A stretch of DNA of 64,000 nt from Ahniella affigens (lineage in GTDB: Bacteria; Pseudomonadota; Gammaproteobacteria; Xanthomonadales; Ahniellaceae): positions 434,001 through 498,000 of the forward strand of contig NZ_CP027860.1 of NCBI RefSeq assembly GCF_003015185.1, read 5' to 3'. The position numbers and the translations under genes were made by a program. The notes under the pieces are model-generated. The model saw only the letters and a list, made by a program, of their open reading frames with translations. It ran no database searches and was not told the DNA's origin. Shown one piece after another: positions 1 to 64,000 of this stretch; the stretch's first letter is position 1, and each line of letters opens with the position of its first letter.

Positions 1-124
1 ATAGCGAACTTGAACGTTCAGCACAGACTTGATCGGTCCGCCCCGAAGTTTGGCTGCTCAGTGTGGGACGGATCGCCGAAGACGGACGGCCTCAGGCCTG
101 GACTGAGTATTTACGGACATTTTG

Positions 125-3100
125 TCAGCAATCCACGGGTGCCGGGGTGATGCGTTCCAGTGGCAAGCTGCCGCTGACGGTCGCGCCACCGAGTTGCAAT
201 TGGTACTGACCACTCAGGGTATTGCAGGACGTTGGGGTCAGGTCGAGTGTTCCAACCGGTGCCAGTACCGTGGCATTCGGCGCATCCAGCCGCCCGCCTT
301 TCGATTCGAACACGCTGAGGCGGCTGCTGTTGCCATCCAAAGTGCCAACGGCGGCGAGCCAGAGCGGCGCTTGCCGACCATTGCCCAGGATATTGCCCGG
401 ATCAAACGTAAACCACGTGGCGACCAGTTGGTTGGTCTGCGGTGATACATCCAGAATCAGCCCCTGGCCCGGTTTGGCCGGGTTGTGCCAGGCGCCGTTG
501 TGGGCGACGCGCCACAGGTTGGACGTAGTCGTGTCGTTGCTCAACGCGGGCAACTGCCCGCTACGGAAATTCTGGCAGACCGTATCGGCGCTGATCCGTG
601 CCAATGGGATCGTCCCCGAGACATTGCCGCCCTCCGCATTGAGCTGATACTGCGCTTCCGCGGCGAGACAGGATTGCATGCGTATGGTCAACGTGCCGCG
701 CAGCGACTGTGCGCCGGCTGGGTTGCTATCGAACACGCCGTCGTCGGCGGCGCTCAGATTGAACTGCACGGTATCGCCAACAACCTCGCCCAGTCCCAGC
801 ATCCAGCGTTGATCGGTGCGCGTTCCGCTTTGGGTGTCAGTGCGATACGTGTACCAGGACACGAGCATCTGTCCGGTTGCGGGCAGGGGCACAAGCTGAA
901 AGCCTTGGCCTTCGTTGCCGGGTTCAGTCCACAGACCGCTCATGCCCGGGTTAAGCAGGGATTCGGTGCTGCGAAACAAGAACGCATCAGGTCGGAAGTT
1001 GGTATCCCCATAGCCCGCAACCAGGACATTGGTGTAGTCGGTAAACGCCACTTCGCTGAGGTCTTCCTTGGCGGTGATCCAAGTCAGCAAACTGAGAAGG
1101 CGATCGGTCGCCCCCACCTTGCGGTTGACCCACTCAAGGGTGTTGGGGCCAGTCAGGGCGCGGTACAGGCTCTGATCTCCTGACGCGCTGGCGCCGCTGA
1201 CCAAATCGCTCGCACCACTCACGAACAACGCGCTGGTGCCGTCGCTGGACAATTCCAGCGCTTCACTGTCGCCGCTGGCGAGATTGCGTCCGGGAACATT
1301 GCTCGTGCTGAGGCGCTTTTCCGTCGCGGTGATCAGATCGCGCCACCAGATTTGCCGCATACCAGCACCGCCAGATGGCGCCTCAACGCGTTCCAGCAGT
1401 ACTTGCTGACCATCGTCTCGGGCGTCAACGCAGCGCTGATCCAGATTGACGGTAACCCCGCCACCGGTTACCCGCGTCCATGCCTTGTTGCTCAAGTCCA
1501 TGCGGAAACAATCCAAGGTCGTGAGGCCAGGCTCGATCGGCGTTGCGAGCCCTGGGTTGCGGCTCTCGAAAAATAGAAACTGCTCGTTCTTCGAGAAGAA
1601 GGCCGTGCGGTACGGTCTGACGCGCTGCCCGGACAGCGGCGTGGAAGCCTGTCCCGGATCGAGCGGTGTCAGCGTATTCGCCACCAGGTCGGCGAGATAG
1701 TGAACCGGGCTGCTGCCGGGCTCAGCAACGCCGAGATTCCGGGCGCTGCTGGTAAACACGACATAGCGCATCGATGGACTTGCCGCCACAAACGTCACCG
1801 GGGCGTCGGCGCCAGTCAGATCATTGCCCGGAGCGTGCGAAACGAGCGTTGCCGACTGGTCAGCGGTGGATAGCACGAGCAATTGCTCGGCACTGGGCCC
1901 GACGTATCCGCTGATCAAGCTGTCCGCTGAGCCCGCGACGTAGGCCACTTTGGTGCCGTCGCTGCTGATGGCGACGCTTTGCCCGCGCGTGCCGAAATCG
2001 CCGCCATTAACGCCACGGTTGACCGTGGTCAGGCGATTGTCATTGCGGTGATACGCAAATGTCTGGAACTGAAAGGTATTGTTCACAGGCGCTGCGTCCA
2101 AATCGCGGCCATTGGAGTCAAACACCACGACATTGCCATCGGCGCTTATCAACTTGAGTTCGCTGCCGCCATTCGACGCCTGTTGCGAATTACTGGTTGA
2201 ACGGCTCAGCAATTGCCGGCTGCCGGTCCACGTATCGACCAGAAACGTGTCGTAGTTCCGGTTGCTATCAGCATCGACTCCAGAAAAAGCCCGATTCAAT
2301 GTATCCATGGCGAGCCAACGGCCGTGCTCAGCGAGCAGGGCGGTGTAAACGCCAATGAATCCCGTGCGCGGGCGGTGACTCGCTCGTGTCGTGAGCAATG
2401 CGGGACGCTGCCCCAGCACAACCCGATAGACATCATTCGCTTCGTTCCAGTCGCGCTTTGTGGGATCCATTTCACCGTCACCGATGATGATGTATGAGTC
2501 GTCCGACAGCGCATAAATCGCGCTGACCGAAGCTGGCTGATTCGGGTTGGCGGCGCTGGATGACAGTAGGCGTCGACTGCCTGCTGCTTGATCGTGCAGA
2601 TAGACGGCATTCGCAAACGCAAACACTTGATCAGGGATCAGATCAAAACCCGTTGAGCGAAACAGCGTTCGATTGCCGCTCGCGTCGATACCCAACACCT
2701 CCGAGTTGCCCTCGGTGGCCTGTCCTTGGAACACGACGGAATCAGAGATCGACACGGATTGCTGCGTGGCTTGTGTCCAGCGATACCCAATCAGCGTAAA
2801 CGGCGAAATGGCTGGCGACGGAGTCCGTGAGGCGCTGGAATAAGCGATCACGCTGGCGCCGCGGTTCATGTACGCAGGCTCAGAGCAGGTGCTATCGGTC
2901 AAGCTGCCGCCAGCGAGCGGATTGATCACGAGACTCTCGCCAGTTTGCAGGTTGGTTCGCGTCCAGACCGGAAACGGGCCCTGTATTTGTCCATCGGACC
3001 ACTTTGCGCAGGTCAAACCGAACAGGCCGCTCGGATCGACGGTCAGCGAATCGGATCGCGCCGATTCTGGCAGGGCTACTGTCGTATTGCTGGCGAACTG

Positions 3101-3841
3101 GAAGCGACCAGTGCCCAAACTACCGCCGAAAATCATGTCGTTGCCGTCGGCCGACAACCAGCGGACGTCTGCCTTCAGGCCAGTGCTGCCGTTGCTGCCG
3201 CTTGGGTAGGGAGACGCGAGTCGGATATCACCTGACGCACGTTCAAATCCATACACGAGCTCATCTGTCGCTTGCACTGACGGGCTGACCAAGTCAGTTC
3301 CCTTGTACCGAAAGTATACGCGCTCGCCATCCTGGCTGATGCTTGCACTCAGAACGAGTCCCTGCGAGGCGACATCAGCTTGGCCTGGCAGGTGATTGAC
3401 CAATCCCACCGCGCCCGAGTTGCGATCAAGCAGGAACAAGCCTGGATTGTTGAAGCCCACGCCGCTGATCCGTGCATGCAGCGTTCGCTGGCTCAGAATC
3501 GCCAACCAGCGGCCGTTGCCGCTCAATGCCAGGACGGTCACGTTTGTATTGGTCGTAGCGCCATCGGCGACACGGATTGGCAGAATTTGGTTCGTGGCGC
3601 CGTCATAGAGCACAGCGCCAGGTAGGGCGCCAGCCAGCTGCTCTGCGCTGAGTATTTCCTTATTGTTGGCAGCAAATGTTACGACTGGGGCATTGGCGGC
3701 GCTTGCAAACTGCACGGTGTCGCCGGTGCCTGATTCATCGCTGTCGTAGGCGAGGCTGACATGGCTGACGACACCACTGTGGCTCAAGCCAGAACTTGCC
3801 AACAATACTGCCGCGAAAACTGCGCGCGTGACGCTATTCAT
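125..3841 (-). CDS. Large secreted beta-propeller protein with duplicated C-terminal domain
   Basis: The 1238-residue product starts with a signal peptide (MNSVTRAVFAAVLLASSG, roughly residues 1-23). The body is rich in repeats of the type LS-DG--V-F, for example near SQDGERVYF, SADGNVVVF and SSDGTKVAYV, as in TolB/PD40 beta-propellers. The C-terminus holds two related domains of about 120 residues, about 966-1085 and 1108-1238. Each has a W--PG--GQG start, a WYTY or WFTF core, a late Cys and a closing PL-RI. Domains of this kind are common in secreted proteins of Xanthomonadales; their function is not established. It is divergent from transketolase and has no gene partner. I infer an extracellular or surface protein; binding partner unknown. 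Confidence 0.8.
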   Translation of the reverse strand: MNSVTRAVFAAVLLASSGLSHSGVVSHVSLAYDSDESGTGDTVQFASAANAPVVTFAANNKEILSAEQLAGALPGAVLYDGATNQILPIRVADGATTNTNVTVLALSGNGRWLAILSQRTLHARISGVGFNNPGLFLLDRNSGAVGLVNHLPGQADVASQGLVLSASISQDGERVYFRYKGTDLVSPSVQATDELVYGFERASGDIRLASPYPSGSNGSTGLKADVRWLSADGNDMIFGGSLGTGRFQFASNTTVALPESARSDSLTVDPSGLFGLTCAKWSDGQIQGPFPVWTRTNLQTGESLVINPLAGGSLTDSTCSEPAYMNRGASVIAYSSASRTPSPAISPFTLIGYRWTQATQQSVSISDSVVFQGQATEGNSEVLGIDASGNRTLFRSTGFDLIPDQVFAFANAVYLHDQAAGSRRLLSSSAANPNQPASVSAIYALSDDSYIIIGDGEMDPTKRDWNEANDVYRVVLGQRPALLTTRASHRPRTGFIGVYTALLAEHGRWLAMDTLNRAFSGVDADSNRNYDTFLVDTWTGSRQLLSRSTSNSQQASNGGSELKLISADGNVVVFDSNGRDLDAAPVNNTFQFQTFAYHRNDNRLTTVNRGVNGGDFGTRGQSVAISSDGTKVAYVAGSADSLISGYVGPSAEQLLVLSTADQSATLVSHAPGNDLTGADAPVTFVAASPSMRYVVFTSSARNLGVAEPGSSPVHYLADLVANTLTPLDPGQASTPLSGQRVRPYRTAFFSKNEQFLFFESRNPGLATPIEPGLTTLDCFRMDLSNKAWTRVTGGGVTVNLDQRCVDARDDGQQVLLERVEAPSGGAGMRQIWWRDLITATEKRLSTSNVPGRNLASGDSEALELSSDGTSALFVSGASDLVSGASASGDQSLYRALTGPNTLEWVNRKVGATDRLLSLLTWITAKEDLSEVAFTDYTNVLVAGYGDTNFRPDAFLFRSTESLLNPGMSGLWTEPGNEGQGFQLVPLPATGQMLVSWYTYRTDTQSGTRTDQRWMLGLGEVVGDTVQFNLSAADDGVFDSNPAGAQSLRGTLTIRMQSCLAAEAQYQLNAEGGNVSGTIPLARISADTVCQNFRSGQLPALSNDTTTSNLWRVAHNGAWHNPAKPGQGLILDVSPQTNQLVATWFTFDPGNILGNGRQAPLWLAAVGTLDGNSSRLSVFESKGGRLDAPNATVLAPVGTLDLTPTSCNTLSGQYQLQLGGATVSGSLPLERITPAPVDC

Positions 3842-3923
3842 GATCTAAGTTCCCTCATGCAAAATTGGCATGGAAGTTTGGTCCCGCGCTACGCCATGAG
3901 TTGGCGCGCCCGCCCTGGTTCGG

Positions 3924-3949
3924 TCAGAATAGCGGCTTCTCTATTCTGA
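3924..3949. promoter_or_regulatory. Perfect 9-bp inverted repeat in the transketolase leader
   Basis: TCAGAATAG and CTATTCTGA are perfect inverted arms separated by 8 bases. The right arm ends 17 bases before the tkt start codon. It could be an operator in the divergent promoter region or a hairpin in the tkt 5' leader. No known motif is recognised. Confidence 0.45.
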
Positions 3950-3966
3950 TCAAGCTCGGAGCAGCC

Positions 3967-5970
3967 ATGCCTTCCCGTCGTGAACTGGCGAACGCCATAC
4001 GTGCCCTGTCAATGGACGCCGTCGAAGCCGCCAAGTCTGGTCACCCAGGCATGCCAATGGGCATGGCCGACATGGCCGAAGTGCTCTGGAACGATTTTCT
4101 GAAGCACCATCCGGGTAATCCAGGCTGGGTCAATCGCGACCGGTTTGTGCTGTCGAACGGTCATGGCTCGATGCTGCTCTATTCGTTGTTGCATCTGACC
4201 GGCTATGACTTCCCGCTCGATGAGCTGAAGCGCTTCCGGCAATGGCATTCGAAAACGGCTGGGCATCCGGAGCGCTCGGAACATCCGGCGATCGAAACGA
4301 CGACCGGCCCGCTCGGCCAAGGCTTGGCGAACGCAGTCGGCATGGCGCTGGCCGAAAAAGTGCTCGCGAACCGCTTCAATCGCGATGGTTTTCCGGTTGT
4401 TGATCACATGACGTACGTGTTCCTTGGCGACGGCTGCCTGATGGAAGGCATTTCGCACGAGGTCTGCTCGCTCGCCGGCACGTTCAAGCTCGGCAAGCTG
4501 GTCGCGCTGTACGACGACAACAACATCTCGATCGATGGCCAAGTGGGTGGCTGGTTTAACGACGACACGCAAAAGCGCTTCGAGTCTTATGGCTGGGAAG
4601 TCATCAGCGGCGTAGACGGCCACAATGCGGAAGCAATCAAAGCGGCGCTGGTGTCGGCCGCGATCGATCCGAACAAGCCCACGCTGATTTGCTGCAAAAC
4701 CACGATTGGTTTCGGTGCGCCGACCAAGTCTGGCAAGGAATCGTCGCACGGTGCGCCGCTTGGCAAGGACGAGATTGTTGGCGCCCGTATTGCGCTGAAT
4801 TGGCCGCATGATGCGTTCGTGGTACCGGATGACATCTATGCTGCATGGAATGGTCACGAGAAAGGCGCGCGCTTCGAGTCGGAATGGAATTCGTTGTTCC
4901 AGCGTTATCAGAATGCCCACCCGGAGCTGGCTGCTGAATTCCTGCGCCGGATGAAGGGCGAACTCCCGGCTGAGTTTGCTGCCAAGGCCATGGCTTACGC
5001 ACTCAAGCTTCAGCAGGACGGCCCGGTGGTCGCCTCGCGCAAAGCCTCACAAATGGCGCTTGAGGCGTTTGGTCCGCTGCTGCCCGAGTTGATTGGCGGT
5101 AGCGCTGATCTGGCGCATTCGAACCTGACCCTGTGGAAAGGCTCGAAGGACGTCAACCGTGGCGAGGCTGATGGCAACTACGTGTATTTTGGCGTGCGTG
5201 AATTCGGCATGAGCGCGATCTGCAATGGTCTCGCGCTGCATGGCGGCTTTGTACCGTACGACGCCACGTTCCTCGTGTTCAGCGACTACGCGCGCAATGC
5301 CGTGCGCATGAGTGCGTTGATTCCGGCGCCAGTCGTGCATGTTTACACGCATGACTCGATCGGCCTCGGCGAAGATGGCCCGACGCATCAACCGGTCGAG
5401 CATCTGGCGAGTCTCCGTTATATCCCGAACAACCCGGTATGGCGCCCTGCCGATGCCGTGGAATCCGCCATGGCGTGGAAGCAGGCGATTGAGCGCCGCA
5501 ATGGTCCGAGCTGCCTGATTTTTTCGCGCCAGAATCTCGCGCATCAGGCGCGTTCTGAGCAGCAGGTGGCTGACATTGCGCGCGGCGGCTATGTGCTGAT
5601 CGATGCAGCCAATGGCAATCCGGATTTGATCTTGATTGCGACGGGTTCGGAGCTCGGCATGACGGTCGATGCGGCGAAAAAGCTGGCCGAAGAGGGCGTC
5701 GCAGTCCGCGTCGTGTCGATGCCGTGCACGCAGATCTTTGATCAACAGGATGCCGCCTGGCGCGAACAGGTCCTGCCGAATGCATGCCGCAAGCGCGTGG
5801 CGGTGGAGGCCGGTGTCAGCGATTTCTGGCGGAAGTATGTGGGCTTGGATGGCGCTGTGATCGGGATTGATCGCTTTGGCGCATCGGCGCCGGCTGATCG
5901 GCTCTACAAAGAGTTCGGCTTTACGGTTGACGCAATTATCGCGGCCAGCAAGGCGCAGTTTGCGGCGTGA
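3967..5970 (+). CDS. tkt: Transketolase
   Basis: Thiamine-diphosphate enzyme of the non-oxidative pentose phosphate pathway that moves two-carbon units between sugar phosphates. The 667-residue length matches the family. The conserved SGHPGMPMG (His26 in family numbering), the ThDP-binding region from about residue 155 ([10 protein letters not shown], continuing to the NNISIDG segment), and VREFGMSAI with the catalytic Glu are all present. The reading frame is open 102 bases further upstream, but this ATG gives the normal N-terminus and follows GGAGCAGCC. Cytoplasmic, monocistronic in this window. The last codons and the stop lie in a sequence that is repeated just downstream. Confidence 0.97.
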
Positions 5971-6182
5971 CCGGATGCTCTTGGTGGGAGGGCCTTTCGG
6001 CCCGAATCAAACTTGCGGCAAGGTTGATTCGCGGCTGAAGCCGCTCCTACAAAAATCCCGATCTCGAACAGAATTCGCGGCGTGACCGCATGCTGATTGT
6101 GCGAGGGCCTTCAGACCCGAATCGATCCTGCGGCAGGTATGGCTGAGGCCAGATTGATTCGCGGCTGAAGCCGCTCCAACAA
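5959..6182. repeat. Partial tandem duplication of the tkt 3' end with REP-like palindromes
   Basis: Two diverged units start about 115 bp apart, at 5959 and 6074. Each begins with the GCGGCGTGACCG that forms the tkt stop region and continues through GAGGGCCTT...CCCGAATC. Each then ends in the same REP-like palindrome, GCGGCTGAAGCCGCTCC (6031-6047 and 6161-6177), followed by an AACAA or TACAA tail. Palindromes of this type are usual intergenic REP elements in pseudomonads and xanthomonads. The second unit carries an extra segment of about 17 bp before the palindrome. Confidence 0.7.
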
Positions 6183-6208
6183 TTTTCCCGCACATGGTGG
6201 CAGCGCGA

Positions 6209-7411
6209 TCAAGCCGCTGCCTTGAGCGGCAGTTCGGTCGCAATCGCGGCATTCAGCGCCTGCGCCAAATCGGCCCACAGATCGTCTACTGCCTCAATGC
6301 CAACGGACAGTCGCAGCATGCCCGGCGTGATGCCAGTGCGTTCCCGTGTCTCGGCATCGAGCACGCGATGGGTGAGTCCAGCGGGGTGTTGGATCAAGGT
6401 ATCGACTGAACCAAGACTCACGGCAGGCGTGATCAGTTGCACGGCCCGCATGACCGCTGCCGCACCAGCTTGGCCGCCAAGCAGTTCGAGTGCGATCAGA
6501 CAACCACGTCCGCGCATCTGGCGCTTGCACAAAGCGGCGTCGCGGGGATCGTTCAAGCCAGGGTAGTGCACAGCGGCTACGGCTGGATGCTGCAGCAGGC
6601 GTTGGACGAGTGTTTCCGCATTCGCCTCTGCACGCTCCACCCGCAGGGCCAGCGTCGGCAGGCCGCGATGCAGCAAGTAGGCCGCCCAAGGGTGGAGCAG
6701 CGCGCCCGTTGCCGCCCGAATCTGACGCAAGGCCTTGGCATCCGCTTCGGCGCAGGCGATCACGCCCGCAATGACGTCACCGTGGCCGCCGAGGAATTTG
6801 GTGGCACTGTGCAGCACATAGCGGGCCCCGAGGGCCAGCGGTTGCTGCAGGATCGGCGTGGCAAAGGTCGAATCCACCGCCACCGGAACCGAACCGGCGG
6901 CAGCGACGACGGCTTCGATGTCGATGAGTGCGAGCGTCGGGTTGGCCGGCGTCTCAACCAAAACGAGTGCGGTATCTGGACGGATCCGGCTGGCGATCTG
7001 ATCCACCGTCACGAATTCGCATTCGATCCCGAGCAGCCCCGAGCTCAGGAGGTGATCCGCCGTCCCATACATGGGCCGCACGGCGAGCATATGTCCGCCG
7101 TGCTGGCGGACCGCCAACAACAGCGCACTGAGACCCGCCATGCCCGAACTGAACGCCACGCAAGCTTCGGCCTGCTCCAAACGCGCGATGGCCTGTTCGA
7201 CTCGCGCGACCGTCGGGTTGTGCAGGCGGGCATAGATCGGGTTGCCGGCGTGGGCGGCACCCCCGACCAGCGCGTCAAAGCTCGCGGTGCCGGCGTCCAG
7301 ATCGTGGACGGGGTAGGTGGTGGATAGGTCAACGGGTGGGGCATGCACGCCCAGATCAGCAAAATCCTCGCGGCCGGCGTGTACGCATTGCGTGCTCGGG
7401 GCATAGCGCAT
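6209..7411 (-). CDS. Trans-sulfuration family PLP enzyme (methionine/cystathionine gamma-lyase-like)
   Basis: Cys/Met metabolism PLP-dependent enzyme, 400 residues. The PLP lysine is K205 in HSATKFLGGHGDV. The phosphate-binding Y60-x-R62 (IYARLHNPT), the SSGMAGLSA loop and the substrate-side Tyr in RPMYGT (about 115) are present. The family carries out gamma- or beta-elimination or gamma-replacement on sulfur amino acids. The Cys that follows the YG in canonical methionine gamma-lyases is not seen here (YGT), so the exact reaction is open. The ATG at 7411 is preferred over one four codons upstream because GGAGG sits 5 bases before it. The divergent Lrp-type regulator suggests control by an amino acid, as for the mdeA-mdeR pair known in Pseudomonas. 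Confidence 0.85.
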   Translation of the reverse strand: MRYAPSTQCVHAGREDFADLGVHAPPVDLSTTYPVHDLDAGTASFDALVGGAAHAGNPIYARLHNPTVARVEQAIARLEQAEACVAFSSGMAGLSALLLAVRQHGGHMLAVRPMYGTADHLLSSGLLGIECEFVTVDQIASRIRPDTALVLVETPANPTLALIDIEAVVAAAGSVPVAVDSTFATPILQQPLALGARYVLHSATKFLGGHGDVIAGVIACAEADAKALRQIRAATGALLHPWAAYLLHRGLPTLALRVERAEANAETLVQRLLQHPAVAAVHYPGLNDPRDAALCKRQMRGRGCLIALELLGGQAGAAAVMRAVQLITPAVSLGSVDTLIQHPAGLTHRVLDAETRERTGITPGMLRLSVGIEAVDDLWADLAQALNAAIATELPLKAAA

Positions 7412-7450
7412 GACAACCTCCATTCATTCGGAAACAGCGTCAAACGATAG

Positions 7451-7475
7451 AATGATCAGCGAATCAGATATCATT
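7451..7475. promoter_or_regulatory. Candidate Lrp/AsnC operator between divergent genes
   Basis: AATGAT and ATCATT form inverted arms around a 13-base AT-rich centre, in the 93-bp gap between the PLP enzyme and the Lrp-type regulator. The position and layout fit a site for the neighbouring regulator; the assignment is by inference. Confidence 0.4.
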
Positions 7476-7504
7476 GACCGAACAATATTTCGTATGAGGC
7501 CCCA

Positions 7505-7999
7505 ATGCTGGCGCTCGACCGAATCGACTACGAACTCCTCCGCCTGCTACGGAAGAATGCTCGGATGCCGAACAAAGATCTGGCCGAGCGCGTCGGTGTT
7601 GCCGCGTCAACGTGCTTGGAACGCGTCCGCCGCATGCGCGAAGCCGGGGTCATCAAGGGCTTTCATGCCGAGTTGGAGCCCGATGCGATTGGCTGCAATC
7701 TGCAGGCCATGATCAGCATTCGTCTGGTGGTCCATGCCAAGACCCAGGTCACCGCGTTCCATGACCACTTGTTGCAGCTGCCTGAAGTCCTGGGCTTTTT
7801 TCACGTGGCCGGCGCTAACGACTTTCTCGTTCATGTCGGCGTGGCGGATAGTGCGGCGCTTCGGCGCCTGGTCTTGGAGTCCTTTACCACCCGGCCGGAA
7901 GTGGCGCACGTCGAGACGAATCTGATCTTCGAATTCCGGCGCAACACCGATTTGCCAACCACGCCGCCGCACGCGATCAGATTGGCTGATGAGCGTTGA
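7505..7999 (+). CDS. Lrp/AsnC family transcriptional regulator
   Basis: The 164-residue protein has an N-terminal winged HTH (LDRIDYELLRLLRKNARMP followed by DLAERVGVAASTCLERV) and a C-terminal RAM/ligand-binding domain from about residue 65 (ISIRLVV... FFHVAGANDFLVHV). This is the full layout of Lrp-type feast/famine regulators, which bind DNA as oligomers and sense amino acids. It is divergently arranged with the PLP enzyme at 6209-7411 and probably controls it. MdeR of Pseudomonas is a functional parallel, but identity is not claimed. Confidence 0.92.
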   Translation: MLALDRIDYELLRLLRKNARMPNKDLAERVGVAASTCLERVRRMREAGVIKGFHAELEPDAIGCNLQAMISIRLVVHAKTQVTAFHDHLLQLPEVLGFFHVAGANDFLVHVGVADSAALRRLVLESFTTRPEVAHVETNLIFEFRRNTDLPTTPPHAIRLADER

Positions 8000-8149
8000 A
8001 TGAACCGTTCCAGAACAAGCGCTTACGTAAACGGCCAAAAGGGGCCGGAACGATTCCGAATCGTGTCCCCTTGCTTAAGGTCAGGTTCAACGAATCGGGC
8101 CCATGCTTCGGGCTATTGCCATGACGGTGCCCGCGTTAGACTCCAGCCC

Positions 8150-8668
8150 ATGTTGATCCGCCTGCCGCTATCGATGCTCCTCTTGCTGCCCATGTCGGCG
8201 GCCTGGGCGCAGGCTGAGCCGGGCAATGATCAGGCCAAGATGGGGCCGATGCGTACGACGCCACCGCCGCCGCCAGCAATGCGCTTGCCACGGAACGACG
8301 CCCCGATGTTGCCCAGCGAGCGCAACGAGCGGTTTGGCACCCGGCTCCGTCCCGGTCAAACCGAGACCGAGTTCCGCGATCGCCAGCCCATTTTTGAACG
8401 TCGCGATCCGCGCGAACAAAGCTATGGCAGCGCGGGTGAACGCCGAAGCGGCGCGACCATTGGCGCCGATCGTGCCGATTCAGATCTGAACCGTGCCATC
8501 GAGCAGGTGCGCGCCGAACATGGCGGCAAGATCTTGTCGGCCGACCGGATGCAGCACCGTGGCCAGGAAGTGTTTCGCGTCAAAGTGTTGACGCCCGAAG
8601 GCCGCGTCAAAACCGTGCAATTGTCCGAACCCAGTGAATCCACCCCAAAAAACGAGGAGCGACGCTGA
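8150..8668 (+). CDS. Secreted PepSY-like protein upstream of the two-component pair
   Basis: The 172-residue product has a signal peptide (MLIRLPLSMLLLLPMSAAWA), a proline- and arginine-rich low-complexity middle, and a C-terminal PepSY-like stretch (AIEQVRAEHGGKILSADR... FRVKVLTPEGRVKTV, about residues 108-160). The ATG at 8150 was chosen because the signal peptide begins there; the frame is open further upstream but reads as non-coding. Its TGA overlaps the ATG of the response regulator (TGATG), so it is translationally coupled. Small PepSY proteins encoded with PhoP/PhoQ systems are known in Xanthomonadales; a role as periplasmic modulator of the sensor is inferred. Confidence 0.75.
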   Translation: MLIRLPLSMLLLLPMSAAWAQAEPGNDQAKMGPMRTTPPPPPAMRLPRNDAPMLPSERNERFGTRLRPGQTETEFRDRQPIFERRDPREQSYGSAGERRSGATIGADRADSDLNRAIEQVRAEHGGKILSADRMQHRGQEVFRVKVLTPEGRVKTVQLSEPSESTPKNEERR

Positions 8669-9348
8669 TGCGCGTACTGCTGGTTGAAGATGAAGCCCCC
8701 CTGCGGGAAACCCTGGCAGCACGTCTCAAGCGCGAAGGTTATGCGGTAGACACGGCCGGCGACGGCGAAGAGGGCTTGTACCTGGGTAAGGAAATGCCGT
8801 TTGACGTGGCGGTGATTGATCTCGGCCTGCCGAAAATGACCGGCATGGACCTGATCAAGAAGCTGCGTGCCGCCGATCGCAAGTATCCGATCCTGATTCT
8901 GACCGCGCGTGGCAGCTGGCAAGACAAGGTCGAAGGCCTGAAGACCGGTGCGGACGACTATTTGGTCAAGCCGTTTCATGTGGAAGAGCTGATGGCCCGC
9001 CTGAACGCGCTGATGCGTCGCTCGATGGGCTGGAGCAAGCCGCAGTTGGAGTGCGGGCCGATCGTGCTCGACACGACCGCGCAATCGATCAGTGTGGCCG
9101 GTACGGCGGTGGAGCTGACCACCTACGAATACAAAGTGCTGGAGTACCTGATGCTGCATGCGGGCGAACTCGTGTCCAAGGCCGATTTGACCGAGCACAT
9201 CTACCAGCAGGATTTCGATCGCGATTCGAATGTGCTCGAAGTGTTTGTGGGGCGCCTGCGCCGCAAACTCGATCCGGACAACACGCTGAAGCCGATCGAA
9301 ACCGTTCGCGGTCGCGGCTATCGCTTCGCGATTCCGCGCAACACCTGA
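8668..9348 (+). CDS. phoP: OmpR-family response regulator, PhoP-type
   Basis: The 226-residue protein has a receiver domain with the acidic pair EDE (residues 7-9), phosphoacceptor D51 (VIDLGLP), T79 (ILTARGS) and K101 (LVKPF). A winged-helix DNA-binding domain follows (LTTYEYKVLEYLMLH... VRGRGYRF). It overlaps the PepSY gene by one base and is followed after 18 bases by its sensor kinase. The order and PepSY partner resemble the PhoP/PhoQ systems of Xanthomonas and Lysobacter, which respond to Mg2+ or envelope stress; the gene symbol rests on that resemblance. Confidence 0.85.
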   Translation: MRVLLVEDEAPLRETLAARLKREGYAVDTAGDGEEGLYLGKEMPFDVAVIDLGLPKMTGMDLIKKLRAADRKYPILILTARGSWQDKVEGLKTGADDYLVKPFHVEELMARLNALMRRSMGWSKPQLECGPIVLDTTAQSISVAGTAVELTTYEYKVLEYLMLHAGELVSKADLTEHIYQQDFDRDSNVLEVFVGRLRRKLDPDNTLKPIETVRGRGYRFAIPRNT

Positions 9349-9366
9349 CGCGGAGCCATCCGGACC

Positions 9367-10746
9367 GTGGCGGCCCGGCGACCGTTATCCCTCCAAACGC
9401 GATTGCTCTGGACGGCCAGTATTGCACTGGCCGTCTTTCTGGGCGCGACCGGCTATGCGCTGGAGCAGGCCTATCGCAAGAGCCTGGCCCAGGCCATGCG
9501 CGATCGACTCGAAAGCTATGTGCTGAGTTATCTGTCTGGTTCCGACTTGACCGTCGGGGGCGAACTGATCCTGCCGGAAGTGCCGCCGGACGATCGATTC
9601 GAGCGGCCGCAGTCGGGTCTGTATGCGGGGGTGACCGGCGACCAGGTCAGCTGGCGTTCGCCGTCTGCGCTCGGGCGCGAACTGCCGTTTTCGATGCAGT
9701 TGGATCCGGGTCGAACACGATTCGAGGGGCCAATCCAGAGCAACGTGGGCGGTGTGTATGTGTTCTCGCGCGGCGTCGCGTGGGAGTTGCAGGACGGCAA
9801 AGAGGTGCGCCTGACGTTTCACGTTGCCGAGCACGAGTCGCAGTTCAAACGCCAGATCAACGTGTATCGGAACACGTTGCTGACGTACCTAGGCACCGCT
9901 GCGGTCGTGTTGTTTTCGGTGCAGTTCTTGATGCTGCTGTGGAGCCTGCGTCCACTGCGGCAGGTATCGAACGACCTCGAGCGCGTCGAGCGTGGCGAGC
10001 AGGAATCTCTGCCCGACCGCTATCCGCGTGAGCTTCGGCCGCTGACCCGTTCCATCAACGATGTGATCAGCAATGAGCGGGAACAGCGCACGCGCTATCG
10101 CAACACCCTGGGCGATCTGGCGCACTCACTGAAAACGCCTTTGGCAGTCATGCGCACAGCGCTTGATGAGCCGAGCGGTATTGACCAAGAGCACCGCGCC
10201 ACGTTGGCCGAACAAGTCCGGCGCATGGACGAGATCGTCGCCTATCAGTTGGCGCGTGCGGCGGCATCGGGGCATAGCACCTACTCGGCACCGTTGCCGA
10301 TCGAAAGCCATGCCGAATCGATCGTCAGCAGCCTCGAAAAAGTCTATGCCAGCCGCGGTGTGATCTGCGAGTTCGAAATCGAATCCGGTGCCCGCTTCTA
10401 TGGTGAGCAGGGCGATCTGATGGAGCTCTTGGGCAACCTGCTGGAGAATGCGTTCAAGTGGGCCAAAGATCGCGTGCTGTTGACCATTACGCAGCAAAAG
10501 CCGCAAGGATTCCGTCGTATTGGGCTGACGATCCAGGTCGAAGACAATGGGCCAGGCATTCCTGACGAAAAACGCGAGTTGCTCCTGAAGCGTGGTGTGC
10601 GTGGCGACGAACGGGTGCAGGGGCATGGCATCGGGCTCTCGATCGTCACCGATATCGTCAAGAGTTACCGTGGCGAATTGAGCGTGGACCAATCGGATGA
10701 ACTGGGTGGCGCGCGGTTCACGATCCGCTTCCCGCCGGTGATGTGA
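9367..10746 (+). CDS. phoQ: Sensor histidine kinase, PhoQ-type
   Basis: Inner-membrane sensor kinase, 459 residues, GTG start. Membrane segments lie at about 12-35 and 174-193 and enclose a periplasmic sensor domain of about 140 residues. A HAMP-like linker leads to the H-box, GDLAHSLKTPLAVM with H253. The N-box (LLGNLLENAFKWA), the G1 box (VEDNGPGIP) and a late G box (GHGIGLSIV) complete an intact ATPase domain. It presumably phosphorylates the regulator encoded immediately upstream. The periplasmic domain is not especially acidic, so Mg2+ sensing cannot be read from the sequence. Confidence 0.86.
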   Translation: MAARRPLSLQTRLLWTASIALAVFLGATGYALEQAYRKSLAQAMRDRLESYVLSYLSGSDLTVGGELILPEVPPDDRFERPQSGLYAGVTGDQVSWRSPSALGRELPFSMQLDPGRTRFEGPIQSNVGGVYVFSRGVAWELQDGKEVRLTFHVAEHESQFKRQINVYRNTLLTYLGTAAVVLFSVQFLMLLWSLRPLRQVSNDLERVERGEQESLPDRYPRELRPLTRSINDVISNEREQRTRYRNTLGDLAHSLKTPLAVMRTALDEPSGIDQEHRATLAEQVRRMDEIVAYQLARAAASGHSTYSAPLPIESHAESIVSSLEKVYASRGVICEFEIESGARFYGEQGDLMELLGNLLENAFKWAKDRVLLTITQQKPQGFRRIGLTIQVEDNGPGIPDEKRELLLKRGVRGDERVQGHGIGLSIVTDIVKSYRGELSVDQSDELGGARFTIRFPPVM

Positions 10747-10866
10747 CCCTGGGGAACCACAATTGCGAGCCGATCGCGCTGGTGATTGCGTCGGCGAGCG
10801 GGAAACGCGGCGCGCACCGGACGCTCGAATTGCGCGGGCCCAGAATTGGGGTTGTCCAGCAACGTG

Positions 10867-11340
10867 TTAGAAGCCAGGGAAGAAGATCCCGATCGCCGAG
10901 AACACCACCACAGCCAGCATTGCACTGAAGCCGATTGATGCGAGGATCGTAATGATCAACGTTGGCCAGGCGTGGCTCAACGTACCGAGCTCCGGATGGC
11001 TGCTGGCGCGGATGGCTGGCATCTGGCGCGCGTACGACCAGAGCACGGCAATCAATGTCAGGCCGGCGTAAACACTCGTCGTGCCGGCAAAGCTGTTGAG
11101 TGAGCGCACCAGCGGCACCGCCAGCACGCAAAGTGCGATGCCGCCGAGCAAGATCCATTTGGATCGGGCCAAGCGCCCTAACATGACCTCGTTGCTGCGG
11201 AGCATGTAGATCAGCGCAATCGGGCCTGCAAGGACGCCAACGAGCAACACTTGCCAAGGCAAGTAGAAGACTTTCGGGCCGAGGTCGATTTCCGGCGCTT
11301 CCGCCAGCCTTGATTGGGGCGCTTGAAACGGGTTACTCAT
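10867..11340 (-). CDS. Hypothetical multi-pass membrane protein
   Basis: The 157-residue protein has four hydrophobic segments (about 29-46, 62-80, 88-101 and 128-152) and a short N-terminal cytoplasmic stretch (MSNPFQAPQSRL). No family is recognised. A GGAG motif precedes the chosen ATG. It is the last gene of a leftward run with the YcaR-like gene and nadC; only 12 bases separate it from the nadC stop-to-start interval, so it is probably cotranscribed or has a promoter inside nadC. Confidence 0.6.
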   Translation of the reverse strand: MSNPFQAPQSRLAEAPEIDLGPKVFYLPWQVLLVGVLAGPIALIYMLRSNEVMLGRLARSKWILLGGIALCVLAVPLVRSLNSFAGTTSVYAGLTLIAVLWSYARQMPAIRASSHPELGTLSHAWPTLIITILASIGFSAMLAVVVFSAIGIFFPGF

Positions 11341-11352
11341 CAATGACTCCGG

Positions 11353-12210
11353 TCAGCCATCGATCCGGCCCAAGAGCCGCATTGACAGGTCGATAGCGCG
11401 GACGTGTTTGGTCAAAGCACCTACCGAAATGAAATCGACCCCAAGCGCTGCGACTGCCGCGAGTCGCTCCAGGCTCATGCTGCCGGAAACTTCCAGCTCG
11501 ACCTGGCCTTGCGCCAGCGCAACGGCGGCCTGCAAGTCGTCTGCGCTGAATTCATCGAGCATGATGCGGTCCGGTTTCGCGGCCAGAGCGAGCTGCAACT
11601 CGGCCAGCGATTCCACTTCGATCTCCACCATTCGCGTGCCGGCAATGGCCCGGGCTTTGGCGATGGCCGCCGCGATCGAGCCGGCCGCAGCGATGTGGTT
11701 TTCCTTGATCAGCACGGCGTCAAACAAGCCGATTCGGTGATTGCTGGCACCACCCACACGAACCGCATATTTTTGTGCATGCCGAAGCCCGGGCAGCGTT
11801 TTTCGGGTATCGAGAATCCGCGTCCGGGTGCCGCTGACGGCGTTCGCAAACTGCCGTGAGACGGTGGCCGTCGCCATCAGCGTCTGCAAGAAATTGAGTG
11901 CCGCGCGTTCGCCACTGACCAATGCTCGGACCGGGCCCGTCAGGCGCAGGAACACGTCATTGGCAGCCAGGTTGGCCCCTTCCTCGGCGAGCCATTCGCA
12001 CTTGACCCGGGGATCGATCGTCGCAAAGCAAGCCGCTGCCCACGCCTGGCCGCACATGACTGCGGGTTCGCGCGTCAGAACCTGCGCCCGGCCCCATTCG
12101 TCGGCCGGCAGCAATGCCGCGGTCAGGTCGCCGTCACCCAAATCCTCGGCCAAAGCCCGGGCGACATCCGCCGCGACCTGGGTCGCGTCCGGGCCAACCA
12201 CGCCGTTCAC
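11353..12210 (-). CDS. nadC: Nicotinate-nucleotide pyrophosphorylase (quinolinate phosphoribosyltransferase)
   Basis: Converts quinolinate and PRPP to nicotinate mononucleotide in de novo NAD synthesis. The 285 residues match the family. Visible signatures are EDLGDGDLT near the N-terminus, ERAALNFLQTLMATAT, the RILDTRKTLPGLR motif, the HRIGLFDAVLIKENH motif, and IMLDEFSADD then ELEVSGSM and DFISVGALTKHV at the C-terminus. The start is GTG, overlapping the stop of the upstream YcaR-like gene (GTGA), which implies translational coupling. Confidence 0.96.
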   Translation of the reverse strand: MNGVVGPDATQVAADVARALAEDLGDGDLTAALLPADEWGRAQVLTREPAVMCGQAWAAACFATIDPRVKCEWLAEEGANLAANDVFLRLTGPVRALVSGERAALNFLQTLMATATVSRQFANAVSGTRTRILDTRKTLPGLRHAQKYAVRVGGASNHRIGLFDAVLIKENHIAAAGSIAAAIAKARAIAGTRMVEIEVESLAELQLALAAKPDRIMLDEFSADDLQAAVALAQGQVELEVSGSMSLERLAAVAALGVDFISVGALTKHVRAIDLSMRLLGRIDG

Positions 12211-12479
12211 TTCGGGAAATCCGTGAACTGCAAGGTGCCGATGCCCTCTTCAGGCAACAGCACCGGAATGCCATCGCTGATCCGGTACAACACATCGCCA
12301 TCCTCCCGGATTAACGCATCGGAAACCGGCTCGGTAAGCTGATGACCATTGACCATGAGCGCCGTGCCTTGCGCAATTTCCCGGTTCAGAAACGCCAGTT
12401 GTGACTTGGTGGCCGTGCGCAGCGGCAATTTCTTCACCGGGCAGATCAACGTGCTGACAAATCGGGCATCCAGGGCCAT
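12207..12479 (-). CDS. Trm112/YcaR-like small protein (UPF0434)
   Basis: The 90-residue protein contains the LICPVKK start and the GD-LYRISDGIPVLLPEEG ending that typify the UPF0434/Trm112-like family. Only one of the zinc-binding cysteines seen in some relatives is present. The frame is open further upstream, but MALDARFVS gives the family N-terminus. It is coupled to nadC by a GTGA overlap. The biochemical role of this family in bacteria is not settled. Confidence 0.8.
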   Translation of the reverse strand: MALDARFVSTLICPVKKLPLRTATKSQLAFLNREIAQGTALMVNGHQLTEPVSDALIREDGDVLYRISDGIPVLLPEEGIGTLQFTDFPK

Positions 12480-12501
12480 GGGGCGAACTCCAAAGGTCGA
12501 A

Positions 12502-12518
12502 GCCGCTAAGATAGCGGC
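12502..12518. promoter_or_regulatory. Short perfect palindrome upstream of purE
   Basis: GCCGCTA-AGA-TAGCGGC lies in the 66-bp gap between the divergent YcaR-like gene and purE. It could be an operator or a hairpin, and nothing further can be said from sequence. Confidence 0.3.
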
Positions 12519-12545
12519 CCCGCCCGTCAAATTCATGGCTAAGCA

Positions 12546-13052
12546 ATGAGTGCAAGCAGCAAGATGCCTGTGGTCGGCGTGATCATGGGCTCCCGGTCCG
12601 ACTGGGACACCATGAAGCACGCCTGTGAAACGCTGGATCGCTTAGGCGTGCCCTATGAGCAGCGCGTGGTGTCCGCGCACCGCACGCCAGACCTGTTGTT
12701 CCAATATGCCGAAGGCGCTCGTGCCCGGGGCATCAAGGTCATCATTGCTGGGGCAGGTGGCGCTGCGCACCTGCCGGGTATGGTGGCGGCCAAGACGTCG
12801 CTGCCGGTGCTTGGTGTACCCGTGCAATCAAAAGCCCTGAACGGGCTGGATTCGCTGCTGTCGATCGTGCAGATGCCCGCCGGCATTCCGGTCGGTACGC
12901 TGGCGATTGGCTCCAGTGGTGCGATCAATGCGGCGATTCTGGCGGCCTCGATTCTCGGCACCAACGAGTCCAGATTTGCCGCGGCGGTCGATGAGTTCCG
13001 TCGCTTGCAGACCGAGCAGGTGCTGAGCCGACCGGATCCGAGCCAGACATGA
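12546..13052 (+). CDS. purE: N5-carboxyaminoimidazole ribonucleotide mutase
   Basis: Class I PurE of purine synthesis, moving the carboxyl group of N5-CAIR to give CAIR. The 168 residues carry [10 protein letters not shown], the active-site SAHRTPD with H45, and [12 protein letters not shown]. It overlaps purK by four bases (ATGA), as is usual for the purEK pair, whose product supplies its substrate. Confidence 0.97.
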
Positions 13053-14182
13053 CCCGCGTCGGCATTCTAGGTGGCGGCCAACTCGCCCGCATGATGGCCC
13101 TGGCCGGGGCGCCGCTCGGGCTGCACTTCCGCGTGCTGGATGTCAGTCCTGAGGCCTGCGCGGCCCAGTTTGCACCGCTGATCGTGGCCGATTACACCGA
13201 TCGCGAGGCGCTTGCGCGTTTTGCCGAACAGGTCGATGTGGTGACGTTCGATTTTGAGAACGTGCCAGCCGAATCGGCGCAGTTCCTGGCCGAACGCCTG
13301 CCGGTGTTCCCGAACCCCAAAGCGCTGGCGATCGCCCAAGATCGATTGCACGAAAAGACGTTGTTCCGGGAGCTCGGCTTGGGGACGCCCGCGTTTGCGG
13401 CGGTCGACTCACTGGCCGATCTGCGCCACGCATGTGCTGAGATTGGCTTTCCTTGTGTGTTGAAGACGCGCCGGCTGGGCTACGACGGCAAAGGCCAGTA
13501 TCGCCTGAAGTCCGAAGCGGACATCGAACCGGCGTTTGCCGAATTGGGACGGGTGCCGCTGATTCTCGAAGCATTTGTGCATTTCCGTCGCGAAGTGTCG
13601 GTCGTTGCGGTGCGCTCTCGGCTTGGTGCGTTCAGCGCGTACCCGCTGACCCAGAACTGGCACGCGGACGGCATTCTGTCGGCCTCACTCGCGCCGGCGC
13701 CCCATGCCGAGCGTCTGGCCGCGCGCGCGTTCGCTGCCGCCCAGAAGCTCGCCGATCAACTCAACTATGTCGGCGTGTTTGCGCTGGAGTTGTTTGACAT
13801 CGGTGACGATCAGTTCCTGGTCAACGAAATGGCACCGCGGGTCCACAACTCCGGGCACTGGACTCAAGAAGGCGCGCTCACCAGTCAGTTTGCGAATCAT
13901 CTGCGAGCCGTCGTCGGGCTGCCGCTCGGCAGCACTGAATTGCTGGCGCCGACGGTCATGTTGAACTGGGTCGGTACGCTCCCCGCGCGCGAACCTGTGC
14001 TCGCCTATCGGCGCGGCTATTTTCACGATTACGGCAAGTCGCCACGCGCCGGCCGGAAAGTGGGGCATGCGAACATCGTTGCCGACAACCTGCCACAACT
14101 GGCCGACGCATTGGCGTCGCTCGGTCAGGCACTGGACCGCGAGACCCAGATCGCGCCGGTGCTGCAAGCGTTGAGGTCCTAG
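13049..14182 (+). CDS. purK: N5-carboxyaminoimidazole ribonucleotide synthase
   Basis: ATP-grasp enzyme making N5-CAIR from AIR, bicarbonate and ATP. The 377 residues show the N-terminal [11 protein letters not shown], the ATP-grasp [15 protein letters not shown] and the [14 protein letters not shown] motif. Overlapping ATG/TGA links it to purE. Its TAG stop lies inside the left terminal inverted repeat of the element at 14178-14344, so the final codons may have been altered by that insertion; the C-terminus still looks to be of normal length. Confidence 0.96.
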
Positions 14183-14344
14183 TGTCCTGTCCCGCAAATA
14201 ACGCGAATAAATTTCTCGCCGATCGAGCCCATGCTGCGTTGGGCGTCGTCGCCGTAGTAACCACGACGTCTCCTAATCCCGCCTTGCCTTCGCTCGAAAT
14301 TCTTCCAAATCTATTACAAGCTAATTGCGGGACAGGACTCTAGG
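14178..14344. mobile_element. MITE-like element with 20-bp terminal inverted repeats
   Basis: The 20-bp ends at 14178-14197 and 14325-14344 are inverted repeats matching at 19 of 20 positions (core GTCCTGTCCCGCAA). The 167-bp element has no transposase. On the minus strand its interior reads as an open frame of about 40 codons ending in a TAG within the left end, so it may be a remnant of a coding element. The outermost bases CCTAG/CTAGG suggest insertion at a TA or CTAG target. It exactly fills the gap between the purK stop and the ptsN start. Confidence 0.65.
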
Positions 14345-14800
14345 ATGGCAGGCCGTTTGCGGCGCGCGTTGACCGAAGCGCGGATCAATTTGAACTCGAA
14401 GGCAGGCAATGCCGAGGCGATTCTGGCTGAGCTGGGTCGGTTGATGGCGGTCAATCCGGCGGAAACCGGGTCATTTCATCAGGCCTTGCTGGATCGTGAA
14501 CACACCGGCTCGACGGCGCTCGGTAACGGCGTCGCGGTCCCGCACGCTCGGGTTGCTGGGGTGGCGGAGATTCGGGCGGCGTTCGTGCGAACCCAGAACC
14601 CCATTGGCTTTGCATCGCCGGACGGTGAGCCCGTCGATTTGTTCTTCGGGCTGATTGTGCCCGTGCACGCCAATACGGAACATTTGGAATTGCTGGCCGA
14701 GATCGCTGAACTCCTGTCCGAGTCCGATGCGCTGGACCGCTTGCGTCGGGCCAAAAGTGCCGCCACGATTCAGGCGACCTTGCTGGAGCCTTCCGCGTGA
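14345..14800 (+). CDS. ptsN: PTS IIA-Ntr protein
   Basis: Regulatory PTS phosphoacceptor, 151 residues. The fold is recognised from [15 protein letters not shown] with the phosphorylated His, followed by [28 protein letters not shown]. It accepts phosphate from the HPr and EI encoded downstream and in other bacteria regulates K+ transport and nitrogen or phosphate responses. The start codon follows immediately after the right end of the TIR element, leaving no clear native leader. The usual upstream neighbours rpoN and hpf are absent. Confidence 0.9.
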
Positions 14801-15750
14801 ATCGACAGATCACTGCCCGCGAGCTGTTCGACCAGATCCATGAGCGCCTCAAGTTGCGCTGGGTGGGCGGGCACAAAGGCGATAGCCGCGTGCTGGAGGC
14901 GGGCGAGAACCTGGCCCGGCGGCCCTCGCTCGTGGGGTACTTGAATATCATTTACCCGAACAAGGTCCAGATCGTCGGCATCGACGAGGTCAAATACCTC
15001 GATGAACTGGATTCCCGCCAGCGGTGGGAAACCATCGCGAAGATCATCCGCAAGGCGCCGACTGCGATCATTGTGACGCGCGATCAGGCGGTGCCGAGTG
15101 ATTTGCGCGAAGCGGCCGAAGAATCGAATACCCCGGTCTGGGTGTCGGGCAAACGCGGACACGAGATCCTCACGTTCGTGCAGTACCACCTGAGTCGCGC
15201 ACTCGCCAACAATGTCTCCATGCACGGCGTGTTCATGGAGGTGTATTCCATCGGCGTGCTGATCACGGGCGATGCGGGTTCTGGCAAGAGCGAACTCGCT
15301 TTGGAACTGATCACCCGCGGCCACCGCCTGGTGGCTGACGATGCGCCTGAGTTCACGCTGATCGCGCCCGATGTGATCGACGGCACTTGCCCCGAAATGC
15401 TGCAGGATTTGCTGGAAGTGCGTGGCCTTGGCATCTTGAATGTGCGCCAGATGTTTGGTGAAACGTCGGTCAAGAAGAACAAGTATCTGCGCCTGATCGT
15501 GCATCTCGGGCGCATGGAGGACGTGCACGCCAACGACGGGATGGCGCGCATCACCGGCGTCACGAGCACGCAAACCGTGATGGATGTGGAAGTGCCCCGA
15601 ATCGTGATTCCGGTCGCGCCCGGTCGCAACCTCGCGGTACTGGTCGAAGCGGCAACGCGCAGTTTCATTTTGCGCAGCAAAGGCATTGATCCCGCGCAAA
15701 CGTTCATTGATCGCCAAGCACACCAAATGCGCAGACAAACGCCATGGTAG
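14797..15750 (+). CDS. hprK: HPr kinase/phosphorylase
   Basis: Bifunctional enzyme phosphorylating and dephosphorylating HPr on Ser46. The 317 residues carry the HprK N-terminal domain, H143 (MHGVFMEVY), the Walker A GDAGSGKS (158-165) and the family signature [17 protein letters not shown] (about 206-222). The GTG start overlaps the ptsN stop by four bases. In proteobacteria this gene usually sits in just such a cluster and regulates the PTS rather than sugar uptake. Confidence 0.95.
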
Positions 15751-16667
15751 ACCAGACGCTTCGCTTTACGCCGCCGCCCTTGGGTCGCAATGGTTCGACC
15801 GCCGGTTCGGGCGAGCGCTTGATCGTGCTGAGTGGCCTGTCTGGCAGCGGCAAGACGGTCGCACTGCGGACGCTGGAGGATCTGGATTATTACTGCGTCG
15901 ACAATTTGCCGACGGCATTGATGCCGGCGCTGGTCGATGCGGTGCGCAATGGCCAGCCGGGGCGCTATCCGAAGATTGCGGTCGGTGTCGACGTGCGCAA
16001 TCGCGCCGAAGATCTCAACCGTCTGCCCGAAATGCTCGCCACGATGGCGCACAAAGGCATTGCGTATCAGCTGATTTTTCTCGATACCCGCGACGAGATC
16101 TTGCTGAAGCGGTTCTCCGACACGCGACGGCGGCATCCACTCACGGCCGACGGCATCGCATTGAACGACGCGATTGCCCTGGAGCGCAAGTTGCTGCGTC
16201 CGCTATCGGCGATCGCCGATCAGGTGATCGACTCGTCCGATTTGAATGTGCACCAATTGCGCCGCCTGATTGCGACCGAGTTCGGTGGCAGCAGTTCGCA
16301 AACCTCGCTGCTGTTCGAATCATTCGCCTACAAGAAAGGCGTGCCGAGCGACGCCGATTTTGTGTTCGACGCGCGTTGTCTGCCGAATCCGCACTGGGAC
16401 CCGACGCTGCGACCGCTGTCTGGCCGTGATGCCGCGATCCGGAAGTATTTTGGTGATTTGCCGGAAGTGCAGAATTACTTCGAGCAGGTGCGCAGTTTTC
16501 TCGCAACGTGGTTGCCACGATTTGAGGCGGACCAACGCAACTACATCACGGTTTGCATTGGTTGTACGGGCGGCCGACACCGATCGGTCTATATCGCCGA
16601 GCAGTTGGCCGAAGCCTTTCGTGCGCAGCGTGAGCATGTGATGACCTTTCATCGGGAGCTGGAATGA
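15744..16667 (+). CDS. rapZ: RapZ (YvcJ family) nucleotide-binding RNase adapter
   Basis: The 307-residue protein has a Walker A motif GLSGSGKT (31-38), the DNLPTALMP segment, and the conserved C-terminal [16 protein letters not shown]. In enterobacteria RapZ binds small RNAs and steers RNase E to control glmS; whether that holds here is unknown. It overlaps hprK by seven bases and the IIA gene by four, in one operon. Confidence 0.94.
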
Positions 16668-17056
16668 GTGTCGGGGTGTTGGTGGTGACGCATCCTCATG
16701 TGGGCCCGGGCATTCTGTCCGCGGCGCGTGGGGTGCTCGGTCCGTTGCCGCTGAAAACGGCGGCAGTGGAAGTCGGTTTCGGTGAGCCGGTCGATCAGGC
16801 GCTGGCGCGTGCCAGTGCGGCCGTCCGCGATCTGGAACAAGGTGCCGGCGTGCTCGTGCTGACCGACTTGTACGGTGCGACGCCGAGCAATATTGCCGCG
16901 AAGCTTGCGAACCTGGGTTGCCGCATCCGCCGGATATCCGGTCTCAATCTCCCGATGTTGCTACGAATCATGAATTACCCGGAACAGAGTCTGGACGAAT
17001 TGATCAGCACGGCCACCGCAGGGGCCCGCAACGGTGTGGTGGTGGATCATGGCTGA
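16664..17056 (+). CDS. PTS mannose-family IIA component (regulatory)
   Basis: The 130-residue EIIA-Man domain has the phosphoacceptor H10 in VVTHPHVGPG and the typical LTDLYGATPSN. No IIB, IIC or IID gene lies near, so it most likely acts as a regulatory phosphate sink rather than in sugar import. It overlaps rapZ (ATGA) and runs eight bases into ptsH. Confidence 0.9.
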   Translation: MSVGVLVVTHPHVGPGILSAARGVLGPLPLKTAAVEVGFGEPVDQALARASAAVRDLEQGAGVLVLTDLYGATPSNIAAKLANLGCRIRRISGLNLPMLLRIMNYPEQSLDELISTATAGARNGVVVDHG

Positions 17057-17318
17057 GCGCGAACTGACGATTTCGAACAAACTCGGTCTGCATGCACGCG
17101 CGTCGGCAAAGCTGGTGCAGCTCGCCTCGCGCTACAAAGCGGCGGTGTTCATCAGTGCCCGTGGTCGCGAGGTCAATGCGAAGAGCATTATGGGTCTGAT
17201 GCTGCTCGCGGCACCCAAAGGCACACCAATCAAGCTGCGCACCGATGGCGAGGATGCCGACGCGGCGCTCGCTGCCGCGGTCGACTTGTTCGAACGCAAG
17301 TTCGACGAGGGGGAATAG
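17049..17318 (+). CDS. ptsH: HPr phosphocarrier
   Basis: The 89-residue protein has the active-site H15 (NKLGLHARAS) and the regulatory S46 (NAKSIMGLM). Both the EI-dependent and the HprK-dependent phosphorylation sites are therefore intact. The ATG at 17049 gives the standard MAERELTI N-terminus and is preceded by GGTGG; the frame is open five codons further upstream. It overlaps the IIA gene. Confidence 0.95.
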   Translation: MAERELTISNKLGLHARASAKLVQLASRYKAAVFISARGREVNAKSIMGLMLLAAPKGTPIKLRTDGEDADAALAAAVDLFERKFDEGE

Positions 17319-17321
17319 GCG

Positions 17322-19046
17322 ATGCGCAATGAGCTCGAGGGTCAATTTGCTGCCAAAGGCATGGCACTCGGGCATGCGCGCGTCATTTATTCGGCAAGTT
17401 TCGACGTCGAGGAGGAGCCGCTTGCGCATGGCGGCATTCCGAACGAGGTCAAACGATTCGAGGAAGCGCTGAAAGTTGCCCGAGCCGAACTGGCCGCATT
17501 GACCGACAAGCTCTCGGGCGCGTTGGCACGAGATATGGCCGAAATCATCGACGCGCATGCGTTGATTCTGGATGACCCTGAGTTCACCGACGGCGTCGTG
17601 CAACTGATCCGGCGCGAAACGCTCCGCGCGACGTCGGCATTGCGCCGGCAGCGCGATATGCTCGCGGCGGCATTCGAGGCGATTGAAGACCCGTACCTGC
17701 GGGCGCGCCGCGACGATCTCGATCACGTGGTCTCGCGCGTGTTTGCCGCCTTGCAGCGTGGCGGTGCCGAGCCGGAGCGCAAGCCCAAGGCGGTCGATGA
17801 GATTCTGATCTGCGAAACCATTGCACCAGCCGACCTGGCAGCCTTGGTCGAGCAAGGGCTGAAAGGCGTGGTGGCGACCGCCAGCAGCCCGTATTCGCAT
17901 ACGGCCATTCTGGCGCGAAGCTTTGGCATCGTCATGGTGTGCGGCGCCCGAGCGGCGCTCAATGTCGTCCATGACGGCGATCTGGTCCTGCTCGATTCGG
18001 AGCATGCTCTGGTTCTGATCAATCCGGACGCGATCGATCTGTCACGTTTTCGCGCGCATCAGCGCGAAGCGGAAAAAGAAGAGCGCCGCCGCGCCAAACA
18101 GCGCGTGCAGGAAGCACGCACGCGTGACGGGCACCTGCTCAGCCTGTTTGTGAACGCCGAAGACACCGAAACGATTGCTCGAGCCCGGCGCAATGGGGCC
18201 GCGGGCGTCGGGCTCTTCCGCACGGAGTTCCTGTTTCTGCGCCAGCGCGAATTGCCGAGTGAGGAGGAGCAGTTCAAGGTCTATCGTGACGCCGTCATCG
18301 CGATGGCTGGCAAGCCGGTGACGTTCCGGACGCTGGATCTCGGTGCCGACAAGGCGTTTGGCGGTCCGCTGGAAGTGGCCCGTGAAGAGAATCCAGCGCT
18401 CGGGCTTCGCGGTATTCGACTGTCGCTGCAACGCAAACATTTGTTTATCGCGCAGCTGCGGGCGATCTTGCGAGCCTCGGGATTCGGCCCGATTCGCATC
18501 CTGCTGCCGATGATTTCGGCCATCGAGGAAGTCCGCGAAGCCCGTGCATTGATCGAAGAAACGATGGCGGACTTGCGTCGCGCCCGCGTGCCTTTGGCCG
18601 AGCAGATCCCACTCGGCGTCATGATTGAAGTGCCAGCAGCCGCACTGATTTCGAACGAGCTGGCACGTTATGCCGAGTTTTTCGCGATCGGCAGCAATGA
18701 CCTCGCGCAGTATGTGTTGGCGGCCGATCGCAACAACTCGCAGGTTTCATTGGCCTACGATCCCATGCATCCGGCATTTGTGCGGCTTCTGTATCTGGTG
18801 GCAGACAGTGCCCGCCAGGCGAAGCGACCGCTGAGTGTCTGCGGTGAGATCGCTGGCGATCCGCGCTATACCCCGTTGCTGATCGCACTCGGCATCAGCG
18901 ACTTTTCCATGCACTTGAACGCCATCAATGACGTTCGCGACGCTGCCGCCAAGCTCAGTCGCAAGCAGCTCCGAGGCCGTCTCGCGCGCGTGCTGCACGC
19001 AGGCGATCGCGAGGAATTGCAGTCCGCCCTGAAACTTCTGTCCTGA
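17322..19046 (+). CDS. ptsI: PTS enzyme I (phosphoenolpyruvate-protein phosphotransferase)
   Basis: Transfers phosphate from phosphoenolpyruvate to HPr. The 574 residues include the phosphorylated H193 in SSPYSHTAILARS, the GLFRTEFLF motif and the C-terminal PEP-binding barrel (FAIGSNDLAQYVLAADRNN, PLSVCGEIAGDP with the catalytic Cys). The usual GG before the phospho-His motif is replaced by ASSP, a mild oddity. It starts three bases after ptsH and ends the PTS operon. Confidence 0.95.
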   Translation: MRNELEGQFAAKGMALGHARVIYSASFDVEEEPLAHGGIPNEVKRFEEALKVARAELAALTDKLSGALARDMAEIIDAHALILDDPEFTDGVVQLIRRETLRATSALRRQRDMLAAAFEAIEDPYLRARRDDLDHVVSRVFAALQRGGAEPERKPKAVDEILICETIAPADLAALVEQGLKGVVATASSPYSHTAILARSFGIVMVCGARAALNVVHDGDLVLLDSEHALVLINPDAIDLSRFRAHQREAEKEERRRAKQRVQEARTRDGHLLSLFVNAEDTETIARARRNGAAGVGLFRTEFLFLRQRELPSEEEQFKVYRDAVIAMAGKPVTFRTLDLGADKAFGGPLEVAREENPALGLRGIRLSLQRKHLFIAQLRAILRASGFGPIRILLPMISAIEEVREARALIEETMADLRRARVPLAEQIPLGVMIEVPAAALISNELARYAEFFAIGSNDLAQYVLAADRNNSQVSLAYDPMHPAFVRLLYLVADSARQAKRPLSVCGEIAGDPRYTPLLIALGISDFSMHLNAINDVRDAAAKLSRKQLRGRLARVLHAGDREELQSALKLLS

Positions 19047-19059
19047 CCCGGATCCATCC

Positions 19060-20055
19060 ATGTCCAGCCAAGAATCCTTTCGCGCCTTCCGAATTCATCA
19101 GGAAGGTAAGAGCCACCGCGCCGGTATCGAATCGCTCGGCGTGAACCAACTGACCGCTGGTGAGGTGGTCATCAAAACGGCATTCTCGAGTGTCAATTAC
19201 AAGGATGCCCTGGCCGGCACCGGCACTGGCAAGATCCTCCGCAAGTTTCCGTTGAATGGCGGGATCGATGTGGCGGGCCATGTCGTCGCCAGTGCTGATC
19301 CTGGTTTCAAAGAGGGCGATGCGGTGCTTGTCACCGGCTCGGGGCTCTCCGAGACGCACGATGGCGGCTATGGCGAATTCGCCCGACTGGAAGCGCGCTC
19401 GGTCATTCCGTTGCCTGCTGGGCTGAGCCTCCGGGAAGCCATGATTCTGGGCACGGCCGGCTTTACGGCAGCGCTGTCGCTGCTCCGGATGGAGTCGGCC
19501 GGGCAAACCCCGGAAATGGGGCCGATTGTCGTTACTGGCGCGACCGGCGGCGTCGGCATGCTGGCGGTCGATCTGCTGACCGTCGCCGGGTATGAGGCGC
19601 ATGCGATCACCGGCAAAGTCGACCAGTTCGACACCTTGATCGGGCTCGGTGCCAAGCAGTGCATCGCGCGCAAGGATTTGTACTGGGGCCAGCGCCCGCT
19701 CGAAAACGCGGTTTGGGCCGGCGCGATCGACAGCGTCGGCGGCGACATGCTGTCTGGCCTGACCCGCGTCATCAAGCCCTACGGCAATGTGGCCATCTGC
19801 GGCCTTGCGGGCGGCGACGAGCTGCACACCACGGTCATGCCCTTCATTATTCGCGGGGTGTCCCTGCTCGGGGTGGCCTCGGCTGGCACCGCCTACGGCA
19901 TCCGCCGGCAGCTCTGGGATCGCCTGGCGACCATCTGGAAACCGGCCCATTTGGATAAAATCTGTACACAGACGGTCGGACTGGACGATTTGCCCGGAGT
20001 TTTTGCTAGGATGCTCCAAGGCGGCTCGCTCGGACGGACACTGGTACAGTTCTGA
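19060..20055 (+). CDS. acuI: AcuI/YhdH-type acryloyl-CoA reductase (zinc-free MDR family)
   Basis: The 331 residues match the YhdH/AcuI subgroup of medium-chain reductases. The signature elements are SSVNYKDALA, PLNGGIDVAGHV, the Rossmann motif VTGATGGVGMLA and GGDELHTTVMPFIIRGVSLLG. Members reduce acryloyl-CoA to propionyl-CoA with NADPH and detoxify reactive enoyl-CoAs. It begins only 13 bases after ptsI. In related genomes the PTS cluster often continues with mgtE, so this neighbour is unusual. Confidence 0.88.
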   Translation: MSSQESFRAFRIHQEGKSHRAGIESLGVNQLTAGEVVIKTAFSSVNYKDALAGTGTGKILRKFPLNGGIDVAGHVVASADPGFKEGDAVLVTGSGLSETHDGGYGEFARLEARSVIPLPAGLSLREAMILGTAGFTAALSLLRMESAGQTPEMGPIVVTGATGGVGMLAVDLLTVAGYEAHAITGKVDQFDTLIGLGAKQCIARKDLYWGQRPLENAVWAGAIDSVGGDMLSGLTRVIKPYGNVAICGLAGGDELHTTVMPFIIRGVSLLGVASAGTAYGIRRQLWDRLATIWKPAHLDKICTQTVGLDDLPGVFARMLQGGSLGRTLVQF

Positions 20056-20097
20056 ATCTGGGGCAAGACGCACCCAACCATGCAACAGGGAAACGCT

Positions 20098-20463
20098 ATG
20101 GGACGCATTCTGATCGTTGACGACTCGCCTTCACAAATCGAAGGGCTGCGCCGTGTCGTGCAAAAACTGGGCCACGACGTCGTAACTGCCGAAGATGGCC
20201 TGCAGGGCATCGAAGTCGCCAAGCGCGAGCTGCCTGACCTCATCTTGATGGACGTGGTCATGCCGAATTTGAACGGTTTCCAGGCCACGCGCCAGATTTC
20301 CAAAGACCCGAAGACGTCGCACATTCCGGTCGTATTGGTCACTACCAAAGACCAGGAAACCGACAAAGTGTGGGGCATGCGCCAGGGCGCCAAGGCTTAT
20401 GTCGTCAAGCCAATCAATGAACACGAATTGATTAAAACGATCAACGAGCTGATGCCGCGCTAA
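20098..20463 (+). CDS. pilH: PilH-like single-domain response regulator
   Basis: The 121-residue stand-alone receiver has DD at positions 8-9, phosphoacceptor D52 (LILMDVVMP) and K103 region (YVVKPINE). The N-terminus MGRILIVDDSPSQ and the KDQETDKVWGMRQGAKAY segment closely resemble PilH, which tunes type IV pilus twitching through the Pil-Chp pathway. The ATG at 20098 was chosen because CAGGG precedes it; six upstream codons are also open. No other pil-chp gene is nearby, and a terminator follows. Confidence 0.82.
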   Translation: MGRILIVDDSPSQIEGLRRVVQKLGHDVVTAEDGLQGIEVAKRELPDLILMDVVMPNLNGFQATRQISKDPKTSHIPVVLVTTKDQETDKVWGMRQGAKAYVVKPINEHELIKTINELMPR

Positions 20464-20488
20464 GCGCGCGTACGGCACGGACATCGTA

Positions 20489-20520
20489 CGAAGGCCTCGC
20501 TTGCGCGGGGCCTTCGTGTT
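20489..20520 (+). terminator. Rho-independent terminator after pilH
   Basis: The arms CGAAGGCC and GGCCTTCG enclose a GC-rich loop and are followed by TGTTT, 25 bases after the pilH stop. Confidence 0.7.
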
Positions 20521-20634
20521 TGCACCGCCGAGCGTGTCTGACGATGCCTTAATGGCACAAGCTGGACGCTCATAAACCACACGATCATCCACTAGTTCTT
20601 GCGAACGCGCTTACCTGCACGTGATGAGCATGCC

Positions 20635-20730
20635 GATCGCAAGTGACCCCCACCCCGCGTTCGGGGGCAGGGCGCCGGCTCCCTCTCCTACGTGAGTGGG
20701 AGAGCGCTGGGGAGAGGGCTACTTGCGATC
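20635..20730. repeat. Palindromic intergenic repeat (about 96 bp)
   Basis: GATCGCAAGT (20635-20644) and ACTTGCGATC (20721-20730) are exact inverted ends. Between them is a C-rich/G-rich fold with the inner palindrome CTCTCCTACGTGAGTGGGAGAG-like arms at about 20683-20705. Such CCCTCTCC...GGAGAGGG units are common intergenic repeats in xanthomonads and pseudomonads. It sits in a 370-bp gene-free stretch (20521-20890) where I see nothing else. Confidence 0.6.
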
Positions 20731-20890
20731 GTGCGAGCTAAGAGCATCGCGTATCGGCACCGACCGGTTGTTGCGCAAAGGCCCCACGTCTGGTGCGATC
20801 ACAACTCCTACGTACCCACTCCCAGTCGCGTCAGAGCAGGAGACGACACGCTCGCTAGCGAACTTGCGGGCGGTCGGAAGTAATTTGCGA

Positions 20891-21559
20891 TCAGTTTCGT
20901 GTGTGCACCAAGCGCCTGATCAGCGCTGCTACGGCCTCCGGCTGCTGTTGCAGCAGAAAGTGGGTGCCTGGCAAGCGATGAACCGTGACATCGGGCCGGA
21001 CGGCCTGAATCTCCGCCAAGCAGCTCGCCGGAACCAGCAGATCCGGTCTGGCCTGAATGTAAGAAATTGGCATCTTCAGGCCGGCAAGGCGGTCGCGCAC
21101 GTCGACCGTTGCGGCGGCATCCAATCGTTCGCGCAAGCGCGGCACGGGCACCTGTCCGATAGCTGCCAGGAATCCGGGGTCGATCAGCTCCCGACTCAGC
21201 ACTTTGGTGATTGGCAACGTCGACAGCCATGGCAGGCTGGACCAGGGCAGCAAGTGTCGCAGGCCGTTGACCGGTCGAAAGAATGCTCGCGCAAACGTTG
21301 CGCAAAGGATCAATCGATCCACCCGCTCGGCGAATGCTTCGGCAAGCCAGATCGACAATGGACCGCCAAACGACTCGCCGACAATGGTGAAGCGCGGGGT
21401 GCTGGGGGCTTCTGTCTTGACGTGCTCGAATAGGGATTCGTAGCGGTTTGGATGATCGACGGCATAGTGCGCCACGTGTACAACTTCAGGCTGCATCGCC
21501 TGGGCGAAATCCCGCCGCAGACTCGGATCGCCATCCAGGCCGGGAATCAGCCAGATCAT
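20891..21559 (-). CDS. Alpha/beta hydrolase
   Basis: The 222-residue protein has an oxyanion-side MIWLIPGLDGD, the nucleophile elbow GESFGG with S63, the DRLILCATFA strand, an acidic residue in the ARPDLLVP segment and a late catalytic His in PGTHFLL. This is a complete hydrolase fold. The substrate is unknown. It is the third gene of a leftward operon with the YiiD-like and lipoprotein genes, 75 bases after the latter. Confidence 0.8.
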   Translation of the reverse strand: MIWLIPGLDGDPSLRRDFAQAMQPEVVHVAHYAVDHPNRYESLFEHVKTEAPSTPRFTIVGESFGGPLSIWLAEAFAERVDRLILCATFARAFFRPVNGLRHLLPWSSLPWLSTLPITKVLSRELIDPGFLAAIGQVPVPRLRERLDAAATVDVRDRLAGLKMPISYIQARPDLLVPASCLAEIQAVRPDVTVHRLPGTHFLLQQQPEAVAALIRRLVHTRN

Positions 21560-21634
21560 CGTTTGACGCAGTGCACGGTGTGCGTCAGTGCATTTGCATT
21601 GACTGGCGGCACCGCACGCATTCGGGAACCCGAC

Positions 21635-22054
21635 TCAGTCGTTCCGCAGCAGCGGAAACGGCGAAATCAGGTACCAACGATCGGTTTCCGAATCAAAGCG
21701 CCACAGCGTATCGAACTGAATCGTCCGCGTGATCTGGGTATGCCGGCTGACCAATTCGACGCTCATTCGCTGCCGACCAAGGCCTTGCCCGTCGATCAGC
21801 GCGGGCTGGCTGTGGACGCCGATGACCCGGTACTGATTCCAGCGTTCGATTTCGAGCGGCTTGGGCTGCAACTTGTCGCGCTCGGCGGGATCTAGAAAGC
21901 CCAGCGTCTGATTGAAGTCTTCGCCCCAGCGGAGCTGGGAGGAGAAACTCTCGAGCGTCTTGTCGAGCAGTTTCTGGTCGCTCTTGGCGTTCGGGCAGGC
22001 GCTAAGCATCAGCGTCAGGGCCAACAGCAGCAACAGTCGTTGAATGCGCAACAT
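21635..22054 (-). CDS. Small lipoprotein of unknown function
   Basis: The 139-residue product has a lipoprotein signal peptide ending in LSAC with lipidated C20. The mature part (about residues 40-139) has a fold suggestive of the small NTF2-like lipoproteins of Xanthomonadales, with RYRVIGVHSQPA-type beta strands and WRFDSETDRWYLISPFP at the end. It follows the upstream gene by two bases, so the two are cotranscribed. Function not recognised. Confidence 0.7.
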   Translation of the reverse strand: MLRIQRLLLLLALTLMLSACPNAKSDQKLLDKTLESFSSQLRWGEDFNQTLGFLDPAERDKLQPKPLEIERWNQYRVIGVHSQPALIDGQGLGRQRMSVELVSRHTQITRTIQFDTLWRFDSETDRWYLISPFPLLRND

Positions 22055-22056
22055 GT

Positions 22057-22515
22057 TCAGGTTCCTTGACGTTTGGCGACGAACTGACCGGTGAAACGGC
22101 AGGCGACACCGCCACCCTCGATGGCCGTGACTTCCGCATGCATGGTGACGCGAGCCTTGCCTTTCGCTTGCAATTGTCCCACGAATTCTGGCCAGTTCTG
22201 GCTTGAGTCGAGATGCGATTCAGCGATCAGTTCATCCCAAACTGGGGCGAGGTATTTGATCTCGGAATCCTGCACGTACACGTCCGCCTTCAAGCCGGCT
22301 TCCTGCAGTTTGAGCATGATGAGCCCCCAGCACGCCAGGGTCATCAGACTGATCAGGCTGCCACCAAAAGCGCATCCCTTGTCGTTGACGTTCGCGGCAA
22401 GGGGCGCCGACAGGGCGAGACGGGCCTCATCGAATTCCACGACTTTCAGATCCATGGCTCGGGCCAATGGAATGGTCTCGAGAATCAGGCGTTCCAGGCG
22501 ATAACAGGCGTCCAT
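22057..22515 (-). CDS. YiiD C-terminal-like hotdog thioesterase domain protein
   Basis: The 152-residue protein reads as a hotdog-fold domain. The clearest parts are LSAPLAANVNDKGCAFGGSL, the helix SLMTLACWGLIMLKL and YVQDSEIKYLAPV. This matches the YiiD_C family of putative thioesterases. The frame is open 44 codons upstream, but the ATG at 22515 has GGAG four bases before it and fits the family start. It heads a leftward operon and diverges from hemD. Confidence 0.75.
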   Translation of the reverse strand: MDACYRLERLILETIPLARAMDLKVVEFDEARLALSAPLAANVNDKGCAFGGSLISLMTLACWGLIMLKLQEAGLKADVYVQDSEIKYLAPVWDELIAESHLDSSQNWPEFVGQLQAKGKARVTMHAEVTAIEGGGVACRFTGQFVAKRQGT

Positions 22516-22645
22516 CCCACTCCAGTTTGGCAGCAAATGCGTCGGTCCAACCTGGGAGTCTGCCGGGCGGGTTCCGGGCCTGCAAGTCTTGACGGGGGCG
22601 GCTTGCGTGACATGCTCGACAGAACCGACGCCGAAAGCCGCTTTC

Positions 22646-23410
22646 ATGCCTGTTCACAACGCGAAATCGCCTGCGCTGATCCACCTGGCAGTCCAGGATG
22701 GGCAGGACGGGCTGACCCGTGCGCTGCGGCGCCTGCCGATGTCGGTGATCCGGGTTGCGGCGCTGATCGTGCGTGCCGTCCCGGATCTCGCCGAGTTGCG
22801 CCCGCTCGCCGAACAGGCCAGCGTCTGGATTTTCGCCAGCAGCAATGCCGTCCGGTGTTTTGCGCCGGTCGCGGGTGAGTGGCATTGGCCGGCCCATATC
22901 CTGACGCAAGGGCCAGGGACGCGCCGCGCTCTGGACGCGTTTGGGCGGCCATCGCTGTCGCCGTTGCCGCCCTACGATTCCGAGGCCATGCTGGCGATGC
23001 CGATCTGGTCGGAATTGCCCGGCGGCCGGGTGCTCAGGATTTCCGGGGCGCAGGGGCGGGAGTGGTTGGCAAATGCACTGACGGCGCGTGGCTTTGCTAC
23101 CGAGGCGGTTGCGGCTTATATGCGCGTGCCGACGCCGGTTCGGGCGTCGGTGGCACAACGGCTGGCGGCGCTTTCAGTTCCGCCGCTGGTGGTATTCACG
23201 AGTGCCGAAGCCGCCCAGGCGGTCCGCGGCGCACTTCCTGAACAGTGGCCGCGTCTGTTGTCCGGCACGGCGCTCGTGCCGAGTGAACGGCTCGCCCAGC
23301 TCGCCCAATCCTGGGGGTTTGCGGCCATCAGCCGCGCCGATTCGGCCGCACAGGCGGATGTCGTGGCAGCGGTGCGTCGCCACCTTCCCAAGGTCCGGGC
23401 AACTGAATAG
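22646..23410 (+). CDS. hemD: Uroporphyrinogen-III synthase
   Basis: Cyclises hydroxymethylbilane to uroporphyrinogen III in tetrapyrrole synthesis. The 254 residues are poorly conserved, as is normal for HemD, but ASVWIFASSNAVRCF, GPGTRRALDAFG, YDSEAMLA, RISGAQGREWLANAL, VFTSAEAAQAV and the C-terminal SAAQADVVAAV fit the family. Position directly before hemX-hemY supports it. The usual hemC partner is not in this window. Confidence 0.88.
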   Translation: MPVHNAKSPALIHLAVQDGQDGLTRALRRLPMSVIRVAALIVRAVPDLAELRPLAEQASVWIFASSNAVRCFAPVAGEWHWPAHILTQGPGTRRALDAFGRPSLSPLPPYDSEAMLAMPIWSELPGGRVLRISGAQGREWLANALTARGFATEAVAAYMRVPTPVRASVAQRLAALSVPPLVVFTSAEAAQAVRGALPEQWPRLLSGTALVPSERLAQLAQSWGFAAISRADSAAQADVVAAVRRHLPKVRATE

Positions 23411-23496
23411 CATGCACTGACCGCCTGCGCTGCAGGGCACGGCCCGTGCTCTCGGTGCAGATTGCTTGCGATTGCCCTGACAGCCCGGAGGTTTCC

Positions 23497-24510
23497 ATGA
23501 TCCAGAAGACAACAGCGTCCGGACGCATTTTGCTGCCCGTGCTCAGTGGCCTGGCTTTGTTGACCTCGGTGCTGGCTTTGGCCTGGTTGTGGCAAATCCA
23601 GTCCCGGCAAGGCGCCAACGAGGCGGAGCGCACACGCGCCGAGTCGGAAGTGGTGCAGCTCCGCGCGCGTCTGACGAGCTTGGAGCAGTCGATGCAAGGG
23701 GTTGATCAGCGCGTCGCTGATGCGCAGATCACCCATCGTGCGCTCCGCGAGGAGGTGCTCGGAATCGGCGAACGCGCGGGCCTCCTTGAGGACGCATTGA
23801 AGCGGCTCAGTGAGCGGCGGATCGATAGTATCGGCGAACTCCATATCAACCAGGCAGAGCTGCTCTTGGCGGCTGGCGTCGAGCGGCTGCGGCTGTTTCG
23901 CGATCCCGAAACCGCGCTGTCGGCGTTCGAGTTGGCCGACGCCGAACTTGCCCGGCTCAATGACGCGCGATTTGCCACTGTGCGGCAAACGTTGAAGCGG
24001 GAGATCGAGTCGCTGCGCTCCGCGCCGCGCCAGGCCGAGGCGGACGTGCTCAATGCGATCGACACCATCGCGAACGCCCTGCCCACGCTGAAGACGCGCG
24101 CCGAGATGGCAAGCCTTGGGACAACTGACGAACCCGCGCCCAACTGGCGCACGCGCATTGCGCGAGTCTTCAGCGAGCTCATTCGCATTCGGAAAGTGGA
24201 CCCCAAACAAGCCGCGTGGGTCGGTCCGTTGCAGGCGGACGCGCTGCGTGCCGTGGTCGGCCTCGATTTGTTGCTGGCCAAAGAAGCGTTGACCGAGGGC
24301 GATCTGACCCGCTACCAACAATCCGCCTCGCGCGCCCGCAATGCCGTGATGGAAGGCTTTGAACTGCATCCTGCGGGAGACCAGCCGGTGTTTTCCGCTT
24401 TGGCACGAATGCAGGCCTATGCGCCCGTGGAATGGCCAAAGGTTGGCATGGCACTCGAACAGTTGGAGCGACTGCGCGGTACTGCCGACTTGCTGGAACC
24501 GGAGGCCTGA
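23497..24510 (+). CDS. hemX: HemX-like membrane protein (uroporphyrinogen-III C-methyltransferase-like)
   Basis: The 337-residue protein has one N-terminal membrane segment (about 12-32), a coiled coil (about 38-100, QSRQGANEAERTRAESEV onward) and a helical domain. This is the arrangement of proteobacterial HemX. Despite its historical name it has no recognisable methyltransferase motif. GGAGG stands six bases before the chosen ATG. It is coupled to hemY by TGATG. Confidence 0.85.
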   Translation: MIQKTTASGRILLPVLSGLALLTSVLALAWLWQIQSRQGANEAERTRAESEVVQLRARLTSLEQSMQGVDQRVADAQITHRALREEVLGIGERAGLLEDALKRLSERRIDSIGELHINQAELLLAAGVERLRLFRDPETALSAFELADAELARLNDARFATVRQTLKREIESLRSAPRQAEADVLNAIDTIANALPTLKTRAEMASLGTTDEPAPNWRTRIARVFSELIRIRKVDPKQAAWVGPLQADALRAVVGLDLLLAKEALTEGDLTRYQQSASRARNAVMEGFELHPAGDQPVFSALARMQAYAPVEWPKVGMALEQLERLRGTADLLEPEA

Positions 24511-25787
24511 TGCGCCTTTACCGGAACTTGCTGAGTCTGCTGGCGGTCGGACTGCTGGTCGCGATAGCGGTGGTTTTCCTGCAGCGCGACCCCGGCTACG
24601 TGCTGGTGCAGCGCGGCCCCTGGGTGGTTGAGACCACGGCGGTCTCGGCCGTGTTTTCGCTGGGCTTCGCAGCGTTTCTGATCTGGCTCCTGGTCGTTCT
24701 GATCCGGGCGCCATTTCTGTTTTTTATCAAGCGCCGCCGCCGTAGTGCCCAAAAGAGTCTGCTCGATGCCCTGCGGCTCTTGGCCTCGGGCGCACCGGAA
24801 GCCGCCGAGAAAGCGGCGTTGCGGGCCAGTCAGATGCGCTCGCTGAAGTCTGCCGCACTCATTCTCGGGCACGCCGCGGCGCATCGCCGACAAGACAGCG
24901 CCCGCGAAACCGAAATGCTGAATCGCCTGGCGCAGTCGCCCGAGACCGAAACGCTCGCGCTCGAGCTCAGAGCGCGGCAGGACCTGCGGGAATCCCGGGC
25001 GGGCGCAGCGATTGAAGTTCTGAATCGCCTGTTGGTCGATGACCGGTTGTCAGCATTTGGCGCGCGAACATTGATGGAAGCGTACGCCGCCAGACATCGG
25101 ACCCGCGAAGGCCTGCATCTGCTGCCGCGCGTTCGAGCAAGCAAGCAGATGGCGGACGCTGACATGGATGCCTTCGAAGCGCGGATGCTTGCGCGCACCG
25201 TCCGCGAAACCGCCGATGCCATCAGCCTCCACAGCTTGTGGACCGATCTGCCGCTCGCGCAGAAGCGTCTGTCTGATGTCGCGACGGCTTACGCGCACCG
25301 CGCGGTCCAACTCAATCTGGTGCCGCAGGCGGCGCAAGAACTCGAATCGTGCCTGAAGCACGAATGGTCGCAAGCGGTCGTCCGTGCCTATGGGTTGCTG
25401 CCACCCGACGCCAAATTGCCGCCTCGGTTGAAGACGGCCGAAGCGTGGCTGGAATCGCATGCCGATGATCCTGAATTGCTGCTCGCGCTCGGGCGCTTGT
25501 GTCGGCAGGAAAAGCAATGGATCAAGGCGGAGGATTACCTGCGCCGGGCCCTGCATGCCGAGGCGTCAGCTAGCATCTGGGAGGAGATTGGCCGGTGTTA
25601 CGCCGAACAAGGCGACGCCGAGCGCGCGGCGACCGCCCTTGGCAATGCCCTGTCGGTTCATCATGGCGACTTGATGCAGCCGCTGATTGGTCGGCATTGC
25701 GGGGTTGATCTGATGACACCACTGACGGTGGCCGAGGAGCGCGATGCCATGGGGATTCCGCGTTTGCCCGGTCGGGCGGGCGCGTGA
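24510..25787 (+). CDS. hemY: HemY-like heme biosynthesis operon protein
   Basis: The 425-residue inner-membrane protein has two N-terminal membrane segments (about 5-24 and 42-63) followed by TPR-like helical repeats through to the C-terminus (for example AEAWLESHADDPELLLALGRLC and WIKAEDYLRRALHAEASASIW). This is the proteobacterial HemY_N/TPR family, unrelated to the Gram-positive HemY oxidase. Its TGATG overlap with hemX indicates one transcript. Confidence 0.88.
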   Translation: MRLYRNLLSLLAVGLLVAIAVVFLQRDPGYVLVQRGPWVVETTAVSAVFSLGFAAFLIWLLVVLIRAPFLFFIKRRRRSAQKSLLDALRLLASGAPEAAEKAALRASQMRSLKSAALILGHAAAHRRQDSARETEMLNRLAQSPETETLALELRARQDLRESRAGAAIEVLNRLLVDDRLSAFGARTLMEAYAARHRTREGLHLLPRVRASKQMADADMDAFEARMLARTVRETADAISLHSLWTDLPLAQKRLSDVATAYAHRAVQLNLVPQAAQELESCLKHEWSQAVVRAYGLLPPDAKLPPRLKTAEAWLESHADDPELLLALGRLCRQEKQWIKAEDYLRRALHAEASASIWEEIGRCYAEQGDAERAATALGNALSVHHGDLMQPLIGRHCGVDLMTPLTVAEERDAMGIPRLPGRAGA

Positions 25788-25957
25788 TGGTTCGATGATG
25801 GTTATGTGGCAGCCAGGTTGCAACAGTACGTGACCGTCGCCGCACTGTCACATCAGGTGGCCCGCAATTCGTTCGCTGTATGTTCATGATTATAAAGCGC
25901 GTTTTTCTGATTCGATACGGTGAACGCGGCGCATCTGGCGGTTCGTCCGGGGGGAGC

Positions 25958-25975
25958 CTGTCATAAATGTGCAAC
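25958..25975 (+). promoter_or_regulatory. Candidate Pho box upstream of the phosphate transport genes
   Basis: CTGTCATAAATGTGCAAC carries a perfect left half (CTGTCAT) and spacer, with a degenerate right half, of the enterobacterial PhoB box. It begins 73 bases before the DUF47 start codon. A second CTGTCAC lies at 25845-25851. The match is partial, so the call is tentative. Confidence 0.35.
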
Positions 25976-26030
25976 CTCGATCTGCCATGCTTCTACACTT
26001 ACCCTTTACTCTGACCAGCGAGCTTCGGCC

Positions 26031-26660
26031 ATGTTTTCCCTGCAAACCATTTTCGGCAAAGGCGACAAGTTTTATTCCCTGCTTGAACAATTGGCCGAAG
26101 CGGCCCTGAACAGTTCGCGGGCACTGACCTCTCTGCTTGGTGTGGGCGGCAAGACTGGTTCGCTCGCTGATTTCAAGCTGGCCCGTCAGCAGGAGAAGGA
26201 AATTTCGGCGCGCATCTCGCAGGAACTGGTCAACACGTTCGTGACGGTGCTTGAGCGTGAAGACATCGAGGAACTCGCGTCGGCGCTCTACAAGATTCCG
26301 AAGGTGGTCGAGAAGTTTGCTGAGCGCTACACGATGACCCAGGGCCGTCTCGGCGACATCGACTTCGGTTCGCGTGCGCAGATGCTGGAGAAGGCCTGCG
26401 AAGTCGTCGCGACGATGGTCAAGCAGCTCCGGAACGGCATCCGTCTGGAAGAAATGAAGGCGCTGAACGACAAGTTGCAAGCGATCGAAAACGAAGCCGA
26501 CCGCCTGATCCTGGAGCTGTACCGAGAGCTGGTTGTCTCCGAGACCGATCCCGTGCGTTTGATCCTGCGCAAGGACATGTTCGAGATTCTGGAAAAGGCC
26601 ATCGATCGCTGCCGCGACGCGGGCAACGTGGTCTACGCGATCGTTCTGAAGAACAGCTGA
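26031..26660 (+). CDS. DUF47 family PhoU-like phosphate transport regulator
   Basis: The 209-residue all-helical protein starts MFSLQTIFGKGDKFYSLLEQ and belongs to the DUF47/TIGR00153 group related to PhoU. Such proteins are encoded next to Pit transporters and are thought to regulate them. The acidic helix ends that bind metal in PhoU relatives are represented (ENEADRLILELYRELV). Seven bases separate it from pit. The ATG is in the family position, although the frame is open 111 bases upstream. Confidence 0.9.
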   Translation: MFSLQTIFGKGDKFYSLLEQLAEAALNSSRALTSLLGVGGKTGSLADFKLARQQEKEISARISQELVNTFVTVLEREDIEELASALYKIPKVVEKFAERYTMTQGRLGDIDFGSRAQMLEKACEVVATMVKQLRNGIRLEEMKALNDKLQAIENEADRLILELYRELVVSETDPVRLILRKDMFEILEKAIDRCRDAGNVVYAIVLKNS

Positions 26661-26667
26661 GGTCGCC

Positions 26668-27804
26668 GTGACCGTCGCCCTCATCCTGCTCATCGCCGTG
26701 ATCATCACGGCGTTGATCTTCGAATACATCAACGGTTTTCACGATACCGCGAACTCCATCGCGACCGTCGTGGCCACCAAGGTACTGACGCCATCGCAAG
26801 CCGTGCTGATGGCTGCGGGCATGAACCTGCTGGGCGCCTTGTGGGGCACCGCAGTCGCCAAGACCGTGGCCTCCGGTCTGATCGATACCGGCGTGGCGCA
26901 AGTGACGTCGCAAGTACTGATTTGCGCGTTGCTCGGCGGTATCGCCTGGAACCTCATCACTTGGTGGTGGGGCTTGCCGTCGAGCTCCTCGCACGCACTT
27001 GTCGGTGGGCTCTGCGGCGCCGCCGTCGGCTCAGTGGACTCATGGTCGGCGATCATCGTGTCGCAGCCGGCCGATCCCTGGTACACCGGCAAAGGCGTGC
27101 TGTGGAAGGTCGTCGTGCCGATGTTCACGTCACCCATGGCCGGCTTCGTGCTTGGTCTGGTGATCATGGGCATTCTGTTTTTTGTCATTTCCCGGCTCAA
27201 CATGAGCACCGGGTTCCTGGGCTGGATCTCGCGCCCACGCTGGATCAACGCACTATTTGGCAAGGCACAGATCGTGTCGGCTGCCACCATGGGTTTTGCG
27301 CACGGTTCGAATGACGCGCAGAAGACGATGGGCATCATCGCCCTGGCGCTGGTTGCGGCCACCTCGGCTGGGACGCTGGACAACGTGCCTGACTGGATGA
27401 GCTTTCTGCGACTGGAATCGGCGGATGGCGGCAAGGATATGGTCATTCCGATGTGGATCGCGTTGACGTGCGCCGTCGTGATGGCAATGGGGACGGCTGC
27501 CGGCGGCTGGCGTATCATCAAGACGCTCGGCCACAAGATGGTCAAGCTGCATCCGATCCATGGCTTTGCCGCCGAAACCGCGTCTGCCACGATGATTCTG
27601 ACGGCGTCGAGCCTCGGGATTCCGGTTTCGACCACGCACAACATTTCGGCGGCCATCATGGGCGTCGGCTGCTCGAAGCGCTGGAATGCGATCAAGTGGA
27701 CCGTCGTCGAGCGCATGCTCTGGGCGTGGGTGCTGACGATTCCGGCCACCGGCGCGATTGCGTATGCCCTGGTCAAGGCGATGCACGCTCTAGGCTGGGC
27801 ATGA
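26668..27804 (+). CDS. pit: Low-affinity inorganic phosphate transporter, Pit family
   Basis: The 378-residue multi-spanning permease carries both PiT-signature repeats. The N-terminal one reads FEYINGFHDTANSIATVV and the C-terminal-half one GFAHGSNDAQKTMG; SSSHALVGGLCG and SLGIPVSTTHNISAAIMG flank them. It moves metal-phosphate with protons across the inner membrane. The start is GTG with GAGGT upstream. Its stop overlaps the tadA start (ATGA). Confidence 0.95.
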   Translation: MTVALILLIAVIITALIFEYINGFHDTANSIATVVATKVLTPSQAVLMAAGMNLLGALWGTAVAKTVASGLIDTGVAQVTSQVLICALLGGIAWNLITWWWGLPSSSSHALVGGLCGAAVGSVDSWSAIIVSQPADPWYTGKGVLWKVVVPMFTSPMAGFVLGLVIMGILFFVISRLNMSTGFLGWISRPRWINALFGKAQIVSAATMGFAHGSNDAQKTMGIIALALVAATSAGTLDNVPDWMSFLRLESADGGKDMVIPMWIALTCAVVMAMGTAAGGWRIIKTLGHKMVKLHPIHGFAAETASATMILTASSLGIPVSTTHNISAAIMGVGCSKRWNAIKWTVVERMLWAWVLTIPATGAIAYALVKAMHALGWA

Positions 27805-28298
27805 TCGAAACCGACGCGTTCTGGATGCAGCGCGCCATTGCCATGGCCGCGCATGCAGAGCGCGAACTTGGCGAAGTGCCGGTCGGCGCGGTATTGATCA
27901 GTGCCGATGGTGCGCTGATCGCTGAGTCATGCAATCGGGTCATTACCGATTCCGACCCGAGCGCGCACGCCGAGATCAATGTGTTGCGACTCGCGGGGCG
28001 TCAGCTCGGCAACTACCGACTTCCGGGCACAACGCTATACGTCACGTTGGAACCTTGCGCGATGTGCGCAATGGCCATGATCCATGCCCGCGTGCAACGC
28101 GTGGTGTTCGGCGCGCCAGATCCCAAGACGGGCGCAGCCGGATCCGTGTTCGATCTGTTGACAGACTCGCGTCACAATCATCGGGTTACCGTTGCTGCTG
28201 GCGTGTTGGCTGAACCGACTTCGGCAATGCTGTCGGACTTCTTCAAGCGACGGCGTGCTGCCGAAAAGAAAACCGTCACGCCGCTGGCACCAGACTGA
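27801..28298 (+). CDS. tadA: tRNA-specific adenosine deaminase
   Basis: Deaminates A34 of tRNA-Arg(ACG) to inosine. The 165-residue protein has the zinc and catalytic motifs HAE (56-58) and PCAMC (85-89), plus the family MIHARVQRVVFGAPDPKTGAAGSV. Translation begins inside the pit stop codon (ATGA). Its place within a phosphate cluster looks like operon convenience rather than shared function. Confidence 0.95.
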   Translation: MIETDAFWMQRAIAMAAHAERELGEVPVGAVLISADGALIAESCNRVITDSDPSAHAEINVLRLAGRQLGNYRLPGTTLYVTLEPCAMCAMAMIHARVQRVVFGAPDPKTGAAGSVFDLLTDSRHNHRVTVAAGVLAEPTSAMLSDFFKRRRAAEKKTVTPLAPD

Positions 28299-28337
28299 AA
28301 CCTGAGCGCCGCACACTGTCCGTCTCAGGAGGTCGGC

Positions 28338-29702
28338 ATGGTGCGGGTTGTTGGTTTGCAGTGGCGTGTGCGCTGTGTGCTTCGTGCACTCGGAATGATT
28401 ATCGTTGGCGGCAGTAGCGTGGCGGTGGCGCAAACCGCAACGTCGGCGCCGTGGCTCTGTCTGTCTGGCTCAAACACCATTGGCGCGCGTCTGGCGCCGC
28501 GCCTCGTCGAGGCGTTTGCGGCCGAGCAAGGCATGCTGCGCGACGCGATCGAACAGCCGTCGCTAGATGAAACCGAACTTCGATTCAGCAAGGACGGTCA
28601 GCGGTATTTGGTCCATCTGTCGTTCCATGGCACCGGGACGGGCTATACGGCTCTGCGCGACGGGCAATGTGATCTCTGGATGGCCTCGCGTCCCGCCAAT
28701 GCCGACGAAGCCGCGCGCCTGGGTGGCGATCGATTACGCAGCGCCGAGCAAGAGACCGTGTTGGCTTTGGACGGACTCGCCGTCATCGTGCACCCCGACA
28801 ACCCCGTGCGCGAGCTCAGTCGGCAACAGGTGCAAGCCCTCTTCACGGGCAAGATTCGAGACTGGTCGGCGCTCGGCGGCCGCGCCGGTCGCATTCAGTT
28901 GCATGCTCGCGACAACGCGTCGGGTACCTTTGATACGTTCAAGAATCTGGTGTTGCTGGATCAACCACTGAGCCCGCGAGCGACCCGGTACGAGTCGACG
29001 GATGCATTGTCGGCAGCGGTGTCTCAAGATTCGAATGCGATCGGTTTTGTCGGGCTTGGTGGCGTCGGTACGAACCGCGCTTTGGCAATTCGGGACGGTG
29101 ATTTGCCAGCCCTCGCGCCGACGCACTTCAACGTCGCAACGGAAGATTACGCACTGGCCAGGCGGCTCTATTTCTACAGTCGTGCCGAGCGCCGGGAAGT
29201 GGTTGAAGCGTTCTTGGCATTTGTGCAGCGACCAACCGCCCAGTCAATTGTTGCCGCGACCGGATTTGTGCCGCTGGCATTGGAGCACCATGCGGTCGCA
29301 CTGCGACCCGACGCGCCGGCGGAGTATCGCGAGCTCATCGCGGATGCGACGCGCTTGTCGCTCAGTTTCCGCTTTGGGTCCGGACAGGTGTTTCTGGATT
29401 CACGAGCGAGTCGCGATCTCGATCGACTGGCCGAATACATGCAAACGCCCGAACAACAAGGCGCAAGCTTGATTCTGGTGGGCTTCGCCGAGCGGGCTGA
29501 GTTCAGCCCCATGGTGACCATTGCCCAGTCCACCGATCGCGCGGACTTTGTGGCCCGTGAGCTCGTGCGCCGACGCGTGCCGGTACGGCATATCCGCGGC
29601 TATGGTCCGGCGCTGCCGATCAGCGATGCGGAAGGCGATGGTGCGCGCGCGAAGAATCGGCGCGTGGAAGTGTGGATTCGGCCGCCGGAACGCGAGTCGT
29701 AA
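28338..29702 (+). CDS. PstS-type phosphate-binding domain fused to an OmpA-like domain
   Basis: The 454-residue secreted protein has a signal peptide (about 1-31). A PstS-like domain follows (LCLSGSNTIGARLAP, a GTGTGYTALRDG loop, and HARDNASGTFDTFKNLVL). A C-terminal OmpA-like domain spans about residues 335-450 and ends ARAKNRRVEVWI. The position that is Asp in peptidoglycan-binding OmpA domains appears as Glu in GFAERAEF, so cell-wall binding may be altered. AGGAGGT lies upstream of the ATG. It follows tadA by 39 bases, in the same phosphate cluster. A role in anchoring a periplasmic phosphate binder is inferred. Confidence 0.85.
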   Translation: MVRVVGLQWRVRCVLRALGMIIVGGSSVAVAQTATSAPWLCLSGSNTIGARLAPRLVEAFAAEQGMLRDAIEQPSLDETELRFSKDGQRYLVHLSFHGTGTGYTALRDGQCDLWMASRPANADEAARLGGDRLRSAEQETVLALDGLAVIVHPDNPVRELSRQQVQALFTGKIRDWSALGGRAGRIQLHARDNASGTFDTFKNLVLLDQPLSPRATRYESTDALSAAVSQDSNAIGFVGLGGVGTNRALAIRDGDLPALAPTHFNVATEDYALARRLYFYSRAERREVVEAFLAFVQRPTAQSIVAATGFVPLALEHHAVALRPDAPAEYRELIADATRLSLSFRFGSGQVFLDSRASRDLDRLAEYMQTPEQQGASLILVGFAERAEFSPMVTIAQSTDRADFVARELVRRRVPVRHIRGYGPALPISDAEGDGARAKNRRVEVWIRPPERES

Positions 29703-29742
29703 TGCCTAGTCGTGCTGCCAACTTGCGCACGTTGGAACTCAC

Positions 29743-30630
29743 TCAATCGCCGCAGCGACTGAGTACTTTCTTCCGCGTCAACGGTCCGAAGCGAAGCTGT
29801 TCCAGTAATGCCTCAAGTTCGTCGCGACGACCCGATTGAATGCGGTAGGCATCGGGTTCGGTGGGCACCACGGCCGCTTCCGAAATCAAAGACAGCTGGC
29901 GATACAGGCGGGCTTCGGCCTGATTCGCCTTGAGCGTGTCGCCGAGTTGCTTCGCGCCGCGAATTCGCAGGAACGGAACCTCATCGACGCGGCCCAACAA
30001 GTCCTCCAACGATCCAAAATGGCCGAGCAGTGTGGCCGCCGTCTTCGGGCCGATGCCGCGGATGCCGGGGATATTGTCGACCGCATCACCCGTCAATGCC
30101 AAGTAATCGGCAAACTGTTGCGGACGCACACCGAACTTGCGTTTGACGCCTTGCGCGTCGGTACGCTCTTTTCGACTCGGGTCATCAATCAGGTCGTGTT
30201 CGCCCAAGAGCTGCGACAGGTCTTTATCACCCGTAACGATCACGGCGCGAAAGCCCTGCAAGCGCATGCGTGCGAGCGCGCTGCCAATGAGATCATCGGC
30301 TTCGAAACGATCGTCGCGCAATACGGTCAAACCGAGCGCGCCGGCCAGCCGCTTGCAGTAATCGAACTGCTTGAGGAGGTCGGGCGGCGCAGGCTCCCGA
30401 TTGGCTTTGTAGGCGGGAAACAGTTCGTTGCGGAACGAACTGGCGAGCGACTCGTCGAAGCAAACGGCCATATGCGATGGCTTCGCCGAATCAATGAGAT
30501 TCAGTAGCGTGTTCAAAAAGCCATAGACGGCGTGGACGGGTTGTTCTTCGTGATCAAAGAACTCGGGTGCCACCGAGTAGTAGGCCCGGAAAATGTAGAT
30601 ACTCGCATCGACCAGATGAATGCTGCTCAT
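29743..30630 (-). CDS. 5'-3' exonuclease / flap endonuclease (Xni-like)
   Basis: The 295 residues match the 5'-nuclease domain of DNA polymerase I as a stand-alone protein. Visible are the N-terminal VDASIYIFRAYY, the metal-binding FEADDLIGSA and VTGDKDLSQLL, and the H3TH region GDAVDNIPGIRGIGPKTAATLL. It should act on flaps in DNA replication or repair. The start overlaps the upstream nitroreductase stop (ATGA). Some relatives have lost metal sites, but both acidic clusters appear present here. Confidence 0.9.
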   Translation of the reverse strand: MSSIHLVDASIYIFRAYYSVAPEFFDHEEQPVHAVYGFLNTLLNLIDSAKPSHMAVCFDESLASSFRNELFPAYKANREPAPPDLLKQFDYCKRLAGALGLTVLRDDRFEADDLIGSALARMRLQGFRAVIVTGDKDLSQLLGEHDLIDDPSRKERTDAQGVKRKFGVRPQQFADYLALTGDAVDNIPGIRGIGPKTAATLLGHFGSLEDLLGRVDEVPFLRIRGAKQLGDTLKANQAEARLYRQLSLISEAAVVPTEPDAYRIQSGRRDELEALLEQLRFGPLTRKKVLSRCGD

Positions 30631-31193
30631 GGTGCGTGCCAGCGCGTGTACTTTTGGTCCGCATTCGGACGGGCCCGATCCGGGCCAGCGCCTTGGCGAT
30701 GCCCCACATGCACATAGGCGACCACGCGCTCATTTGGCGCAAGCCCCAAATACGCAGCAATCCCAGCGTCGTACGCCGACCACCCGGTCAGCCACTGGGC
30801 GCCAAAGCCCATCGCCTCCGCACCCAGCAACAAGTTGTACGCCACGAGACCAGCAGACAGGATCTGCTCCTGCTCGGGCACCTTGTGACCCGGCGTCACT
30901 TGGGCAATGACGGTGACGATCCACGGCGCATACAGAAAGCGCTTCCGGTCCTTTTCGACCTTCGCCGGGTCATCGCCCCGTGCACTACTGACTTCGGCCA
31001 AGTGTTCGCTGAGTATTGCGCGGTCGTCGCCTTCAATTCCGAGCAGACGGAACGGGGTGAGGTTGCCGTGATCCGGCACGCGCAGCGCGAGTTCCAACAG
31101 TTGCTGCCGCTGCATAGCGTCTGGTCCGGGGCCACCGAGCAGTTTGCTGGGCGTCGACTGACGCTGTTTCAAGAAATCGAATATTGGGTTCAT
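30627..31193 (-). CDS. Nitroreductase family protein (YdjA-like)
   Basis: The 188-residue FMN-dependent family member has an early Arg-rich FMN loop (LLELALRVPDHGNLTPFRLL), the APWIVTVIAQ strand, and GAEAMGFGAQWLTGW. The layout is that of the small nitroreductases such as YdjA. The natural substrate is unknown. The ATG at 31193 fits the family start. It is coupled to the nuclease gene by a four-base overlap. Confidence 0.85.
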   Translation of the reverse strand: MNPIFDFLKQRQSTPSKLLGGPGPDAMQRQQLLELALRVPDHGNLTPFRLLGIEGDDRAILSEHLAEVSSARGDDPAKVEKDRKRFLYAPWIVTVIAQVTPGHKVPEQEQILSAGLVAYNLLLGAEAMGFGAQWLTGWSAYDAGIAAYLGLAPNERVVAYVHVGHRQGAGPDRARPNADQKYTRWHAP

Positions 31194-31280
31194 CCGATCA
31201 GTGTAGCGATGCCGGTCAACGAGGGCACGCCCCCAGTGCCGTGTTGACCCGCCCATTGCGGGCTTGCGCGGCCCACCGGC

Positions 31281-31309
31281 TTGCATGTGTACGGCCAAAA
31301 CTGTATAGT
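31281..31309 (+). promoter_or_regulatory. Sigma-70 promoter of tRNA-Pro
   Basis: TTGCAT (31281-31286) and TATAGT (31304-31309) are separated by 17 bases. A GGGCTCCG stretch follows, of the GC-rich discriminator kind seen at stringently controlled stable-RNA promoters. The mature tRNA begins 18 bases downstream. Confidence 0.75.
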
Positions 31310-31327
31310 TTTGGGCTCCGTATTATT

Positions 31328-31404
<77 letters not shown>

Positions 31405-31408
31405 AATT

Positions 31409-31440
31409 AAAAAGGCCAGTCGCTCGCGACTGGCCTTTTT
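31409..31440. terminator. Bidirectional terminator between tRNA-Pro and the lipoprotein gene
   Basis: AAAAAGGCCAGTCG and CGACTGGCCTTTTT are perfect 14-bp arms around a CTCG loop. The A-run and T-run on the two sides let it end transcripts coming from the tRNA and from the convergent gene. Confidence 0.9.
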
Positions 31441-31470
31441 CAATTCCAGGACCAAGGTCGATGCGCGGGC

Positions 31471-33918
31471 TCAGCTTGCCGGCGCAATCTTGACTTGCAC
31501 CTTGGCCACTTCTTTCAGGGCATTGAGTTTTGTCCCCGCAAAGATCTTGATCTCGTCGCCAGCGTTGGTCAGCGGAACCGTGATAACACCAGCGCCCACG
31601 GCGACATTTGGTCGCGCCGGGTCCAAGCAATTGGTACGGCAAGCAGGCTCCCCATTCGGATCGGCCCCCTCGACACGAAAGAATACCGGGCTTGCTTCGG
31701 CCGGATACCTGATCTCGAAACTGACGCTAACCTCTCGCTTGACCTTCTCCCGAACGAATACGGTTTGCGCAAACGTGTGCAGGCTGAATTTGGCATCTGG
31801 TGGGTCGGCAGGCGCGTGGTCGAGCCAGGAGAGCGCCACCACTTTTCGCGTTTCGTACAGGTCCACGGATTTTCCATCTCCATCAACACGACAGTAGAGG
31901 TCCGCCGTATCGTTCCCGCACCGCGGGCAATCGATCTGCAAATTGACGAACTCGATGTGCTCCCCAGACTGGCCGAGCGCTTTGATCTTAGTAAGGGACG
32001 GGCGGCTGATCCTGATTGTCTGCTGGTCGTTTGCAACGGCAATGTCCACCGGGAGCTCCACCAATGCCTTGCTGGCGCCTTTTTGCTTGATCAGCAACTT
32101 CCCCATCAGGGCCTCAGGCGTCAACGCGACTCCCGCGACGAACGTTGCTGCGGCGGATTCGCCGTCGTCAAGGAGCGCCGGAACGACCATATGGTCATCT
32201 TTCGCGGGCGCTGCAACTTCAAGCCGTGGGGCAGGGGCTGTAAACAAGTCAAAGGTGGCGAAACCGCGTGTGCCGCGCTCTACCGCCTCAATCAGGTAGG
32301 CATAGGCCCAACCTGAGTGCTTGTTCCATGCCGTCCAGAATGTCTGGCCATCGGCCCCGCTGCAATCAGCCGGTCCGAGAATCAGGCGGCAAAGGCGCTC
32401 GCCAACGCGGTGAAGGTTTCCCTCCAGCACATAGCTGCTCAAAATCCTGGAATCGGATGGCGATAATTCGATCGCTGAGCTGTCTTCTGTGTTGCCAGCG
32501 CGCATACCTTCATTTGCAAAGAACGTCGCAAGCTTGTTGATCACCTGTTCCAGTTCGATGAGTGCCGCGCCGTTCGTATTCAGTTGTTCGCCATTGATCA
32601 CCGAGAAGAACTGCGTGGCAGAAATCACGTCAACGGTTGAAACTTGGCGACATGCTGCCTCGCAGGGAACAAGTAGCAGCACACTCACATTGTGCGTGCG
32701 CGGCACCAACACAGCAGTCTTATCGGTCCGGTCCATCGCGCCCAGCCGAATCCGGAGGGTGTTGTCACTGAGGCGGGCGACCGTCATCAAGCTGTTGTAG
32801 TCTTTCGCCTTGATCTTTTGCAGCTGCTCGTTGTACGACTCAAAATCAAAATTCGCGCCCACATTGGCTTGCAGCAGCGCCAAGCCCAGCGCGAACTGTC
32901 GAATGTCGTTGTCCACACTTTCGCGAATGGTACCTTCCAAGTCGTCGGTCACCAGCAATGGCACGACATACGGCAATTTGTCCAGGTAGGCCTGCTCGTC
33001 GTTCTTGGCGCAGGACGCCTGCTGGTCGGTGCCGCTTGGTTTGGTTTCCGAGCGATCAAACAGCGACAAGTCGGTGCGTCGTCCCCACGCTTGCAGCGCG
33101 TTGCGGCTTTGTTCTTCTGCGCCTTTGGCACCGTCCCCGGGCTTACTGGTTTCAGGACACGCCTTAGTGGTGCCTGGTTTGGCAAAGAAACTCAGATTCA
33201 CGTACGCATCATACGGCCGGCGTCGAGCACTAGGCATGATGCTGATCTGCATACGCACCAGAAATGGCCGATAGCCTTGTTTCCGGGTTGCATAGTTGAC
33301 CGACTTATTCATTGCCCGCACTTCCTGCAGCAGCGCGTTGGCGGCCTGATACTGTAGAAACGGACTGACACCGATTGTCCCCAGGTCGCCGCTGGGCACC
33401 GACACACGCGCGTCATTGCCGAGTTCCGGACGATTACTACCCGGATACTGGCCCACTGGTTGTTGCGTACCATCGTCTCCCGGTGCGGTGACATTGCCCC
33501 CCGCTGGGCCAGAGAATCTCGATTCCGTTTCAGAGACCGTGCCGTCGGCATTGGTGGTAGACGTGGCGGTACTCGTCGAAACCGGTGGTTGCAGGTTCAA
33601 ACCGGCGCTTCGCTGATTCAGGCTCGACTGGAATATTGTTCTCGTGTTCGGCAGGACCTTGGTCAGCGCCATCGCCTCATCTATTTGAAAATTGGCTTGC
33701 AGGTCGCGTTCAACGTCTGCCCACGGTGCCACTGACAGCACGGCGATATGCGTACTGCCGGTCTCCTCGGCACTCTCAGAGAATTGCAGACGCTCTTTGA
33801 AGAACCGCTGATCGGCGTTGCATCCGACCAGGAAGACCAAGCCGGCCATGATCAGGGTCACTGATATGCGAGCGGCGAGCACGTGGCCGAAGATGCGACA
33901 GAGCAATTGCGTCAACAT
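31471..33918 (-). CDS. Large lipoprotein of unknown function
   Basis: The 815-residue product has a signal peptide ending LVGC with lipidated C33. I recognise no family. A low-complexity Ser/Thr/Gly stretch (about 110-175) follows an N-terminal region with ADVERDLQANFQIDEAMALT. The middle (about 215-430) holds acidic and beta-rich segments such as YDAYVNLSFFAKPG and VVPLLVTDDLEGTIRES. The last 250 residues look like Ig- or beta-sandwich-type domains (for example VEVPVDIAVAND and EVSVSFEIRYPAE). It converges on tRNA-Pro, has no coding neighbour in its operon, and diverges little in base use from its surroundings. Cell-envelope location is the only firm inference. Confidence 0.75.
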   Translation of the reverse strand: MLTQLLCRIFGHVLAARISVTLIMAGLVFLVGCNADQRFFKERLQFSESAEETGSTHIAVLSVAPWADVERDLQANFQIDEAMALTKVLPNTRTIFQSSLNQRSAGLNLQPPVSTSTATSTTNADGTVSETESRFSGPAGGNVTAPGDDGTQQPVGQYPGSNRPELGNDARVSVPSGDLGTIGVSPFLQYQAANALLQEVRAMNKSVNYATRKQGYRPFLVRMQISIMPSARRRPYDAYVNLSFFAKPGTTKACPETSKPGDGAKGAEEQSRNALQAWGRRTDLSLFDRSETKPSGTDQQASCAKNDEQAYLDKLPYVVPLLVTDDLEGTIRESVDNDIRQFALGLALLQANVGANFDFESYNEQLQKIKAKDYNSLMTVARLSDNTLRIRLGAMDRTDKTAVLVPRTHNVSVLLLVPCEAACRQVSTVDVISATQFFSVINGEQLNTNGAALIELEQVINKLATFFANEGMRAGNTEDSSAIELSPSDSRILSSYVLEGNLHRVGERLCRLILGPADCSGADGQTFWTAWNKHSGWAYAYLIEAVERGTRGFATFDLFTAPAPRLEVAAPAKDDHMVVPALLDDGESAAATFVAGVALTPEALMGKLLIKQKGASKALVELPVDIAVANDQQTIRISRPSLTKIKALGQSGEHIEFVNLQIDCPRCGNDTADLYCRVDGDGKSVDLYETRKVVALSWLDHAPADPPDAKFSLHTFAQTVFVREKVKREVSVSFEIRYPAEASPVFFRVEGADPNGEPACRTNCLDPARPNVAVGAGVITVPLTNAGDEIKIFAGTKLNALKEVAKVQVKIAPAS

Positions 33919-34090
33919 GGGAGGCTCCCAAGTTTTCCGAGAGAACGCTCGGCCGCGCGCACTCGAAATGGCGATTCATCCCAAAGAGCTTGATGGTCAA
34001 GTTGCCTGAGACCAACGAGCGCACAAACATCAAAGTGTCACCTCTTTGCCGATTCTCTCACTGCACCCATCGATACGGCACGCCAGCGGA

Positions 34091-36502
34091 TCAGCGCTGA
34101 CTGGACGCCGGTACTTGTGGTACATCCTGCCAGTCACTGACCGCGGGGCCGAGCACGTAATGCACTCCTTCGCGGAACAAATCACTCAGCGCGAGGGGAT
34201 CATCCACCCCGGTGGCAATGACAATCTTGCCGTTCTTGATCGACTCCAGGCACAGTTTGCGCCGGGCATCGTTGCCGGCCTCGCGCTCAGGGCCGGCTGG
34301 CAGCGTGCGCCAATCAATGAAGTTCGCGTAGATGCTCGGCAGTCGGCACAGGCGCTGTTGGTCGCGAATATGGGCTTCGAAGCCCGCGAGACAGAGCCGC
34401 ACGCCACTCATCTGCGCCGCCTCCAGGGCGCGGGATGCGCGGGGCAGGTCATCGATCAGTTCATCGACATTCAGGACCAGCGCGAGGACATCGGCGTCCA
34501 CTTGCAAGCCATAAAGATCGGCGGCGAGCCACTCGGCAAAACTTTCTTCAAAAAGCGTTTCGCGATGAATCGGCACAAATAGCCGGACATCGTTGATTTG
34601 CGCATGCGCGCGTCTGGCGGCGTGGGCGAGCGCGTGCAACTGAAAGCGATTGACGTTTCGACCGACGTGCAATTCCTGCACGATGGGGGCATAGATGTCC
34701 GCACCAATCTTGCCGGCGACCGATGTTTTTGGCGCGCGCAAATACATGCGCGTCAGAAACTGACCGCTGAGCTGGCCCTTCAGCGGCACGACTGGCTGGA
34801 ACTGAAACAACGTTGTGTCCGGGAGCAGTGGCCGGCGCAGAATGGCGCGCGCGAGCTTTTGCTCCGGCGTCTCGGCCGCGACCGCTTCGGTTCCGACAAA
34901 CGCGTGCATGCTGCGGCCGCCGCCTTGATCTTGAGCATCCTTCGTGCACTCGGCAACCTTGCCGAGGAGCGCCTCGACCGACATGCCGGCCCCATCGGCG
35001 CGCACACTGCCCAGGCTAAAGCTGATGCGTACGGGTGACTCTGCCGACAGCCAGCCGCGACCAGACAAACGGACGCGCATGTTCTCGGCGGCAACGCGTA
35101 GCGCGCCCTCGCTCGACACTGGCATCAGCGCCAAAAACGAGAACTCACCGAGTGCGCAGATACCGGTTTTCAGACTGGGCTCAACGGCCAGTGCATTCCC
35201 GATCTGGTGCGCAAGATCGCCAGTTCGTACAAACCCCAGACGGCGTGCGAGCGCCGGCACGTCATCCACCGAGATCATGACGAGGCCCACGCAATCGCCG
35301 AGTTCGCCCCGGCGCGCGCGCTCGATGTCATGGACCAATGTGGCACGATCCACTTTGCCGGCGTGGCCTTCGACATGCTGCGTCAACGTCGCCTGCTGCG
35401 TTTGCGCGAGCAGTTGCCGCGACCGGTTCACCCGACTCGTGACCGATGCGAGCAGATGCCGTGGCTTGACCGGCTTACCGAGGAAATCGTCGCCACCCAT
35501 CCGGATCGCATCGAAGCGCTTGTCGAGATCTTCCTCGCCCGACATGAACACAATCGGCACCAGCGCCATGTTCGGTCGCTCGCGGATCAATTGCGCTACT
35601 TCGATGCCGTTCATGTCGGGCAGATACAAATCGAGCAGCACCAGATCCGGCTTGAACTCGGACAGCGCATCAAGACCTTCGCGCGCCGAACTTGTCCGCT
35701 TGCTCACCATGCCTTTGAAGGCGAGCACGGAAACACAGAACTGGCCCATATGGGCGTCATCATCGATGATCAGGACGCGCGCCACGTTCTGCTTTTGCGC
35801 AATCAGCAATTCATGCAGACGGGCGACACAACGAATGGCATCGGCACCTTCGAGTACGGCCTCGGCGCCGGCACGCTGTGCAAACAGGCGATTTCGGACG
35901 TCGCCGCCATCGCAGAGCACGATCGCCACCGGCCGCCGGTGCTCGTCGGCCGAACGCTCGGCCTGATCAATCAGACGCGACAGCCACGCGACCATGCCTT
36001 GATCGACAATGACTGCATTCGGCGGCAATTGTCGCGCTTCGGCCATGGCGCGATTGCCGTCGTTGAATGTGCGTACGACAAATCGTTCGTGGCCAAGTTG
36101 CGCCGTCAATCCCGGGAGATCGCGATCATCAGCGCGCAGGTAATAGACCACGAGGTGCCCCGACTGCGCCGCGCGCGATGGTTTGCTCGGGCTTGGCGTG
36201 CCAGCAGCGGCGCCAACTACATCGCCAAGCACATCGAGTAGCTGTACGGTGCGTTCGCGTTGCGCGGCATTCGCTTCAATGCCGGCTTCCACGAGTGAAC
36301 TCAGATACACCGTCAGTTCCAGTGCGGCTTCGTGAATCGCCTCTTCCTGGCGGCGGTCAGCGAGCGAGGCCAGTTCTTCCAGGCGTTCGTACCACTCGGC
36401 GATTTTGACGGTCGGCCATTTTCCGACCATGGCGCGACCCTGGTCGATCAATTCCCGAGCCACCCGGCGGAGCGGATCCAATTGGTTGAGGTCGGCTTCC
36501 AT
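34091..36502 (-). CDS. Receiver protein with degenerate GGDEF and EAL domains
   Basis: The 803-residue cytoplasmic protein has an N-terminal helical region, then a pseudo-receiver (about 115-230) without the usual acidic pair. An intact receiver follows from about 240, with IIDDD, D291 (LLDLYLPDMNG) and KPVK. A GGDEF-type domain carries ALGEFSF where the active-site GGDEF is expected. The C-terminal EAL-type domain starts FQFQPVVPLKGQ but has MYLRAPKTS where EALLRW is expected. Both catalytic centres look inactive, so it probably binds c-di-GMP or partners rather than making or breaking it. Start at 36502 preferred; 28 upstream codons are open. Divergent from xseA. Confidence 0.8.
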   Translation of the reverse strand: MEADLNQLDPLRRVARELIDQGRAMVGKWPTVKIAEWYERLEELASLADRRQEEAIHEAALELTVYLSSLVEAGIEANAAQRERTVQLLDVLGDVVGAAAGTPSPSKPSRAAQSGHLVVYYLRADDRDLPGLTAQLGHERFVVRTFNDGNRAMAEARQLPPNAVIVDQGMVAWLSRLIDQAERSADEHRRPVAIVLCDGGDVRNRLFAQRAGAEAVLEGADAIRCVARLHELLIAQKQNVARVLIIDDDAHMGQFCVSVLAFKGMVSKRTSSAREGLDALSEFKPDLVLLDLYLPDMNGIEVAQLIRERPNMALVPIVFMSGEEDLDKRFDAIRMGGDDFLGKPVKPRHLLASVTSRVNRSRQLLAQTQQATLTQHVEGHAGKVDRATLVHDIERARRGELGDCVGLVMISVDDVPALARRLGFVRTGDLAHQIGNALAVEPSLKTGICALGEFSFLALMPVSSEGALRVAAENMRVRLSGRGWLSAESPVRISFSLGSVRADGAGMSVEALLGKVAECTKDAQDQGGGRSMHAFVGTEAVAAETPEQKLARAILRRPLLPDTTLFQFQPVVPLKGQLSGQFLTRMYLRAPKTSVAGKIGADIYAPIVQELHVGRNVNRFQLHALAHAARRAHAQINDVRLFVPIHRETLFEESFAEWLAADLYGLQVDADVLALVLNVDELIDDLPRASRALEAAQMSGVRLCLAGFEAHIRDQQRLCRLPSIYANFIDWRTLPAGPEREAGNDARRKLCLESIKNGKIVIATGVDDPLALSDLFREGVHYVLGPAVSDWQDVPQVPASSQR

Positions 36503-36629
36503 GGTGATTCGTCCCGAACAGGCGCAGTTGCCAGGAACGGTAGCCTTGCGGCTTGGATGAGGCAAGGTCGAATTCGGCCCTGACAACTGAATTTGCTAGG
36601 ATCAACTGCCCAACAGGCCCATCCCGTCA

Positions 36630-37982
36630 ATGTCCGAATCAGAGCTCAACCAGCGCCAGGTCTTCAGCCCAAGCAGCCTGAATGCGCTACTCAAAGGCAT
36701 GTTCGAGCAGACGATGCCCATGCTCTGGATTGAGGGCGAGATCAGCAATCTGCGGGCCACCTCATCGCCCCATTGGTATTTTTCGGTCAAGGACGCCACC
36801 GCCGAACTCCGTTGCGTGATGTTTCGGCACCGCAACCAACTGCTCCGCTTCAAGCCGGTCAATGGTGACCAAGTGTTGATTCGCGGCAAGGTCACCCTGT
36901 ACGAAGCGCGTGGCGATCTGCAATTGCTGATCGAGCACATGGAGCCGCAGGGAATCGGTGCCTTGATGCGGAAGCTCGAAGTCATGAAACAGAAGCTGGC
37001 GCTGGAGGGCTTGTTCGACGCCAGCCGCAAGCGACCGTTGCCGCGCTTCCCAAAACGGCTCGCGGTGATCACGTCCGCTCAGGGCGCCGCCTGGCATGAC
37101 GTGCGAACCGTGCTGGCACGGCGCTACCCGTTGCTGGAGGTCGATTTGCTGCCAAGCCTCGTCCAGGGCGCGGAGGCGCCGGCGTCGGTGCTGCGCGCGC
37201 TTCGCTACGCCAATGCCGGTGACTACGATCTGGTGCTCATCACGCGTGGCGGCGGGTCGATCGAAGACTTGTTCGCATTCAATGACGAGGGGCTGGTCCG
37301 TGCGATTGCCGCCTCGCGCCTGCCGGTGCTCGCGGCGATTGGACACGAAATCGACCTGACCCTGGCCGAACTCGCCGCAGACTTGCGCGCCGCCACGCCC
37401 TCTGCCGCTGCCGAGTTGCTGGCGCCTGATTGTCAGGATCTGACGCAACGTCTCGATGAATTGGCGCAGCGCATGAGTGAATCCCTGCAGCGGCAGGTGC
37501 GGCAACAGCATCTGCAGCTGCAGGTGGCATTGACCGCACTCCGTGCCCAGCATCCGGAACGCTTGCTGCACCAGTGGCAGCAGCGTCTGCAGGCGTTGAC
37601 GGAGGCCATGCAGGCGAGCATGGCCGCAGCGCAAAGCGCGCGCGGTCGGAACGTGGATCGCCTGGGTCAGCGGCTACAGGCCGCGAGCCCTGAGCCCAGG
37701 GTTCAGCGCTACAGTGCAACGCTGCAACGCCTGCACGACAGCCTGCAGACGCAGATGGAGGGTGTCGTCGGAGCGAATCAGCACCGGCTGGGCATGCTTG
37801 GCGCCAAGCTGCATGCGTTGAGCCCGCTCGCCACGCTTGATCGTGGTTATGCGCTGACGTGGCAGGGCGCCGCAATCGTGACCGATCCCACCACCCTGCA
37901 ACCGGGCGACGCGCTGCGCGTGCAGTGGGCGAGGGGCGACGCGCAGGTCGCGGTGCAATCGGTTGATATCAAGTCGTCATAA
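36630..37982 (+). CDS. xseA: Exodeoxyribonuclease VII large subunit
   Basis: The 450-residue subunit of the single-strand exonuclease has the N-terminal OB-fold (MLWIEGEISNLRATSSPHWYFSVKD), the family ITSAQGAAWHDV, the RGGGSIEDLFAFN motif and the nuclease core GHEIDLTLAELAAD. A long coiled-coil (about 285-390) and the C-terminal LDRGYALT complete it. The small subunit xseB is not nearby. Confidence 0.96.
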   Translation: MSESELNQRQVFSPSSLNALLKGMFEQTMPMLWIEGEISNLRATSSPHWYFSVKDATAELRCVMFRHRNQLLRFKPVNGDQVLIRGKVTLYEARGDLQLLIEHMEPQGIGALMRKLEVMKQKLALEGLFDASRKRPLPRFPKRLAVITSAQGAAWHDVRTVLARRYPLLEVDLLPSLVQGAEAPASVLRALRYANAGDYDLVLITRGGGSIEDLFAFNDEGLVRAIAASRLPVLAAIGHEIDLTLAELAADLRAATPSAAAELLAPDCQDLTQRLDELAQRMSESLQRQVRQQHLQLQVALTALRAQHPERLLHQWQQRLQALTEAMQASMAAAQSARGRNVDRLGQRLQAASPEPRVQRYSATLQRLHDSLQTQMEGVVGANQHRLGMLGAKLHALSPLATLDRGYALTWQGAAIVTDPTTLQPGDALRVQWARGDAQVAVQSVDIKSS

Positions 37983-38065
37983 ACCGATGAAGTATTGTCC
38001 GGTCTGTGCCCTTGCGTGCCGGATGCGCAGTACCCATTTCGGCCCATTCAGTCAGGACCCACACC

Positions 38066-39883
38066 ATGCATGATCTCAGTTGGATGCACCAGGCCTTGCT
38101 GCTGCTTGCCGCAGTGGTGGTGGCGGTGCCGATTTTCACCCGCCTGAAACTGGGCGCGGTGCTCGCGTATCTGGTCGCTGGTGCGTTGCTCGGACCAACC
38201 GCCCTGGCGCTGGTCGAACACTCCGAGCAGCAGGCACAGGTGGCTGAACTCGGCGTCGTGCTGCTGATGTTTCTGGTGGGTCTGGAACTCTCGCCAGCGC
38301 GACTTTGGTTGATGCGGCGGGCTGTCTTTGGCATGGGGGCCGCGCAATTTGTGCTGACCACCCTGGTGCTCAGCATCTTGGCGCTGTTGGCTGGGTTCGA
38401 TTGGAAAACCGCGCTGGTCGCTGGCGGGGCGCTGAGTTTGTCGTCCACGGCGATTGGCGTGCAATTGCTGGCCGAGCGCAAGCAGATCGGCGACCCGCAC
38501 GGCCGCAACAGCCTCGGGATTTTGTTGTTCCAGGATCTGGCCGCCATTCCGGCGCTGGCGGTCATTCCGCTGCTGGGCGCTGCTGCCGGCCCCGATGCCG
38601 GATTCTCCTGGCTTGGGTTTGGCAAGGCGATTGCGAGCGTCGCCGCGGTCGTCGTATTCGGTCGGTATCTGGTCCGGCCGCTATTTCGGATCGCCGCGCA
38701 ATCAAAAAGTGTCGAAGTGTTCTCGGCTGCGACCTTGTTTGTCGCGCTGGGCACGGCGTGGATCACAGGGCTCGCCGGGTTGTCGATGGCGCTCGGTGCT
38801 TTTCTGGCCGGCATTCTGCTGGCGGACTCGGAATACCGACACGAGGTGGAGTCGCATCTCGAACCGTTCAAAGGGCTGCTGCTTGGCTTGTTCTTCCTGA
38901 GCGTCGGCATGTCAGTAGATTGGTTGCTCGTGCTCGCAAACTGGCTCCAGGTTTTGCTGGGGGTAGTCCTGCTGGTGCTCGTCAAAGGTGCGATCTTGGT
39001 TCTGCTGGGACGCCTGCTCGCACGAATGGCAAAGCGCGACAGTCTGCGGATGGCGGCGTATATCTCGCAGGGCGGCGAGTTCGCGTTCGTGCTGCTGGCG
39101 TTGGCCGCGCAAACCGGTGTGATGCCTGCGAGTGAGCGGGACTTGCTATCGGCGTCCATCGTCTTGTCTATGGCCGTGACACCCATCCTCGTGATCCTGG
39201 TGGAGCGCTGGACCGTGCATCTGGATGCAACCCAGAGTCGCCAGTACGACGAGGTACCAGAGCACGAACATCCGCGGGTCGTGATTGCCGGATTCGGGCG
39301 CGTTGGCCAAATCGTTGGTCGTGTCCTGCGTGCCAGCCGCATCCCGTTTCTCGCGTTGGAGCAGAGCGTGGAGCAGGTCGAGCTGTCGCGACGTTTTGGC
39401 AGCTTGATCTACTACGGCGACCCAAGCCGCCCAGAGACCTTGCGCGCAGCGCGGCTGGAGCACGCCGAGGTATTTGTGCTGGCGATGGACAACCCGGATG
39501 AAAGTGTGCGCATCGCCAAGTTGGTCAAACGCCTGTATCCCCATGTGAAGATCCTCGCCCGCGCACGCAATCGTCGCCACGTGTTTGGCCTTTGGGAAGC
39601 GGAAGTCGACGTCGTGACCCGCGAGACGTTTCACTCCAGCCTGAAAATGGCCAGGCGCACGTTGAGTCTGCTCGGGATGGACGAGGATCGCGCTGGGCTC
39701 CGCGTCGAGCGGTTCAGGCAACACGACGAGTCGATCCTGAAAGCCCAGTTCCAGATGCGGAACGACGAAGCGCAAATGATTCAAAGCACTCGCGAAGCCT
39801 TGGTTGAATTGCAGCAGATCTTCGAGGCCGACGAGGTGGATCAGGCGGAAAGTGACGTTGTGGCATCCCGCTCGACCATGTAG
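38066..39883 (+). CDS. Kef-type CPA2 cation/proton antiporter with TrkA-N domain
   Basis: The 605-residue protein has about 12 membrane segments through residue ~375 and the GLELSP, SLSSTAIGVQLL and GRNSLGILLFQDLAAIP motifs of CPA2 antiporters. A cytoplasmic Rossmann domain follows (VVIAGFGRVGQIVGRV, about 395-510). KefB/KefC proteins exchange K+ for H+ under glutathione control. The C-terminal tail resembles them, but a substrate cannot be fixed. The ATG at 38066 is the standard start; a GTG 60 bases upstream is open in frame. Confidence 0.9.
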   Translation: MHDLSWMHQALLLLAAVVVAVPIFTRLKLGAVLAYLVAGALLGPTALALVEHSEQQAQVAELGVVLLMFLVGLELSPARLWLMRRAVFGMGAAQFVLTTLVLSILALLAGFDWKTALVAGGALSLSSTAIGVQLLAERKQIGDPHGRNSLGILLFQDLAAIPALAVIPLLGAAAGPDAGFSWLGFGKAIASVAAVVVFGRYLVRPLFRIAAQSKSVEVFSAATLFVALGTAWITGLAGLSMALGAFLAGILLADSEYRHEVESHLEPFKGLLLGLFFLSVGMSVDWLLVLANWLQVLLGVVLLVLVKGAILVLLGRLLARMAKRDSLRMAAYISQGGEFAFVLLALAAQTGVMPASERDLLSASIVLSMAVTPILVILVERWTVHLDATQSRQYDEVPEHEHPRVVIAGFGRVGQIVGRVLRASRIPFLALEQSVEQVELSRRFGSLIYYGDPSRPETLRAARLEHAEVFVLAMDNPDESVRIAKLVKRLYPHVKILARARNRRHVFGLWEAEVDVVTRETFHSSLKMARRTLSLLGMDEDRAGLRVERFRQHDESILKAQFQMRNDEAQMIQSTREALVELQQIFEADEVDQAESDVVASRSTM

Positions 39884-40190
39884 CCAGCGTCTGGACCGAA
39901 TCGGCATGGCGGGTCAGGCCCGGCCTGAAACCGGTGCTTGGCCGGAAAAGGCGCTGTTTAGCCGAACGCTAGCGCGCCGTTTTGGGTGGTGCGCCTCGCA
40001 GCCGTAGGGAATGCCGCACCAGTTCGACGCCGCCCAAACCACAGAACTTTGACGCTTCGTCGCCGTGACTGATGGCACAGTGCTGAGCGTAAGTCCCTGA
40101 TTGTTCAACGGTTGGCTGATTGGGATTTTCCTATGCCGGTCTTGGCCGGTTAACATTGGTGTCTCGCTGAAAATTGCCCCGGGAGGCGTC
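39884..40190. other. Gene-free interval before the S9 peptidase
   Basis: 307 bases with no convincing gene on either strand. No clear terminator for the antiporter gene was seen. It presumably holds the promoter of the peptidase gene, but no good -35/-10 pair stands out. Confidence 0.5.
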
Positions 40191-42158
40191 ATGAAGTTGT
40201 TTAGAAGTCTTATTTGCCTGATTTTCTTGTTGACCGGCGTCGTTCATGCCGAACAGATCCCGCTCCGGGAGTTCTTTGAGCATCGCCAGTTCGTCGGGAT
40301 GCAGATTTCGCCGGATGGCCAGAATGTCGCCTTCACGTACGAAGAAGGCACCGAGGTCAAGCTCGCGGTCATGAGTCTTGAGCAGAAGAAGATTCTGTCC
40401 AGTTTCTCGTTTGGCGATCAGATGCACGTGCTGAACTTCTTCTGGGGCAATAACGAGCGCGTGGTGATGTCGGTCGGCAAGATCACCGGCAACCTCGACA
40501 ATTTGGGCCGCCCGACGCATCTTTATGCTGCGAATCTCGATGGCAGCAAGCGTCAACAGATCTTCGAGATGCAGCGCTCCGGGTATCGGTTGCTGAACCG
40601 CCTGGTTGGCGACGACCGGCACATCCTGATCGCCAAGCGCCACGCTTTCGATGGCGGTACCGAGCGTGTACACAAGTTGGACATCTATACGGGTGATCTC
40701 CAGTTCCTGGCGTCCGAACAGCCGGAGCTTTACAACCCGTATTCAGTCATCGCCGACAACGCCGGCAAGGTGCGTGTGGCGGTTGAGTTTGTTGAAGGTA
40801 AGGATATTGATAGCCACCAAACGGTGATTCATGTCCGCAAAGGTGATGTTTGGGAGAAGCTGAGCCTCAAGTCCGAGCGCAAGCAACCACAGTTCGAAGG
40901 CATCGGCTTTTCGGCCGACAACAAAATTGCGTACTTCGCCTCTGACTTCGACATGGCCACCAACGCGCGCATGGGCGTGTTCTCGTACGATTTTGGCACC
41001 GACGAATTCAAGCTGATTCATCGCGATGACGAAGTCGATATCACCCAGGGCATCTACGGCCACAATGGTGACGTGCTCGGCGTTTATGCCGATAAGGGTC
41101 GCGGTGAGCGGCTCTATTTCACCAACAAAGCCGAAGATTCGGTTTTCATCCAATCCGTCGAGCTCGCGTTCAAGGGGCAGGACGTCGCGATCGGTTCGTT
41201 TACTCAAGATGGCAAACGGGCGATTGCCTATGTTCGCTCCGACCGGAATCCAGGCGAGTTCTATTTGTTTGACGTTGCCACGATGAAGGCCAAGTTCTTG
41301 GCGGCGTCGCTGCCCAAACTCAAGGCGGACCAATTGGCCGAGATGGAGCCGGTGACGATTACGGCGCGCGATGGTCTGAAACTGCATGCCATGCTGACCC
41401 GCCCGAAAGACAAGAAGACGGGCCTGCCTTTGATCGTCAACGTGCACGGTGGTCCGTTCGGTCCTTACGACAGCTGGGGCTATGATCCGGAAGCGCAGTT
41501 CTTCGCCAGCCGTGGTTATGCCACGCTGCAGATCAACTATCGTGGTTCGGGCAATCGCGGCAAAGACTTCATGGATATGGGGCGCCGCCAATGGGGCCTT
41601 AAGATGCAGGACGACGTGACCGATGGCACCAAGTGGGCTATTGAGCAGGGCATCACGGATGCTGATCACATCTGCATCTACGGCGGTAGCTACGGCGGTT
41701 ATGCCACGCTTGCTGGTGTTGAGAAGGAGCCCGACCTGTACAAGTGCGGCGTTGGCTACGTGGGTGTCTACGACATGGTGTGGTTCCGCGAAGGCGATAA
41801 CTCCGATGGCGACCGCGGTGGTTCCGAGCAAAAGAAGATGATGAACCAGTGGATGAGCGCCTACGTCGGCGACGACAAAGATGCGCTGCGCGCGGTATCG
41901 CCGGTGCACAACGTCAGCAAGATCAAGGCTGATCTGTTCCTGGTTCACGGCAGCAACGACGTGCGCGTGCCAATCGGCCACTTCTATCGCCTGAAGAAAG
42001 CGCTGGATGCCATCAAGTACCCGTACGAAGAACTGGTTCGCCCGGAAGGTCACGGCTTCTACCAGGTCGATAACCGAGTCGATCTGTATACGAAGATGTT
42101 CGACTTTATCGACGCCCGGATCGGTGCGAGTGCGAAGAAGAAAACCGCTGCCAACTGA
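40191..42158 (+). CDS. Secreted S9 family prolyl-oligopeptidase-like serine peptidase
   Basis: The 655-residue precursor has a signal peptide (MKLFRSLICLIFLLTGVVHA). An N-terminal beta-propeller (about 30-370) precedes an alpha/beta-hydrolase domain with S500 (YGGSYGGYATL), D590 (HGSNDVRVP) and H621 (EGHGF). All three catalytic residues are in S9 order, so it should cleave oligopeptides in the periplasm. GGGAGG stands five bases before the ATG. It is followed by a terminator and is monocistronic. Confidence 0.93.
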   Translation: MKLFRSLICLIFLLTGVVHAEQIPLREFFEHRQFVGMQISPDGQNVAFTYEEGTEVKLAVMSLEQKKILSSFSFGDQMHVLNFFWGNNERVVMSVGKITGNLDNLGRPTHLYAANLDGSKRQQIFEMQRSGYRLLNRLVGDDRHILIAKRHAFDGGTERVHKLDIYTGDLQFLASEQPELYNPYSVIADNAGKVRVAVEFVEGKDIDSHQTVIHVRKGDVWEKLSLKSERKQPQFEGIGFSADNKIAYFASDFDMATNARMGVFSYDFGTDEFKLIHRDDEVDITQGIYGHNGDVLGVYADKGRGERLYFTNKAEDSVFIQSVELAFKGQDVAIGSFTQDGKRAIAYVRSDRNPGEFYLFDVATMKAKFLAASLPKLKADQLAEMEPVTITARDGLKLHAMLTRPKDKKTGLPLIVNVHGGPFGPYDSWGYDPEAQFFASRGYATLQINYRGSGNRGKDFMDMGRRQWGLKMQDDVTDGTKWAIEQGITDADHICIYGGSYGGYATLAGVEKEPDLYKCGVGYVGVYDMVWFREGDNSDGDRGGSEQKKMMNQWMSAYVGDDKDALRAVSPVHNVSKIKADLFLVHGSNDVRVPIGHFYRLKKALDAIKYPYEELVRPEGHGFYQVDNRVDLYTKMFDFIDARIGASAKKKTAAN

Positions 42159-42185
42159 TTGGCATCGCGATCGCGACCGAGATGA

Positions 42186-42216
42186 CAACGCCGGCCCTGC
42201 GCCGGCGTTGTTGTTT
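42186..42216 (+). terminator. Terminator after the S9 peptidase
   Basis: CAACGCCGGC and GCCGGCGTTG pair around a five-base loop, followed by TTGTTT, 27 bases after the stop. Confidence 0.8.
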
Positions 42217-42274
42217 GGACCGTTGGCGTCTGAAGCGCTCGAGCGCTATCGTTTGTCAATAGGAGGTGCTCAGT

Positions 42275-42703
42275 ATGAACAGCGATCAAAACCCTGCCAT
42301 TCGCCAAGCGATCGTATTGGGACCAGGTGGCGGACGTTCGTATCCGATGGGCCGCTTGGATGCCATCTTCAAAGCCGACGGGGCGGAGTCGGCCAATCGG
42401 TATTCCATTTCCGAATGGTGGCTGGAGCCGCGGACGCGCGGGCCTGGCGCGCATCGACATGACGAAGACGATGTCTTTTATGTGCTGGAGGGGACCATGA
42501 GCTTCCTGCTCGCGGACCGCTGGATCGATGCCGACCGGGGCACATTGGTGCTCGTCCCCGGCGGTACGGTGCACGACTTTGAAAACCGCTCCGATGTTCG
42601 CGCTGGGGTCCTGAATGTCTCAGTACCTGGCGGGTTCGAGCCAGAAATGCCGGCGATCGCGCAGTGGTTTCGCGAGCGCCCGGCAAACGAGTCCGAAATC
42701 TGA
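42275..42703 (+). CDS. Cupin-domain protein
   Basis: The 142-residue single cupin has the metal-binding motif 1 GAHRHDEDDVFYVLEGTMSF and motif 2 around VLVPGGTVHDFEN. Such proteins range from oxygenases to small-molecule binders, so the function is open. AGGAGGT precedes the ATG by eight bases. A convergent SnoaL-like gene follows. Confidence 0.85.
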   Translation: MNSDQNPAIRQAIVLGPGGGRSYPMGRLDAIFKADGAESANRYSISEWWLEPRTRGPGAHRHDEDDVFYVLEGTMSFLLADRWIDADRGTLVLVPGGTVHDFENRSDVRAGVLNVSVPGGFEPEMPAIAQWFRERPANESEI

Positions 42704-42738
42704 GTGCCGTTCGATGGCGCCTGAATCGTTCGTCCCCA

Positions 42739-43140
42739 TCAAGGGCTGCACGCACGGCTTTGCGTCAAGGTATCGATCCGATGCCGGAACCGGGAGACCT
42801 TGCCGTTCGCGTCGAAATGCCATAAGTGCACTTCGTCGCGTTCTTGGACGCGCTTGCCCGTGCGCTTGACGACGAACGCAATGTCGACGAGACCCACTGC
42901 GAGTTGGGCATCGCCGAGTATGCGGGTGACTTGAAAGGACTGAATGTCCATCGTGTTGCCGAGCTCTTGAAAAAAGCGCTGGGCGCCGTCCTTGCCGCGC
43001 CGCGGTTGCAGCCAGGGGACGTCTGAATCGGGCGCATCGTATTCCCATTCGATGTCGTCGGAAAGTTGCGACAGAATAAAGTCGACGTCGCCGCGACCGA
43101 ACGCTGCATAGATGGCTTGAACGGTATCAATGGTATGCAT
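42739..43140 (-). CDS. SnoaL/NTF2-like protein
   Basis: The 133-residue protein has the NTF2-like pattern: an initial helix (VQAIYAAFGRGDVDFILSQLSDDIEWEY), a middle GKDGAQRFFQELG, and the sheet ending in EVHLWHFDANGKVSRFRH. This fold includes isomerases and stress-related proteins; no catalytic residues can be assigned. GGGGAA precedes the ATG. Convergent with the cupin gene. Confidence 0.8.
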   Translation of the reverse strand: MHTIDTVQAIYAAFGRGDVDFILSQLSDDIEWEYDAPDSDVPWLQPRRGKDGAQRFFQELGNTMDIQSFQVTRILGDAQLAVGLVDIAFVVKRTGKRVQERDEVHLWHFDANGKVSRFRHRIDTLTQSRACSP

Positions 43141-43690
43141 GAGGGTTCCCCGTTTGTATCGTTGCCGTGACGCCGGTGGTCCGGCGCGCCTGGTGTCAAT
43201 ACGAGCGCACCAGCCAGTTGGATGCAGGGACTGTTTCTTGTGGGTTGGGCTGCAGTCGCGAACAGGGCTTGCAGTGGGCTTGGTTTGGGCCTGAAGGCCG
43301 TCCTACATTTGAAATGGATGCCAGGGGTGGACGCTTGCAGTTCCGGCCGAAACTGCCGAGTGACACGCCGACGATAGTTGTAGACGCACGTTTGGGGTTG
43401 CAATTGCGTTCGGCCGCAATGTCGCGTTCCGAATGTGTTGCGAACGCGTCTCTTGCCTGTCGGGCTAATGCCGGGTGGTAGGTGATCGTCTGTGGTGCCA
43501 TGGGGTCGCCTGCTCCTGCTCCTGAACCTTGCACAGACTCCGATCAACGCATGCGATCGAGGTGATTCACTGCCTCGGGCGCGGCTTGAACCACGCAGCA
43601 GGCGAATCCCGCAATTTCCTTAAAGTATTGAGCTTGAGTTGCGCTCACCATTCGCATGGAGTGTGCCGTCCGTGCGGACAAGGAGTGTCA
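43141..43690. other. Gene-free interval with one REP-like palindrome
   Basis: 550 bases between the SnoaL-like and AraC genes with no supported gene. A REP-like GGGCCTGAAGGCCGTCCTACA lies at 43288-43308, related to the palindromes at 6031 and 6161. CGCCGG-TGGT-CCGGCG at 43171-43186 forms a short hairpin near the SnoaL start. Confidence 0.45.
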
Positions 43691-44656
43691 ATGTGGCTCC
43701 ATGAGAAAGTTCTAACCCGAGCCGAAGTCTGGGAATGTCCCACTGGTGAACGCTTGATCCCGCGCCTGGGAATCATGGTCTTGGGACGTGGCGCGTCCCT
43801 GGCCTTGCCAATCGGTTGGCTTGGCGTCGTGATCAACTTGCGCGGTTGTGCCCGCGTATCGAGCGAGATTGGTCTGCTGAGCCTAACGGGGCGAAAGTGG
43901 TTGGTGACCGATCCCGACCTGCCTACTCACGTGCAGTCGGCCCGCCTCGGTCTCACCATTGTCATCGCAACCAATCCACCGGCCCGGCGCCAGATGCGAG
44001 TCGAAAACCGGCTACTGCCCGGAATCGGCGCCTTGCCCAAGGATCTGGCCCAGATGTTGGTGACGCAATTGCGAAACAGTAAGGCGCCAGCACAAGCCTT
44101 TTGGCAACGCGATCATCAGGTTCAGAGTGTGATCGAATGCCTCGAACATGCCCAGCGCCCGATTTTTTCGCGACTATCGCGCGTGCCTGGCAAATCCCGC
44201 CTGGCGCGTGTAAGAACGCTGGCCCGATTGCAGCGGGCCAGCCTCTATGCGGCCTGCAATACCGACCGACCGGTGCGAGTTGCCGATATGGCCGGTTTGG
44301 CGCGGTTTTCGAGCTGGCACTTCTCTCGAACCTTTGCGCGCGTCTATGAGGCGACACCGCTGGAATTTCTGCAAGCCCTGCGTCTTGGCAATGCGCGCGA
44401 GTTGCTGTGTCGGCCAGATCTGTCGGCAGGTGAAGTTGCCAATGCCTGTGGGTTCGAAAACGCCAGTGCATTCGCACGAGCTTTTCGGCGGCGTTTCGGG
44501 CATGCCCCGAGTGAGATGCGAATGCGCAACGCCGAAAAGTGGCACACGGAGCAGGATGAAATCGCAAATCCGGACGCGCGGCAATCGACGCGTCTGCCTA
44601 TTTTTGACTGGTGCGATAACGCGCACTTAACAACTGGAGTCTATTCAAGATGCTAG
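43691..44656 (+). CDS. AraC family transcriptional regulator
   Basis: The 321-residue protein has an unrecognised N-terminal sensing domain and a C-terminal AraC double HTH. The first HTH reads VRVADMAGLARFSSWHFSRTF and the second LSAGEVANACGFENASAFARAF, ending FGHAPSEMR. The ATG at 43691 has AGGAG six bases before it; the frame is open 54 codons upstream. Its last seven bases overlap the start of the TonB-dependent receptor gene, so it probably regulates that gene. The C-terminal 38 residues after the HTH are low in conservation and overlie the shared 21-bp element. Confidence 0.85.
   Translation: MWLHEKVLTRAEVWECPTGERLIPRLGIMVLGRGASLALPIGWLGVVINLRGCARVSSEIGLLSLTGRKWLVTDPDLPTHVQSARLGLTIVIATNPPARRQMRVENRLLPGIGALPKDLAQMLVTQLRNSKAPAQAFWQRDHQVQSVIECLEHAQRPIFSRLSRVPGKSRLARVRTLARLQRASLYAACNTDRPVRVADMAGLARFSSWHFSRTFARVYEATPLEFLQALRLGNARELLCRPDLSAGEVANACGFENASAFARAFRRRFGHAPSEMRMRNAEKWHTEQDEIANPDARQSTRLPIFDWCDNAHLTTGVYSRC
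44611..44631 (+). promoter_or_regulatory. 21-bp element shared with the second TonB-dependent receptor
   Basis: It contains the palindrome GTGCG-ATAACG-CGCAC followed by TTAAC, and is identical over 21 bases to 62742-62762 on the minus strand. It ends 18 bases before the receptor start codon and lies inside the 3' end of the AraC gene. An operator or a leader hairpin near the ribosome binding site is possible. Confidence 0.6.
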
Positions 44657-47190
44657 ATAATCGATTGAGCCACTCGATCCGGCTCGCACTATTTGCGACG
44701 TTCGCGTCTCTGTCTGCCACCGCCCTTGCGCAGGACGACAATCCCGAGTCCGGTGAGCAAACCCTTGAAACCATCGTGGTGACCGGTTCGCGCATCAAGC
44801 GTGCCGACATTGAGGGTGCGTTGCCGATTCAAGTCATTGATCGCGCCCAGATCGATGCCTCGGGCGACGTCTCGGTGGCTGAACTGATGCGCGACTCCAC
44901 GTTTGCCTCGTTCGGCAACTTCCGGCCGCAATCCGGTTCGACCGGCCAGTCCACCTCGGACATTGATCTGCGCGGCTTGGGTTCGCAACGGACCCTGGTC
45001 CTGATCGACGGTCGGCGCGTCGCCAAGACGCCGTTCACGGGTGCGAATGCCAACTTGAATCTGATTCCCGTCAGTGCGATTGAGCGAATTGAGATTTTGT
45101 CTGATGGCGCATCGGCCATCTACGGTTCGGATGCCATTGGTGGTGTGGTGAACCTGATCACTCGCAAGGATTTCCAAGGCGCTGAGGTCAGCTATACCCG
45201 GGGCAATCCTTCGGTCCGTGGCGGTGATACCGAGGTAGGGTCCGCCTCGTTTGGCGCCTCTGGCGATCGCGGGCGCGTTCTGGCAACCGTCTCCTATAAC
45301 AAGCGTGGCATTGTATTCACGCGCGACCAGATTGGCGGTGACATTCTTGGCGTGTCGTTCTTCGGTAACAACTACCGTCTGCCGAATGCGGCGGGTACTG
45401 GCCCGGCGGGCGTCAATCTGCCGCTGCCGGGCTTCAACTGCTCGGGCAACAATTTCTACGAGACGAACCCTGGCGGCCCGGGCAACATCTGCTCGTTCAA
45501 TTTCAATGCGATTGCCGCCAATGACGCTTCAACCGACACCTCGGCGTTGTTCGTTTCTGGTGATTACCAGATCAACGATAACTGGTCGACCTACATGCAG
45601 GCGTCGGTTGCCCGGAACGAATCTTTTGGACGTTATGCACCCACCGCCGGTCAGGTCTTTGTGCCCGAAGGTTCGCCTAACGATCCGGTCCCCGGCGATA
45701 ATCTGGGCGCCTATGTTCGGCACCGCTTTGCCGCGGTCGGCCCGCGCGACGACACCACCGATGAGAACACCTACGATGTGCTGGTCGGATTCCGTGGACG
45801 CCTGGGAGAGACGGTTGATCTGGACGTCGGTGTGCGCCAGTTCGAGGACCAAGGCTACATTCTCGGCCACAACTACATTGTGCGTCGGCTTGCCGAAGCG
45901 GCGATTGCCGAAGGTCGATATGACTTGCGTGACCCCTTCGGTTCGGATCGTGAGACCCTGGACTCGATCTCTGCCACGATCAATCGCGACTCCCATTGGT
46001 ATAGCCGCGAGCTGTATGCCACCGCATCGTTCGAACTCTTTGAGATGGGCGGTGGTGCATCGTCGATGGCCGTAGGTGGCGAATGGCGATCCGAGGACTA
46101 CGCTGACATTTACGACTCGTTGCAGGCGTCGGGTGAGATCGAAGGTTCGGCAGGCAACTCTGCGGCGGGCACCCGATATGTGCGCAGCGCCTTCTTCGAA
46201 TGGCTGTTTCCGTTCAGCGATACTTTGGAGTTCACCGTCGCAGGGCGCTTCGATAAGTACTCTGACTATGGCTCTGACTTTGCTCCCAAAGTCGCCTTTC
46301 GCTGGCAGCCCATGGATCAACTGACCTTCCGCGGATCGTACGGTGCTGGTTACGCCGCGCCAAGTCTGCCGCAACTTTACACCTCGGCGGCCTTTTCAGC
46401 GGACTCAGTGATCGATCTCCGATCGTGCCAGGCAGTCGGTCGGACCGACTGTGCTGCCAACCCGCAGGTGCAGGTTGACGCTACGGTCATTTCAAACCCC
46501 GAACTGAAATCAGAGCAGTCGAAGCAGTACTCTTTTGGATTGGCCGCCGATCCCTTGGATTGGTTGAACCTGACCGTCGACTACTACCATACGCAGATCG
46601 ACGACACGATCACCAATGTCGGACCGCAGACTCTGGTCACTCGGCAGAATCTCGGGATTCCGTTACCAGCTGGCCTGTCGGTTCAGCGCGATCCCACCAC
46701 GGGCGCGATTGTGCTGATTGTCCGTGGCGCCACCAACGAAGGTGACCTCAAAACGAATGGCGTGGATTTCTCAATTGGCGCCAACTTCGAACTGGGCGCC
46801 TTTGGTACGCTGACTAGTCGCCTGCAAGGCACGAAGGTCTTGGGCTGGGAGCTGGATGGCACTGAGTTCGCAGGATCGTTTGGCGCACCGGACTTGCGAT
46901 TGGGGCTTAACAATACCTGGACCTTGGGCGACTGGTCGGTTGCCTTCAATTCCAATTTTATCGACGGCACCCCCGAGGATACGGTCTCGCCTGCGATTGG
47001 AGGCTATACCACGCACGATCTGCAGTTGGTCTGGAAGGCACCGTGGAATGCCACCCTCGCACTGGGTGCCACCAACATCGGCGACAAGTACCCGAGTCTG
47101 GACTCCGCATTTCAGGGCCGGCCGTGGAATTTCTACTTGTATGACGCTTACGGGCGCACCCCCTACGTTCGCTACACCCAAACGTTCTAA
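44650..47190 (+). CDS. TonB-dependent outer-membrane receptor
   Basis: The 846-residue precursor has a signal peptide (about 1-28), a TonB-box-like ETIVVTGSRIKR, and a plug domain with SDGASAIYGSDAIGGVVNL. A long beta-barrel follows, ending in a terminal Phe (YVRYTQTF) as needed for outer-membrane assembly. It takes up a ligand using TonB energy; the substrate is unknown. It is highly similar to the receptor at 60155-62722. The start overlaps the AraC gene. GGAG lies ten bases upstream. Confidence 0.94.
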   Translation: MLDNRLSHSIRLALFATFASLSATALAQDDNPESGEQTLETIVVTGSRIKRADIEGALPIQVIDRAQIDASGDVSVAELMRDSTFASFGNFRPQSGSTGQSTSDIDLRGLGSQRTLVLIDGRRVAKTPFTGANANLNLIPVSAIERIEILSDGASAIYGSDAIGGVVNLITRKDFQGAEVSYTRGNPSVRGGDTEVGSASFGASGDRGRVLATVSYNKRGIVFTRDQIGGDILGVSFFGNNYRLPNAAGTGPAGVNLPLPGFNCSGNNFYETNPGGPGNICSFNFNAIAANDASTDTSALFVSGDYQINDNWSTYMQASVARNESFGRYAPTAGQVFVPEGSPNDPVPGDNLGAYVRHRFAAVGPRDDTTDENTYDVLVGFRGRLGETVDLDVGVRQFEDQGYILGHNYIVRRLAEAAIAEGRYDLRDPFGSDRETLDSISATINRDSHWYSRELYATASFELFEMGGGASSMAVGGEWRSEDYADIYDSLQASGEIEGSAGNSAAGTRYVRSAFFEWLFPFSDTLEFTVAGRFDKYSDYGSDFAPKVAFRWQPMDQLTFRGSYGAGYAAPSLPQLYTSAAFSADSVIDLRSCQAVGRTDCAANPQVQVDATVISNPELKSEQSKQYSFGLAADPLDWLNLTVDYYHTQIDDTITNVGPQTLVTRQNLGIPLPAGLSVQRDPTTGAIVLIVRGATNEGDLKTNGVDFSIGANFELGAFGTLTSRLQGTKVLGWELDGTEFAGSFGAPDLRLGLNNTWTLGDWSVAFNSNFIDGTPEDTVSPAIGGYTTHDLQLVWKAPWNATLALGATNIGDKYPSLDSAFQGRPWNFYLYDAYGRTPYVRYTQTF

Positions 47191-47209
47191 TCCGAACGCC
47201 GATGCAAAT

Positions 47210-47235
47210 GAGGGCCGCCGTGGGCGGCCCTCTTC
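47210..47235 (+). terminator. Terminator after the first TonB-dependent receptor
   Basis: GAGGGCCGCC and GGCGGCCCTC pair around GTG and are followed by TTC, 20 bases after the stop. The U-run is short. Confidence 0.65.
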
Positions 47236-47754
47236 GCCGCATCAGGGTTGCACCGCATTTCGGTGGGCAATCGATAGCTTGCCGGCAGGCTGTGATGGCT
47301 ATCAAGCATAAGAAGGAACTTAGGCCCAAGCGGCACCTGAGCAGCCTCGATTTGCGGCGGCGCAAGTGTTTCCGATCATTGCAAGATCGGCAAAGTCTTG
47401 GCGCATGTTTGGAATCGCTGTTGTGCCGATAGCAGCGCTAACCGTGGCGCGCCGCTTCGTTCCGACACAAATTGCGCTGGCAACGGGTGTCCGTCAAAAG
47501 AATGCACCCGTATTGTGCCAGGCTTGCGCAAGCACAATGATTCTCAGGCGCGTCGTGCTCACCTGGCGTTTGGCCGGGGCGGTCATGGCCCATGGCGCGA
47601 CGACAGTGCGTGGCCAGATCGTTGTCCGATGATGCCGCCAACAACGGCAAACGGTACGCGCATGTTCGAAACGTGCCGCGCGCATCCCGCGCAATTAGGC
47701 TACGTCAGGGTTGGGCTTTGCGGACCGAGCCCCTGTCGGAAAAGGTATGAATCC
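47236..47754. other. Gene-free interval with a palindrome upstream of the second AraC gene
   Basis: 519 bases without a supported gene. The AraC frame is open through much of it, but no start there has a good ribosome site. ATTGTGC and GCACAAT (47512-47518 and 47532-47538) form an inverted repeat around the palindrome GCTTGCGCAAGC. This may be a regulator site for the AraC gene. Confidence 0.4.
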
Positions 47755-48681
47755 ATGGGAAGCACACATTCATTCGAACTTGCGTCGGTTGAAACACTCC
47801 TGTTCGAAGGCGGCGGATTCGCGGTAGCCGGCTTTCGCTGCCCGGCCACACATCCACACTTTGCTGGAGCCAGTAATCTTCGCAACTTTTGCTTTGGGCT
47901 GCCGAGGCGGTCATCGCGCCTGACTGTCAACGACGGCCCCTGTTTCGTTGCCGATCGCAACACACTGGTACTGCTCAACGCTGGCGACTCCTATGCGCGC
48001 CAACGCTGTGGCAGCGACCGGGACGATACCGATGTCGTCGGGATCAGCAGCGATGTGCTCACTGACATCGTCAAGCACGTCGCGCCTGACACGCTGCAGC
48101 GTTTTGGCGGGCCGAGGTTTCCGTGCAACGATGTCACGATGCCCCCTTCGCTCTACTTTCAAGGACGCCTGACGTTCGAGCGGCTTCGAAATACTCACGT
48201 TCATAAACTGGCCGCCGAAGTCAGGCTGCTCGAGCTGGCGGGAAATGTCGTTGCCACAGCGGCCAATGCGGCTGGTGCACAAATTGATGGAGGCTTTCGT
48301 CGAGAGCTGGCGGGACGTCGCGCCCGCGAAGCCGTGCGACAAGTGAAAGAGCTCATGTGTCACTCGGTGCCACAGTGCGTTGATCTGAAGAGCCTCTCCG
48401 ACGCTGTACATATGTCGCAGTTTCATCTGTGCCGACTGTTTAAGCTGGATACGGGCACATCGATCCACAAGTACTGGCGACAGCTGGTTCTGGCTCAGTC
48501 TCTCGCCATGCTCAGCTGTCGTAGCATCGACATCTCTGGAATCGCGCTGTCCCTCGGCTTTGCCGCCCAAAGTCATTTTACGACGGCTTTCCGACAATAC
48601 TTCGGTGTCACGCCGGGGCAGTATCGTCGCGTTAACATGAATGGGCCGGGCAGCCTTGATGAGGCTCTTGGGAGCGGTTGA
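47755..48681 (+). CDS. AraC family transcriptional regulator
   Basis: The 308-residue protein has an unassigned N-terminal domain (about 1-190) and a C-terminal double HTH. The first helix-turn-helix reads VDLKSLSDAVHMSQFHLCRLF and the second IDISGIALSLGFAAQSHFTTAF, ending GVTPGQYRR. The ATG at 47755 is preceded by AAAGGT. It lies downstream of the TonB-dependent receptor and upstream of the permease gene, both on the same strand. Its target is unknown; the permease is a candidate. Confidence 0.83.
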   Translation: MGSTHSFELASVETLLFEGGGFAVAGFRCPATHPHFAGASNLRNFCFGLPRRSSRLTVNDGPCFVADRNTLVLLNAGDSYARQRCGSDRDDTDVVGISSDVLTDIVKHVAPDTLQRFGGPRFPCNDVTMPPSLYFQGRLTFERLRNTHVHKLAAEVRLLELAGNVVATAANAAGAQIDGGFRRELAGRRAREAVRQVKELMCHSVPQCVDLKSLSDAVHMSQFHLCRLFKLDTGTSIHKYWRQLVLAQSLAMLSCRSIDISGIALSLGFAAQSHFTTAFRQYFGVTPGQYRRVNMNGPGSLDEALGSG

Positions 48682-48864
48682 GCGGTCATTGCGGCTTGTG
48701 CCAAGAGCCCCGGACCTGACCGGATTTTGCCACGTGGCCCATGTCATCCGCCATATTCGTCGAGTGCAGCGTAATGGCTAGCATCGCCATTATCCCGATA
48801 GCCGCTCGGGGCATTGCCTCAACTGATCGGCCCAATATTTCTGCCGCAACCTCTGGAGAAAACG

Positions 48865-51321
48865 ATGCCGGCGATCTTATTTGATGCATGGCGTCGGCTA
48901 CGGCGGAATTCGCGATTAGCTCTGCTGATCGCACTATGCATCGCGTTCGCGGTGGCTGCTGTTGGTGCGACCTTGAGCCTCGTGTACGCGGTCACGATCA
49001 AGCCCTTGCCGTTTCCGGACAGCCACCGTCTGATGCGTGTGTGGGTTGCGAATGACCGCGATCAGCGCGTTAACCTGTCGATCCCGGAGCTGCGGGATCT
49101 GCAATCCATTGAGGCATTCGACGCCTTTGCAGGTGTGGCGCGTAGCCGCCTGGTCGCCTGGTTCGATGATGGGGCCATGCGACTACGGGGCGAAGCGGTG
49201 AGCGCGCGCTACCTGGAATTGATCGGTATTGTGCCGCGCCTGGGACGCGGCTTCAGCAGCACGGATTTCGCCGCAGATGCGCCGGCGGTAGCGATCGTCT
49301 CCGACAAGCTCTGGCGAACGCGCCTTGGCGCTGATCCAGCAGTTCTGGGCCGGACCTTGCGCTCCGAAAATCTCAATTTCCAGGTCATCGGAGTAATGCC
49401 TCCGGGCTTTATCGGCACCGTCGAAAGTGATGAGGTGGAAATATGGATGCCAATGCCGAAGTACCAGCCTGCGACCTTGATCGACGATCGCGGTGCGCGT
49501 CAGTCCTATGCTTTGGCCCGGCTTGCGCCCAATGTCAGTCCCGCAGTTGCAGAGGCGGAAGTCGTGGCCTTGGGACGTGCCCTGACCGAGGCTTACCCTC
49601 ATGAATACGAGCGGTTTCGCTGGTGGATCGAGCCGGTTGGTGAGAATTGGCGCCGTGGCTTGCGGGCAAACGCTTGGTTGCTTTTTGCGGCTGCTGGGGC
49701 GCTCTTGCTGGTTGCGCTGATCAATGTGATCGGACTGGCGCTGGTGCGCGCCGTCGATCGACGGCGCGAGTTTGCTGTACGGAGCGCCCTGGGCGCCTCG
49801 GTGCGGCAGATTGCGGTGCTGTTGTTTGCCGAAAACGCGTTGATCGCTGGTGTCGGCGCGGTTGCAGGTGCGTTTGCCGTGCCGCTGCTGCTACACCTGT
49901 TTGTCGCGTCCGCGCCCGTGGCTTTGCCGGGCTATTTCGACTTGCGCGCAGATCCGGTGACAGTCGCCGCACTAGCACTCGTGTGTGGTTGCGCAGCGCT
50001 ATTCGCCGGGCTCGTTCCAGCCTGGCTCACGCACCGCTCGGAAATTCGGCCGGCCCTCAATGACGGCGGTCGCGGACACTCCGGCAATAGTGCCACCCGA
50101 CGTGCGACGCGAGTGCTCGTGGTCGCCCAGATCTCCAGCGCAGTCTTGCTCCTGGTGGTCAGTGGATTGTTGCTGCGTTCTTACAATGCAATGGCACAGA
50201 CCGAGCTCGGCTTCCGCACTGATGTTGTGCGTCTGGCTCTGTCGGTGAGCGAGCTCGATCATGGCGGCGCGCCGGCCGCGTTTCGTGAGCGCATTGCAAG
50301 AGGTCTGCGATCCGAGCCAGGTGTACAAGCGGTTGGCCTCGTATGGCCAACGTTGCCACCGTGGGATGCCCGGAAGCCGATGTTCCATCATGCCAGTCAA
50401 GGGGAGCAACCTGTGGAAGGCGGTCCGCGCATGGGCGGGCATGCCGTTGATCCCGGCTTCTTCGAGATGCTTGGTCTGAACTTGTTGGCGGGTCGGAACA
50501 TCGGTAGTGAAGACCAGGCCGATACTGCGCCAGTGGTAGTTATCTCGGCGAGCCTGGCGCAACAGTTGGGTGGCGCCGAGCGGGTCATCGGTACCGAGTT
50601 GATCAACTTGCTGCCAAATGGCGAGATGCCGGAACGCGCGCGCATCATCGGCGTGGTCAGTGATGTTGCCTGGGACGGCTACGGCGAGCAGGACACGGGC
50701 CGCGCAATTCGATGGGACGATCCTGCAGATCCGGCCGCGCATCGGCGTGACGCCTATTACGCGCTCGCACAAGTTCCCTCGACAACCATATCGATCGGTC
50801 TGCGCATGCATGGCGATCAGGCACAAGCATTGAACACTTTGAAGCGACGCCTGGGCGAACTGGCACCGCGATCGGCGATTCAATGGGATTCGCTGATGAC
50901 TGACGAGTTGGCGGTCGAGAACAAAGCACCGCTCTTCGCTGCGATCTTGACTACCGCATTTTCGTTGTCCGCGCTGTCACTGGCGGCGCTCGGTCTATTC
51001 GCCCTCGTCGCAAACAGTGTCGCGAACCGTAGCGCCGAGTTTGGCTTGCGCCTGGCGCTCGGCTCAACGCAGGCCCGATTGCTTCGCACTGTGATTGATG
51101 AGGGCCTCGTGTTGGCCGTTGTCGGCATCCTTGTGGGCACCATAGCGGCGCTGGCTGCTAGCCGCATGTTGAGTACCTTGTTACATGGAATCAGCCCGCT
51201 GGATCCATTGGCCTATGTGACGGTTGCGACCGTGATGCTCATCGTTGCCGGACTGGCCAGTTGGTGGCCGGCCCGACGTGCCGCAGCCACCGAGCCCAGC
51301 GCCGCATTCCGAAACAACTAA
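48865..51321 (+). CDS. ADOP-type FtsX/MacB-family permease
   Basis: The 818-residue inner-membrane protein has a first membrane segment (about 17-40), a periplasmic MacB-like domain, and a block of three segments with FAVRSALGASVRQIAVLLF. A second periplasmic domain and another FtsX block (FGLRLALGSTQARLLRTV) follow, ending RAAATEPSAAFRNN. This duplicated plan is that of the acidobacterial duplicated orphan permeases. No ATPase gene is adjacent, as usual for these orphans. GGAG stands seven bases before the ATG. The substrate is unknown. Confidence 0.88.
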   Translation: MPAILFDAWRRLRRNSRLALLIALCIAFAVAAVGATLSLVYAVTIKPLPFPDSHRLMRVWVANDRDQRVNLSIPELRDLQSIEAFDAFAGVARSRLVAWFDDGAMRLRGEAVSARYLELIGIVPRLGRGFSSTDFAADAPAVAIVSDKLWRTRLGADPAVLGRTLRSENLNFQVIGVMPPGFIGTVESDEVEIWMPMPKYQPATLIDDRGARQSYALARLAPNVSPAVAEAEVVALGRALTEAYPHEYERFRWWIEPVGENWRRGLRANAWLLFAAAGALLLVALINVIGLALVRAVDRRREFAVRSALGASVRQIAVLLFAENALIAGVGAVAGAFAVPLLLHLFVASAPVALPGYFDLRADPVTVAALALVCGCAALFAGLVPAWLTHRSEIRPALNDGGRGHSGNSATRRATRVLVVAQISSAVLLLVVSGLLLRSYNAMAQTELGFRTDVVRLALSVSELDHGGAPAAFRERIARGLRSEPGVQAVGLVWPTLPPWDARKPMFHHASQGEQPVEGGPRMGGHAVDPGFFEMLGLNLLAGRNIGSEDQADTAPVVVISASLAQQLGGAERVIGTELINLLPNGEMPERARIIGVVSDVAWDGYGEQDTGRAIRWDDPADPAAHRRDAYYALAQVPSTTISIGLRMHGDQAQALNTLKRRLGELAPRSAIQWDSLMTDELAVENKAPLFAAILTTAFSLSALSLAALGLFALVANSVANRSAEFGLRLALGSTQARLLRTVIDEGLVLAVVGILVGTIAALAASRMLSTLLHGISPLDPLAYVTVATVMLIVAGLASWWPARRAAATEPSAAFRNN

Positions 51322-51607
51322 GGAGGGTCTGAATAAGTCCAGGTGGGCTGCTTCAGGCGCTCCAGAAAGCGTGTGAAAACGGTCGAGTGTGACTGGCTCA
51401 ACGCGCATCTGCATGCGCACGAGAGTCTCCGATGAGCGGCAGGTGCGGTCAGAAATGCCCGCCGCAGCAAGGTCAGTCTGGCAGACGCATATACCGTGTG
51501 CAGCACACCCGCGTTAGCGCAAGAACAGGAAAGCATGGCTCCTGTACCGGTTCATACTCGAAGTCAGACGGTTTCTTGCATAACTGATCGGCGGAAGAGG
51601 ATAAGTC

Positions 51608-52232
51608 ATGAATCAGGCGCTTCGTCCTGTTGTTTGGGTGCTGATCTTCGGAGCTTTGACGTTTCCGGCTACGGCGGTAACAATTTTCCTGAGATGGCGC
51701 GCGGGCTGGCTGGCGACGGAGACGCGCTTGGGCTCGACGAGTCGGTTAATCCGTTCATGGAAATCTCTCGCTCGTCGTCGGCTTGGGCGCGCCCATGCAA
51801 ACCGGTGCGGTGACCTATCGTCTTGGCGCCAGCTACAATCATCGTGCCTGGGATTTCCAAGCCGTCTGCGTTGGCCCCACTCTTTGCGTGGATCATTCGT
51901 ATCCGCGCCAGGTCAACAGCGCCGGTTTGGGTTGGATGATCCGCCTCGGGGAACTGTGTCCGCCGTTTCAGCCAAGTGGCGCCGAGTTCACCAGTCCCTG
52001 GCCCAACGATTCCCAGCGCGACTTCTTGTTTGGCGATCAGGATGGGACCGAGTACGTGATGAATTGCGATCCGCTGGTCGACAGCGCCTGCAATGACGGC
52101 ACGCCGTCGCGCTGTGTCTTGGACGGATACCGCATGAGGTTGGATCGTGTGGGCCCGCAGTATGTGGTGCGCTATCCAAACGGCACCGGCGCCAACTCGG
52201 AAAAGCGAATCTCTGCGGGCTTAGAAAGCTGA
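51608..52232 (+). pseudogene. Frameshifted N-terminal remnant of an RHS/YD-repeat protein
   Basis: Three frames must be joined. A signal-peptide-like start (MNQALRPVVWVLIFGALTF) passes near 51680 into a frame reading NFPEMARGLAGD-GLDESVNPF. Near 51758 it passes into one reading GNLSLVVGLGAPMQTGAVTYRL, followed by YNHRAWDFQ and GLGWMIRLGELCPPF. These are the conserved N-terminal features of secreted RHS-type proteins of gammaproteobacteria. A single missing base after NPF explains the second shift. The sequence stops at 52232 without any YD repeats, so it is a truncated relic. A 286-bp gap before it holds nothing I can support. Confidence 0.65.
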
Positions 52233-52302
52233 AGTCACATTGTTGCCTTCGCTATATGGGCTATCAGTCGCATCTGTCGGCGGCATCGGCACTACGCGAC
52301 TC

Positions 52303-52494
52303 TCAGCGTGAAGTTGGATCTGGGATCGGATCGTTGGCCTCGGCTGCCTTGATCCGGCCATTCCGGCGCAGGGCCTCGCGCAACACGAATTCGATCTGCG
52401 CATTCATGCTACGCAGATCGTCGTCGGCCCAACGCTGTATGGCTTCCAGAATCTGCGCGTTGATGCGAAGTGGGTAGGCTTTCTTTTCGCTCAT
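52303..52494 (-). CDS. Small Arc-family DNA-binding-like protein
   Basis: The 63-residue protein MSEKKAYPLRINAQILEAI... has a ribbon-helix-helix pattern with the strand YPLRINAQ, helix ILEAIQRWADDDL and helix MNAQIEFVLREAL. It lies just downstream of an SPFH gene, a pairing seen in other xanthomonads. AGGTGAGCC precedes the ATG. Regulation of the SPFH gene is a guess. Confidence 0.75.
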   Translation of the reverse strand: MSEKKAYPLRINAQILEAIQRWADDDLRSMNAQIEFVLREALRRNGRIKAAEANDPIPDPTSR

Positions 52495-52562
52495 GGCTCA
52501 CCTGCGCTTGGTCCCGCCTGACTCGATGCGCAACGCGCACCCAATGGGGCGGGACTGCAAGA

Positions 52563-52588
52563 AACGGCGCTGCCTAGGCAGCGCCGTT
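52563..52588 (-). terminator. Terminator-like palindrome after the SPFH gene
   Basis: AACGGCGCTGCC-TA-GGCAGCGCCGTT is a perfect 12-bp palindrome beginning 8 bases after the SPFH stop. TTTCTTGC follows on the minus strand. It may partly separate the SPFH transcript from the small Arc-like gene. Confidence 0.7.
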
Positions 52589-52595
52589 CGGTCGA

Positions 52596-53453
52596 TCAGT
52601 AAATCGAACCGGCGTTGACAATGGGTTGCGTGGACCGTTCGCCACAGAGCACCACCAGCAAGTTCGACACCATCTGCGCCTTGCGTTCCTCATCGAGTTG
52701 CACGACGCCCTTTTCAGCCAATTGCTCCAGCGCCATGTGCACCATGCTGACCGCGCCTTCGACGATCTTGCTTCGCGCTGCGATGATCGCGCTTGCCTGC
52801 TGGCGTTGCAGCATCGCTTGGGCGATTTCTGGCGCGTAAGCCAAGTGCGAGATGCGGGCTTCGAGCACTTGCACGCCGGCCGAAGTCAGGCGTTCCTGGA
52901 TTTCCTTCTGCAAGTGGTCGGCGATTTCCTTGGTGTGGCTGCGCAGCGAGATCGTATGGCCATCGTGCATGTCATACGGATAGCTGGTCGCCGATTGGCG
53001 TAGCGCCGCTTCGGTCTGCACGTGCACGAAGTGTTCGTAGCTGTCCACCGAGAACACCGCCTCAGCGGAGTCGACCACCTGCCACACCACGATGGCACCG
53101 ATTTCGATCGGCGAGCCTTCCAGGTCATTGACCTTCAACTTGCTCGATTCGAAGTTTCGAATGCGGAGCGACACCAATTGCTTGCTGTAGAACGGATTCG
53201 CCCAACGCAGGCCCTCGTTGCGCACGGTGCCCTTGTAGTCGCCGAAGAGCTGAATCACCGCTGCGGTATTGGGCTGCACGACGAAAAACCCGAACCAACA
53301 CAGAAACACGCCGATCGCCAAGGGGATTCCGAGCAGAATCAGTTTCAGTATGAACACGACGGGGATGCTCAAGGTGACAAGCAGCAGCACGAGCAGCATC
53401 GGAATGCCCGGCAGCGTCGACAGGGGACGTTCGGAAATGTGGGTATTGCTCAC
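52596..53453 (-). CDS. SPFH/stomatin-like membrane protein
   Basis: The 285-residue protein has two N-terminal membrane segments (about 18-38 and 40-60) and an SPFH domain ([19 protein letters not shown]... [18 protein letters not shown]). A coiled coil with [19 protein letters not shown] follows. Such proteins form large membrane-microdomain scaffolds. The GTG start follows AGGAGTGAGCC. The same leader pattern precedes the small gene downstream. Confidence 0.88.
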
Positions 53454-53563
53454 GGCTCACTCCTGGATGAACGGATCACAACGATATCAAAACGATATCT
53501 TGCGCGCAAGAAAGCGACCGAGTCAAGCTCTGGCCTGAGTGCGTTTATTGTGGAATTTCGAAC

Positions 53564-55684
53564 ATGCGAGCCGTTATTTTGGGGTTGCTCGGATATCTTG
53601 CGCTGGTCGACAGTTCCGACGCTGCGGCCTTGGAAACGCTCTGGAGCCAGTCCTATGGGCTTAACCAACCGGGATACGCTGGGGTGTTGTCCGTAGACCT
53701 TGACGGTGACGGAAATGACGAGGCGGTCATCACCGGCAACGACGAGCCTGGATTTGATCCGACGGGAATTGATCTGCTCGCCGTGTTGGACCGCGATCCA
53801 ACCAGCCCGAGTCGGTTCCGGATTGGAACCTATCGGCGTCTGGGGCCGGGTGCCGACATCCTGGGCAAGATTGTCCGGTACCGACCGGTCAATGCGAGCG
53901 CGGACCGCGTCTTGGTTTCGGTGATCGCGTCAGGTCAGGCCACGCTGCTGCAATTTGCGGGCCCGGATCTGCATCTGGAGACATCGGTGCCGTTGCCAAG
54001 CGGATTTCAGTTGAATGGGGTTGGCGATGTTGATGCCGACGGCACCCTTGACGGCTACGGCTGTTATTGTGCGGGCGGCCAGTTTGGCGTCGTGGGTACC
54101 ATTTCATTGCAGACTGGCGCCGCCACCTATGTCGGTACCGAGCAGGCCAATCGCGTTGGGGCCGGCCAGCTCGACAGTGACCCTGCACTGGAGCTGATTC
54201 TGGCAAGCAACTGGACTATTAGTGGCCGAGTCATGGACGGCGCCAGCCATGCATTTGACGCAGTCGATCCGGTGGGTTTTCACGGCGAAGTGCTGGTTGG
54301 CAATTTCATCGGCGGCCCTGACATCCAGGAATTCTTTATTTCGGCCGGTCCGGTCGGCGCCCGCCTTTATAGCTTGACACCAAGCTTCGGGGCGGTGCGT
54401 GACATCAGTGCGGGGCAGTTGTATTCGCTGACAGCTGCGGACCTGGATGACGATGGGATTGATGAATTGCTCACCGGTGATCGCAAGTACGCGGGGGTCA
54501 AGGTTTATGACACGACAACGGGCGACGAGATCGATAGTTTCGTCAACGCTAACTATGGCGTGGATGCGCTGACGGTCGGCAACTTCAACGATCAGCCCGG
54601 TCTGGAACTGTTGATCACGGGCGGGCTTGGGACGACGCAACGGGACATCGTCTATGTCTATGACGTCACCAGCACCGAGGCCCGATTCAGACAGAATTCG
54701 TCCTGGCCTCCAGAGATCGACCTGGCGCTCGCAGATCTTGATCAGGACGGTTCACTCGAGGCCATTTATGAGCACGTGGATTCCAAGACCACACCAACTG
54801 GCAGGGAGCTCTTTATTGCCAACGCGTCCGATGGCGCCTTGTTGCGTTCGCAAGAGTTCCATTACAACGACGTTGGCGCTTATGGCGGTGTGCGGATGCA
54901 GGCCGCCAATCTTGACGCCGATCCGCAGGCCGAGATCATGATCAGCACGGGCCTGTCCGACAGCACGCACGTGCGAGCGATCGATAGTGTGTCGCTGAGC
55001 TCGCAGTGGGGCTTCGACTACAACGGCTTCAACAATGACATGCACGACATGGCGATCGTGCCTCTGCCAAACCAGGCGCCGCGTGTGGTGCTGGCCATGC
55101 GGTACAACACGGTCGGCATGGGTGACAATGGCAACATGATGTGGTTCTCGACCGTCGTTGGGCAGAGCGCCCCAGGTCACCTAGCGACCGGCAACGTCGA
55201 TTCCGATCCAGATGCGGAACTGGTCTGGGCCAGTGGGTCGTGGTTGATACTGCAAGAGCTCACAGACGGGGCGTTTCTGCGTCTCTTCGACGTCGGTGCG
55301 CCTATTCTGGACGTTGGCGTTGAGACCATTGATGGGCAATGCCGACTGGTCGCGATGTTTGCCACCGAACTCGTCCGCTATCGCTGCAGCGATGGCGTCG
55401 AGCTGTCGCGGCGGCAATATGGTGGTGTGGTTGCACAGGCCATCGCGGTGGTCACTGATTCCGAAGGCCCGCTGGTGTTGGCTGCCGGTGATCGGGTGTA
55501 CATCCGGGGGCATTCGGACAATCTCGCCGTCTCCGAGCCGCTGGGGCGGGACGTGGGCATCAACAATCAAATGGCAGTAGCGAAGCACGACAACAAGATA
55601 TGGGTGTTCGCGGCGAGTCGGGATTCAGTTCATATGCTCCGGCACAATCTGGTGGACTTCGCCGACGGGTTTGAGGCGCCGTAG
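53564..55684 (+). CDS. Secreted FG-GAP/VCBS repeat protein
   Basis: The 706-residue precursor has a signal peptide (MRAVILGLLGYLALVDSSDA). Repeated Ca-binding-like motifs such as VDLDGDGNDEAVITGN, DVDADGTLDG, ADLDDDGIDELLTGD and ADLDQDGSLEAIYEH mark FG-GAP beta-propeller blades. The C-terminus DFADGFEAP resembles a terminal motif seen in secreted proteins of some Xanthomonadales. Extracellular or surface location is likely; no enzymatic domain is visible. Divergent from the SPFH gene. Confidence 0.82.
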   Translation: MRAVILGLLGYLALVDSSDAAALETLWSQSYGLNQPGYAGVLSVDLDGDGNDEAVITGNDEPGFDPTGIDLLAVLDRDPTSPSRFRIGTYRRLGPGADILGKIVRYRPVNASADRVLVSVIASGQATLLQFAGPDLHLETSVPLPSGFQLNGVGDVDADGTLDGYGCYCAGGQFGVVGTISLQTGAATYVGTEQANRVGAGQLDSDPALELILASNWTISGRVMDGASHAFDAVDPVGFHGEVLVGNFIGGPDIQEFFISAGPVGARLYSLTPSFGAVRDISAGQLYSLTAADLDDDGIDELLTGDRKYAGVKVYDTTTGDEIDSFVNANYGVDALTVGNFNDQPGLELLITGGLGTTQRDIVYVYDVTSTEARFRQNSSWPPEIDLALADLDQDGSLEAIYEHVDSKTTPTGRELFIANASDGALLRSQEFHYNDVGAYGGVRMQAANLDADPQAEIMISTGLSDSTHVRAIDSVSLSSQWGFDYNGFNNDMHDMAIVPLPNQAPRVVLAMRYNTVGMGDNGNMMWFSTVVGQSAPGHLATGNVDSDPDAELVWASGSWLILQELTDGAFLRLFDVGAPILDVGVETIDGQCRLVAMFATELVRYRCSDGVELSRRQYGGVVAQAIAVVTDSEGPLVLAAGDRVYIRGHSDNLAVSEPLGRDVGINNQMAVAKHDNKIWVFAASRDSVHMLRHNLVDFADGFEAP

Positions 55685-55736
55685 TGGGACGCTGACGGGC
55701 GCCTCTTGCGGCGCGAGATTTACCGCGGCGCCAACG

Positions 55737-56234
55737 TCACGCGTCGCGATTCTTCGCGCGCATGACCCGTGCTTTCTCACGCTCCCACTCGCGCTCTTTC
55801 AGGTCGTCGCGCTTGTCGTGTTCCTTTTTGCCCTGGGCCAGGCCGAGTTCGATCTTGACGCGGTTGTTCTTCCAGTACATGGCGGTCGGGATCAGCGTGT
55901 AGCCCTTGCGCTCGACTTGACCGACCAGGCGGTCGATCTCGCGCCGGTGCAGTAGCAATTTGCGCGTTCGGCGTTCTTCCGGAAACACATGGGTGGACGC
56001 CGAGCTCAGGGGCACGATCTGGGCACCGAACAGGAACATTTCGCCGCCTTTCAGAATGGCGTAGCCGTCGCCCAGGTTGCAGCGACCGGCGCGCAACGCC
56101 TTGACCTCCCAGCCTTCCAGAGCCAATCCCGCCTCGATACGTTCGTCGAAGCGATATTCGTGCTTGGCGCGCTTGTTTAGGGCAATGGTGCTGTCGCCCT
56201 TGGCGCCTTTCTTGTCGTCCTTTTTCTTGTTCAT
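55737..56234 (-). CDS. smpB: SsrA-binding protein
   Basis: The tmRNA partner of trans-translation, 165 residues. Conserved parts are [43 protein letters not shown], and the basic C-terminal tail [22 protein letters not shown] lies before the ATG at 56234; codons upstream in frame lack support. It converges on the FG-GAP gene and diverges from ratA. Confidence 0.97.
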
Positions 56235-56425
56235 AGATCCTTCCTGGCGATTGACAGCGATCGGTCGGCACCTGGCAAACAAGCGTCACAGGCGGCTTCA
56301 ACCAACCAGTCCGGGGTCGTTCGAGCAGCTGACGCCAGAGCCCTAGGCCTTGGCTTACCGGGCGTTCCGGGTCGCAATCGCGGTACTATTCTTGCTGGTT
56401 TTGCTGCTTCCTGAAAGGTTTTTGC

Positions 56426-56863
56426 TTGAGTCGGATCGAACGCTCTGCCCTGATTGCCCAGCCGGCCGGCCGCATGTTCACCCTGGTCAACGAGGTTGAA
56501 GACTATCCACGCCTGTTTACCTGGTGCCAGGCCGCGCGCATTGAAAGCCGCAGCGACACTCAGATGCGCGCCCGTCTGGACCTGTCCTATCTGGGTTTTC
56601 GGGCGGGCTTTTCAACCGAGAACGAATTGGTGCCGGGTGAGTCGATCACGCTCAACCTGCTCGAAGGTCCGTTCAAGTCGTTACGCGGCCGCTGGCAGTT
56701 TTTGGCCCTGGGCGATGTGGGCTGCAAGGTCACCTTGAACCTGGACTTCGAGTTCGCCGGTTCGCTGATGGGATCCGCGCTGGCACTGGGCTTCCAAGGT
56801 TTGGCGGACCGATTGGTCGACGATTTCTCGCGCGCGGCCCGTAACCTACCCAAGGCTGCCTGA
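56426..56863 (+). CDS. ratA: RatA/COQ10-family START-domain protein
   Basis: The 145-residue protein starts MSRIERSALIAQPAGRMFTLV and continues EVEDYPRLFTWCQAARI. A single START-like domain is typical of the family. Such proteins bind ubiquinone or, in E. coli, block ribosome association. The start is TTG with AAAGG upstream, supported by conservation of the N-terminus. It is coupled to rnfH by a one-base TGATG overlap. Confidence 0.92.
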   Translation: MSRIERSALIAQPAGRMFTLVNEVEDYPRLFTWCQAARIESRSDTQMRARLDLSYLGFRAGFSTENELVPGESITLNLLEGPFKSLRGRWQFLALGDVGCKVTLNLDFEFAGSLMGSALALGFQGLADRLVDDFSRAARNLPKAA

Positions 56864-57150
56864 TGCTGAGCGTGCAAATCGTCTATGCACTGCCTGATCG
56901 CGTCTGGCAGCAGACTCTGGTGGTGCCCGAAGGCAGTGTTCTTGCCGATGCGGTGCAGGCTTCAAATATGCTGGAGGCCTGCCCGGAGACAGGTGATTGG
57001 GCGACCCGAGTGGGCATTCACGGTCGGCGCGTGGCACCCGAGACAAAACTTCGCGATCAAGACCGAATCGAGATCTACCGGCCGCTCTTAATCGATCCCA
57101 AAGACGCGCGGCGCCAGAGAGCTTCCCGACTGCGTCACAAGCGCGCTTGA
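56863..57150 (+). CDS. rnfH: RnfH family protein (UPF0125)
   Basis: The 95-residue ubiquitin-like small protein has VQIVYALPDRVWQQ, VPEGSVLADAVQASN, and the family RVGIHGRRV-PET-LRDQDRIEIYRPL. Its role is not defined; it is usually encoded after ratA, as here (TGATG overlap). A basic C-terminal tail is normal for the family. Downstream, a palindrome CCCGGAT-CAA-ATCCGGG at 57359-57375 may end this transcript or belong to a repeat. Confidence 0.92.
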   Translation: MLSVQIVYALPDRVWQQTLVVPEGSVLADAVQASNMLEACPETGDWATRVGIHGRRVAPETKLRDQDRIEIYRPLLIDPKDARRQRASRLRHKRA

Positions 57151-57441
57151 GCCGCATCCGGGGGAAGACTGGCTCCGGCACGACTGGCGAGGTGCTGAAT
57201 GTATCGCTTGGAATGCCGGGGGCTATCCATCGAACATTGCTCAAGGCATTGTTCTTGCGGTTATTTCAGCGAAACCGTTGGGGCCAGTTCCGGCAGAGCG
57301 GAACATTGCTCGTTGTTCGAGCTGGGTCTCTGTGCTCAGGACAAAGCACCAAACCCACCCCGGATCAAATCCGGGATGCCGAAAGGCGAATTGGGAACCG
57401 CTGGGGAAATCGGTCCTACCTGCAATCCGAAATGAGTCGCG

Positions 57442-57840
57442 TTAGCCGTTGCTCTGGCCCGGCACGCGCCGACGGTTGTCTTCCGGCACGTTTTTCTGCA
57501 GCTCCTGCGAGGCGCGCAACAACTCGTCCTCGGCTTCAGGCTGCCAGTCGCCTTCGATGCGTTCGAGTGTGTCGTTCTCGAAATAAAGGCTCAAGGTCTT
57601 GATTTCGGCATCGTGGTGGCGCCGTCGGGTGCTCGTCAGGTAATCCCAACGATTCTGCTCGAACGGTGACGTCAGCTGAGGCGTGCCCATGACGAGCTCG
57701 ACCTGACGCTTGGTCATCCCGGGCTTGAGCTGGTCGACCATGTCCTGGTCAACAAGATTGCCTTGGCGAATATCCATTTTGTACACCACTCCACAGGCGC
57801 TCAGGCTGAGAACCAGGGCAAGGCAAAGCAATCGAAGCAT
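57442..57840 (-). CDS. bamE: Outer-membrane assembly lipoprotein BamE
   Basis: The 132-residue lipoprotein has a signal peptide ending LSAC and the family features IRQGNLVDQDMVDQLKPGMTKRQV, VMGTPQL and DYL-S. It is part of the BAM complex that inserts outer-membrane proteins. The ATG is preferred over a GTG three codons upstream; neither has a strong ribosome site. Divergent from fur, an arrangement conserved in xanthomonads and pseudomonads (omlA-fur). Confidence 0.94.
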   Translation of the reverse strand: MLRLLCLALVLSLSACGVVYKMDIRQGNLVDQDMVDQLKPGMTKRQVELVMGTPQLTSPFEQNRWDYLTSTRRRHHDAEIKTLSLYFENDTLERIEGDWQPEAEDELLRASQELQKNVPEDNRRRVPGQSNG

Positions 57841-57875
57841 GTTGGTCACGATCGGTATGGCGAAAAAGAAGGGGA

Positions 57876-57884
57876 TGATACACT
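57876..57884 (+). promoter_or_regulatory. Candidate extended -10 promoter of fur
   Basis: TGATACACT matches an extended -10 (TGnTATAAT) 32 bases before the fur ATG. No good -35 is seen, as expected for that promoter type. Confidence 0.4.
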
Positions 57885-57916
57885 AGCCACCGCAGCTACC
57901 CATGAGAGAAGTGGCG

Positions 57917-58333
57917 ATGGAATCCCAGGATTTACGCAAAGCCGGCCTTAAAGTTACGTTACCCCGGATGCGGATTCTCGACATTCTGGAACGGTCATCC
58001 GGCCGTCACATGACTGCGGAAGACGTCTATCGCGAGTTGCTCGGCGCCAACGAAGACATTGGTCTGGCCACGGTTTACCGGGTTCTGACCCAGTTCGAAC
58101 AGGCTGGGCTCGTCAAAAAGCACAACTTTGACAACGGTCAGGCCGTGTTCGAGATGGACCGTGGCGACCACCACGATCATATGGTGAATCTCGATTCGGG
58201 CGAGGTCATCGAGTTTTATGACCCCGAGATCGAAAAATTGCAGGCCCAGATCGCCGAAGCCCGGGGGTATGTGCTCGAAGATCACCGAATGGTGCTGTAC
58301 GTCCGCGCCAAACCGGCGGCGGGCAAGGCCTGA
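57917..58333 (+). CDS. fur: Ferric uptake regulator
   Basis: The 138-residue iron-responsive repressor has the DNA-binding domain KAGLKVTLPRMRILDILE, MTAEDVYREL and DIGLATVYRVL. The metal-binding HHDHMV follows. The CxxC pair that binds structural zinc in enterobacterial Fur is absent (MVNLDSGEVIEF), as is usual in xanthomonads. The ATG at 57917 gives the normal start MESQDLRKAGL. It probably controls iron uptake, including the TonB receptors elsewhere. Confidence 0.96.
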   Translation: MESQDLRKAGLKVTLPRMRILDILERSSGRHMTAEDVYRELLGANEDIGLATVYRVLTQFEQAGLVKKHNFDNGQAVFEMDRGDHHDHMVNLDSGEVIEFYDPEIEKLQAQIAEARGYVLEDHRMVLYVRAKPAAGKA

Positions 58334-58492
58334 ATCGACCGCCAACTGCTCTGACAGCTGGTTCGGTTGCTGTCGGTCGGCTGGCCCGAAGGTGCCCAGC
58401 ACGCATCTGGAATCGGCGGCCTAAACTCAGGCCGCTTTGCTACGTGATCTCATGCCGGGGTCCGTTTCCCACGTCCTTCTCGCAGAGACGAT

Positions 58493-59932
58493 CTACGGCT
58501 GCCCCCGCAGGCCTTCGCGCCGGTAGGTGTCCCAGGCTGCGCGTTGCAACAAGAGCGCTGTGGCAGGCGGCAGTGGCGTGCGACTGCCGTTGGATTGCTC
58601 GATATAGCCGGGCAAGCCCTCGGGCGATTGCTGATAAACCGTGCAAAACACGCTGAGCGCCGCCACATAGCTGCCGAGCAAGGTCGGATGAAAGTCGTCG
58701 TTGCTGTAGAACGCCAATTCTGGATCCAGGGCCCAGGCCGCAAGCCAAGTCTCGCCCGCTGGCGCAAAGGCGCCTTGCACGGCGAGCGCCGCGTCGCGAT
58801 AGCTGTCGCGCACGTCGCTGAAATACGCCATCCGGGACCGATCCGGCCAAACCATATACAACAAGGGCCGGCCGCCAGCGGCCCGGATCGGCCGGTCGAA
58901 GCGCTCGGTCCAGGTGCGGAGATAGATCTGGTTTTCGGGCAGCGAAGAGGGCCCTTGTTGCAGCACGACCACAGGATACCGACCGGCGGCAATCTCACGC
59001 GTGGCATTGCCGGCACGAAAATGGTCTTCGAGGCTGCTGCCGCCAATGGTCTGCGCGCGCGCGTCCAACTGCTTGCCAGCTTGCGCGGCCAGCCGGCTCA
59101 GTAACCCGGGCAAGTTGTTGCTACTGGTCAAACTGTTGCCGATGAAGAGCATGCGATCCTGCTGATTCAACAGCGGCGGTTCCAGATTGTTCACGGCAAA
59201 CAGGAGCTTCAGGTCCCGTCCCGAAAACTGAATGGTGGCCCGGCGGAGATCCAACGCCGCATCAGCCACTGTGCTGTCATAGCCGGGGTCCTGCCACGCC
59301 AACTCGGGCGGCGCGATGCTGAGTTCGGCAGCACTGCGACTGCCAAGCCCAAGACTCAAACCGAACGTCAGGATCACCATTCCGACCAACTGGGCGACTT
59401 GCCGTGTTCGAAGCACTGCCCATGCCACGGCCAAAAGGAGCCCGATCAACGCTAAGGTGCCGAGGTCCCGTAGCGCCGGAACGCCAAGTGGATTGCCGGC
59501 GCTGGACAACCAGACGCCAGCAGCAGGTTCGGTGCGATCGGCAACCACATCATCTGCGGTCAGGCTGAATACTTGCGCCCGGAGCAGCGGCGCATCGGGC
59601 AACTCGCCGCGAGGGATCGACACGGCGATCTGATCAAAGCCGTGATCGCCGGCATTCAATTCGATGGTTGGGCTCGTGCTCGCGGCGCGCTGCAGTTGCC
59701 AGCCGTCGGGAGCACAAACAAACTGCTGCCAACTCGCCACTTGGGAGCCGGCGGTTTCGAGCGTGAGCTTCAGGCTCGCGGTACCGGCAGAACTGTCGCT
59801 CGAAAGAATGGCGCATTGCGCCGAGGCGCCATCTGGAACCGTCAGCGCCGCGACGAATCGATGGGCAGCAGCCGGCTCTGACACGGACACCAACAGAAGA
59901 AGACAGGTCGACAAACTGATCAAACGCAACAT
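58493..59932 (-). CDS. Secreted SGNH-hydrolase-like protein with internal membrane segments
   Basis: The 479-residue precursor has a signal peptide (MLRLISLSTCLLLLVSVSEPAAA). An N-terminal domain of about 120 residues follows. Then come two hydrophobic segments: one beginning GVPALRDLGTLALIGLLLAVAW (about 150-178) and a second at about 182-200. The C-terminal half has IGNSLTSSN with S267, GGSSLEDHF, VVLQQGPSS and YSNDDFHPTLLGSY with D412 and H415, the SGNH esterase pattern. Substrate unknown. The first hydrophobic segment resembles an IPTL-type sorting motif. The frame is open far upstream, but the signal peptide fixes the start. Confidence 0.75.
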   Translation of the reverse strand: MLRLISLSTCLLLLVSVSEPAAAHRFVAALTVPDGASAQCAILSSDSSAGTASLKLTLETAGSQVASWQQFVCAPDGWQLQRAASTSPTIELNAGDHGFDQIAVSIPRGELPDAPLLRAQVFSLTADDVVADRTEPAAGVWLSSAGNPLGVPALRDLGTLALIGLLLAVAWAVLRTRQVAQLVGMVILTFGLSLGLGSRSAAELSIAPPELAWQDPGYDSTVADAALDLRRATIQFSGRDLKLLFAVNNLEPPLLNQQDRMLFIGNSLTSSNNLPGLLSRLAAQAGKQLDARAQTIGGSSLEDHFRAGNATREIAAGRYPVVVLQQGPSSLPENQIYLRTWTERFDRPIRAAGGRPLLYMVWPDRSRMAYFSDVRDSYRDAALAVQGAFAPAGETWLAAWALDPELAFYSNDDFHPTLLGSYVAALSVFCTVYQQSPEGLPGYIEQSNGSRTPLPPATALLLQRAAWDTYRREGLRGQP

Positions 59933-60100
59933 GGCAGACCGCCCGACGCGGTAGGACAGAGGGACCTCACCATGCCACAGCAGCGTGGCGAACACGTGGC
60001 CGAAGGCGCGATCAAGCGGCGATTGCATAGGGATGCAACAAGATCGGTTCACTCGCGGACCTATCAGATGCGCAACGGTCGCGTTGGCGTTTGGAATGAC

Positions 60101-60132
60101 CAAAAAAACAACGCGCCCCGAAGGGCGCGTTG
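60101..60132 (-). terminator. Terminator after the second TonB-dependent receptor
   Basis: On the minus strand CAACGCGCCC and GGGGCGCGTTG pair around TTC and are followed by seven Ts. It begins 22 bases beyond the stop codon at 60155. Confidence 0.9.
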
Positions 60133-60154
60133 CCAAGAGCCAAGCTGCGATGGA

Positions 60155-62722
60155 TCAGAACGCCTGCGTGTAACGAATGTACGGTGTGCGGCCGTATGCG
60201 TCATACAGGAAGAAGTTCCACGGACGACCACCGGTGGCCGAGTTCAGGTCCGGATACTTGTCGCCAACGTTCGTTGCACCGACTGCCAGCGTACCGTTCC
60301 ATGGCGTCTTCCAGGTCAGCTGCAGATCGTGTGTGACATAGCTGCCAATCGCGACATTGGTGCTATCGCCATCCGTGCCACCGATCAGATTGCTGTTCAA
60401 GTTCACACCGAAGTCGCCCAGAGTCCAGGTGTTCAGCAGGCCGAGACGGAGGTCTGGCGTGCCGAAGGTGTCGATGAACTCCACGTTGTCGATCTTGAAC
60501 GTGTTGATCCACGAACCTTGCAGACGCGATTGCAGTGCGCCAGCATTGCCGAAGTCAAAGTTGGTGCCGACCGAGAAGTCGACGCCTCGCGTCTCGACAT
60601 CGCCTTCGTTCGTTTGTCCGCGGACCACGAGCACAACGCCGCCAGTCACCGGATCACGCTGCACCGAGAGACCCGGTGGCAGGGCAATGCCGTTGTTCTC
60701 GCGAGTGATCAGCGTCTGCGAGGTCAGCGCGGCAATACGGCCGTCGATTTCCGTGTTGTAGAAGTCCACCGTGATGTCCAACCACTCGAACGGATCCGCA
60801 GCCAGACCCAGCGAGTACTGACTCGACTGTTCGGAACTCAACTCCGGATTCGAAATGACCGTCGCATCAATCTGGATCTGCGGGTTCGTGGCGCAGTCAG
60901 TGCGGCCGAAGGCCTGGCAGGTGCGCAGGTCGATGACTGAGTCTGCCGAGAACGCCGCAGAGGTGGTCAGCGCTGGCAGCGTCGGCGCTGCGAAGCCCTC
61001 GCCGTAAGAACCACGGAACGTCAGCTGATCCATCGGCTGCCAACGGAATGCGATCTTCGGGGCGAAGTCGGAGCCGTAGTCCGAGTACTTGTCAAAGCGG
61101 CCAGCCGCGGTGACTTCCAACGTGTCGGTGATCGGGAACAACCATTCGAAGAAGGCCGAACGGATGCTGCGATCGCCGCCAGCGGTGTTGCCCGAGGCGC
61201 CTTCGATTTCACCCGCAGATTGCAGGGAATCGTAAACATCGGCGTATTCTTCCGACCGCCATTCCAGACCGACGGCCATCGACGACGCACCGCCACCCAT
61301 TTCAAACAGATCAAACGCGGCTGTACCGAAAACTTCCTGACCAAACCAGGTCGCATCGCGATTGGTCGTTGCCGAGATCGAGTTCAGCGTGTTGCGATCG
61401 GCTGCAAACGGATTGCGGAGATCGTAGAGACCTTGAGCAATCGACTGCTCAGCTAGGCGGCGAACGATGAAATTGCGGCCGAGTTCGTAGGCCTGGTTCT
61501 CGTACTGGCGGGCACCGAACTCCAGATCCACGGTGTCGGCAACCCGACCCTTGAAGCCGACCATCAAGTCATAGGCGTTTTCGTCGGTGTTGGTGTCGCG
61601 CGGGCCAACGGCGGCAAAGCGATGCCGCACGAACGCACCCCGACCGTCGCCTGGCACCGGATCGTTTGGCGAGCCTTCCGGTACGAACACTTGGCCTGGT
61701 GTTGGTGCGTAACGGCCGAACGACTCATTGCGCGTCACGGACGCCTGGAAATAGGTCGACCAGTCATCGTTGATCTGATAGTCGCCCGATGTGAACAAGG
61801 CGGACGTGGTGGCCGACGCTTCGTTCGCGGCAATTGCGTTGAAGTTGAACGAGCAGGTGTCGCCCGCGCCGCCCGGATTGGTCTGGAAGAACAGATCTTG
61901 TGGGCCACCAGTGCCCAAACCGGAGCCGCTGCAATCAAAGCCCGGCATCGGAATGAACGCGCCAGTTGGCGCCGTGCCGGCGGCATTGGCCAAACGGTAG
62001 TTGTTGCCGAAGGTCGACAGACCGAGGGCGTTGCCGCCAATCTGATCGCGGGTGAAGATCATGCCGCGCTTGTTGTACGACACGGTCGCCAGCACGCGAC
62101 CACGATCGCCAGACGCGCCGAAGGTCACCGAGCCACCTTCGATGTCGCCGCCAGTCACCGCCGGATTGCCCGTGGTGTAACTGATCTCAGCGCCTTGGAA
62201 ATCCTTGCGCGTGATGATGTTGACGACGCCACCGATCGCGTCCGAGCCATAGATGGCGGACGCGCCATCAGACAGGATTTCGATACGCTCGACGGCGCCG
62301 ACCGGAATCAAGTTGAGGTTCGCATTGGCGCCGGTAAACGGGCTCTTGGCGACGCGACGGCCGTCAATCAGCACAAGTGTGCGCTGCGAGCCAAGACCAC
62401 GCAGGTCGATGTCGGAGTTTGACTGACCCGATGATCCCGATTGTGGGCGGAAGTTGCCGAACGATGCAAACGTGGAGTCGCGCAGCAGTTCGGCGACCGA
62501 AATGTCGCCCGAGGCATCGATCTGGGCGCGGTCGATCACTTGCACCGGCAGCGCGCCCTCCAGATCTGCGCGTTGAATGCGCGAACCGGTGACGACGATC
62601 GTTTCGAGTGATTTCGAATCTTCGTCGGACTCGTCCTGGGCAAACGCTGGTGCGGCCAGCACGCCCAAGCTCGCCGTCAAAAGCGACCAGCGAATGGCAT
62701 TAGATAGAAAACGTGTTTTCAT
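60155..62722 (-). CDS. TonB-dependent outer-membrane receptor (paralogue)
   Basis: The 855-residue precursor starts MKTRFLSNAIRWSLL with a signal peptide, a TonB-box-like ETIVVTGSRIQR and a plug with SDGASAIYGSDAIGGVVNI. The barrel ends YIRYTQAF with a terminal Phe. Over its whole length it is close to the receptor at 44650-47190, with near-identical plug and C-terminus; differences cluster in mid-barrel loops. The start at 62722 was chosen for the signal peptide; the upstream open frame carries the shared leader element. Ligand unknown. A strong terminator follows. Confidence 0.95.
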   Translation of the reverse strand: MKTRFLSNAIRWSLLTASLGVLAAPAFAQDESDEDSKSLETIVVTGSRIQRADLEGALPVQVIDRAQIDASGDISVAELLRDSTFASFGNFRPQSGSSGQSNSDIDLRGLGSQRTLVLIDGRRVAKSPFTGANANLNLIPVGAVERIEILSDGASAIYGSDAIGGVVNIITRKDFQGAEISYTTGNPAVTGGDIEGGSVTFGASGDRGRVLATVSYNKRGMIFTRDQIGGNALGLSTFGNNYRLANAAGTAPTGAFIPMPGFDCSGSGLGTGGPQDLFFQTNPGGAGDTCSFNFNAIAANEASATTSALFTSGDYQINDDWSTYFQASVTRNESFGRYAPTPGQVFVPEGSPNDPVPGDGRGAFVRHRFAAVGPRDTNTDENAYDLMVGFKGRVADTVDLEFGARQYENQAYELGRNFIVRRLAEQSIAQGLYDLRNPFAADRNTLNSISATTNRDATWFGQEVFGTAAFDLFEMGGGASSMAVGLEWRSEEYADVYDSLQSAGEIEGASGNTAGGDRSIRSAFFEWLFPITDTLEVTAAGRFDKYSDYGSDFAPKIAFRWQPMDQLTFRGSYGEGFAAPTLPALTTSAAFSADSVIDLRTCQAFGRTDCATNPQIQIDATVISNPELSSEQSSQYSLGLAADPFEWLDITVDFYNTEIDGRIAALTSQTLITRENNGIALPPGLSVQRDPVTGGVVLVVRGQTNEGDVETRGVDFSVGTNFDFGNAGALQSRLQGSWINTFKIDNVEFIDTFGTPDLRLGLLNTWTLGDFGVNLNSNLIGGTDGDSTNVAIGSYVTHDLQLTWKTPWNGTLAVGATNVGDKYPDLNSATGGRPWNFFLYDAYGRTPYIRYTQAF

Positions 62723-62741
62723 GGGGTGGAATCCTGAATTC

Positions 62742-62762
62742 GTTAAGTGCGCGTTATCGCAC
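62742..62762 (-). promoter_or_regulatory. 21-bp element shared with the first TonB-dependent receptor
   Basis: It is identical to 44611-44631 over 21 bases and contains GTGCG-N6-CGCAC followed by TTAAC. It ends 19 bases before the receptor ATG, almost the same spacing as at the first receptor (18). The flanking sequences differ. Confidence 0.6.
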
Positions 62763-62926
62763 GCAGAGACGATACGGGCCCGCATGCGCGGATTCTTTGC
62801 CGTTCTTGGTTGATCACTTGGCATTACCTGCTGTGCATGCCGGTTTGATCGCGCCGATACGGAGGCACGCGAGACGAAAGTCGTCGAACGAGACGTTCAA
62901 CGACTAATCCGAAACGTGGATCGCGC

Positions 62927-63880
62927 TCAGGATTCGCCGAATAGCCGGTTCAATGCCACTCTGGGCTCGGCGGCGACATCGAAGTTCAGCCAAGACAACA
63001 GCAGTTGCGTGCCCAGAATGATCGGTAGCGCGGACAGCATGACCGTGCCGGCGCTGGCAAGCTGGTTGGACGCGATCGATTGCCACCAGGAATACGTACC
63101 GAATGCGAGACCGAAGCTACTCAAGAAGAGACCGAGGAGTAATTCCACGGACGCCAGTGAGAAGCCGCGCACAAAGTAGCTGTAGACCACGCGTCGACCA
63201 AGGTTACGCACATGGTTGACGAAGAACGGCAATACCACCTGCAACGGTCGCAGGCTCGACTGCTCGTCGGCATAGATGGCGCGCATCGGAAAGTCGCAGA
63301 CCACCGCACGAATCTGGTTGAGGTGATACAGCATGTCCGATTCGAAGAAATACCGACGGGCGATGCGGGTTAGCGGCAGGCGCTTCAGGGCGGTGCGGTG
63401 GATCGCCGTAAAGCCGTTGGTCGGGTCAAAACTCTGCCAGTAACCCGAGGACAGCTTGGTCAGAAATGACAGCGCTGCGTTGCCGAACAGGCGCACTTTG
63501 GGCATGGGGCCGAGGTCACCCAATGCATGAAAGCGATTGCCTTTGCTGTAGTCGGCCTCACCCTTCACGATGGGATGAATGAGTGCGGGAATCAGTGCAG
63601 GATCCATTTGCCCGTCACCGTCCAGTTTCACCACGATGCTCGCGCCGGCATCGATCGCAGCCTGGTAGCCTGAGCATACGGCGCCACCTACGCCCTGGTT
63701 CTCCGGCAGCGTGATCACGCGCACGCGCGGGTCGGAAACCTGTTCGGTGACCAACTGACCGCTGCGCTCGGGGCAGGCATCATCAACCACAAAAATCACA
63801 TCGACCTCTGGGCCAATGCCGGCCAGGACGCCCAGAATCTTGGCGCGGACGCGATAGCTTGGAATCACAACTGCAATCAC
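62927..63880 (-). CDS. GT2 family glycosyltransferase with C-terminal membrane segments
   Basis: The 317-residue protein has a GT-A domain (MIAVVIPSYRVRAKI, VDDACPERSG, LPENQGVGGAVCSGYQAAID, and KLDGDGQMDP for donor and metal binding). Two C-terminal membrane segments (about 240-265 and 278-300) follow. The pattern fits DPM-like transferases that load sugars on lipid carriers. The GTG start overlaps the stop of a short upstream frame. Its place at the window edge leaves the rest of its operon unseen. Confidence 0.9.
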   Translation of the reverse strand: MIAVVIPSYRVRAKILGVLAGIGPEVDVIFVVDDACPERSGQLVTEQVSDPRVRVITLPENQGVGGAVCSGYQAAIDAGASIVVKLDGDGQMDPALIPALIHPIVKGEADYSKGNRFHALGDLGPMPKVRLFGNAALSFLTKLSSGYWQSFDPTNGFTAIHRTALKRLPLTRIARRYFFESDMLYHLNQIRAVVCDFPMRAIYADEQSSLRPLQVVLPFFVNHVRNLGRRVVYSYFVRGFSLASVELLLGLFLSSFGLAFGTYSWWQSIASNQLASAGTVMLSALPIILGTQLLLSWLNFDVAAEPRVALNRLFGES

Positions 63881-64000
63881 AGCGGGCGCTCGTTCGGGAT
63901 GAGGGTTGGATGTGCAGTAGCCATTGCGTCAGCGGACATGGAGTCAGATTGATCGACGAAGAATCGTAGCAAAAGCGCGACGCGGTGCCGCATCGGAGGC
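63881..64000 (-). other. Edge sequence with a short open frame upstream of the GT2 gene
   Basis: Reading leftward, a frame from the edge or from the ATG near 63993 ends in a TGA that overlaps the GT2 GTG start. It encodes a possible MSADAMATAHPTLIPNERPL-type peptide. It may be the tail of a gene cut by the window edge or a leader; the sequence does not decide. Confidence 0.3.

Follow-up and report, generated by a model that had tools for sequence, protein, structure and literature searches.

A 21-bp element (GTGCGATAACGCGCACTTAAC) occurs three times in the genome of Ahniella affigens, and each copy is found directly upstream of the Shine-Dalgarno (SD) sequence of a gene for a TonB-dependent receptor. 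The three receptors, termed here T1, T2 and T3, are paralogs. Comparison of the copies and of the genes they precede shows that the element is conserved by selection at the nucleotide level, and the three genes are probably under one shared regulon element. The element appears specific to this lineage and is carried by three of four close paralogs. There is perhaps an even chance that it acts in cis as a leader-RNA site for a small RNA or an RNA-binding protein.

The element and its receptor genes

Two of the receptor genes are located in the 64,000-nucleotide stretch of DNA that was analysed (the window; positions without a prefix refer to it). T1 (44650-47190, plus strand) was identified by open reading frame and domain search, and encodes a protein of 846 aa with Plug and TonB_dep_Rec_b-barrel domains. 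T2 (60155-62722, minus strand) encodes 855 aa, also with plug and barrel domains, and has 74% amino acid identity to T1. An in-frame ATG further upstream, at 62824, could also open the T2 frame, but the signal peptide begins at the ATG at 62722. Protein identity among T1, T2, T3 and a fourth close paralog, T4 (C1:4785193), is 64-78%, and the closest paralog of T2 is T4 (78%). In a tree of the four, T3 is the first to branch off, with T1, T2 and T4 left as an unordered group. The element is absent from T4.

Copy 1 of the element is at 44611-44631 on the plus strand and consists of a putative hairpin (44611-44626) plus TTAAC; copy 2, an exact match to it, is at 62742-62762 on the minus strand. 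The identity, coordinates and strands of these two copies given in an initial annotation of this DNA proved exact on re-reading, as did the spacing, with copy 1 ending 18 bp before the T1 ATG at 44650 and copy 2 ending 19 bp before the T2 ATG at 62722. Copy 3 (GTGCGAAAACGCGCACTTAAC; C1:5540999-5541019, minus strand) came from a genome-wide scan, differs from GTGCGATAACGCGCACTTAAC by one mismatch, and is 15 bp ahead of the T3 ATG. SD-like sequences were read directly as GGAG for T1 (44636-44639, plus strand), 4 nt past the element, and AGGA for T2 (62732-62735, minus strand), 6 nt past it. The distance from the end of the element to the SD (4, 6 and 5 nt in T1, T2 and T3, respectively) varies less than that to the ATG (18, 19 and 15), albeit in only three cases, and the orientation is the same in all three. 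The element is asymmetric, having TTAAC on one flank only, and by eye a loose direct repeat (GTGCGATAAC / GCGCACTTAAC) can be seen within it, with a period of approximately one helical turn.

Genomic and phylogenetic distribution

A scan of the whole genome (6.12 Mb, two contigs) with up to 3 mismatches yields these three sites in total and no further sequence on either strand, and the reversed-pattern control yields 0; the number of matches expected in dinucleotide-shuffled windows is 0.00, likewise with up to 3 mismatches. A relation to receptors had been proposed from the two copies in the window, with copies at random places as the outcome that would count against it. All three copies precede paralogous receptors, and none is elsewhere. 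Weak copies ahead of the other receptors of this genome were not found at up to 5 mismatches.

Across 398 other genomes of the order, a set that included no genome of the same genus, GTGCGN6CGCACTTAAC was matched in one genome, and the reversed control had 7 hits. In a class-wide sample there was 1 match, at 2 mismatches, and the control likewise gave 1 hit, which is the chance level. Because both searches produced chance-level matches only, the element appears, within the genomes searched, to be restricted to this lineage. A one-mismatch match in one relative (G005) precedes a carboxylate-amine-ligase-like gene and is probably due to chance. A literature search found no description of an element like this, and an Rfam 15 search of the window detected only a tRNA and no match to the element.

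A different repeat was observed at C1:1593192-1613591, where GTGCGAGGTTACGCAC occurs five times within 20 kb, once with a change, beside TCTAACG/TTAGGC-like sequence. The copies could be attC sites in the cassette array of an integron.

Selection at the nucleotide level

Identity at fourfold-degenerate sites is 38% between T1 and T2, 36% between T1 and T3 and 47% between T2 and T3, where 31-33% is expected at saturation. The element, on the other hand, is identical at 21/21 or 20/21 positions among the three genes (95-100%), and identity drops to background right at both edges. It is this combination, fourfold sites near saturation next to a sharply bounded element that is nearly invariant, that argues for selection. 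The flanks of copies 1 and 2 share nothing beyond the 21 bp, in agreement with the unrelated surroundings described initially.

In codon terms, the three copies differ by a single D-to-E replacement and by no synonymous change, and the element is not in a fixed frame with the ATG (18, 19, 15). The constraint is therefore on the nucleotides and not on coding; the varying frame and the lack of synonymous changes were also the grounds for rejecting CDNAHLT as a conserved peptide that the element would encode. The shared control of a receptor family, originally proposed from two copies, is strengthened by a third copy out of three before a receptor, a near-constant position, the same orientation and a saturated background.

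Palindrome and folding

The palindrome GTGCG-N6-CGCAC, singled out in the initial annotation, is indeed present, but by itself it is unremarkable: permuting the letters of the 21-mer gives arms of at least 5 bp in 4.6% of cases, and among random 21-mers from the window the share is 6.3%. The signal is the whole asymmetric 21-mer. As an operator motif the palindrome alone was rejected, with 26 genomic sites versus 34 for the control and no enrichment; near-copies at C1:5106256 and C1:2085101 are inside open reading frames. The core 10-mer GCGAWAACGC was rejected as a wider regulon motif, with 53 genomic sites versus 53 control sites. As it is at the chance level, a copy at C1:2786963, downstream of a fourth AraC relative, was left uncounted.

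The sole change among the three copies falls in the spacer, and the GTGCG/CGCAC arms are invariant in all three. With an invariant stem and three near-identical copies, there is no covariation to speak for or against an RNA structure. Folding of the leaders relative to shuffled sequences gives z of about -0.3 for T1 and T2, no better than the shuffles, and -4.5 for T3, which does fold better.

Neighbouring regulators and a possible DNA operator

Upstream of T1 is a gene for an AraC/XylS-type regulator (AraC1; 43529-44656, plus strand), probably starting at 43691 (MWLHEKV). The element is contained in the 3′ end of this gene, which also overlaps the start of T1 (ATGCTAG). It should be pointed out that this open reading frame extends well beyond the ends of its relatives, through the element and into the start of T1. 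A second AraC-type regulator, outside the close family of the first, is found just 3′ of T1 (47398-48681, plus strand). As with T1, an AraC-type gene is directly upstream of T3, so that the element adjoins an AraC gene at two of three copies, and another AraC relative is approximately 3 kb further upstream of T3.

A DNA operator positioned over or just after the transcription start, by which a dimeric repressor (binding the palindrome) or an AraC-type monomer or dimer (binding the asymmetric 21 bp) would switch the three genes, is a possibility to be taken seriously, albeit short of probable. The strictness of the sequence is in keeping with this, and a rigid 21 bp would also suit a protein-DNA site; the inverted GTGCG/CGCAC arms, the loose direct repeat of about one helical turn, and the AraC-family genes near T1 and T3 point in the same direction. 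However, the palindrome is at about the 5% chance level and is unenriched genome-wide, and the copies have neither a shared -35 or upstream activator sequence nor, at copies 1 and 2, a promoter match.

AraC control in particular, which the initial annotation had put forward, did not find specific support. It is weakened because no AraC gene was seen beside T2, with approximately 5 kb read upstream of copy 2, and because the element is absent beside two other members of the same AraC family (C1:2787143 and C1:5545486). PchR-type regulators are known for AraC/XylS operators beside TonB-dependent receptor genes, and the usual place of an AraC site is upstream of the promoter; a distance of 15-19 bp from the start codon would be atypical. 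The present element resembles such operators in having an AraC gene immediately before both T1 and T3 and in its length, a binding site of approximately 20 bp being the right size. It differs in its position 15-19 bp before the ATG, in the lack of an AraC gene seen at T2, and in the lack of a site at the other AraC relatives; a cognate gene is thus not beside each site, although such adjacency is usual and not strictly required.

Two peptidase genes were also observed near element-bearing receptors. An S9 prolyl-oligopeptidase-type peptidase (40101-42158, plus strand), a possible functional partner, is upstream of the AraC-T1 pair, and an M13-type peptidase gene follows T3 (locus L074, reverse strand, 10863-13064), hinting at peptide uptake.

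The older control region of T4

T4 retains what looks to be an older promoter and leader. A promoter-like block of the family (GTAAAAATTACGTTATCCT) is kept in T4 and in Pseudoxanthomonas and Arenimonas relatives and is absent from T1-T3; the T4 version (CGTAAAAATTACGTTATCCT) resembles the blocks of the Pseudoxanthomonas and Arenimonas homologs, and the T4 leader (CCCAGACTCTAGAGTCCACCAATCTGACGTTGGAGA) resembles an Arenimonas leader. A search for leaders of the type TGTCCCGAAC...TTGGAGA located them ahead of TonB receptors in four related genomes, and its control gave no hits. Since T4 and the relatives keep the older promoter and leader and T1-T3 are without them, it appears from these comparisons that the 21-mer took the place of the older control region in T1-T3, or else that T4 lost the 21-mer.

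Several observations concern the older region itself. A conserved leader of the form TGTCCCGAAC-(short palindrome)-CTGACGTTGGAGA is found before TonB receptors in the related genomes and Arenimonas (T4 locus C1:4785000-4788500). The palindromes in TGTCCCGAAC-type leaders differ (TGTGTTTAGACACA, ACTCTAGAGT and GTTNNAAC) and could be a covarying hairpin; this is suggestive, and folding of the TGTCCCGAAC...TTGGAGA leader is not significant. A promoter-like block, GTAAAANTT(A/G)CGTTATCCT, is seen approximately 85-130 bp before TonB receptor genes of Pseudoxanthomonas, Lysobacter and Arenimonas and before T4, and a similar block is ahead of a distant receptor at C1:4900782. The older leader, TGTCCCGAAC-N-CTGACGTTGGAGA, shares with the 21-mer its conservation and its place immediately ahead of the SD in the same kind of receptor gene, and some versions have a short palindrome. 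It is unlike the 21-mer in that the two have no sequence in common; T4 has a variant of it and T1-T3 have none.

Alternatively, the element could itself be a core promoter block that replaced the ancestral family promoter, with GATAAC as the -10 and a very short 5′ UTR. That T4, without the element, keeps the promoter-like block and T1-T3 do not is in accord with such a replacement, but the proposal is improbable: copy 3 has GAAAAC in place of GATAAC, a conserved or recognisable -35 is lacking, and all 21 bp are conserved instead of two hexamers. A functionless remnant of a recent duplication, gene conversion or small mobile repeat, which the paralogy of the receptors might bring to mind, is very improbable, as the 21 bp are identical where synonymous sites and flanks are near saturation, conversion tracts would have homogenised the neighbouring signal-peptide codons, which are divergent, and a dispersed repeat (REP or MITE) does not fit with three copies only, all equally placed relative to genes.

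A candidate leader-RNA element

A site in the messenger leader is favoured over a DNA operator because the SD spacing is the tighter one, copy 1 is within the AraC open reading frame, no sigma-70-like promoter hexamers were found around copies 1 and 2, and comparison of the flanks of the copies revealed no -35, upstream activator sequence or other block shared upstream. Points against it are the unremarkable folding of the T1 and T2 leaders, the lack of covariation and of an Rfam match, and a rigidity over 21 bp that would fit a protein-DNA site as well. Alongside the identity, exclusivity, position and selection that are observed, and the absence from T4, we infer that the element is read as RNA, and we infer its reader as well.

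In the proposed mechanism, the element would be part of the 5′ leader of T1, T2 and T3, directly upstream of the SD, where a possible GUGCG/CGCAC hairpin and an unpaired UUAAC may form the common target of one trans-acting factor. This factor would be either an RNA-binding protein or a small RNA that base-pairs with the site, and would adjust in concert how accessible the three transcripts are to ribosomes or how stable they are. With copy 1 inside the tail of the AraC open reading frame, a message that comes from upstream would also carry the element. More tentatively, this may be a previously undescribed 21-nt leader-RNA motif that was recruited in one lineage, brought three duplicated receptors under one post-transcriptional regulator, and replaced the older leader.

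Dozens of TonB-dependent receptors can be present in a bacterium of this order. With its strict sequence and three members, the leader element offers a directly testable way into the question of how duplicated receptors come to be rewired as one regulon, and T4 serves as a natural control without the element.

Comparison with known systems

The element adds a further case to a type of regulatory site that is already known, and does not found a new type. In Caulobacter crescentus, the small RNAs CrfA and SisA act post-transcriptionally on TonB receptor mRNAs, and binding to the 5′ UTR has been proposed (PMC12559287). In E. coli, OmrA/B act on the cirA, fepA and btuB mRNAs (PMC11162775). The likeness is in one trans-acting factor that would reach several receptor mRNAs by way of a short sequence near the ribosome site. 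The differences are that the 21 nt found here are longer and stricter than the usual seed pairings and are confined to one gene family in one lineage, and that CrfA, SisA and OmrA/B are named small RNAs, whereas the regulator proposed here is putative.
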